Assembly: GCA_001873295.1 (NCBI GenBank) | Contig: MNYW01000122.1 | Location: 1 to 32,339 of the forward strand | Direction of reading: 5' to 3' | Source: Nitrospirae bacterium CG2_30_70_394 | GTDB taxonomy: Bacteria; CG2-30-53-67; CG2-30-70-394 | Length of the DNA: 32,339 nt | In this document: positions 1 to 32,339 of the stretch, in pieces | Position numbering within the stretch: position 1 is the first letter of the stretch | Layout of the letters: every line of letters begins with the position of its first letter | The notes under the pieces: model-generated | What the model was told of the DNA's origin: nothing | Seen by the model: only the letters and a program-made list of their open reading frames with translations | Database searches by the model: none | Position numbers and translations under genes: made by a program

Positions 1-183
1 CGGAAAGCGCTCGATGTTCCGCTTCACCGCTTGGATCAGGACCCGCGGCTCGACCTCGTAGAGGGCGGCGAGATCGGTGCTGAGCATCACCCTCTCCCCT
101 CGGATGGCGAGGATCGCGCGTGCGATGCGCTCGACAGGGAAGAGTGCGGAGGTGTTGGGCATCCGTGCCTCGTGCGTGCTCAT
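1..183 (-). CDS. ORF6N-domain protein, N-terminal part
   Basis: This is the first 61 codons of a gene that runs off the left edge, starting at ATG 183. The peptide runs from MSTHEARMPNTSALFPVERI to a stretch reading AVKRNIERFP. The pattern VERI-x6-AIRGERVMLSTDLAALYEVE followed by QAVKRNIERFP is typical of the N-terminal ORF6N domain found in phage-derived or mobile-element DNA-binding proteins. The family is thought to bind DNA, but its cellular role is mostly unknown, so no specific function is claimed. It lies downstream of the gmhA pair on the same strand with an 81-base gap. The C-terminal half cannot be seen, so a truncated gene is possible. Confidence 0.7.
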   Translation of the reverse strand, partial: MSTHEARMPNTSALFPVERIARAILAIRGERVMLSTDLAALYEVEPRVLIQAVKRNIERFP

Positions 184-264
184 CCTGAGCGTGGGGGTGT
201 CATCGGACCGTGCGCGGCGGCGGCTCTCCGCGCCGGGCCGACTCGGCGCGCCCATCTACGGTCA

Positions 265-1206
265 TCACCCAATCCGTGCGAAGACCGCCTCCAAGAGCAG
301 CGGCACCATGATTTCGTGGTGGCCAACGAGTTCGTAGCTGCGGCCGCCGGAGGAGGTGGGGCGGGCGAGGACGTTCTCGTGCGGGCGGTAGTGGCGGATC
401 ATGTCGAGGTTGGCGGTGACGATCTCTGCCACCGGAAAGCCCTGGTTGCGACACAGGGTGACCGCCTTGAGGAAGACCTCGGGGAGGATCACCGAGCTGC
501 CGCAGTTGATCCACACGCCGCCGCCGTCGAGCTCGGAGACGACGTGGGCGAGGATCTTGAAGTCGGTGAAGCTCGCCGCGCCAATCACTGCCCCGTCCAT
601 CGCCGGGTGCATGTGGATGATGTCGGTGCCGATCGCCGCGTGGACCGTGGCCGGGATCTGGGCCTCGGCGCAGTGGGCGAGGAGCGAGTACTCCGGGTGC
701 GGACTGTGGTCGAGGATGTAGCGGCCAACCGCCTCGCCGTAGCCGAGCCCCGCCGCGACCCCCTCGCGCACCGCCCGGTGGAGGTTGGCGCCGGTCTCTT
801 CCCACATGCCGAAGGAGCCGTCCTCGATCGCTACCGCCACGTCCTCCGAGGTGGCGCCGATCAGGGAGAGCTCGTAGTCGTGGATGGAGCCGGCGGAGTT
901 GAGGGCGAAGGCGGTAATCACCCGCCGCTCCACCGCCTTGATGAGCAGCGGCGTGAGGCCGGTCTTCAGGACGTGCGCCCCCATCGCGAGGGCCACCGGC
1001 CGGCCGCGGCTGCGCGCCGTGCAGATCGCCTCGATCAGGCCGCGCAGGCCATCGGCGGCGAGCAGCCGGGGGAGGCCGTCGACGAAGGCGTCAATCCGCG
1101 GCACGCCGTCGTGGCAGCGGGCGAAGAGGGCGGTGGAGACCTTGTTGGGCCGCCCGGCGAGGGCGCGGGTGGTCCCCTTGGCGAGGTCGATCTGCGGGAA
1201 GGGCAT
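265..1206 (-). CDS. conserved hypothetical protein, deoxyhypusine-synthase-like
   Basis: A 313-residue cytoplasmic protein with no signal peptide or membrane segment. It starts at ATG 1206, 37 bases after the gmhA stop, so the two are probably co-transcribed. Visible conserved blocks are MGAHVLKTGLTPLLIKAVE (about residues 75-93), ALNSAGSIHDYELSLIGATS (about 100-119), a GMWEETG segment, HPAMDGAVIGAASFTDF in the centre, and a Gly-rich WINCGSSVILPEVFLKAV. This resembles proteins often annotated as deoxyhypusine synthase-like Rossmann-fold proteins that neighbour phosphoheptose isomerase in deltaproteobacterial genomes. That family link is from memory and is not firm. Bacteria normally lack eIF5A, so a true deoxyhypusine synthase role is unlikely. 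The gmhA context suggests sugar or envelope metabolism, which is inference. Confidence 0.6.
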   Translation of the reverse strand: MPFPQIDLAKGTTRALAGRPNKVSTALFARCHDGVPRIDAFVDGLPRLLAADGLRGLIEAICTARSRGRPVALAMGAHVLKTGLTPLLIKAVERRVITAFALNSAGSIHDYELSLIGATSEDVAVAIEDGSFGMWEETGANLHRAVREGVAAGLGYGEAVGRYILDHSPHPEYSLLAHCAEAQIPATVHAAIGTDIIHMHPAMDGAVIGAASFTDFKILAHVVSELDGGGVWINCGSSVILPEVFLKAVTLCRNQGFPVAEIVTANLDMIRHYRPHENVLARPTSSGGRSYELVGHHEIMVPLLLEAVFARIG

Positions 1207-1243
1207 GGGGATCGCTGGGAGTGGGAAGGGGGAAGCGGGGTCT

Positions 1244-1840
1244 TTAGTCGCCGGCGTCCTGCCGAGTCAGCGCCGCTTCCACAAGGTCGCAGAGGATGTG
1301 GCCGAGGGTGATGTGCAGCTCTTGGATGCGCGCGGTCTCGGCGTGGGGAACGGTGAGGCAGAGGTCACAAGCGGTGGCCAGCAGGCCACCGTCGCGGCCG
1401 GCGAACCCCAAGGTGTAGAGCCCCTGGGCGCGGGCGCGCGCCACCGCCGCCAAAACGTTCGGCGAGTTGCCGCTGGTGGAGATGGCGATCAGCACGTCAC
1501 CTGCCTGGCCGAGGGCCTCGACCTGGCGGTCGAAGATGCGCTCGTAGCCGTAGTCGTTGCCGATCGCGGTGAGGGCCGAGGTGTCGGTGGTGAGGGCGAT
1601 CGCCGGCCAGCCGCGCCGTTCGCGGGTGTAGCGGCCGACCAGCTCGGCGGCGAGGTGCTGGGCGTCCGCCGCCGAGCCGCCGTTGCCGCACAACAGCACC
1701 TTGTGGCCGGCGCGCAGGCAGGTCACCAGCCGCTTCGCCGCCACTACCACCGGTTCCGCCATCTCCGCGGCCACGCGCTCGCGCAGGCGCGCGCCGTCCA
1801 CGAGCTGTTGTCGCACGACCTGCGCCCATTCACCCACCAT
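1244..1840 (-). CDS. gmhA: phosphoheptose isomerase (sedoheptulose 7-phosphate isomerase)
   Basis: A 198-residue SIS-domain protein that converts sedoheptulose 7-phosphate to D-glycero-D-manno-heptose 7-phosphate, the first step of ADP-heptose synthesis for LPS core. Signatures are the SIS loop [20 protein letters not shown] (about residues 45-64), [19 protein letters not shown] with its Ser/Thr phosphate-binding segment, the second SIS loop [13 protein letters not shown], and the C-terminal [16 protein letters not shown] carrying the His and Glu of the family active site. The start at ATG 1840 is chosen because TGGAGGTG lies just upstream; the open frame extends to 1885, but that extension is not family-like. 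A pathway role in an outer membrane makes the host very likely Gram-negative. Confidence 0.93.
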
Positions 1841-1887
1841 TGCACCTCCAGGTTGTAGGAGTTGCCCTCTTCCCCCGCGCCGCAATC

Positions 1888-1937
1888 CTAGGAGTCTGTC
1901 GGATTTTGTCGATCGTCACGAGCGGAGTCAGCGTCAA
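1888..1937 (+). repeat. CTAG-ended dispersed element, copy 1 (truncated)
   Basis: The sequence begins CTAGGAGTCTGTCGGATTTT and continues GTCGATCGTCACGAG. It closely matches the left part of the copies at 19871 and 31081. On the minus strand it encodes the final residues and stop of uvrC. Only the first 35-45 bases resemble the family; the rest is uvrC coding sequence. Confidence 0.65.
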
Positions 1938-3789
1938 CCTCCTGCGCGCGGAGGTAGCGGTAGACCGCCTCAGCGGTTGGGGCGGTCATCTTCGGACAGC
2001 AGGCAAGCTCTTCGACGGTAGCGGCGCGCACCCGGGCGAGGGAGCCGAAGTGGCGGAGCAGCGCCACCTTGCGGGTGGGGCCGATACCGGCGCAGCCATC
2101 GAGGCCGCTCGCCACCAGGCGGTCGCCGTGGAGCTTGCGGTAGTGGGTGATGGCGAAGCGGTGCGCCTCATCACGGATGCGCGCGACAAGGTGGCAAAGA
2201 GGATCGTCCGGCGGCAGCACCACCGGCTCGCCACCGCCGGCGCGCACAAGGCGCTCGTGGCTTTGCACCTGCTCGCCCCGCCCCCGCCCCTGGCCGTCCA
2301 GCGAGCGCGCCTTGGCCAAGCCGAGGAGGTCGCAGCGACCAACGAGGCCGAGGTCGGCAAGAATCGGCACCACCGCGGCGAGCTGCGGCGGGCCGCCATC
2401 GAGGAGGATGAGGTCGGGATAGGGCAGGCGGTCGGCGAGCTCGCCCGCGTAGCGGCGCTCGATCACCTCCGCCATCATCGCGAAGTCGTTCGGCCCCGCC
2501 ACCGCGCGGATGCGGAAGTTGCGGTAGTGGCGCTTCAGCGGCCGCCCCTCGTCGAAAACCACCATCGAGCCGACCGCGTGGTCGCCGGAGACGTTGGAGA
2601 TGTCGAAGCACTCGATGCGCCGTGGCAGGCGGGAGAGACCGAGGCGCAACTTGAGGTCGGTGAGCAGATCGGTAGCGCGGCTGCGGCGCGCCTGGTAACC
2701 GTCGTACGCCTCGCGGGCATTTTGTTGGGCGAGGCCGATGAGCTTCGCCCGGTGGCCGCGGCGCGGCACCACGAGGTGGCAGCGGCGGCCGCGACGGGCG
2801 GTGAGGTAGCCCGCCTCCGCCGCGTGCTCGGGCAGGGCGATGGGCACGAGCACGGTCTCCGGCACCAGGGTGCCGGCGGTGTAGAGCTGGCGGACCACCT
2901 GCGCGAGGAGCTCCGCCTCGCTCCCGGTCTCGCCCTCCATGAACAGGTCACGCCGCCCCTGCAGCCGGCCCGCGCGGACCACCAACTGCGCCACCGCGGT
3001 GGTCTCCCCCAGCCGGTAGAGGCCGAGGCAGTCGAGGTCGCCACCGCCCACCTCCACCACCTCTTGGCGGGCGGTAAGCCGCTCGATGCGCCGGATCGCG
3101 TCGCGCAGGCGGGCCGCCTCCTCGAACCGCTCGCCCGCCGCCGCCTCCTCCATCTCGCGCGTGAGGTCGCGCACCAGCCGCCGGTCGCGCCCCTCAAGGA
3201 AGGCACGCACCGGCGCTACCACCTTGCGGGCGTACTCCTCCGGGGTGATCCGGCCGGTGCACGGCGAGTAGCAGCGGCCAATCTGGAACTGGAGCGATGG
3301 CCGCTCCTTCCTGCGGAAGTCGTGGTTGCGGCACTTGCGCACCATGAAGGTGCGGTTGATCAAGCTCATGGTCTCGCCGATCCCGGTGCCGGTGACGAAC
3401 GGGCCGTAGTAGCGGGCGCCGTCGTCTACGACCCGCCGGACCACGTCGATGCGCGGGAACTCCTCCTGCACCGACAGGCGGAGGTAGGGGTACTGCTTGT
3501 CGTCGCGTAACAACACGTTGTAGCGCGGCCGATACCGCTTGATCAGGTTCGCCTCCAGCAGCAGCGCCTCGACCTCGTTGTCGACGATGATCGTCTCTAC
3601 CGCAGCAATACGCGCCACCAAGGCGCGGGTCTTGGGCGGCTGCTCCGCGCGGCTGAAGTAGGAGCGAACCCGCCGGGCGAGATCCACCGCTTTGCCGACG
3701 TAGAGGACCTCGCCGTCACCGTCCTTCATCAGGTAGATGCCGGGGCGATGGGCGAGATCCGCAAGCTCCGGGGGGGCTCGACGCGCCAT
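1888..3789 (-). CDS. uvrC: excinuclease ABC subunit C
   Basis: A 633-residue UvrC, the nuclease that makes both incisions in nucleotide excision repair after UvrAB loads on damage. An N-terminal GIY-YIG nuclease is visible (GIYL at 17-20, [17 protein letters not shown] from about 29). A UVR motif follows ([19 protein letters not shown], near 215) and then the RNase H-like C-terminal nuclease with [20 protein letters not shown] helix-hairpin-helix tail contains [20 protein letters not shown]. The start at ATG 3789 matches the family N terminus. There is no Shine-Dalgarno, but TAGAAT lies 5 bases before ATG. The last 13 or so codons (ending DDRQNPTDS) are supplied by a dispersed repeat that contains the TAG stop, so the native C terminus was probably replaced. 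Confidence 0.95.
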
Positions 3790-3800
3790 ACGCGATTCTA
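3784..3800 (-). promoter_or_regulatory. possible -10 box immediately before uvrC (leaderless start)
   Basis: On the minus strand TAGAAT (3800-3795, five of six bases match TATAAT) is followed by five bases and then the uvrC ATG. No Shine-Dalgarno lies between them. Transcription would begin at or next to the start codon. No convincing -35 hexamer is visible 16-18 bases upstream, so this is tentative. Confidence 0.35.
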
Positions 3801-3920
3801 CCGGCGGCGGCGCGGTGAATGTTGCCCGCGACCGAGCGGGCCGCCGCCTCGCCTGCCGCCCGACGAGCGCCGCGAACTGCTCACCGCACCCCTTCGCGGC
3901 GGCGTGCGCCGGCGCCTCGC

Positions 3921-4022
3921 CTACAACGCCGCGATCAGCGACCACAGCCCCGCCAGCAGGGCAACGGTGGCGACCCACGGCGGCCGTCGCATGGCGCGAG
4001 AACCGGCCTCGACCGCGCTCAC
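3921..4022 (-). CDS. small hydrophobic peptide overlapping the response-regulator stop
   Basis: A 33-codon ORF starting at GTG 4022, which overlaps the TGA of the upstream response regulator in a GTGA arrangement. GGAGGG lies about 9 bases before the GTG. The product has a short polar start (MSAVEAGSRAMRRPP) followed by a single hydrophobic stretch WVATVALLAGLWSLIAAL that would span a membrane. An internal ATG at 3992 would give 23 residues. The overlap and ribosome-binding site argue for translational coupling. With only 33 codons in GC-rich DNA, chance cannot be excluded, and no family is recognised. Confidence 0.4.
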   Translation of the reverse strand: MSAVEAGSRAMRRPPWVATVALLAGLWSLIAAL

Positions 4023-4483
4023 CCGTGACCCCCCTCAACCCCGTGGCGCACGGCGGCGGCGAACAGGGCGATGGTGAACGGCTTGGCCAGGAAGCCCGAC
4101 GCCCCCGCCGCCAAACAGTCGCGCACCCGGCCGTCGTCCGCGTAGCCGCTGGTGATCACCACCGGCAGGCTGGGGGCGACCGCTTGGATCCGGTGGAAGA
4201 GCTCCTCGCCGTCCATCTCCGGCATGCGGAAGTCGGTGACCACCACGTCGAAGCGGTCCGGCTCGCCCTCCACCAGCGACAGCGCCGCCACCGGCGACGC
4301 CTCCACCGTGCCGGTCGCGTGCAGGCGATCGAGGGCGACGGCAACCAGCCGCCGCACCCCCGGCTCATCGTCGACAAACAAGACCCGAAGGCCAGCGAGG
4401 TCGCACACGGTAGAGAGTGTCGAGTCGGTGGCCGCCACCGGGGCGGTCGTGCCAAGAGGGGGGTGGGAGGGGTGGGTAGCCAT
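4019..4483 (-). CDS. single-domain response regulator (CheY-like receiver)
   Basis: A 154-residue protein with about 28 variable N-terminal residues followed by one receiver domain. Signatures are the acidic pair in VLFVDDEPGVRRLVAVAL, the phospho-acceptor Asp in VVVTDFRMPEMDGEELF, the Thr/Ser position in LPVVITSGYADD, and the Lys in GASGFLAKPFT. No output domain follows, so it acts by protein contact or as a phosphorelay intermediate. No histidine kinase is present in the window. The start at ATG 4483 leaves a linker with no recognised motif. A tiny membrane-peptide ORF overlaps its stop codon. Confidence 0.85.
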   Translation of the reverse strand: MATHPSHPPLGTTAPVAATDSTLSTVCDLAGLRVLFVDDEPGVRRLVAVALDRLHATGTVEASPVAALSLVEGEPDRFDVVVTDFRMPEMDGEELFHRIQAVAPSLPVVITSGYADDGRVRDCLAAGASGFLAKPFTIALFAAAVRHGVEGGHG

Positions 4484-5050
4484 CGTTGAAGCGCGGGAGA
4501 ATCTCCTCCCCAGATCGGCCAACCGGCGGCGCGGCTGGAGCCAAAGAGGTGTGGCCCACCCCCGCCCCCCCAGGCGCGGCCGGGGCGAGGCAGCGCGGGG
4601 AGTGAGGCGACGGGCGAAGCGCACCAGCCAGCGGGGGTCTCTACGAGCGGTGCAGAGGGAGGGGGTGGCGACGCCGATGGGTGCGCCCGCCAGCCGTGGC
4701 ATCGCCTAGCGTTGGCGGAGTCTGAATGACAAAAGAGCGCTCCTCTGCGCCGGCGTCGCCTCGCGCCTTGGCGTTCGGCGGGAACCAGCCGGACGGAAGC
4801 CAGCGGCTCGGTGACGACCTGCGACCCTTCACGCCCTGCGCGCCTCCGGCATCACGGAGCCGGACGGAAGCCAGCGGCTCGGTGACGACCTCGGCCCACC
4901 GCGCAACGCCAAGGCGCGGAGCAGCGGGGAGACGAGACCTAGGAAGTAGAAGGTAGGCGGGGGGCGAAAGTGCCGCGGCTACGGTGACCCCCCCTGCCAC
5001 TCCCTACTCCCTCCCTCCTCCTTCCGACACCCACCCAACGCAGGCGGAGC
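4484..5050. other. long non-coding gap with repeats
   Basis: No convincing gene is seen on either strand between the response regulator and the small lipoprotein. The central part (4762-4918) holds a pair of 34-bp direct repeats inside a 14-bp inverted repeat, listed separately. The rest is GC-rich and featureless, apart from pyrimidine-rich runs near 4985-5020. Confidence 0.6.
4762..4918. repeat. inverted-repeat-bounded pair of 34-bp direct repeats
   Basis: CGCGCCTTGGCGTT at 4762-4775 and its exact reverse complement at 4905-4918 flank the unit. Inside, a 34-bp sequence beginning AGCCGGACGGAAGCCAGCGG occurs identically at 4787-4820 and 4858-4891, 71 bp apart. Neither strand gives a protein-like product. 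It could be a small non-autonomous element or a structured RNA; no known family is recognised. Confidence 0.75.
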
Positions 5051-5051
5051 C

Positions 5052-5080
5052 TTGCGATTTCCCGTTGTGCACCCTACAAA
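5052..5080 (+). promoter_or_regulatory. sigma-70-like promoter of the small lipoprotein
   Basis: TTGCGA (5052-5057), a 17-base spacer, and TACAAA (5075-5080); each hexamer matches the consensus at four of six positions. The predicted start near 5087 leaves a 30-base leader carrying GAAGGAG before ATG 5117. Confidence 0.4.
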
Positions 5081-5116
5081 CTTGACCGCACTGCTAACCC
5101 ACACCGAAGGAGCCCC

Positions 5117-5398
5117 ATGCACCGCACCCTCGCACCCCTCGCCCTCGTTGCCGCCCTCGGCCTCACCGCCTGCGCCCACTCCCTGGTCGCCGACCTCGAC
5201 ACCCTGGAGGGAAGCCTCAGCGGCATCGAGATCATGGACAGCGAGCACAAGCTCGCCGCCGACCTCTCCGCGGCGCGCAAGGCGATCTCCGAGGCGCGCC
5301 AGGCGTACGCCGGCGGCCAACTCGCCGAGGCCAAGGCGCTCACCGCCACCGCCCAAGAGAAGGTGAACGGGGCCCAGGCCAAGCAGTACGGCCTGTAG
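5117..5398 (+). CDS. small predicted lipoprotein, helical
   Basis: A 93-residue protein with a lipoprotein signal: MHR, a hydrophobic stretch, and the lipobox LTAC with Cys at 19. The mature part is Ala-, Glu- and Lys-rich and almost certainly helical, with heptad-like segments such as LAADLSAARKAISEARQAY and LAEAKALTATAQEKVNGAQA. This recalls short periplasmic lipoproteins anchored to the outer membrane. It starts at ATG 5117 after a GAAGGAG ribosome-binding site and stands alone with its own promoter. No specific family is recognised; a role in envelope structure is a guess. Confidence 0.75.
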   Translation: MHRTLAPLALVAALGLTACAHSLVADLDTLEGSLSGIEIMDSEHKLAADLSAARKAISEARQAYAGGQLAEAKALTATAQEKVNGAQAKQYGL

Positions 5399-5939
5399 CC
5401 TTTGTTGCCGGTGGTCTTGGTGCCACCCCCAACTCCCGGCGGGCGAACCCTCGGCAGGCCACGACCCGAGCGGGCGCGGTCTGCAATCTCCCCCGCGGTC
5501 GCGGCGGGAGTGGCGGCCGGCGTACCCGCGGGAAACGGTGCGAGCCCGCGAGAGTGGCCGCGCGCGCAGGCGCGGAGGTCGTGCCCATGGGGTCGCGGCA
5601 AAGGGCTTCGGCGGGGGCCGTGCGGGGGGACAAGCCCTGGCCTTCCAGCCCTCCCCTGACGGGCAGTCACCGCGCGGCGGCGCCGGGCCGCGGATCAGCC
5701 CCTCCCCTCCGCCTCGCCACGCGAGCGCCTCTTCCAGCCGACGCGGGTTCCCAGTCACCGCGCGGCGGCGCCGGGCCGCGGATCAGCCGCCTCTTCCGCC
5801 TCGCCACACCTCTGCGCGCGACCCGCCGTTGCTCGGGCGGTCGGCCTTGGTCCCGTGACCGCCTGGGAGCGGCTTTCGATCGGGAGTCACGTGCGTCCTG
5901 TCAGCCCCCTGCGCCGATCGCCGGCGGCAGGCGCGGGGC
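5399..5939. other. non-coding gap with a tandem-spaced repeat
   Basis: This 541-base GC-rich stretch lies between the lipoprotein and the end of pheT. No open frame has protein-like composition. It contains the repeat pair at 5664/5752 and, at 5839-5855, a 17-bp sequence (GGTCGGCCTTGGTCCCG) whose exact reverse complement recurs at 23390-23406 near the end of another dispersed element. Confidence 0.6.
5664..5807. repeat. 37-bp direct repeat pair, 88 bp apart
   Basis: A 37-bp sequence starting CAGTCACCGCGCGGCGGCGC is identical at 5664-5700 and 5752-5788. Similarity then continues imperfectly through CTCCGCCTCGCCAC-type sequence to about 5720 and 5807. The unit core is itself partly palindromic (GCGGCGGCGCCGGGCCGC). 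No coding potential is seen. Confidence 0.75.
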
Positions 5940-8342
5940 TTACTGGCGCAGGCGCGCGCCGTGGGCCGCGGCGAGGCGGCTTACGAGGTCGGCGACCACC
6001 GCGTCGGCCTCGCCATCGGTGAGGGTGCGCTCCAGGTGGCGCAGGCGCAGGCGCAGGCCAATGGAGACCATGCCCGCGGGGAGGTGCTCCCCCTGGTAGC
6101 GGTCAAAGAGGGTGACCGCCTCGACCACCCCGCCCAGACCGCGGCCGGTGGCAAGTAGCGCCGCCGCCTCGACCGTCGCGGGGACGAGGAGGGCGAGGTC
6201 GCGTTCCATGGCGGGGAAGCGGGGGATGGGGCAGTAGGCGTGGCCCGGCGCCACCTGGGCTGCCACCGCGCCAAGGTCGACCTCGGCCACCAGGCAGCGA
6301 CCGGTGAGGTCGAAGGCGGCGGCGACGTCGGGGTGGAGCTCGCCCGCCCAGCCGAGGCGCACCTCGCCGGCGAAGAGGTCGGCGCCGCGCCCAGGGTGGA
6401 GAAAGGGCTCGGCGCTCTTCCGCCACGCCACCGCGCCCACCCCGAGGGCGGCGAGGAGCGCATCGAGATCACCCTTCAGGTGGAAAAAGTCGGTCTCCAC
6501 GGGTACGGCCCAGGAGACCGCGGTGCGCGCACCGGAGGCAAAGAGGGCGAGGTGCTCCGCCTCGTGCGCCTCCACCACCCCGGTCTCGGCGAAGACCACC
6601 GCCACCTCGAAGAGGTGCAGGGCCGTGGTGCCACGCCGCTGGTTGTGCGCCGCCACCTGCAAGAGATCACCGATCAACTCGGTGCGCATCACCGCCTGGT
6701 CTTGGGCTAGGGGGTTGCTCACCCGCACCCAGCGCCGGCGCGGATCGTCCGCCGCCAGCCGCAAACGGTCGGCGCGGCCCTCGCCGGTGAAGGCGACGGT
6801 CACCGCCTCGCGATAGCCGAGAGCGACGGCGAGGTCGGTGAGACGCCGGCGTAGGCGGTCCACCCCCGCCACCGGTTCGGGCGGCCGCCCGCCCTTCGGG
6901 AAGGTCACCGGGATGCGGTCGTAGCCGTAGCGGCGGGCGATCTCCTCCACCACGTCCGCCGGCCGCTCCACGTCGTTGCGCCACGACGGCACGGTGACCG
7001 CGACCCCACCGGTTGCCGGTGCGACCGCAAAACCGAGGGGGGTGAGGAGGGCAGTGGTGGTGGCCACGTCGAGGTCGATGCCGAGGTCACGGCCAGCACG
7101 GCCGAGGTCGAGGTCGACCACCACCGCCGGCCGGCGGCCGGGATAGAGGTCCACCACCTCCCCCTCCATCCGCCCCCCCGCCACCTCGGCGAGGAGGGCG
7201 CAGGCGCGCGCGAGGGCCACGCTCACCCGGTCGCGGTCCACCTGCCGCTCGAAGCGGTGCGACGACTCGGAGTGGAGGGCGAGGGCCTGGGCGGTGCGGC
7301 GCACGGAGATCGGGTCGAAAGAGGCGGCCTCGATGAAGAGCCGGCGGGTCACCGCGGTCACCTCGCTGGCCGTGCCGCCCATCACCCCGGCGAGGGCCAC
7401 CGGGCCGGCGGCGTCGGCGATCACCAGCCGCTCGGGATCGAGCAGCCGCTCGACGCCGTCGAGGGTGGTGAGCGACTCGCCGGCGCGGGCGCGGCGGACG
7501 TGGAGCTCGCCGCCGGCGAGACGGTCGAGGTCAAAGGCGTGGAGCGGCTGGCCGAGCTCGAAGCAGACGTAGTTGGTCACGTCCACCACGTTGTTGATCG
7601 GCCGCGCCCCCACCTGCTCCAGACGGTGCGCCAGCCAGGCGGGCGACGGGCCGATCGTCACCCCCACCACCGCCCGGCCGGTGTAGCGATGGCAAAGGGA
7701 CTCCTCGTCGATCCCCACGCGCACCGGCGCCGCGCCCGCGCCCGCAGTCGGAACCACCGCGGGGAGGTGGAGGCGACTGGCGGGCGCAAAGGCGGCGACC
7801 TCGCGGGCGATGCCCACCAGCGACAGACAGTCGCCACGGTTGGGGGTGAGGTCGATCTCGAGGATCGGGTCGTCGAGCCCCAGGGCCGCCACCAGCGGCT
7901 GCCCCACCACCGCGCCCTCCGGGAGGATGAGGATCCCGTCGGCTTCGGTGACCAGGCCGAGCTCGCGCGCCGAGCAGAGCATCCCGCCGGAGGCGACGCC
8001 ACGCAGCTTCGCCTTGCGGATCGCCACGCCGCCCGGGAGGGTGCAGCCGGGCAGAGCCACGGCGACGCGATCGCCGGCGCGCTGGTTGCGCGCGCCGCAG
8101 ACGATCTGCACGACCGCGCGGCTGGTCTCCACCTGGCAGACGGTGAGGTGGTCGGAATCGGGGTGGGGTGCCACCGCCGCCAGCCGCCCCACCACCAGGC
8201 GGTCGCCACAGCCGGCGAGCGCCGCCGCCGGGTTTTCCACCCCCGCCACCTCCAGCCCGGCCATGGTGAGGCCGTCGCACAGGGGGGCGAGGTCGAGGTC
8301 GAAGTCGACGAGCTCGCGAAGCCAGGAGAGGGGGAGGCGCAT
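5940..8342 (-). CDS. pheT: phenylalanyl-tRNA synthetase beta subunit
   Basis: An 800-residue beta subunit, normal length for the bacterial alpha2-beta2 enzyme that charges tRNA-Phe. The N terminus MRLPLSWLRELVDFDLDLA is typical. A tRNA-binding (EMAP-type) domain follows around 40-150 (PHPDSDHLTVCQVE, QIVCGARN, GVASGGMLCS). Then come the B3/B4 editing domain (about 200-390), a B5 domain, and the C-terminal anticodon-binding domain beginning PIPRFPAMERDLALLVP. Start ATG 8342 has no Shine-Dalgarno; instead TAGCGA sits seven bases before it, as in thrS. It lies 306 bases after pheS, an unusually wide gap for this pair. Confidence 0.95.
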   Translation of the reverse strand: MRLPLSWLRELVDFDLDLAPLCDGLTMAGLEVAGVENPAAALAGCGDRLVVGRLAAVAPHPDSDHLTVCQVETSRAVVQIVCGARNQRAGDRVAVALPGCTLPGGVAIRKAKLRGVASGGMLCSARELGLVTEADGILILPEGAVVGQPLVAALGLDDPILEIDLTPNRGDCLSLVGIAREVAAFAPASRLHLPAVVPTAGAGAAPVRVGIDEESLCHRYTGRAVVGVTIGPSPAWLAHRLEQVGARPINNVVDVTNYVCFELGQPLHAFDLDRLAGGELHVRRARAGESLTTLDGVERLLDPERLVIADAAGPVALAGVMGGTASEVTAVTRRLFIEAASFDPISVRRTAQALALHSESSHRFERQVDRDRVSVALARACALLAEVAGGRMEGEVVDLYPGRRPAVVVDLDLGRAGRDLGIDLDVATTTALLTPLGFAVAPATGGVAVTVPSWRNDVERPADVVEEIARRYGYDRIPVTFPKGGRPPEPVAGVDRLRRRLTDLAVALGYREAVTVAFTGEGRADRLRLAADDPRRRWVRVSNPLAQDQAVMRTELIGDLLQVAAHNQRRGTTALHLFEVAVVFAETGVVEAHEAEHLALFASGARTAVSWAVPVETDFFHLKGDLDALLAALGVGAVAWRKSAEPFLHPGRGADLFAGEVRLGWAGELHPDVAAAFDLTGRCLVAEVDLGAVAAQVAPGHAYCPIPRFPAMERDLALLVPATVEAAALLATGRGLGGVVEAVTLFDRYQGEHLPAGMVSIGLRLRLRHLERTLTDGEADAVVADLVSRLAAAHGARLRQ

Positions 8343-8361
8343 GGGGGACTCGCTACGCGCG
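8343..8361 (-). promoter_or_regulatory. CGCGCGTAGCGAG motif before pheT
   Basis: The 13-base sequence CGCGCGTAGCGAG (8361-8349, minus strand) ends six bases before the pheT ATG. The identical 13-mer lies at exactly the same distance before the thrS start. TAGCGA within it could serve as a -10 box of a leaderless promoter. No good -35 is seen here, unlike at thrS. Confidence 0.35.
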
Positions 8362-8391
8362 CGGCGCCAAGGGAGGAGGGATGGGGGCGAG

Positions 8392-8575
8392 GAGTTGGTC
8401 GGACTTCGGCGACCGTAGGCCGAGAGGAAGCGAACTCGAGCCCGAAGGCAAACCCGTTCGTCGCACGATGGGGGACGGGCCACGAAGAACGGGGCCCGAT
8501 CTGGACCCCAACCGCCCTCTCCACCTCGTGCCGCTGAATGGGGTCGATCGGGACCCACTCCGACCACCGCCGAGG
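8392..8575 (+). repeat. dispersed element, copy 2 (long form)
   Basis: It begins GAGTTGGTCGGACTTCGGCG and continues through GGCCGAGAGGAAGCGAACTC. It aligns with the copy at 23251 past the shared CGAAGAACGG and ends around GATCGGGACC (8546-8555) plus CCGACC. It fills most of the 306-base pheS-pheT gap. No protein is encoded. The right boundary is uncertain. Confidence 0.6.
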
Positions 8576-8648
8576 AGGGTGGAGAGCGGACGCAGACTAA
8601 GCTGGCAGAAACCGCCGCGGCGGTGAACGATCACCCACGCCGCGCGCA

Positions 8649-9668
8649 TCAGAACTGCTCCAAGAAGCGCACGTCATTCTCGAAGAAGAGGCGCAGGTCG
8701 GGGATCGCGTGGCGGAGCATGGCGATGCGCTCAATCCCCATGCCGAAGGCGAAGCCGGAGACCGCCTGCGGGTCGTAGCCAGCGAGCGTAAAGACGTTGG
8801 GATCCACCATCCCGCAGCCGAGGATCTCCAGCCAGCCGGTGTGGCCGCAAACGCGACAGCCGCGGCCGCCGCACACCACGCACTCCACGTCCATCTCCGC
8901 CGACGGTTCGGTGAACGGGAAATAGGAGGGACGAAAGCGGAGCGGCAGGGAGGCGCCAAAGATCTGGTTGGTGAACCCCTGGAGCACCCCCTTCAAATCA
9001 CCGAAGCTCACCTCGCGGTCCACCAGCAGCCCCTCCACCTGGTGGAACATGGGGGAGTGGGTGTGGTCCGAGTCGCGGCGGTAGACGCGCCCGGGGACGA
9101 TCACCTGGATCGGCGGCGCGCGACGGGCCATCACCCGCCCCTGGACCGACGAGGTGTGGGTGCGCAGGACCCGGCCGGGGCCGCAGTAGAAGGTGTCCTG
9201 CATGTCGCGCGCCGGGTGGTCCGGCGGCAGGTTCAGGGCCTCGAAGTTGTAGTAGTCGCTTTCCACCTCAGGGCCGCGCTCCACCGCGAAGCCCATCCGC
9301 TGAAAGATCGCCTCGATCTCCCGCCGCGTCTGCGTGAGCGGGTGCAGCGAGCCGCGCCGCGGCGGCCACCCGGGGAGGGTGATGTCGAGCCGCTCCGCCG
9401 CCAGCCGCGCGCCGCGCGCCGTCTCCTCCAGGGTGGCACGCCGGGCGGTGAGCCGCGCACTCACCTCGTCTTTGAGCTCGTTGACCGCCTTGCCAAAGGC
9501 GGGTCGCTCGCCGGCAGCGAGCTGCCCCATGCGCTGCATGAGGGCGCTGATCTGCCCCCTCTTGCCGAGCCAGGCGACCCGCGCCGCCTCCAGGGCGGTG
9601 AGGTCACCGGCCGCCTCCAGCGCGGCGATCGCCGCGGCGCGAACCTCGTCGAGCTCTGTGGCCACCAT
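8649..9668 (-). CDS. pheS: phenylalanyl-tRNA synthetase alpha subunit
   Basis: A 339-residue catalytic subunit. The N-terminal coiled coil (about 1-90) is followed by the class II core. Motif 2 appears as HTSSVQGRVMARR with PGRVYRRDSDHTHSPMFHQV; a segment with CGGRGCRVCGHTGWLEILGC carries four Cys in a zinc-like pattern. Motif 3 is GFAFGMGIERIAMLRHAIPD, close to the C terminus FLEQF. The start at ATG 9668 follows GGGAGGGG. It lies 26 bases after rplT on the same strand, so it is part of the infC-rpmI-rplT-pheS transcription unit. Confidence 0.95.
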   Translation of the reverse strand: MVATELDEVRAAAIAALEAAGDLTALEAARVAWLGKRGQISALMQRMGQLAAGERPAFGKAVNELKDEVSARLTARRATLEETARGARLAAERLDITLPGWPPRRGSLHPLTQTRREIEAIFQRMGFAVERGPEVESDYYNFEALNLPPDHPARDMQDTFYCGPGRVLRTHTSSVQGRVMARRAPPIQVIVPGRVYRRDSDHTHSPMFHQVEGLLVDREVSFGDLKGVLQGFTNQIFGASLPLRFRPSYFPFTEPSAEMDVECVVCGGRGCRVCGHTGWLEILGCGMVDPNVFTLAGYDPQAVSGFAFGMGIERIAMLRHAIPDLRLFFENDVRFLEQF

Positions 9669-9694
9669 CCCCTCCCAACCCGGGGCGTGGCGCC

Positions 9695-10048
9695 TCAGAG
9701 CTGCTCGCGCGCCAGGCTGACCACGCTCGCGAAGTCCGCGGGGTGGTAGATCGCCAGCTCGGAAAGCATCTTGCGGTTGATCTGCACCTGCGCCCGGGTC
9801 AGCCCGGCGATCAGGCGGCTGTAGGGCAGACCGAGGCCTCGCGACGCGGCGCTGATGCGCGCGATCCACAGGCTGCGGAAGTCTCGCTTGCGCACCCGGC
9901 GGTCGCGATAGGCGTAGACGAGGGCGTGGTCGACCGCCTCGCGGGCGCTGCGATAGAGGCGCGACCGGCCACCGCGGAAGCCGGCGGCGCGGGCGAGGAC
10001 CTTCTTGTGACGACGGTGGGTCTTGTATCCACCTTTGGCTCTAGGCAT
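9695..10048 (-). CDS. rplT: 50S ribosomal protein L20
   Basis: A 117-residue L20, needed early in 50S assembly and the autoregulator of the infC-rpmI-rplT operon in studied bacteria. The N-terminal basic tail MPRAKGGYKTHRRHKKVLAR and RDFRSLWIARISAASR are characteristic, as is the C-terminal region QINRKMLSELAIYHPADFAS. It lies 75 bases downstream of rpmI, with a GCGGGC-TCCC-GCCCGC hairpin (10073-10088) in the gap, and just before pheS. Confidence 0.96.
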   Translation of the reverse strand: MPRAKGGYKTHRRHKKVLARAAGFRGGRSRLYRSAREAVDHALVYAYRDRRVRKRDFRSLWIARISAASRGLGLPYSRLIAGLTRAQVQINRKMLSELAIYHPADFASVVSLAREQL

Positions 10049-10072
10049 GGCTCAATCCAGAAACAGGTAGGA

Positions 10073-10088
10073 GCGGGCTCCCGCCCGC
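10073..10088 (-). other. hairpin between rpmI and rplT
   Basis: GCGGGC, a four-base TCCC loop, and GCCCGC form a perfect 6-bp stem within the 75-base rpmI-rplT gap. No T-run follows, so it is not an obvious terminator. It may stabilise an mRNA end or play a part in L20 autoregulation. Confidence 0.4.
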
Positions 10089-10123
10089 GATTCGGTGGTC
10101 ATCCTGACTCGGCGCCACCACCC

Positions 10124-10318
10124 CTAGTAGGGGATCATCCGATCGACGCGCCGCTGATCCGCCTTGGCGATGGTGGTGGCCTTGCGCAGGCCACGCTTCC
10201 GCTTGGTGGACTTGCTCGTCGCGATGTGGCGGGCGCCGGCGTGGTGGGAACGGAACTTGCCACTCCCGGTACGCCGGAGGCGCTTGGCCGCGGCGCGGCG
10301 GGTCTTGATCTTCGGCAT
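10124..10318 (-). CDS. rpmI: 50S ribosomal protein L35
   Basis: A 64-residue, highly basic L35 with the family N terminus [20 protein letters not shown] and the core [20 protein letters not shown]. The start at ATG 10318 follows GAAAGGACG. It sits between infC and rplT as in most bacteria, but 218 bases after infC, in a gap with a large inverted repeat that could control its translation. Confidence 0.95.
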
Positions 10319-10381
10319 GGCGAACGTCCTTTCGGTGCAGAGTGACGCGAGGGGGCGGGATTGTAGGCCGTGCGCCCAAAG

Positions 10382-10519
10382 GCGCCAAGGGGGGGGTGGG
10401 GGATAGGGGGCTAGAGCCAGCCGGCGGCCGGCGATGGTGGTTTGGGGTCTCTTCCCCCCGTCACGCTCGCCGGCCCGCAGGGCCGACCTCCCCCCCATCC
10501 CCTATCCCCGCCTTGGCGC
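10382..10519 (-). promoter_or_regulatory. large inverted repeat in the infC-rpmI gap
   Basis: The left arm (10382-10409, starting GCGCCAAGG, containing GGGGATAGGGG) is complementary, with small bulges, to the right arm (about 10487-10519, containing CCCCTATCCCCGCCTTGGCGC). A second inverted pair rich in GCCGGC lies inside. The infC-rpmI-rplT mRNA would fold a long hairpin here. In other bacteria L20 represses this operon through structures in this area, so an autoregulatory or processing site is plausible. No recognised L20-site consensus was identified. Confidence 0.45.
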
Positions 10520-10536
10520 ACCCGCGCCGCGCGCCC

Positions 10537-11082
10537 TCACTTCTTCTTCTTCCGCGGCACGAGGATCGCCGACATGAAGCGCCCCTCCATGTGCGGCTCC
10601 AGCTCCAGCTCGGCCACCTCGCCGAGGAGCAGGGTCACCCGTTTGATCAGCTCTTGACCGCGCTCGGGGTGGGCCATCTCCCGCCCCCGGAACATGACGG
10701 TGAGCTTGCACTTGTTCCCCTCGGCGAGGAACTCCTGTGCCTTGCGCGTCTTGGTCTCGAGGTCGTGGGTATCGGTGTTGGGACGGTACTTCACCTCTTT
10801 GAGGAGGACCGTCTGCGCCTTCGCCTTGGCGGTCTGCACCCGCTTCTTCTTGTCGTAGAGGAAGCGGCCGTAGTCCATGAACTTGCACACCGGCGGGGTG
10901 ACGTTGGGCGACACCTCCACCAGGTCAAGGCCACGCTCCCGAGCCATATCACGGGCATCGTGGGTGTTCATCGTTCCGAGTTGCTGGCCGGTCTCGTCAA
11001 TGACCGACACCTCGGGGACACGGATGCGGTGGTTGACCCGCTCCCGCTGTTCGTGCTTTTGGGAAACCTTGCTTCTACGAAT
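10537..11082 (-). CDS. infC: translation initiation factor IF-3, AUU start
   Basis: A 181-residue IF-3, which binds 30S subunits and checks start-codon choice. From ATT at 11082-11080 the protein reads MRRSKVSQKHEQRERVNHRI followed by RVPEVSVIDETGQQLG, matching the IF-3 N-terminal domain. The linker and C-domain include GLDLVEVSPNVTPPVCKFMD, KEVKYRPNTDTHDLE and MFRGREMAHPERG. AAGGAG lies seven bases before ATT. Choosing the GTG at 11010 would delete conserved N-terminal residues. The AUU start is the well-known device by which IF-3 represses its own synthesis. The gene lies 61 bases after thrS. Confidence 0.95.
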   Translation of the reverse strand: MRRSKVSQKHEQRERVNHRIRVPEVSVIDETGQQLGTMNTHDARDMARERGLDLVEVSPNVTPPVCKFMDYGRFLYDKKKRVQTAKAKAQTVLLKEVKYRPNTDTHDLETKTRKAQEFLAEGNKCKLTVMFRGREMAHPERGQELIKRVTLLLGEVAELELEPHMEGRFMSAILVPRKKKK

Positions 11083-11143
11083 GGTGTGTCTCCTTGAACT
11101 ACGAGGGGAGTGGGCTTTGCCGCGCGCTCAGCCGCTGCGGGAG

Positions 11144-13066
11144 TCACAGCTCGATGGCACGACTACGCACGGCGGTGGTGATTCTCTTAATGAGGGAGTC
11201 GATCTCCATGCTCCCCTGGTCTCCCAGATCGCGCAGGCGTACCGCCACCGTCCCCGCCTCCTGCTCGTGGTCGCCAACCACCACCATGTAGGGGATCTTG
11301 CGCAACTGGGCGTTGCGGATCTTCGCACCGACCTTTTCATCGTGACGGTCCACCTCGGTCCGTACCCCGACCTGCGCGAGGCGGGCGCTTACCTGCACGG
11401 CGTAGTCACGGTGGCGCTCGCTGATCGGCAGGACGATCGCCTGCACCGGCGCCAACCACGGCGGCATGGCGCCACCGAAGTGCTCAATGAGCACGGCGAT
11501 GAACCGCTCGATCGAGCCAAGGATGGCGCGGTGGAGCATCACCGGGGTGTGCGGGTGGTTGTCCTCCCCCACGTAGGTGGCAGCGAGACGCTCGGGCATG
11601 GAGAAGTCGACCTGGATGGTGCCGCACTGCCACACCCGCCCGAGGGAGTCTTGCAGAGAGAACTCCAGCTTCGGGCCGTAGAAAGCGCCCTCCCCCGGGT
11701 TGAGCTCGAAGGAAGCCCCCACCTCGGCGAGGGCGTCACGCAGGGCCTGCTCGGCACGATCCCACACCGCGTCCGACCCGACCCGCTGCGCCGGCCGATC
11801 GGCGAGCTTGATGAGGGGTACCCCGAAGCCAAAGGTGGCGTAGACCTCGAAGACGAGGCGGATGAAGGCGATCACCTCCGGACCGATCTGCGCCTCGGTG
11901 CAGAAGATGTGGGCGTCGTCCTGAACAAAGTTGCGCGCCCGCATCAGGCCGTGCAGCGTCCCCGACGGCTCGTTGCGATGGCACGAGCCAAACTCGGCGA
12001 GGCGGAGCGGCAGCTCGCGGTAGCTACGCACCGCCTGGTTGAAGACCTGGATGTGGCAGGGGCAGTTCATCGGCTTCACCGCGAACTCCCGGGACTCGCT
12101 CTCGGTGGTGAACATCATTTCCCGAAACTTGTCCCAGTGGCCGGACCGCTCCCACAGCGAGCGATCGACGATCATCGGCGTCCGGATCTCTTGGTAGCCG
12201 TTTTGCTCGATCACCCCACGGATGTACCCCTCCACCTGGCGCCAGATGACCGCGCCGGCGGGATGCCAAAAGACCATCCCCGGCGCCTCCTCCTGGAGGT
12301 GGTAGAGGTCGAGCTCACGCCCGAGGCGCCGGTGGTCGCGCCGCTTCGCCTCCTCCAGGAGGCGGAGGTGGGTTTCCAGCTCCTCCTCGCTGAAGAAGGC
12401 GGTGCCGTAGATCCGCTGGAGCTGCTTGTTCTTTTCCGAGCCGCGCCAGTAGGCGCCGGCGATCGACTGGAGCTTGAAGTGGCGGACCTTGCCGGTGCTC
12501 CCCACATGCGGCCCGCGGCACAGGTCGACGAACTCGCCCTGCGCATAGGTGGAGATGGTCTCGCCGGCGGGGATCGCCTCGATCAGCTCTACCTTGTACG
12601 GATCGCCCAGGCGCCGGAACGCCTCCAGCGCGTCCTCGCGCGCCAGCTCGCGGCGCTCCACCGCGACGTTCTCCTTCACGATGCGGTGCATCTCCTCCTC
12701 GATCCGCGGCAGGTCCTCGACGGTGAGCCGGTGGTCGATGTCGACGTCGTAATAGAAGCCGTTGTCGATCACCGGGCCGACGCCAAAGCGCGCCTCCGGG
12801 TAGAGCCGCTTGAGCGCCTGGGCCATGAGGTGGGCGCACGAGTGGCGGAGGATCTCCAACGCCTCGGGCGACCGGTCGGTGAGGATATTCAGGGCGACCG
12901 CGCCCACCAGGGGCGTGGTCAGGTCGACCCCCCGCCCGTCCACCATCGCGGCCACCGCGGCGCGCGCCAGACCGCTGCCGATGGACTTGGCCACGTCGAG
13001 GGGCGTGACCTCGCGATCATACTCGCGAGCGGAGCCATCAGGCAGGGTGACGCGAACAACGGACAA
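11144..13066 (-). CDS. thrS: threonyl-tRNA synthetase
   Basis: A 640-residue class II synthetase. Domains in order are a TGS domain (1-62), a zinc-type editing domain with HSCAHLMAQALKRLYP (about 75-90) and CRGPHV, the catalytic core with MNCPCHIQVF and the motif 2 region FGSCHRNEPSGTLHGLMRAR, and the C-terminal anticodon-binding domain with APVQAIVLPISERH. The only in-frame start that keeps the TGS domain is TTG at 13066; an upstream TAG closes the frame. No Shine-Dalgarno precedes it, but a TTGACC-18-TAGCGA promoter ends about seven bases before TTG. It heads the thrS-infC-rpmI-rplT-pheS block. Confidence 0.95.
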   Translation of the reverse strand: MSVVRVTLPDGSAREYDREVTPLDVAKSIGSGLARAAVAAMVDGRGVDLTTPLVGAVALNILTDRSPEALEILRHSCAHLMAQALKRLYPEARFGVGPVIDNGFYYDVDIDHRLTVEDLPRIEEEMHRIVKENVAVERRELAREDALEAFRRLGDPYKVELIEAIPAGETISTYAQGEFVDLCRGPHVGSTGKVRHFKLQSIAGAYWRGSEKNKQLQRIYGTAFFSEEELETHLRLLEEAKRRDHRRLGRELDLYHLQEEAPGMVFWHPAGAVIWRQVEGYIRGVIEQNGYQEIRTPMIVDRSLWERSGHWDKFREMMFTTESESREFAVKPMNCPCHIQVFNQAVRSYRELPLRLAEFGSCHRNEPSGTLHGLMRARNFVQDDAHIFCTEAQIGPEVIAFIRLVFEVYATFGFGVPLIKLADRPAQRVGSDAVWDRAEQALRDALAEVGASFELNPGEGAFYGPKLEFSLQDSLGRVWQCGTIQVDFSMPERLAATYVGEDNHPHTPVMLHRAILGSIERFIAVLIEHFGGAMPPWLAPVQAIVLPISERHRDYAVQVSARLAQVGVRTEVDRHDEKVGAKIRNAQLRKIPYMVVVGDHEQEAGTVAVRLRDLGDQGSMEIDSLIKRITTAVRSRAIEL

Positions 13067-13073
13067 GGAGGGC

Positions 13074-13103
13074 TCGCTACGCGCGGGAAGGATAAGGGGT
13101 CAA
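13074..13103 (-). promoter_or_regulatory. thrS promoter, apparently leaderless
   Basis: Minus strand TTGACC (13103-13098), an 18-base spacer, and TAGCGA (13079-13074). Transcription starting about seven bases downstream would begin on the TTG start at 13066. The 13-mer CGCGCGTAGCGAG around the -10 is shared, at equal distance, with pheT. Confidence 0.5.
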
Positions 13104-13190
13104 GGTGGGTGGGGAGGGTAGCGGCGGCCCGTCCGTCTGAGCCCATCGGGCTCGGTCATTGATCGTCCGGCTGGCCAACCCCGTTCAACG

Positions 13191-13265
13191 TGGTAGGCGC
13201 GGGCGGTTTCGAACCGCCGACCTCTACCGTGTCAGGGTAGCGCTCTCCCCCTGAGCTACGCGCCT
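13191..13265 (-). tRNA. tRNA-Val (GAC anticodon)
   Basis: 75 nucleotides read on the minus strand. The acceptor stem AGGCGCG pairs with CGCGCCT, followed by a genome-encoded ACCA end. The D arm is GCTC-AGGGGGA-GAGC. The anticodon arm is CTACC-CTGACAC-GGTAG with anticodon GAC, which reads valine codons GUC and GUU. The T arm is GGCGG-TTCGAAA-CCGCC. All stems pair fully. It lies upstream of thrS in the same direction with its own promoter. Confidence 0.95.
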
Positions 13266-13293
13266 ATTCCGCAGGAACCGCACGAGGGGCGGC

Positions 13294-13322
13294 ATTCTTC
13301 GGACCCACTCCCAACGTGTCAA
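13294..13322 (-). promoter_or_regulatory. tRNA-Val promoter
   Basis: Minus strand TTGACA (13322-13317, perfect -35), a 17-base spacer, and AAGAAT (13299-13294, four of six). The predicted start lies about 20 bases before the mature tRNA 5' end. The -35 overlaps the edge of the hairpin that follows the HU gene. Confidence 0.6.
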
Positions 13323-13360
13323 GGCGGCCGGCGCGCGCACGGGCATGGCCGGCCGCCTTG
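13320..13360 (-). terminator. hairpin after the HU gene
   Basis: CAAGGCGGCCGGC (13320-13332) and GCCGGCCGCCTTG (13348-13360) form a perfect 13-bp stem with a 15-base loop, 35 bases past the HU stop. No T-run follows on the minus strand, so this is an uncertain intrinsic terminator, but the stem is very strong. Confidence 0.55.
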
Positions 13361-13395
13361 TCGCGGGTGGCGCGCCCGCAGGGCGAAGCACCGTT

Positions 13396-13674
13396 CTACC
13401 GCTTGGCGATCTCGTCCTTCAGGGTCTTGCCGGCGACAAACTTCGGCGCCTTGCGCGCGGCGATCCAGATCTGCTCGCCGGTCTGCGGGTTGCGCCCCTT
13501 GCGCCGCGGCCGCTTGGTCACCGAGAAGGTGCCAAAGCCGACGAGGGAGACCTTGTCGCCCTTATGCAGGGTCTTGGTCACCGTATCGATCAGGGCATCG
13601 AGGGCACGCCCCGTATCCGCCTTCGACAGATCTGCCTCCTTCGCGACTGCCTCGATGAGCTCTGCCTTGGTCAT
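13396..13674 (-). CDS. hup: HU-family DNA-binding protein
   Basis: A 92-residue nucleoid protein with the family start [20 protein letters not shown] and the DNA-arm region [20 protein letters not shown], which contains the conserved GRNP. The C-terminal [20 protein letters not shown] is typical of HU rather than IHF. The start at ATG 13674 follows TAGGAGGAG, a strong ribosome-binding site. It has its own promoter and a strong hairpin behind it, so it is probably monocistronic. HU as opposed to another DNABII member is likely but not certain. Confidence 0.93.
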
Positions 13675-13722
13675 CCGCTCCTCCTACAGGTGTGGGGTGA
13701 AAGTACAAAAATGGACGCGCGG

Positions 13723-13752
13723 AGCGTAGGAGCGGTTTTGTCGGGGTGTCAA
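13723..13752 (-). promoter_or_regulatory. HU gene promoter
   Basis: Minus strand TTGACA (13752-13747, perfect), an 18-base spacer, and TACGCT (13728-13723, three of six). The leader of about 40 bases contains the TAGGAGGAG site before ATG 13674. Confidence 0.5.
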
Positions 13753-13776
13753 GCAAGAGCAGGCCACTCATCCATC

Positions 13777-13805
13777 CGCAAACCCGCGCCGCGCGCGGGT
13801 TTGCG
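13777..13805 (-). terminator. hairpin after the NtrC-type gene
   Basis: CGCAAACCCGCG (13777-13788) pairs perfectly with CGCGGGTTTGCG (13794-13805) around a five-base loop, between the NtrC-type stop (13855) and the HU promoter. No U-tract follows on the minus strand. Confidence 0.55.
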
Positions 13806-13854
13806 AAAACGGCGACACGACGAAGTCAACCCCGCCCGCACACCCGGCGCGCAA

Positions 13855-15273
<1,419 letters not shown>

Positions 15274-15334
15274 GGCCGCGACTCTAGCCCGCCCAACCAC
15301 CCCCTCGACAGCCACCCCGAGCGCGCCACCACCC

Positions 15335-16024
15335 TCACCCCATCGACATCCCGTGGTGGTGGTGCTCCATCCCGAGCCATGGGGCAAGGCCGCGCCAGCC
15401 AGTGTAGAGGGCGAAGAGGAGCAGCAGGATGCCGAGGAGACGATAGGCGTACGCGCCGAGGCGACCGGCGAGCGGACGGCCGACGATCGCGGTGGCGGCG
15501 AGGACCGGCAGCGAGGTGAGGCCGAGGATGGCCATGGTGACGAGGGCGTCGGTGAAGCGCGCGGTGCGCGCCGCGTGGGCGACGAAGGCGTAGACCAGGG
15601 GACAGGGGAGAAAGCCGTTCACCACCCCGACCAGCAGGCCCCGGCCGGGTGGTGCAAGGGCGAGCACGGGGGTCGCGATCTCGCGGAAGAGGCGTGCCAG
15701 ACCGGTGGCCGCGGGCAGCCGCCAGAGGCCGAGGATCTGCAGGGCGATCGCCGCCATGAGGAACGCCGCCAGCGCCGCCAGCAGGGTCGCGGCGACCCGT
15801 CCCCCCAGAAGGTGGTGGAGCATGAAGCCGCCCCACCCCGCCCACACCCCGAGGAAGAGGTACGCGGTGGTCTTGCCCAGGTGGTAGAGGAGCTGCGGCA
15901 CGACCCGATGCCAGCCGCGGCTGCCCAGATCCACCGCCAGGGGAAAGCCACCGCACATGCCCAGGCAGTGGACCGAGCCGGTGAGCCCGAGGGTGGTGAG
16001 GGTGGCCACCTCGGCGAGCTCCAT
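15335..16024 (-). CDS. TauE/SafE-UreH-like membrane protein with His-rich tail
   Basis: A 229-residue inner-membrane protein with about six hydrophobic segments. The motif GSVHCLGMCGGFPLAVDLG near residues 16-34, with its CxxxC, is the hallmark of the cytochrome-biogenesis or UreH-like branch often annotated as sulfite exporter TauE/SafE. A second conserved half contains VVNGFLPCPLVYAFVAHA. The C terminus MEHHHHGMSMG is rich in His and Met, suggesting copper or nickel handling. Genes of this type often sit beside cbb3 oxidases, and the cbb3 operon starts 587 bases away on the other strand. A role in copper supply to the oxidase is plausible but unproven. The start at ATG 16024 gives the usual short N terminus. 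Confidence 0.8.
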   Translation of the reverse strand: MELAEVATLTTLGLTGSVHCLGMCGGFPLAVDLGSRGWHRVVPQLLYHLGKTTAYLFLGVWAGWGGFMLHHLLGGRVAATLLAALAAFLMAAIALQILGLWRLPAATGLARLFREIATPVLALAPPGRGLLVGVVNGFLPCPLVYAFVAHAARTARFTDALVTMAILGLTSLPVLAATAIVGRPLAGRLGAYAYRLLGILLLLFALYTGWRGLAPWLGMEHHHHGMSMG

Positions 16025-16136
16025 GGGCGACCGTGGCACACGCCCCGCAACCCCGACAAGCCGTTCCCACCCCGCTGCGCCCACCCCCTCCACCGCGCAC
16101 TCCCCCACCTTTCGTGTTCCGGCGCGGGTCGCTGAC

Positions 16137-16403
16137 CTCCGCCGCGCGCCCCGGCGTACCTCACGGATTGACGCCCACCCCCTCCCTACCCCGCCCTCCG
16201 TCGCGCGCCCCGGCGTACCGGCCGATCGGTCGACCCCGCGGAAGCGCGCCGTTGCCGGTGGAGACGGTGCGCCATGCGATCTCCGCACTGTCGACCCCGC
16301 GGAAGCGCGGTGTTGGGGCCCGCCCGCGCCCGCGCAACGCCGCGACTTATCCCGCGCGGCACGACTCCTCGGCTCCGGCCCGCCCGCGCCCGCGCAACGC
16401 CGC
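16137..16403. repeat. three successive repeat pairs with 59-61 bp spacing
   Basis: Pair 1: CGCGCGCCCCGGCGTACC at 16143-16160 and 16202-16219 (59 bp apart), extending to 24 bp with one mismatch. Pair 2: GTCGACCCCGCGGAAGCGCG at 16229-16248 and 16290-16309 (61 bp). Pair 3: a 27-bp sequence beginning GGCCCGCCCGCGCCCGCGCA at 16317-16343 and 16377-16403 (60 bp). Each sequence occurs exactly twice and differs from the other pairs, so this is not a simple tandem array. Confidence 0.8.
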
Positions 16404-16464
16404 CCAAGGGAGCCGCGACCGGTGACGCCCCACAACCATGGGGCCACAAACAATAGGAAGGTTG

Positions 16465-16493
16465 TTGAAAATAGAAACCGCCCTATTCATACT
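16465..16493 (+). promoter_or_regulatory. cbb3 operon promoter
   Basis: TTGAAA (16465-16470, five of six), a 17-base spacer, and CATACT (16488-16493, four of six), in the only AT-rich patch of the gap. The predicted start near 16500 leaves a leader of about 112 bases ending in TAGGAGGAGGAGCCG before ATG 16612. No clear FNR box (TTGAT-N4-ATCAA) is seen. Confidence 0.55.
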
Positions 16494-16611
16494 GAAAATC
16501 CTTCGTTACCGGGCGGGGCCCGCAGCGAGGAGGAGTCAAGCCACCCAGGGGGGATGGCGCTGGCCGCCGCGGGTGGCCGGAGCGACCCCCAGTTCTTAGG
16601 AGGAGGAGCCG

Positions 16612-17409
16612 ATGGTGTTCAAGCGATGGATCGTGGGCGGGGCCCTGTGCGCGGCCTTGCTCGTCGCAGCGGCGCCGGCGCGGGCGCAGGACGATGCACA
16701 GTCCGACCCCTCAAGGCTGGCAGCCGCCCTCAACCAGCCGCAGCTCGTGCGCCTCGGCAAGCAGGTGTACGACCGCTACTGCGTCGGCTGCCACGGCGCC
16801 AAGGGCGACGGTGCCGGGGTCGCAGCACGCTGGCTCGACCCGAAGCCACGCGACTTCACCCGCGCCGCCTTCAAGTTCCGCACCACCCCCTCCGGCACCC
16901 TGCCGACCGATCAAGACCTCCACCGCTCGATCAGCCGCGGCGTCTTTCGCAGCTCGATGCCGGCGTGGTTCCTGATGGCGGAGAGCGAGAAGGTGGCGGT
17001 CATCGAATACCTCAAGACCTTCTCCGACCGCTGGTCCGACCCGGACGAATACGAGGCGCCGATCTTTATCCCTGAGCCGCCGGAGTTCGTCGGCGAACCC
17101 GCGTCGGTGGTGCGCGGCAAGGAGCTCTACGGCCTGATGCGCTGCTTCAACTGCCACGGCGACACCGGCCACGGCGACGGCCCGTCGGCCCCCACCCTCA
17201 CCGACGACACCGGCCGCCACATCGTTCCCTTTGATTTCACCAGTGGCGTCCTCAAGGGCGGGCCGGGGCTGAAGGACATCTACCGCACCTTCTCCACCGG
17301 CCTCGACGGTACCCCGATGCCCTCCTACTCCGACTCGCTGCCCAACGAAGAGGACCGGTGGCACCTCGTTTCGTACATCGTTTCGTTGCGCGGTAGCGGC
17401 GCGAAGTAA
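16612..17409 (+). CDS. diheme cytochrome c, cbb3 operon (CcoP-like soluble part)
   Basis: A 265-residue periplasmic cytochrome c. The signal peptide ends in APARA|Q near residue 25. Two class I domains carry heme sites CVGCH (57-61) and CFNCH (178-182), with likely axial Met116 (SSMPAW) and Met236 (GTPMPSYSD). It would pass electrons to the oxidase core. It lies 44 bases before ccoN. A canonical CcoP is a membrane-anchored diheme subunit; here the diheme part has a cleavable signal and no anchor, while a small anchor-like protein is encoded at the far end of the operon. It could instead be a separate electron donor. Confidence 0.88.
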   Translation: MVFKRWIVGGALCAALLVAAAPARAQDDAQSDPSRLAAALNQPQLVRLGKQVYDRYCVGCHGAKGDGAGVAARWLDPKPRDFTRAAFKFRTTPSGTLPTDQDLHRSISRGVFRSSMPAWFLMAESEKVAVIEYLKTFSDRWSDPDEYEAPIFIPEPPEFVGEPASVVRGKELYGLMRCFNCHGDTGHGDGPSAPTLTDDTGRHIVPFDFTSGVLKGGPGLKDIYRTFSTGLDGTPMPSYSDSLPNEEDRWHLVSYIVSLRGSGAK

Positions 17410-17453
17410 CGCGCCACACGGCCGTCCCAAAGCATCGTCGCAAAGGAGGAGTT

Positions 17454-18884
17454 ATGGCGTCCCACACTGCAACACGCCCGCTGGTGGACGAAGGGCTGGT
17501 GAAGGCGTTTTTCGTCGCCGCCATGGTCTGGTTCTTCGTCTCGATCCTCGGGGGCTTTTTCTTCTCACTCCAGTTTCTCCAGGCCTACCCCTTCCCGAAC
17601 AGCGAGTGGCTCTCCCCCGGGCGGGTGCGGATGACCCACACCAACACCATCGCCTACGGCTTCTTGGTGAATGGCCTGCTCGGCGGCCTCTGCTGGGCGA
17701 TCCCGCGCCTCACCGGCCGGCCGCTATTGTTTCAGCGCTTGAGCTGGCTCCTCTTCTGGGTCTGGCAGGGGATCGTGGTCCTCACCTTCACCGGCATCCT
17801 GGCGGGTCACGCCCAGGCGCTGGAGTGGGGCGAGACCCCCACCGGCTTCCGCCCCGGCGCCTTCAACCTGACCGACATGAACTGGGCGCCGGTCGACATC
17901 CTGGTGGTGGTCGGCTTCCTGCTGGTCTCGATCAACTTCTACACCCCGATCATCCGCTCGAAGTCGAAGGCGATGTACGTGAGCCTCTGGTACTTCTCCG
18001 CCGGCCTCGTGTGGACCGCGCTCACCTACGTGATGGGCAACTTCTTCCCCGAGTACTTCCTCCCCGGCGCCTCTGGGGCGGCGGTCACCGGGCTGTTCAT
18101 CCACGATCTCGTGGGCCTGTTCGTCACCCCCATGGGGTGGGGACTGATGTACTACTTCGTCCCCATCATCCTGAACAAACCGATCTGGTCCCACGGCCTG
18201 TCGCTGATCGGTTTCTGGGCCCTCGCCTTCTTCTACCCGCTCAACGGCGTCCACCACTTCCTCTGGTCACCGATCCCCATGTACGCCCAGTACGGGGCGG
18301 TGATCTCCACCATCGCGGTGGAGGTGGTGGTGACCACGGTCGTGGTGAACTTCTTCGCCACCATCGTCGGCTCGGGCCAGTACCTGCGCGACTCCCTGCC
18401 GATCCGCTGGTTCTACACCGCGATGATCTTCTACTTCACCACCTGCCTGCAGTGCGCGGTCCAGGTGACGCTGACGGTGCAGAAGATCATCCACTTCACC
18501 GACTGGGTGGTGGGCCACTCGCACCTCATCATGTTTGGCGTCTTCGGCTTCTGGATCATCGGTGTCATGGTCCACCTGTGGCCGAAGCTCACCGGCAACG
18601 AGTGGTACAACCCGCGCCTCAACCACTGGCACTTCTGGCTGAGCTCCGTTGGCATGTTCATCATGTTTTGGGACCTGATCATCGCCGGCCTCATCCAAGG
18701 GTACGAGTGGCAGGCGCTCGCCCCGTGGGAGCAGTCGCTGATCTCCTCGGCGCCGTTCTGGCTGGTGCGCACCGTCTCCGGGACGATGATCATCGTTGGC
18801 CAGTTCATCTTCGCCTACAACATGTGGATGACCGCCCGTGGCGCCCGCTCACGGCTCTACGTCGCGGCGCCCCAAGCGGCGTAA
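17454..18884 (+). CDS. ccoN: cbb3-type cytochrome c oxidase subunit I
   Basis: A 476-residue catalytic subunit with about 12 membrane helices that reduces O2 at a heme b3-CuB centre. Visible ligands are His62 in the THTNTIAYGF segment (low-spin heme), His217 in LFIHDLVGLF (CuB), Tyr261 in FFYPLNGVHH with His267 and His268 (CuB and the family's cross-linked Tyr position), and His355/His357 in VVGHSHLIMFG (hemes). The region around the CuB histidines reads NGVHHFLWSPIPMYAQ rather than the common GPHHLHYTALPDWAQ, so this is a divergent branch. The start at ATG 17454 follows AAAGGAGGAGTT. ccoO follows after 13 bases. Confidence 0.93.
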   Translation: MASHTATRPLVDEGLVKAFFVAAMVWFFVSILGGFFFSLQFLQAYPFPNSEWLSPGRVRMTHTNTIAYGFLVNGLLGGLCWAIPRLTGRPLLFQRLSWLLFWVWQGIVVLTFTGILAGHAQALEWGETPTGFRPGAFNLTDMNWAPVDILVVVGFLLVSINFYTPIIRSKSKAMYVSLWYFSAGLVWTALTYVMGNFFPEYFLPGASGAAVTGLFIHDLVGLFVTPMGWGLMYYFVPIILNKPIWSHGLSLIGFWALAFFYPLNGVHHFLWSPIPMYAQYGAVISTIAVEVVVTTVVVNFFATIVGSGQYLRDSLPIRWFYTAMIFYFTTCLQCAVQVTLTVQKIIHFTDWVVGHSHLIMFGVFGFWIIGVMVHLWPKLTGNEWYNPRLNHWHFWLSSVGMFIMFWDLIIAGLIQGYEWQALAPWEQSLISSAPFWLVRTVSGTMIIVGQFIFAYNMWMTARGARSRLYVAAPQAA

Positions 18885-18897
18885 GGAGGGAGGAAAG

Positions 18898-19557
18898 ATG
18901 GAACGGTTCTCGACGATTTTTCTCATCGCTGGAGTCGCCTTCTTCGGCTTCTCCGTCTTCGTCATGGCGTGGATGCCCTTCGTCCACATGCGTGACATCC
19001 CCTACCAACCCCTCGAGCAGATTAGCCAGGAGATGCTCCCCGAGTTCGCCCAGCTCGCGGCGCAGTTTCCCGAGTCGTTCAACAAGTACTACCCGGGGGG
19101 GGTGACCCCGGCGTCGTACGCCAAGGCGCTGCGCCTGGGGCGCGACACCTACGTCGCCGAGGCGTGCTGGCACTGCCACTCGCAGTACGTCCGGCCGGTC
19201 TCCAACGAGTCGATCCGCTTCGGCGCCGTGTCGGTCGCCGAGGAATACGCCACCGCCCTCGAGTTCCCGCAGCTCTTTGGCACCCGCCGGGTGGGGCCGG
19301 ACCTGATCCGCGAGCACGGCAAGCACACCAACGACTGGCACGTCGCCCACTTCTGGAACCCGCCCGACATCGCCCCCACCTCGGTGATGCCGCGCTACCC
19401 GTGGTTCTACGAAGCGGCACCCACCGAGCAAGAGCCCGACCGCTACGTACCCAATGAGCGCGGGATTGCCATCATTACCTTTGTCCAATGGCTCGGAAGC
19501 TGGCTGGAGGAGTACCCGGCCACCCTCTACAACCTCAACGCCGCGGGGGCGCGCTAA
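18898..19557 (+). CDS. ccoO: cbb3-type cytochrome c oxidase subunit II, monoheme
   Basis: A 219-residue membrane-anchored cytochrome c. One N-terminal helix (about 5-28) is followed by a periplasmic domain with the heme site CWHCH (90-94) and axial Met164 in SVMPRYPW. Family signatures include SQYVRPV, RVGPDLIREHGKHTNDWHVA and the C-terminal VQWLGSW. It carries electrons from the diheme protein to CcoN. The start at ATG 18898 follows AAGGAGGGAGGAAAG. The stop TAA (19555-19557) overlaps the ATG of the next gene by one base, a sign of coupled translation. Confidence 0.93.
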   Translation: MERFSTIFLIAGVAFFGFSVFVMAWMPFVHMRDIPYQPLEQISQEMLPEFAQLAAQFPESFNKYYPGGVTPASYAKALRLGRDTYVAEACWHCHSQYVRPVSNESIRFGAVSVAEEYATALEFPQLFGTRRVGPDLIREHGKHTNDWHVAHFWNPPDIAPTSVMPRYPWFYEAAPTEQEPDRYVPNERGIAIITFVQWLGSWLEEYPATLYNLNAAGAR

Positions 19558-19874
19558 TGCAATCGTCAACCATGCGTGACAGCCGGGTCCTGACCTGGTT
19601 CGCGATATTGGTGGTGGTGTGCGCGGGGATGGGCTTTTTCTACAAGCTCACGGAGTTCATCCGCACCATGCTCGCCAACGAGATCCAGGGGTTTGCCCTG
19701 ATCTCCGTCTCCACCTACCTGGTGGTGGCGATCGGCTACCTCTGCCTGTTCATCTGGTCCTACCTCCAGGGCCACTACCGTGACGTGGAGGGGCCGAAGT
19801 ACTGGCTCTTGGAGCACGAGGCCGAGCTCGATGCCGAGCACCGGCGGACCGGCACCATCCTCTATCACGGCTAG
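19557..19874 (+). CDS. small two-helix membrane protein, cbb3 operon (CcoQ-position)
   Basis: A 105-residue protein with two predicted membrane helices (about residues 12-30 and 42-65) and an acidic cytoplasmic tail (GPKYWLLEHEAELDAEH). It starts at ATG 19557, overlapping the ccoO stop; an alternative ATG at 19572 would remove five residues. Its place after ccoO is that of ccoQ, but it is longer than CcoQ and shows no clear CcoQ motif. A role in oxidase assembly or stability is likely from position only. The TAG stop is part of a CTAG that begins a dispersed repeat, which may have truncated the gene or provided its stop. Confidence 0.75.
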   Translation: MQSSTMRDSRVLTWFAILVVVCAGMGFFYKLTEFIRTMLANEIQGFALISVSTYLVVAIGYLCLFIWSYLQGHYRDVEGPKYWLLEHEAELDAEHRRTGTILYHG

Positions 19875-19932
19875 GAGTCTGGCGGATCTGTGTCGATCGT
19901 GAACCGAGAAGAAGCGGGCTCGAGCCCGGATA
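19871..19932 (+). repeat. CTAG-ended dispersed element, copy 3 (short form)
   Basis: It begins CTAGGAGTCTGGCGGATCTG, continues GTCGATCGTGAACCGAGAAG, and ends near GCTCGAGCCCGGATA. It starts exactly at the stop codon of the preceding oxidase gene and fills the gap before the next. This copy lacks the right half present in copies at 8392 and 23251. It can form a partial hairpin. Confidence 0.65.
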
Positions 19933-19949
19933 CCCTTTGGGAGATCACC

Positions 19950-20225
19950 ATGCGCGAAGAGCACAAGCAGGACACCATCGGTTACCAGGGAAGCAAGGTG
20001 CCGTGGTGGCTGGTCCTCTACTACGCCGCCTTCATGGTGGCGGCGTTCAACTACATGGGCACCTTCTTCGCCCGCGACCTGTTCGACTGGAACGCCGACG
20101 CCAAGCGGATGCAACACGACCTGTGGCAGGGGCGCAACGTCGACGACCAGCAGTGGCAAAGCCGCGACGCCGACGGCGAGTACGCCGACCAAAAGGGCGG
20201 CTGGTTCTACTGGATCTCCAAGTAG
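19950..20225 (+). CDS. small membrane protein, possible CcoP anchor
   Basis: A 91-residue protein with one membrane helix (PWWLVLYYAAFMVAAFNYMG, about 18-37) preceded by a polar N terminus with DTIGYQGSKV, and a charged periplasmic tail. This layout resembles the N-terminal anchor of CcoP without its heme domains; no CxxCH is present. The start at ATG 19950 is chosen over an upstream ATG at 19890 because GGGAG precedes it and the upstream codons lie in the dispersed repeat. It ends the cbb3 operon. CcoP-anchor function is inference from topology and position. Confidence 0.65.
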   Translation: MREEHKQDTIGYQGSKVPWWLVLYYAAFMVAAFNYMGTFFARDLFDWNADAKRMQHDLWQGRNVDDQQWQSRDADGEYADQKGGWFYWISK

Positions 20226-20296
20226 GGTTGTGACGCGACGCGCACCTCGTGGGGGGGGCGGGCGGGCGCGGCGGGTTTACTGGATCTCCAAGTAGG
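20208..20296 (+). repeat. duplicated 3' end of the last cbb3-operon gene
   Basis: TACTGGATCTCCAAGTAGG, which encodes the final residues YWISK and stop, is at 20208-20226 and again, exactly 70 bp later, at 20278-20296. Similarity continues imperfectly a few bases on both sides. The second copy is outside any gene. It follows the same paired spacing as other gaps in the window. Confidence 0.8.
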
Positions 20297-20560
20297 CTTC
20301 TGACTCTCCGTTCCGCCCCCGCGCGCGGTGGCGGGCCCAACGCCTGCCCCCGCGGCTCGACCCCGCCGGAGAAGGCCGCGGCCGGCGGCGATCGCTAACC
20401 CCGTTGGCGGCGCGATCCACCGCTGGCCGCGGGGCGACCGACCGGCATCCCCTTCACGCCGGCCGCTTTGCGCGCATTGCCGCGCCCTGCCCGCGCAAAG
20501 CTCTGCCGGACCCGGACTCCAATCTGCTATCGTCCCGCGCCCTTCCTCCCCCGGCCGCCC
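20226..20560. other. gap before ffh
   Basis: GC-rich non-coding sequence. It holds the second copy of the YWISK tail (20278-20296) and, at 20524-20532, TGCTATCGT, which could be an extended -10 for ffh with a start about 25 bases before ATG. No good -35 is visible. No gene is seen. Confidence 0.5.
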
Positions 20561-22141
20561 ATGCTCGAAGTCCTCACCCAAGGTTTCCGTGTTGCCCGCC
20601 AGCGCCTGCGCGGCGAGACGGAGATCACCGACGCGAACATCGAGGTGGCGCTGCGCGACCTGCGCCGGGCGCTGCTGGAAGGTGACGTCGCCCTGGAGGT
20701 GGCCAAGCGGTTCCTCGCCCGGGTGAAGGAGGAGGCCCTCGGCCAGGTGGTCCGCCTGAAGGCGGGCAAGGGCAGCGACGCGGTCCGGGTCACCGCGGGC
20801 GACCACTTCACCCGCATCTGCCAAGAGCAACTCACCGCCCTCATGGGGACGGGCGACACCGCCCTCGCCCTGACCGCGAGCAGTCGCAAGCCGGCGGTCC
20901 TCCTCCTGGTCGGCCTCCAGGGGTCGGGCAAGACCACCACCGCCGCCAAGCTGGCGCGCAACCTGAAAGAGCAGGGGCGCAAGCCGCTTCTGGTGGCCGC
21001 CGACGTCTACCGGCCGGCGGCGATCGACCAGCTCGTCGTCCTCGGCGAGCGGATCGGCGTGCCGGTCTACCGCGACGCGGACCAAGACGCGGTGAAGATC
21101 TGCAAGGCGGGCGTCGCCGCGGCCATCCAGCAAGGGCGCGACGTGGTCATCCTCGACACCGCCGGCCGCCTGGTGGTGGACGAGCCGCTCATGCGCGAGC
21201 TCGACAAGATCGCCAACGCGACCCGACCGAGCGAAACCCTGCTGGTGTGCGACGCGATGATCGGCCAAGAGGCGGTGACCACCGCCACCGCCTTCCACGC
21301 GCGCCTCACCCTCACCGGCGCGGTCCTCACCAAGCTCGACGGTGACGCGCGCGGTGGTGCCGCCCTCTCCATCCGCGAGGCGACCGGCGTCCCGATCAAG
21401 CTCGCCGGCATGGGCGAGGGGCTCGACCGCCTCGAGCCCTTCCGCGCCGACGCCCTGGCGTCGCGCATCCTCGGGATGGGCGACGTCGACGGCCTGATGG
21501 CCGACTTCTCGCGCGCGGTGGACGACGAGCAGCAGGCGGAGGAGGCGGCAAAGAAGGCCCTCGCCGGCGAGCTCAACTTCGAAATCTTCCTCGACCAACT
21601 CCAGACGCTGAGTCGCATGGGGTCGCTGAGTGACCTGGTCGCCAAGCTCCCCTTCTTCGCCGATAGCCCCCTCCCCGCGGGGCCGATCGACGACACCGAG
21701 CTGAAGCGAGCGAAGGTCCTCATCCATTCGATGACCCCCGCCGAGCGCCGCAAGCCGTCGCTGTTGGAGCGCTCCCCGAGCCGCCGCAAGCGCATCTGCC
21801 AGGGCGCCGGCCTGTCAGCGAAGGCGCTCAAAGAGCTGATGAAGAAGCTGGAGATGATGCGCCAGATGATGGCCCTCATGGGCACCCAGGCGGCCGGTGG
21901 CGGCCTGATGGCGAAGGTCCCCGGCCTGCGCCGCCTCTCGCAGGTCAACTCGATGCGCACCCTCGACCCGAGCGCCTTGGCCGCCCCCCCCCTCGGCGGG
22001 GGTCGCGCCGGCCGGCCCGCCCCCGCCCTGCCCCTCGGTCTCCCCGCCGCCCCCAACGGTCCCCGCCCGAAGATCGACCGCACGAAGCAAAAGGCGAAGC
22101 GCAAGGCCCAGCGCCAGGCGCGCAAGCGGGGGAAACGATAA
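20561..22141 (+). CDS. ffh: signal recognition particle protein Ffh (SRP54)
   Basis: A 526-residue SRP GTPase that binds 4.5S RNA and signal sequences and delivers ribosomes to FtsY. The N domain (1-100) is followed by the G domain with P-loop GLQGSGKTTTAAK (118-130), ADVYRPAAIDQL, DTAGR, and TKLDGDARGGAALS. The M domain has the RNA-binding region MTPAERRKPSLLERS and SRRKRICQGAGLS, then a Met-rich LEMMRQMMALMG. About 70 extra residues follow, Pro/Gly/Ala-rich then strongly basic (TKQKAKRKAQRQARKRGKR), making it longer than the usual 450. Start ATG 20561 matches the family. Confidence 0.95.
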   Translation: MLEVLTQGFRVARQRLRGETEITDANIEVALRDLRRALLEGDVALEVAKRFLARVKEEALGQVVRLKAGKGSDAVRVTAGDHFTRICQEQLTALMGTGDTALALTASSRKPAVLLLVGLQGSGKTTTAAKLARNLKEQGRKPLLVAADVYRPAAIDQLVVLGERIGVPVYRDADQDAVKICKAGVAAAIQQGRDVVILDTAGRLVVDEPLMRELDKIANATRPSETLLVCDAMIGQEAVTTATAFHARLTLTGAVLTKLDGDARGGAALSIREATGVPIKLAGMGEGLDRLEPFRADALASRILGMGDVDGLMADFSRAVDDEQQAEEAAKKALAGELNFEIFLDQLQTLSRMGSLSDLVAKLPFFADSPLPAGPIDDTELKRAKVLIHSMTPAERRKPSLLERSPSRRKRICQGAGLSAKALKELMKKLEMMRQMMALMGTQAAGGGLMAKVPGLRRLSQVNSMRTLDPSALAAPPLGGGRAGRPAPALPLGLPAAPNGPRPKIDRTKQKAKRKAQRQARKRGKR

Positions 22142-22190
22142 CCGAACGCGATCCCGCGGCCGGCGATCGGCGCAACCCCGCTTCCTTGCC

Positions 22191-23072
22191 ATGTTCGCCG
22201 CCATCGACCTCGGCACCAACTCGTGCCGGCTGCTCATCGGCGAGATCAGCGCCGGCCGGCCGCAGGTCCACCACGACCGCGTCGAGGTGGTGCAACTCGG
22301 CCGCGGGGTCGACGCGACCGGCCGCCTCGACCCCGAGCGGGTGGACGCGGTGGTCACCCTCCTTGCCGACTTCGCCCGCGACTGCGACCGCCACGCGGTG
22401 CAGCAGGTGGTGGCGGTGGCTACCTCCGCCCTGCGCGACGCCGCCGACCGTGACGACTTCGTAGGCAGGGTCCGGCGCGAGGCCCACCTCGAGTTGGAGG
22501 TGATCTCCGGCGAGGAAGAGGCGCGCCTCTCCTTCCGTGCCGCCCTCGCCGCCCTCCCCAGCCCACCGGCGGAAATGGTGGTGGTCGACTTCGGCGGCGG
22601 CTCCACCGAGGTGATCCACGGCCGCCACAATCAGGTCGCCACGGCGGTCTCCCTCAAGATCGGCTCACGCCGGATGCTCGAACGGTTCCTGGTCACCGAC
22701 CCGCCCACCGGCGACGAGTGGCAACGGATGGAAAACCACCTCGCCGCCGCCGTCGCCGACCTCCCGCGCCCGGGCGCCGCGGTGCCCCTCGTTGGCCTCG
22801 GGGCCACGGTCACCCACCTCTCCGCGATGCTCTTCGGCGGCGACGGCCAGCAACCCTTCGACAGCGCCGACCTCGCCCCGTTGAGCCAGCGCCTGCGTAC
22901 CACCCCGATGGCCGCCCGCCGCGCCCTCCTGGGGTTCGACGCGCGGCGCGCCGACGTGATCGTCGCGGGCTGCGGCCTCGTCGCCGCCCTCCTCGCCCAC
23001 TATTGCCGGCCGATCCAGCCGTCGCCCTACAGCCTCCGCCACGGCCTGCTGCTCGACCGGTTCGGCCCCTGA
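22191..23072 (+). CDS. ppx: Ppx/GppA-family phosphatase
   Basis: A 293-residue ASKHA-fold enzyme of the exopolyphosphatase / guanosine pentaphosphatase family, cytoplasmic. Signatures are the first phosphate loop AAIDLGTNSCRLLIGEI (3-19), EVISGEEEARLSF (about 102-114), the second loop VVDFGGGSTEVI (about 130-141), and GLGATVTHLSAM near 203. Its length matches the short two-subdomain forms without the C-terminal HD-like domain. Polyphosphate and (p)ppGpp substrates cannot be told apart from sequence. It lies 49 bases after ffh without a visible ribosome-binding site. The symbol is provisional. Confidence 0.85.
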   Translation: MFAAIDLGTNSCRLLIGEISAGRPQVHHDRVEVVQLGRGVDATGRLDPERVDAVVTLLADFARDCDRHAVQQVVAVATSALRDAADRDDFVGRVRREAHLELEVISGEEEARLSFRAALAALPSPPAEMVVVDFGGGSTEVIHGRHNQVATAVSLKIGSRRMLERFLVTDPPTGDEWQRMENHLAAAVADLPRPGAAVPLVGLGATVTHLSAMLFGGDGQQPFDSADLAPLSQRLRTTPMAARRALLGFDARRADVIVAGCGLVAALLAHYCRPIQPSPYSLRHGLLLDRFGP

Positions 23073-23250
23073 CCGCCCCCGCCCCCGATCCGGGGAGAGC
23101 CATCAAGGGTGGGCGGCACCGTTTGGGTTGCGCCGCGGGGACCACGGGGAAACCTTGCTGGGGGCGCGTCGCGGCAACCTCCGGTCACGCCACCGCGACT
23201 GCCACCCGCGGATCGCCACCTCCGGGCGGCGCCATTCGCCCTCCCCGGGG

Positions 23251-23415
23251 GAGTCTGCCGGACTTCGGCAATCGTGGGCCGAGAAGCAGCCGGCTCAAGT
23301 CCGGATCGAGCCGTGCGTAGCGCTGCGTGGGGCTAGGCGGCGAAGAACGGCCCACGAGTCCTGCCATGGGTCCGCGCGCGGCAGGCGATCGGGACCAAGG
23401 CCGACCGGCCCCTAG
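23251..23415 (+). repeat. dispersed element, copy 4 (long form, ends in CTAG)
   Basis: It begins GAGTCTGCCGGACTTCGGCA and contains CCGGACTT and its complement AAGTCCGG (23296-23303), so the left 60 bases can form a hairpin with an inner TTCGGC/GCCGAG stem. It continues through CGAAGAACGG and GATCGGGACC, then CCGACCGGCCCCTAG with CTAG at 23412-23415. It aligns over most of its length with copy 2 at 8392. Confidence 0.65.
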
Positions 23416-23592
23416 TACGCCGGAGGAACCTCCCCGGCGTTCGCCGTCCGCCTCCGGGAGAAGGGGTGCGGGCTGTGCACGCCAGCCGCGCCACCGCCAC
23501 CCCATCGGCCCCGATCTTCCCCGTCACTTCGTGGTGACCCAGCACCCCGCCACTGGACCACGCCGAGACCACGGACCGTGGAGCCGCCGCCC

Positions 23593-23621
23593 CTTGACAT
23601 CCCCCACCGCCGTCCCTTCGT
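23593..23621 (+). promoter_or_regulatory. heat-shock-like promoter of the hsp20 cluster
   Basis: CTTGACA (23593-23599), a 14-base spacer and CCCTTCGT (23614-23621) resemble the sigma-32 pattern CTTGAAA-N13-16-CCCCATNT, with the -35 at six of seven and the -10 region weak. TTGACA would equally serve sigma-70. The leader to ATG 23705 is about 75-80 bases and has GAAAGGAGAG. Confidence 0.45.
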
Positions 23622-23704
23622 TACCCGTGGGAGGCACAGGCCTCTTGGAGAAATGGCAACCGGGCGGCGAGCGCCACGCGGCTCGCCCGTGAAAGGAGAG
23701 AGCG

Positions 23705-24136
23705 ATGTTATGGCATGAGCTGACTGGACCCTGGGACCCATGGCGGGAGATGGAGCGGCTGCAGGATGAGGTGAGCCGCGCCTTCGGCACGCGCGGCGGA
23801 ATGAGCCGCGACTACCCGCCGGTGAACGTCTGGAGCGGCGACGAGGCGGTGGTGGTCACCGCGGAGGTGCCGGGAATCTTGCCGGCCGACCTCGACATCT
23901 CGGTGGTCAACGACACCCTCACCGTGCGCGGCGCGCGCAAGACGGAAGAGCTACAGAAGGGGGAGCGGTACCACCGCCGCGAGCGCGGCTACGGTGACTT
24001 CGTGCGCACCGTCCAACTCCCCTTCCGCATCGACGGCGAACACATGGAGGCGAAGGTGAGCAAAGGGGTGCTGGTGGTCCACCTGCGGCGGGCGGAGGAG
24101 GACCAGCGCAAGAGGATCACCGTGGCCACCGCCTGA
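23705..24136 (+). CDS. Hsp20 small heat-shock protein 1
   Basis: A 143-residue alpha-crystallin-domain holdase that binds unfolding proteins without ATP. A short N-terminal arm (WHELTGPWDPWREMERLQ) precedes the alpha-crystallin domain (about 40-130) with VNVWSGDEAVVVTAEVPG, the acidic and basic strand region ERYHRRERGYGDFVRTVQLP, and the GVL motif in KGVLVVHLRR. A terminal IxI/V-like motif (KRITV) supports oligomer contacts. First of three consecutive Hsp20 genes, 45 bases before the next. Confidence 0.93.
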   Translation: MLWHELTGPWDPWREMERLQDEVSRAFGTRGGMSRDYPPVNVWSGDEAVVVTAEVPGILPADLDISVVNDTLTVRGARKTEELQKGERYHRRERGYGDFVRTVQLPFRIDGEHMEAKVSKGVLVVHLRRAEEDQRKRITVATA

Positions 24137-24181
24137 GCACGCAACCCATCCACCCACTGTGCCCCCCTTGGAGGACTTGAG

Positions 24182-24586
24182 ATGACCCCGACAACCCAAA
24201 AGATGCAGACCCAAGAGACCGCCGCGCGTGCGGTGGTCGAAAAGAAGCAGGTGCACCGCCTCTACACGCCGCCGGCAGACGTCTTTGAAACCACCGAGAC
24301 CATCGAGGTGGTGACCGACATGCCGGGGGTGGACGAGGACTCCTTGGAGATCACCCTGGAGCGCAACGTCCTCACCCTCGACGGCCACACGGTGGTGAGC
24401 GACCCCCCGGGGATGGCCCTCACCTACTCGGAGTACGAGGTGGGCAACTACCACCGCGCCTTCACCCTCTCCGACGAGATCGCCCGTGAGGGCATCAAGG
24501 CGACAATGCGCAACGGCGTCCTCCACCTGAGCCTCCCGAAGGCGGGCCCGGCGAAGGCGCGGCGCATCGAGGTCCGGGGCGAGTAA
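24182..24586 (+). CDS. Hsp20 small heat-shock protein 2
   Basis: A 134-residue Hsp20. After an N-terminal arm with KKQVHRLYTPPADVFETTE comes the alpha-crystallin domain: IEVVTDMPGVDEDSLEITLE, the variable loop with DPPGMALTYSEYEVGNYHRA, and MRNGVLHLSLPKAG. It ends in RRIEVRGE, an IxV-type motif. The different N-terminal arm from its neighbours suggests a hetero-oligomer partner. The start at ATG 24182 follows a GGAGG sequence. It lies 44 bases before the third copy. Confidence 0.92.
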   Translation: MTPTTQKMQTQETAARAVVEKKQVHRLYTPPADVFETTETIEVVTDMPGVDEDSLEITLERNVLTLDGHTVVSDPPGMALTYSEYEVGNYHRAFTLSDEIAREGIKATMRNGVLHLSLPKAGPAKARRIEVRGE

Positions 24587-24630
24587 CCTTCCCCTTGCAC
24601 GCCGGACCGAAGAGAGAAAGGAGATCCACC

Positions 24631-25137
24631 ATGGCCCTTCGCGATCTGATTCCCAGGCGTCGCGCCACCCGTTCGCTGCCGGTGCGCCACGACGAGGTCT
24701 CTCCCATCCTCGCCCTGCACGACGAGATGGACCGTCTTTTTGACGACGTCTACCGCACCTTTGCGGGTGGGCCGCTGGACCGTTTCGCCCCCGCCACCCA
24801 GGGGTACATGCCACACATGGACGTGAGCGAGGACGACAAGAGCGTCGTGGTCACCGCCGAGCTTCCCGGCATGGAGGCCAGCGAGATCGACATCGCCCTC
24901 ACCGGCGACCTCCTCACCCTGAAGGGCGAGAAACGTGAGGAGCACGAGACAAAGGCGAAAGACTACGTCCGCACCGAGCGCACCTTCGGCGCCTTCCGCC
25001 GCACCCTCGAGCTGCCGTGCGAGGTGGAGGAGAAGGGGGCCACCGCCACCTTCAAGAAGGGGGTCTTGACCATCACCCTGCCGAAGAACGAGCAGGCGCG
25101 GGGCGCCAAACACCGCATCGAGGTGCAGGCCGCCTGA
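24631..25137 (+). CDS. Hsp20 small heat-shock protein 3
   Basis: A 168-residue Hsp20, the longest of the three. It has a basic start (MALRDLIPRRRATRSLPVRH), a helix ALHDEMDRLFDDVYRTF, then the alpha-crystallin domain with MDVSEDDKSVVVTAELPGME, the loop DYVRTERTFGAFRRTLELP, and KKGVLTITLPKN, ending HRIEVQAA with an IxV motif. The start at ATG 24631 follows AAAGGAGATCCACC. It ends the cluster before a strong hairpin shared with the convergent selenoprotein gene. Confidence 0.93.
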   Translation: MALRDLIPRRRATRSLPVRHDEVSPILALHDEMDRLFDDVYRTFAGGPLDRFAPATQGYMPHMDVSEDDKSVVVTAELPGMEASEIDIALTGDLLTLKGEKREEHETKAKDYVRTERTFGAFRRTLELPCEVEEKGATATFKKGVLTITLPKNEQARGAKHRIEVQAA

Positions 25138-25159
25138 GGCGCCCCGCGGGTAAACCCTG

Positions 25160-25187
25160 GGCCGGGGCGGTAAGCGCCGCCCCGGCC
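25160..25187. terminator. bidirectional hairpin between hsp20 and selenoprotein genes
   Basis: GGCCGGGGCGG (25160-25170) and CCGCCCCGGCC (25177-25187) form a perfect 11-bp stem with a six-base loop TAAGCG. It sits between two converging genes, five bases past the selenoprotein stop on one side. No T-run is present on either strand. Confidence 0.55.
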
Positions 25188-25191
25188 GGCC

Positions 25192-25926
25192 TCACGGGAC
25201 AAAGGCGACCGGCTCCGTCGCCGGCGCGCGTGCACACAGGGCAAGGGTGGCCTCGAGGATCCTCCGCTGGAGGGCGGCGTCGTTCGGCGCGCCGAGGGGG
25301 AAGCCGAGCGGGTAGGGCACCGCCAGGCTGCGCGGCGGCGCCACCCGGCGGGTGATCTCCGGCAGGGCGGTCACCGAGCAGGTGACGATCCCACGCCCCT
25401 CCAACACCCCTTGAATCAGACCGACCGTCTGATGGCAAAAGGGTCAGACGGGGACGAGCAGGGCCACGTCCACCTGGTCCGCCACCAACAGCTCCGCCGC
25501 TGCCGGCGCGGTCTGGCGCAACAGCCGGGTCGGCGCGGTGATCGACCCCATGAAAGAGAGGTGGCGCGGCGCCACGGCGCCGATCCGCCCCCCATCCGCC
25601 AGCTCCCCCAGGCGATCGAGGGGGAAGGCGAGGTTGGCGTCTTGGGCGATCCCGGTGTGGTCGTAGGCGCGAGAGCGGTGGGTATCGATCAGCGTTGCCA
25701 CCGGCGTGGCGCGGTCGATCACCCGGAAGGAGAAGTCGCCCCCCTTCACCGCCGCGTCGAAGGGCGGCTGCCCCGGCGCCACCATTCCGGCGGTGGAAAG
25801 AATCGCCACCCGGCACTCGGCGAGGGGATGGGCCAGGCGCGCCCACGCGATGGGGCTCACCCGCCGCCACCGGTACAGGCGCAACGCCGTGCGCAGGGTG
25901 AAGGGAAGCTCGTCGAGGCGGTCCAT
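25192..25926 (-). CDS. GrdB-family selenoprotein with in-frame UGA (Sec)
   Basis: A 244-residue protein read through TGA at 25446-25444, which is residue 161. The sequence around it is LLVPV-U-PFCHQTVGLIQ, giving a UxxC redox motif. Upstream (MDRLDELPFTLRTAL; GDFSFRVIDRATPVATLIDT; AYDHTGIAQDANLAFPLDRL) and downstream (LPEITRRVAPPRSLAVPYPL, GFPLGAPND) both match the glycine/sarcosine/betaine reductase selenoprotein B family. The frame continues in phase to TGA 25194-25192. A SECIS-like hairpin starts directly after the UGA. The family as a whole is redox-active; the substrate of this short member is unknown. No Shine-Dalgarno is evident before ATG 25926. Ordinary termination would give a 160-residue product lacking the active site. 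Confidence 0.85.
25408..25443 (-). promoter_or_regulatory. bacterial SECIS element
   Basis: Directly after the UGA the RNA reads CCCUUUUGCC-AUCAGAC-GGUCG-GUCUGAU-UCAAGGG. The upper stem AUCAGAC/GUCUGAU is a perfect 7 bp and closes a GGUCG loop; the lower stem CCCUU/AAGGG is 5 bp across an internal loop. The apical loop begins 17 bases after the UGA and has G at its start, matching the spacing and loop features of bacterial SECIS elements recognised by SelB. Confidence 0.8.
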
Positions 25927-26438
25927 GGGTCGTGGCGGTGAAGAGGCGCCCTACCCTACCAGCCCCCCTCCCACCACGGGTACGCGAGATCCGCCGGAAC
26001 CACCCCGCCGATCCGCCGTCGCCGCCCGAACCGACCCCCGCCCCTCCAGCACCCTGGCGCGAACCTCGACGCCACCGTTCCCGCTTCCATGGAAGCGGCC
26101 GGCTCCGGCCGCCGATCCACCCCCCGGGCCGGCCGCGCAGGAAGGTCGCGGCGCGCGGGCGCGCTCCTGGGCTCACCCCCCAACCCGGCGCCACGGTCTC
26201 GCCCCGCGCCGACCCGTCGCCACGATCCCCCCGCCCCCCGGCGCCACAAACCCGGACCACGAACCACGCTGGCTCCTGCTGCGCTTCGCCCAGGCCATCG
26301 ACACCCCCGGCGCCACGGTCCCGGACCGCGAACCACCGCACGCAAAGCGCGGTCTCGCCCCTCCCTCCCCGGTGCGTGGCGCGCGGGGTCGCCACCGCGG
26401 CCTGCCCAGCAGAGCGGGCGCCGCGATAAGGTCCCGCC
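25927..26438. other. divergent gap before anmK with a repeat
   Basis: A 512-base gap between the divergent selenoprotein and anmK. It is GC-rich without a gene. The repeat at 26184-26336 is listed separately. GATAAG at 26425-26430, nine bases before the anmK start, might act as a -10 box for a near-leaderless transcript, but no -35 is seen. Confidence 0.55.
26184..26336. repeat. imperfect 32-bp repeat pair plus a partial third
   Basis: CCCCGGCGCCAC followed by a three-base variable part, CCCGGACC, one base, and CGAACCAC is found at 26236-26267 and again 69 bp later at 26305-26336. A partial third copy, CCCGGCGCCACGGTCTCG, begins at 26184. The repeat spacing resembles that of other gaps in the window. 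Confidence 0.65.
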
Positions 26439-27566
26439 ATGGCCGAGGCGATCACCGTGGTCGGGCTCATGTGCGGCACCTCCCTGGATGGGGTGGACGT
26501 GGCGTGGGTGCGCGGCGGCCACCTGCTCCACTTCGCCACACGCCCCCTGTGGCCCCGCCTGCGCCGGCAGCTTGTGCCGCTTTTCGCCGGTGCGCCGGTC
26601 CCGGTGGAGGCGGTCGCCGCGGCCGAGGTGGCGGTGGCACGCTGCTTCGTCGACGCGGTGCGGTGTTCGGGCGTGCGCCTCCACCCCGATCTCGTCGCCG
26701 CCCACGGGATCACCGTCGCCCACCACCCCGAGCTGGGCTATTCGCTCCAACTCGCCGACCTCGCCACCCTCGGTCGCGGCCTTGGCTGCACCGCGGTGGG
26801 TTGCTTCCGCTCCGCCGACGTGGCCGCGGGCGGTCAAGGTGCCCCCCTCGCCCCCCTCTTCCACCGCCACCTCTTCGGAGACCAGACCGAGGCGCGCCTG
26901 GTCCTCAACCTCGGCGGCATCGCCAACCTGAGTGAGCTTTCCAGCAACGGCGCCGTGCGCGGCTACGACCTCGGCCCGTGCAACCTCCTCCTCGATCCCC
27001 TCTACCTACGCGCCACGGGCAAGGTGGGCTGCGATTGCGACGGCGCCCTCGCCGCCACCGGCCAGGTGGTGGAGGCGGTGATTCAGGCGCAGCTCGCCCA
27101 CCCCTTCCTTGGCCAGCCGCCCCCCAAGTCCACCGGCCGGGAAATCTTCGGCCCCGCCTTCGTCGAGGGCTTCGCCGCGGCCTGCACCGCAGCCGGCGCC
27201 ACCGCCGCCGGCGCCCTAGCCACCGCTTGTGGCTTTATCGCCGCCATGGTCGCCGGCCACCTCCGCCGCGCTCCCCAGCCGGCGGGTGGCTGGCGCCGCC
27301 TGATCCTGTGCGGTGGCGGGAGCCACAACACCACCCTGGTCCGAGCGATCGTTGCGGCGCTGGCACCGCTGGCGGTGGAGAGCAGTACCGCCCACGGGAT
27401 CGACCCGGACGCGGTGGAGGCGGTCGGCTTCGCCGACCTCGGCCTCGCCTGCGTAGCCGGCGCGGGCCAGGCGATGGAGGAGATCACCGGCGGCCCCGGC
27501 CAGCCCATCCTCGGCGAGATTCAACCGGGGCCGGGCTACCGCGACCTCCTCGACCGCCTGTCCTAA
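26439..27566 (+). CDS. anmK: anhydro-N-acetylmuramic acid kinase
   Basis: A 375-residue ASKHA-fold kinase that opens and phosphorylates 1,6-anhydro-MurNAc to MurNAc-6-phosphate during peptidoglycan recycling. Signatures are the N-terminal GLMCGTSLDGVDVAWV (8-23), a substrate region with HGITVAHHPELGYSLQ, LNLGGIANLSEL (about 156-167), GYDLGPCNLLLD (about 174-185), and LCGGGSHNTTLVRAI (about 289-303). Length is usual for the family. It appears monocistronic; no recycling partners are in the window. Confidence 0.95.
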   Translation: MAEAITVVGLMCGTSLDGVDVAWVRGGHLLHFATRPLWPRLRRQLVPLFAGAPVPVEAVAAAEVAVARCFVDAVRCSGVRLHPDLVAAHGITVAHHPELGYSLQLADLATLGRGLGCTAVGCFRSADVAAGGQGAPLAPLFHRHLFGDQTEARLVLNLGGIANLSELSSNGAVRGYDLGPCNLLLDPLYLRATGKVGCDCDGALAATGQVVEAVIQAQLAHPFLGQPPPKSTGREIFGPAFVEGFAAACTAAGATAAGALATACGFIAAMVAGHLRRAPQPAGGWRRLILCGGGSHNTTLVRAIVAALAPLAVESSTAHGIDPDAVEAVGFADLGLACVAGAGQAMEEITGGPGQPILGEIQPGPGYRDLLDRLS

Positions 27567-28088
27567 CCGGCGGGCGGACCGCAAGTGGACGCGCATCGGC
27601 GCGCATGGGCGCGAATCCGAAATCTGAACCGGGCGATGCGCGGTCCCCGCGCTCCTTCCGCGCGGGGTAGAGAGGTCGGCGGTGGCGACACCGCTGGGTG
27701 AATAATCCAGCCGTTGCGCCTTCGCGGCCCTGCGCCTTCGCATGCAGCAGGAGGGGGGAGGGCAGGGTGAAAGACGGTATCCACCGGGGGGTCGACCGCC
27801 TAGGAACACCCTCCACACCAAGAGGCAGAGGCGCAAGGACGCCAAGGGCAGGCTCTCCTCCGTGACCCCTGGATCCCCGGTGAACAACCTCGTGTTCCGT
27901 GGCGTTGATGGGCCTCCTTAGCGGCCAGCGTGGAGCGGGTTGCGCAGCCCCATCGGGGCCCGCGCCCTGGCGTTGGCGGACGGTCGCGAAGGTCCACCCA
28001 CCGATGGCGGCGCCGCGCTCGACCCCACGCGGCCAGTCGTCACACCCCGCCTTCCCGAGCCGCGCCACCTCTGCAATCCTGCGCGGCC
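27567..28088. other. gap with terminator-like hairpin and rRNA-unlike degenerate repeats
   Basis: A 522-base gap without a gene. CCCCGCGC-TCCTTCC-GCGCGGGG at 27645-27667 is an 8-bp hairpin about 80 bases after anmK. At 27712-27745 (minus orientation) and 27815-27850 (plus orientation) are facing stretches resembling GCAGAGGCGCAAGGACGCCA, a degenerate sequence type seen in many bacterial genomes. Between them nothing is recognised. Confidence 0.5.
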
Positions 28089-29447
28089 ATGTCGCGCCTG
28101 CTGCTCGCCCTCGTCTTGTTCACCGCCCTGCCGGCCGCGACCCAGGAGATCCACCTACCGGTCGCCCTCCACTCCCTCGCCAACGGCCTTAAGGTGGTCA
28201 CTCTCGAGGAGCACGCCGCGCCCGTGGCAGTGGTGCAGATCTGGTACCACGTCGGCTCGAAGGACGAGGTGGCGGGGCGCACCGGCCTGGCCCACCTCCT
28301 CGAACACAACATGTTCAACGGCACCCACGCCCACCCGCCCGGCACCTTTTCGCGCCTGGTGGCGAAGGCCGGGGGGGACGACAACGCCTTCACCAGCTTT
28401 GACTACACCGCCTATTACGAGAAGTTCGCCGCCGACCGCCTGGCCCTCGGCCTGGAGCTGGAGGCAGACCGGATGCGCAACATCCTCCTCACCGCGACCG
28501 AGTTCGACCGCGAGCGGCAGGTGGTGAAGGAGGAGCGGCGGATGCGCACCGAGGACAACCCCGAGTCCGCCCTGGTGGAGCAGGTCAACGCCGCGGCGTT
28601 TGTCGCCCACCCCTACGGCCGCCCGGTGATCGGCTGGATGGAGGACCTCGACCGTCTTGCCGTGGACGACCTGCGTGGCTTTTACGAGCGCTACTACCGG
28701 CCGGACAACGCCACCTTGGTGGTGGTCGGCGACTTCGACACCGCCACCCTCCTGAAGGAGGTCGAGCGCACCTTCGGAACGATTCACGCCCCGCCCTCGG
28801 AACCACGCCGCACCTTCTCCGAGCCACCCCAGCGCGGCGAGCGGCGGGTCACCCTGCACCGGCCAGCGAAGCTCCCCTTCCTCTACGCCGCCTACCCCGC
28901 CCCTACCTTTGACCACGCCGATGGCCCGGCTTTGGAGGTGGCCGCCCAGCTTCTCGCCGGCGGCAAGAGCGCGCGCCTCAACCGCACGCTGGTGGAGCAA
29001 CAGCGGCTCTGTCTCTACGCCGGCGCCGGCTACAACGGCGATGCGGAGGATCCGTCGCTCTTCACCCTCTACGCCGGCCTCCAGCCGACCTACACCCCGG
29101 CGGAGGTGGAGTCGGCGTTGGCGGCGGAGGTGACCCGCCTGGCCTTGGAACCGCTGGCCGCGACCGAGCTCGCCAAGGCGAAGAGCCAGCTTACCGCCGC
29201 CTTCGTCTTTGCCCAGGACTCTCCCTTCGCCCTCGCCATGACCCTCGGCCGCCTGTACACCACTGGCCACACGGTGGCGGAGCTGGAGGGCTACCTGCCG
29301 CGCATCCGCGCGGTCACCGCCGGCGATGTCCAGCGGGTGGTCGCCACCTACCTCCAGGTAGACCGCCGCACCCTCGGGGTCCTGATCCCGGAGGCGGGCG
29401 AGGCGCCGCCACCGCGGCCACCCCCGCCCTCCGAGGGGGTGCGATGA
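28089..29447 (+). CDS. M16-family zinc peptidase (active subunit)
   Basis: A 452-residue exported insulinase-type peptidase. A short signal peptide (MSRLLLALVLFTALPAATQ) is followed by two M16 halves. The inverted zinc motif HLLEH is at 69-73, with the third ligand probably Glu149 in VVKEERRMRTEDNPES. Later signatures include YYRPDNATLVVVGDF and LLAGGKSARLNRTLVEQ. The stop overlaps the next gene's ATG (ATGA), so the two are translated together and probably form a heterodimer as in other bacterial M16 pairs. The start at ATG 28089 is chosen to give the signal peptide. Confidence 0.92.
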   Translation: MSRLLLALVLFTALPAATQEIHLPVALHSLANGLKVVTLEEHAAPVAVVQIWYHVGSKDEVAGRTGLAHLLEHNMFNGTHAHPPGTFSRLVAKAGGDDNAFTSFDYTAYYEKFAADRLALGLELEADRMRNILLTATEFDRERQVVKEERRMRTEDNPESALVEQVNAAAFVAHPYGRPVIGWMEDLDRLAVDDLRGFYERYYRPDNATLVVVGDFDTATLLKEVERTFGTIHAPPSEPRRTFSEPPQRGERRVTLHRPAKLPFLYAAYPAPTFDHADGPALEVAAQLLAGGKSARLNRTLVEQQRLCLYAGAGYNGDAEDPSLFTLYAGLQPTYTPAEVESALAAEVTRLALEPLAATELAKAKSQLTAAFVFAQDSPFALAMTLGRLYTTGHTVAELEGYLPRIRAVTAGDVQRVVATYLQVDRRTLGVLIPEAGEAPPPRPPPPSEGVR

Positions 29448-30808
29448 AGCACCGCGTCTTTCTCCTCGCCACCGCCCTGGTCGCCGTTGCGGCGTGCACC
29501 GCGCGGTGGCCGCACCTTGCCACCCCCCCCACCCCGAGCGCGCCAGCCGCAGCCCAGGCCGGACCCCTGCCCACCCGCCAGCCCCTCGCCACGGGCGCCA
29601 CCCTCCTCACCCTGTCCCGCCCCCACCTGCCGGTGGCGGCGGTGGAGATCGACCTCGCCGCCGGCGCCGCCCGCGACCCGGCGGACCGGCAGGGGCTCGC
29701 GTCGCTCACCGCCGACCTCCTCGACGAGGGGAGCGCGCACCACACCGGCCAAGAGCTTGCCGCGGCGCTGGAGTCGATGGGGGCGGAGCTCGCCATCACC
29801 GCCGACCACGACGCCGTTCACCTCTCCCTGCGGGTCCTGAAGCAAGACCTCCCCGCCGCCCTCGACCTGGTGGCGGAGCTCCTCCGCACCCCCGCCTTCC
29901 GTGACGCCGACGTGGCGCGCCTCAAGGAGGAGACGCGCGCCGCCCTGATCGCCGGCGAGCAGGAGCCCAACACCATCGCCGGCCGCGCCTACAACACCGC
30001 CGCCTACGGCGACCACCCGTACGGCCACCCGGCCAACGGCACCGTGGAGTCGGTGGCCCGGGTCACCGCCGGCGACTGCCGCGATTTCCACCGGCGCTAC
30101 TACCACCCGGCAACGATGGTCATCTCCATGGTCGGCGCGATCGACGCGGACGAGGCGGCGCGCCTGTGGAACGATCGCCTCGCCGGTTGGCCGGCTGCCC
30201 CGGCGCCGCTCCCGCCCCTGGGAGAGCCGCCCGCCACCCAGCCGCAGCGAGTTGTCCTCAACCGCCCCTTCACCCAAACCACCCTGATCCTCGGTGCGCA
30301 GGGGGTGCGGCGCGACGCCCCGGACTTCTTCGCCACCTTGGTGATGAACCACATCCTCGGCGGCGGCGGCTTCGGCTCACGCCTTACCACCGAGCTGCGC
30401 GAGCGGCGCGGCCTCGTCTACTCCATCGCCTCGTGGTTCTCCCTACCCATGGAGCGCGGCCTCTTCACCATCCAACTCGCCACCCAGAATGGCTCGGCGG
30501 CGGAGGCGGAGGCGGCGGTGCGCGCGGAGGTGCGACGCCTCCACGACGACGGCCCCAGCGAGGCGGAGGTGGCCGACGCCAAGGCGTACCTCACCGGCTC
30601 CTTCCCCCTGCGCCTGGATTCCTCGGCGAAGCTCGCCTCCTACCTCCTGTTCATGGAGCACCACAGCCTCGGCCTCGACTACCTGCGCCGCTTCCCCGAG
30701 CTCGTCTCGGCGGTCACCCGCGACCAGGTCGCCGCCGCCGCCCGCGCCCACCTCGACCCCGACGGCCTGATCGTGGTGGCCGTGGGCCAGCCACCCGAGG
30801 CGCGGTAG
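29444..30808 (+). CDS. M16-family peptidase-like lipoprotein (inactive partner)
   Basis: A 454-residue partner of the preceding peptidase. The N terminus is a lipoprotein signal with lipobox AVAAC (Cys18) and a Pro/Ala-rich linker. At the zinc-site position it reads GLASLTADLLDEGSAHHTGQ instead of HxxEH, so it lacks the zinc ligands. The C-terminal half keeps the substrate-handling features, such as ILGGGGFGSRLTTELRERRG and YSIASWF. In known pairs the inactive subunit provides an R/Y substrate-binding pair; here RERRGLVYS carries such residues. It would tether the complex to a membrane. Confidence 0.9.
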   Translation: MKHRVFLLATALVAVAACTARWPHLATPPTPSAPAAAQAGPLPTRQPLATGATLLTLSRPHLPVAAVEIDLAAGAARDPADRQGLASLTADLLDEGSAHHTGQELAAALESMGAELAITADHDAVHLSLRVLKQDLPAALDLVAELLRTPAFRDADVARLKEETRAALIAGEQEPNTIAGRAYNTAAYGDHPYGHPANGTVESVARVTAGDCRDFHRRYYHPATMVISMVGAIDADEAARLWNDRLAGWPAAPAPLPPLGEPPATQPQRVVLNRPFTQTTLILGAQGVRRDAPDFFATLVMNHILGGGGFGSRLTTELRERRGLVYSIASWFSLPMERGLFTIQLATQNGSAAEAEAAVRAEVRRLHDDGPSEAEVADAKAYLTGSFPLRLDSSAKLASYLLFMEHHSLGLDYLRRFPELVSAVTRDQVAAAARAHLDPDGLIVVAVGQPPEAR

Positions 30809-30810
30809 GA

Positions 30811-30825
30811 GCCGGTGGCACCGGC
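30811..30825 (+). terminator. small hairpin after the M16 pair
   Basis: GCCGG-TGGCA-CCGGC immediately after the stop at 30808. The stem is short and no T-run follows, so this is a weak candidate. Confidence 0.25.
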
Positions 30826-30914
30826 GACCCGCGCGCCGCGCGGCCACCGGGAAGACCGGCCTCGCCCCAAGGAGGGAGCCACCGAGGAACCGAGAGGCGA
30901 CCGCAATCTCTCTC

Positions 30915-31002
30915 CCTCCCCCCCCGCGCGCGCAGACCTGCCTGGTACGCCGTGGAGCGCATGGGGTGCGTTACCCCTCCCCCCCGCGCGCGCAGACCTG
31001 CC
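30915..31002. repeat. direct repeat pair, 60 bp apart
   Basis: A C-run followed by GCGCGCGCAGACCTGCC occurs at 30915-30942 and 30975-31002; the C-runs differ by one base (eight versus seven). Neither copy lies in a gene. The spacing matches pairs at 16137-16403. Confidence 0.7.
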
Positions 31003-31044
31003 AGACCCTTGGCGACACGGAGGACGGTGGTTCCCCTCAAGGGG

Positions 31045-31084
31045 CTCCCGAGCCAACACGACCCGCCAATCGCCGTTGCTCTAG
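31045..31084. repeat. 40-bp repeat, copy A
   Basis: A 40-bp sequence starting CTCCCGAGCCAACACGACCC and ending in CTAG shares 36 of 40 positions with copy B at 31967-32006. Copy B is the upstream region of the small membrane-protein gene. Weaker similarity continues left of copy A into what corresponds to that gene's first codons, so copy A may be the remnant of a duplicated gene start. Confidence 0.65.
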
Positions 31085-31151
31085 GAGGCTGTCGGACTTT
31101 GTCGATCGTCACGAAAAGCCGCAGGCTCGACAAAGTCCGACAGCCTCCTAG
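31081..31151. repeat. CTAG-ended perfect palindrome, copy 5
   Basis: A 71-bp unit: a 25-bp arm beginning CTAGGAGGCTGTCGGACTTT (31081-31105), a 21-base centre, and the exact reverse complement (31127-31151) ending in CTAG. The left half matches copies 1 and 3. It truncates a degraded PIN-domain gene on the minus strand. As RNA it would form a very stable hairpin on either strand. Confidence 0.85.
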
Positions 31152-31280
31152 CGCGGGAAGGTCGCCACTGGCTGGCAAGGGCGAGATAGGCGGCGTCGTA
31201 GAGGGTGAGCCGGTGATCCATGGCCAGCGACCACGCCGCCGGCCACTCGACCCTCACCTCCTCGGTGGCAGGGGTGCGCA
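31081..31280 (-). pseudogene. PIN-domain (VapC-like) toxin fragment
   Basis: The minus strand encodes TEEVRVEWPAAWSLAMDHR followed by LTLYDAAYLALASQW, the C-terminal hallmark of PIN-domain ribonuclease toxins (acidic residue of TLYDAAYLALA). The frame then runs into the palindrome and stops at 31081. The N-terminal half of the domain and a start codon are missing. It lies just downstream of an antitoxin-like remnant, so a toxin-antitoxin pair lost its middle part by deletion and its end by the palindrome. Confidence 0.65.
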
Positions 31281-31324
31281 CCCCCATGGCGGGCCTTGCG
31301 ATAGGTAGCCGCGAAGGGGTTGGC

Positions 31325-31471
31325 CGAATGCGCCCCCGCGAGCTCGTCCACACGAGCCACCGGCAGAAGATCAAGAAGCCTTGCGTTGATGCTCTAACCA
31401 GGGAGCGCGGAGCGGCTACGAAGCAAGTCCATCGTCTCTTCGTCGATCCGTCGAAGGGTAAGGTTCGGCAT
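31325..31471 (-). pseudogene. ribbon-helix-helix antitoxin remnant (FitA/VapB-like)
   Basis: From ATG 31471, after GGGGGAG, the frame reads MPNLTLRRIDEETMDLLRSR and SALPG, then TAG (31396-31394), then SINARLLDLLPVARVDELAG. The pattern PNLTLRRIDEE with a downstream SxNA is that of FitA-like antitoxins. The single stop interrupts the domain where Gln or Arg is expected, so the gene is probably inactive. A 25-residue peptide is the only intact product. Confidence 0.6.
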
Positions 31472-31548
31472 AAGCTCCCCCTGAACGAGGTCCACTCAAC
31501 GGGTGGCTTCCTCCCATGAGGTAGCGTGACGGCTGCCACGCGGTGCCA

Positions 31549-31959
31549 CTAAGAGCCGGTCGAACTCAGAGGGGCTTTGAGCGCCGCCACCAGCTCCTCC
31601 ACCGCCACCGGCCACACCTCCAGCCGCTCTGGGACCCCCGCGGCGTGGTGGTGGAGGCGGACGGTGAAGGGGGTGCGGGTACCCACCACCTCCAGCCCCT
31701 CGATCGCCCCCTTCGGAAGCTGGTAGCCGCCCCTGCCGGCGATCACCACCCACTGGTCGTAGACGGCGATGCGCAGAAACGGGATCGGGTGGCCATGGCG
31801 GCCAATGCGACCGCCACAACGCGCCTGGTAGCGCGGTTGCTGGCCGCGCTCCACCGGAAACCGCCGCGCCGCGCGGGCGTAGGCCAAAACGGTGACCACC
31901 GCGACCACCAGCGGCAGAGCCACCAGACACCAGGCGATATGCACAACGGTGATCCCCAT
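31549..31959 (-). CDS. small membrane protein of unknown function
   Basis: A 136-residue protein with one strong N-terminal membrane helix (about residues 5-27: VVHIAWCLVALPLVVAVVTV) and a soluble C-terminal domain with beta-strand character (IPFLRIAVYDQWVVIAGRGG, YQLPKGAIEGLEVVG, TPFTVRLHHHAAGVPERLEV). The alternating pattern recalls small PH-like domains, but no family is assigned. The start at ATG 31959 follows GGGAGAAACTGG. It is divergent from clpB. Confidence 0.7.
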   Translation of the reverse strand: MGITVVHIAWCLVALPLVVAVVTVLAYARAARRFPVERGQQPRYQARCGGRIGRHGHPIPFLRIAVYDQWVVIAGRGGYQLPKGAIEGLEVVGTRTPFTVRLHHHAAGVPERLEVWPVAVEELVAALKAPLSSTGS

Positions 31960-31966
31960 CCAGTTT

Positions 31967-32006
31967 CTCCCGAGCCAACACGACCGGCCGATCGCCGTTA
32001 CCCTAG
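31967..32006. repeat. 40-bp repeat, copy B
   Basis: Matches copy A at 31045-31084 at 36 of 40 positions and ends in CTAG, but is not followed by the palindrome that follows copy A. It forms the leader region of the small membrane-protein gene on the minus strand. Confidence 0.65.
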
Positions 32007-32221
32007 CAACTCACCGCCGTGATTTCGCGCGCCCTTCTTCGCCCCGCGCCCACGGCGGGCGCGGGCGCCACCGCCGATTCGCCCCGCGGGGGTGGCCGCA
32101 ACCGGGGGAGGCGGATCGTGCAAGAGCTCGCTCCTCCCTCGCCACCTCCAACCCCACCGCGGTCTTGCGCCATCAAGCGGCGCCCGGTGGCGATTCGCCA
32201 AACGCTGCGGGTCCGTACCGG

Positions 32222-32252
32222 TTGACACACGCCACCACGGCGCCACCTTGGG
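32222..32252 (+). promoter_or_regulatory. clpB promoter candidate
   Basis: A perfect TTGACA at 32222-32227, preceded by GG. The -10 region 14-17 bases later (CCACCTTG area) is poor for sigma-70 and only weakly sigma-32-like. The leader has GAAAGGAACCCC before ATG 32289. Confidence 0.35.
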
Positions 32253-32288
32253 GGAGCAGGCCACGACCTCGGCCACGAAAGGAACCCC

Positions 32289-32339
32289 ATGAACCTCGAC
32301 CGCTTCACCCACAAGGCGCAGGAGGCGTTGCAGCTCGCC
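32289..32339 (+). CDS. clpB: ATP-dependent chaperone ClpB, first 17 residues
   Basis: The gene runs off the right edge. The peptide MNLDRFTHKAQEALQLA matches the first residues of ClpB, whose N domain begins with this helix. AAAGGAA lies upstream of ATG 32289. ClpB disaggregates proteins with DnaK and works with small heat-shock proteins, which fits the Hsp20 cluster in the window. Confidence 0.85.
   Translation, partial: MNLDRFTHKAQEALQLA

Follow-up and report, generated by a model that had tools for sequence, protein, structure and literature searches.

The closest described relatives of the protein analyzed here are PrdB, a subunit of D-proline reductase, and the B proteins of the glycine, sarcosine, and betaine reductases. 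PrdB-type selenoproteins have been catalogued in environmental surveys. In the available part of the Sargasso Sea survey, 42 Sec-containing PrdB-type selenoproteins with a UxxC motif constitute an abundant family (PMC1088965), and the available part of the GOS survey lists 235 Sec-containing and 110 Cys-containing PrdB-type proteins under pfam07355 (PMC2398784). A 'proline reductase' selenoprotein is recorded in Anaeromyxobacter dehalogenans and a Geobacter in the accessible text of PMC1794560. Two reviews, as far as their accessible text goes, treat D-proline reductase, TIGR04483, as one family (PMC9312934, PMC13188914). The reference list of PMC10838667 includes a work whose title states that the pyruvoyl group of PrdA and GrdE is formed from cysteine. 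The accessible text of the same paper describes FarB, a GrdB relative whose Sec is thought to attack the carbon–fluorine bond of a substrate bound with a partner subunit. A form of the family without a partner is not discussed in the accessible parts of PMC9751293 or PMC1914089, and no account of a UPxCxQ lineage lacking a partner was found within the literature searched.

Here we analyze a 32,339-nucleotide contig of Nitrospirae bacterium CG2_30_70_394 (the window). Judged from sequence, a gene in the window that a stop codon seems to interrupt very probably codes for a selenoenzyme belonging to a known family. We put at roughly 0.7 the probability that it is a functional selenoprotein gene, encoding a stand-alone PrdB-like Sec161/Cys164 oxidoreductase that acts without a pyruvoyl subunit.

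Results

A conserved gene is interrupted by one in-frame UGA

Two minus-strand frames in the same phase are separated by a single TGA at codon 161 (25446-25444). The start ATG lies at 25926-25924 and the terminal TGA ends at 25192. When the internal TGA is read through, the product has 244 residues, and the residues around the site are LLVPV-U-PFCHQTVGLIQ. An earlier note on this DNA had placed the split frames, the TGA, and the 244-residue product correctly. The features of the gene are as follows.

25192..25926, minus strand, PrdB-like selenoprotein gene (translated with TGA as U; matches PF07355; below the cut-off of TIGR04483)
25444..25446, minus strand, in-frame UGA predicted to encode selenocysteine 161, the U of UPFC (UGA in 7/7 sequences read through; Cys, TGC, in L043 and L044)
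25435..25437, minus strand, Cys164, candidate resolving cysteine of UxxC (Cys in 18/18 rows of the alignment)

The TGA could instead be a real stop, leaving a 160-residue protein or a pseudogene, with the downstream frame open by chance in GC-rich DNA. Long open frames are common in the window, which contains 179 ORFs at least 70 aa long, so an open frame by itself is little proof. In addition, the Pfam GRDB match ends at residue 158. The evidence against a real stop comes from the homologues. Relatives are present in five of eight genomes of the phylum, including the genome analyzed here (G000), each with exactly one internal TGA; none was found in G001, G003, and G006. A scan of public genomes gave at least four loci. 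Two of these (L022 and L023, from MAGs titled Acidobacteria) carry TGA at the same codon, L024 reaches a contig edge just upstream of the Sec site, and L025, which lacks an in-frame N-terminal half, has Cys at the site within the motif NCPVCHQ, which matches that of the stand-alone type described below. UGA thus occupies the homologous codon in 7/7 readable sequences (window, G007, G002, G004, G005, L022, and L023), of which five are from phylum genomes and two are among the public-scan matches listed. In all seven, homology is present on both sides of the site and the same protein continues.

The window protein and the same-genus copy are 77% identical. Their amino acids differ at 40/160 codons before the UGA and at 17/83 codons after it, indicating that the stretch after the UGA is about as conserved as the stretch before it. 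The Sec position is occupied by Cys in two alphaproteobacterial homologues (L043 and L044) and in L025, in line with the suggestion of the earlier note that Cys forms be sought at residue 161, and the Cys homologues read straight through. That note had also named homologues ending naturally at the TGA as evidence against its reading; none exists among the homologues examined. Homology runs through to the C-terminus, indicating that the read-through frame is more than chance. With the Sec machinery also present (see below), we consider a real stop extremely improbable. A sequencing error at the TGA was dropped as an explanation because seven genomes share the same TGA.

The genome encodes the selenocysteine machinery

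The genome assembly is 94.28% complete and comprises 182 contigs. It contains selB (330 bits, over the cut-off in a profile search), selA (E 4.4e-131), and selD (E 1.3e-105). Among 15 matches to Rfam RF01852, a single tRNA-Sec is over the cut-off, at 73.5 bits, and a tRNA-SeC with anticodon TCA (UCA) is also called by ARAGORN. All four genes that the earlier note had proposed to look for (selA, selB, selC, and selD) are therefore present, and the objection that the genome has no selenocysteine machinery fails. The SelD of this genome is a predicted selenoprotein itself, with one UGA in the context NCAG-U-ASK and a stable hairpin 3' of it (G000:C146:6607-7530, L042).

A SECIS-like hairpin follows the UGA

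A hairpin is located immediately downstream of the in-frame UGA.

25415..25433, minus strand, SECIS-like hairpin, 7-bp stem AUCAGAC/GUCUGAU, loop GGUCG (pairing, covariation, recoding test)

The arms at 25433-25427 (AUCAGAC) and 25421-25415 (GUCUGAU) pair perfectly around the loop at 25426-25422 (GGUCG), and 17 nt separate the UGA from the loop. The loop presumably resembles that of E. coli fdhF. The hairpin claimed at this place exists, covaries at two pairs, and is rare in recoded sequences. In the alignment of the seven UGA sites, 93.9% of 49 cells are paired, and columns 15-31 (UA/CG) and 19-27 (AU/UA/GU) covary. Sliding the partner by 1-3 columns reduces pairing to 18-41%. Only 3/500 shufflings of the partners match the observed pairing, both-side-changed cells, and covariation score; two of the five covariation measures, the number of covarying pairs (2; 185/500) and of further pair types (4; 312/500), are not above the shuffles. 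When the codons are replaced synonymously (amino acids fixed, codon-usage-weighted), 13/5000 recodings have a stem as long at that place and 29/5000 fold as stably.

The uninterrupted stem is shorter in some relatives (G004, 6 bp; G005, 5 bp; L022, 2 bp, with one internal mismatch), and for L022 alone the lowest-energy fold is a different one in which the hairpin is not formed. Loop positions 2-3 are G and U in all seven sequences, and they also lie inside a conserved Val codon. By eye, in the aligned DNA, three of the seven hairpin pairs are broken in each of the Cys homologues L043 and L044. A lower SECIS stem is predicted, yet it is broken in several rows and is not claimed here. Rfam gives no SECIS match at the locus at gathering thresholds.

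The protein is PrdB-like

The read-through protein matches Pfam GRDB (PF07355) at 30.4 bits, over the cut-off of 22, placing it in the GRDB superfamily; the first half alone scores 32.3 bits. The best NCBIfam match is PrdB (TIGR04483; 143.4 bits, E 7.6e-42, residues 26-237), which lies below the 300-bit equivalog cut-off. The same model gives 380-453 bits to three canonical PrdB proteins taken from plasmid records, 111-145 bits to four other Sec proteins of the window's type, 104-139 bits to matches in a six-frame genome search, and 83-87 bits to the two alphaproteobacterial Cys homologues. The sarcosine, betaine, and glycine reductase B models match with their C-terminal halves only, at 33-43 bits versus cut-offs of 65-800. 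Specifically, only profile positions 207-421 of the 431-435 positions of the GrdB models are matched, and the protein is not a full-length GrdB of ~430 residues.

Judged by these profile matches, the window protein is a member of the already catalogued PrdB-type selenoprotein family and not a novel short GrdB. The earlier assignment to the GrdB family thus holds at the level of the superfamily, but the nearest described family is PrdB. Likewise, the protein is indeed much shorter than GrdB, as had been remarked, but ~240 residues is normal for PrdB, whose model has 238 positions, and this size explains the difference.

An alignment of 18 proteins separates two groups by motif. [U/C]PxCxQ occurs in all nine stand-alone proteins (seven Sec and two Cys), and HGG[YF]D is absent from every one of them. 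All nine complex-type proteins (seven PrdB and two GrdF) have both [U/C]GTCxR and HGG[YF]D; the UGTCxR reference motif was derived from these PrdB and GrdF rows. The window protein has UPFCHQ and not the UGTCxR of D-proline reductase. A maximum-likelihood tree, from which the partial homologue L025 was excluded, places the stand-alone Sec and Cys homologues opposite PrdB and GrdF with support 89/95, a value below the strict mark of the program. Many inner forks of this tree are weak, the branch leading to GrdF is long, and the composition of one Cys row is unusual. A modest conclusion is that the branch of the window protein belongs with neither the D-proline reductases nor the glycine reductases.

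Solved structures gave no match to the single protein by sequence, and the one structure matched by the profile, a designed protein over 31 residues (E 5.2e-6), was taken as chance. Phage records gave no match to the protein, and viral contigs gave 16 pattern matches and no relatives.

The pyruvoyl partner is missing

If the window protein served as PrdB in a true D-proline reductase, its best family match (TIGR04483, E 7.6e-42), its length, and its UxxC spacing would all be as expected. However, the score of 143 bits is far from the 300-bit cut-off and from the 380-453 bits of canonical PrdB, and the protein lacks GTCxR, HGG[YF]D, and MGGGG. Moreover, PrdA (TIGR04480) is encoded in none of five genomes with the gene (G000, G007, G002, G004, and G005), including that of the window, although the same search was positive in the controls W01 and W02. 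PF09338 was likewise found in none of ten genomes or replicons with the window's type (the same five, G008-G010, W04, and W05). L022, L023, and the partial homologue L025 come from G008, G009, and G010, respectively, and W04 and W05 are Haematobacter and Roseomonas records of one replicon each; the assembly of L024 was left out. In contrast, PF09338 is present in 7/7 records searched with canonical PrdB (W01-W03 and W06-W09), which are seven out of 22 PrdB-type plasmid records.

The observation in the earlier note that no reductase complex partners accompany the gene is therefore borne out for PrdA and PF09338 in the genome and its four relatives. Since the genome is 94% complete and in 182 contigs, this genome taken alone could, strictly speaking, have a partner gene that the assembly misses. 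The window also encodes a haem-copper oxidase subunit (PF00115), which suggests oxygen respiration and argues further against a D-proline reductase. On motif, score, and gene content, the window protein is hardly a D-proline reductase subunit, and we regard this identity as very unlikely.

Genomic surroundings

The selenoprotein gene is solitary, flanked by three Hsp20 genes on one side and by anmK on the other. Its two neighbors, both outside the system, are as follows.

24595..25137, plus strand, Hsp20, convergent neighbor (PF00011; adjoins the gene in the same-genus genome too)
26439..27566, plus strand, anmK, divergent neighbor (PF03702)

Hsp20, anmK, and the M16 peptidases are retained near the gene in the genome of the same genus. 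The three Hsp20 genes are consecutive (window 23705-25137), and this arrangement is also kept there. Among six neighborhoods compared, the Hsp20 order occurs in the same genus only; the other five, one of them just 3.6 kb long, are without it. The position alone beside heat-shock genes had been noticed before and is correct, but it gives no functional hint, being confined to the same genus among the six. L022 is flanked by genes for seryl-tRNA synthetase and a thioredoxin-domain protein, and L023 by genes for Fur, an aldolase, and a permease. No neighbor is common to all the neighborhoods compared, and none points to a substrate.

Further neighbors were seen in single lineages. In G004, a DUF1638 gene follows the PrdB-like gene, and a CMD-domain (AhpD-like) gene and a TetR gene lie upstream in G004 and G005 (CMD by homology in G005); the coordinates for these DUF1638, CMD, and TetR neighbors are L037:8436-9002, L037:12474-13013, and L038:10623-11162. 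The Haematobacter Cys homologue adjoins a cobalamin synthesis cluster (L043:8850-16654), and the Roseomonas Cys homologue adjoins a gene for the protein adenylyltransferase SelO (L044:8824-10296).

Two kinds of repeat were observed in the window. A REP-like repeat, TAGGAGNCTGTCGGANTTTGTCGA, occurs at 1889-1912 (+), 31082-31105 (+), and 31127-31150 (-). Genome-wide it has 29 sites with at most two mismatches, versus none for the reversed control, and it sometimes forms close inverted pairs (31082/31127 in the window; C174 5015/5171; C43 3368/3522). Short direct duplications of 25-37 nt, with start-to-start distances of 59-88 nt, occur at 5664-5788, 4787-4891, 16136-16403, and 30914-31002, seemingly mostly between genes according to the ORF list.

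Discussion

Proposed function

The following account of Sec insertion, of the redox cycle and its reductant, and of the class of substrate is inferred. SelB and tRNA-Sec would decode the UGA, aided by the hairpin just downstream. The product would be a single-domain PrdB-like protein with the redox motif Sec161-Pro-Phe-Cys164. In the absence of a pyruvoyl subunit (PrdA/GrdE), the protein would not be expected to cleave D-proline or glycine reductively via a Schiff base, and the UxxC pair would be left to act. The selenolate would therefore be expected to attack an electrophilic substrate or a disulfide, and Cys164 would resolve the adduct to give a selenenylsulfide, which thioredoxin or another thiol could re-reduce.

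In an AlphaFold model (4 sequences) of moderate confidence (pLDDT 69.6), Sec161 is positioned between strand 154-158 and helix 164-177. Reactive thiols and selenols commonly sit at such a strand–helix junction, for example in many thiol oxidoreductases. In a Foldseek search of the PDB with the model, no structure reached E 0.001, and the best match, a ribose-5-phosphate isomerase (E 0.033, query TM 0.29), was taken as uninformative.

Instead of thiol–disulfide exchange, the protein might carry out a stand-alone reductive cleavage of a carbon–heteroatom bond, in the way that FarB has been suggested to act on fluoroacetate. The protein shares a superfamily with GrdB, and for FarB, a relative of GrdB, the accessible text of PMC10838667 describes a presumed attack on a carbon–fluorine bond via Sec. 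However, FarB shares an operon with its partner FarE, whereas no partner was found for the window protein, and no substrate-specific neighbor is common between lineages. We consider this chemistry possible but rather unlikely, and keep to the oxidoreductase with the Sec161/Cys164 pair as the preferred reading.

Comparison with known systems

The UPxCxQ proteins may constitute an unnamed Sec/Cys family without a pyruvoyl partner. If so, part of the 'PrdB' of the ocean surveys would be misnamed and would have another, undiscovered substrate; we lean slightly towards this view. Annotation may label UPxCxQ-type proteins 'proline reductase', although the partner and the motif of that enzyme are missing, or may truncate them at the UGA. 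Should the split hold in a wide sample, part of an abundant survey selenoprotein family would have no known function. For finding such a function, a 244-residue protein that is encoded by a single gene and has Cys homologues is convenient to work with.

The survey entries named 'PrdB' or 'proline reductase' share UxxC, Sec, and PF07355 (GOS table) with the window protein, a likeness taken from the descriptions in the available parts of these sources and not from the UPxCxQ or UGTCxR motif. GrdB, GrdF, and GrdH (PF07355, TIGR01917/8, NF040794/5) are homologous to it in their C-terminal half, with Sec at the same column, but the window protein lacks the ~200-residue N-terminal half, and no GrdE-type partner was found. 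PrdB (TIGR04483) is closer: like the window protein, it is a single-domain protein of ~240 residues with UxxC and with Sec or Cys in the corresponding column, and three PrdB rows are 30-36% identical to the window protein. In contrast to PrdB, the window protein has UPxCxQ and not UGTCxR, is without HGG[YF]D and MGGGG, and has no PrdA that could be found. The Cys form of Haematobacter and Roseomonas, named 'glycine/sarcosine/betaine reductase selenoprotein B family protein' by NCBI, differs in having Cys for Sec, ~60 more residues, a broken hairpin, and F-H-G in place of F-M-G. It is nevertheless, like the window protein, stand-alone, with CPxCxQ and no PF09338 on the same replicon, and the tree places the two together.
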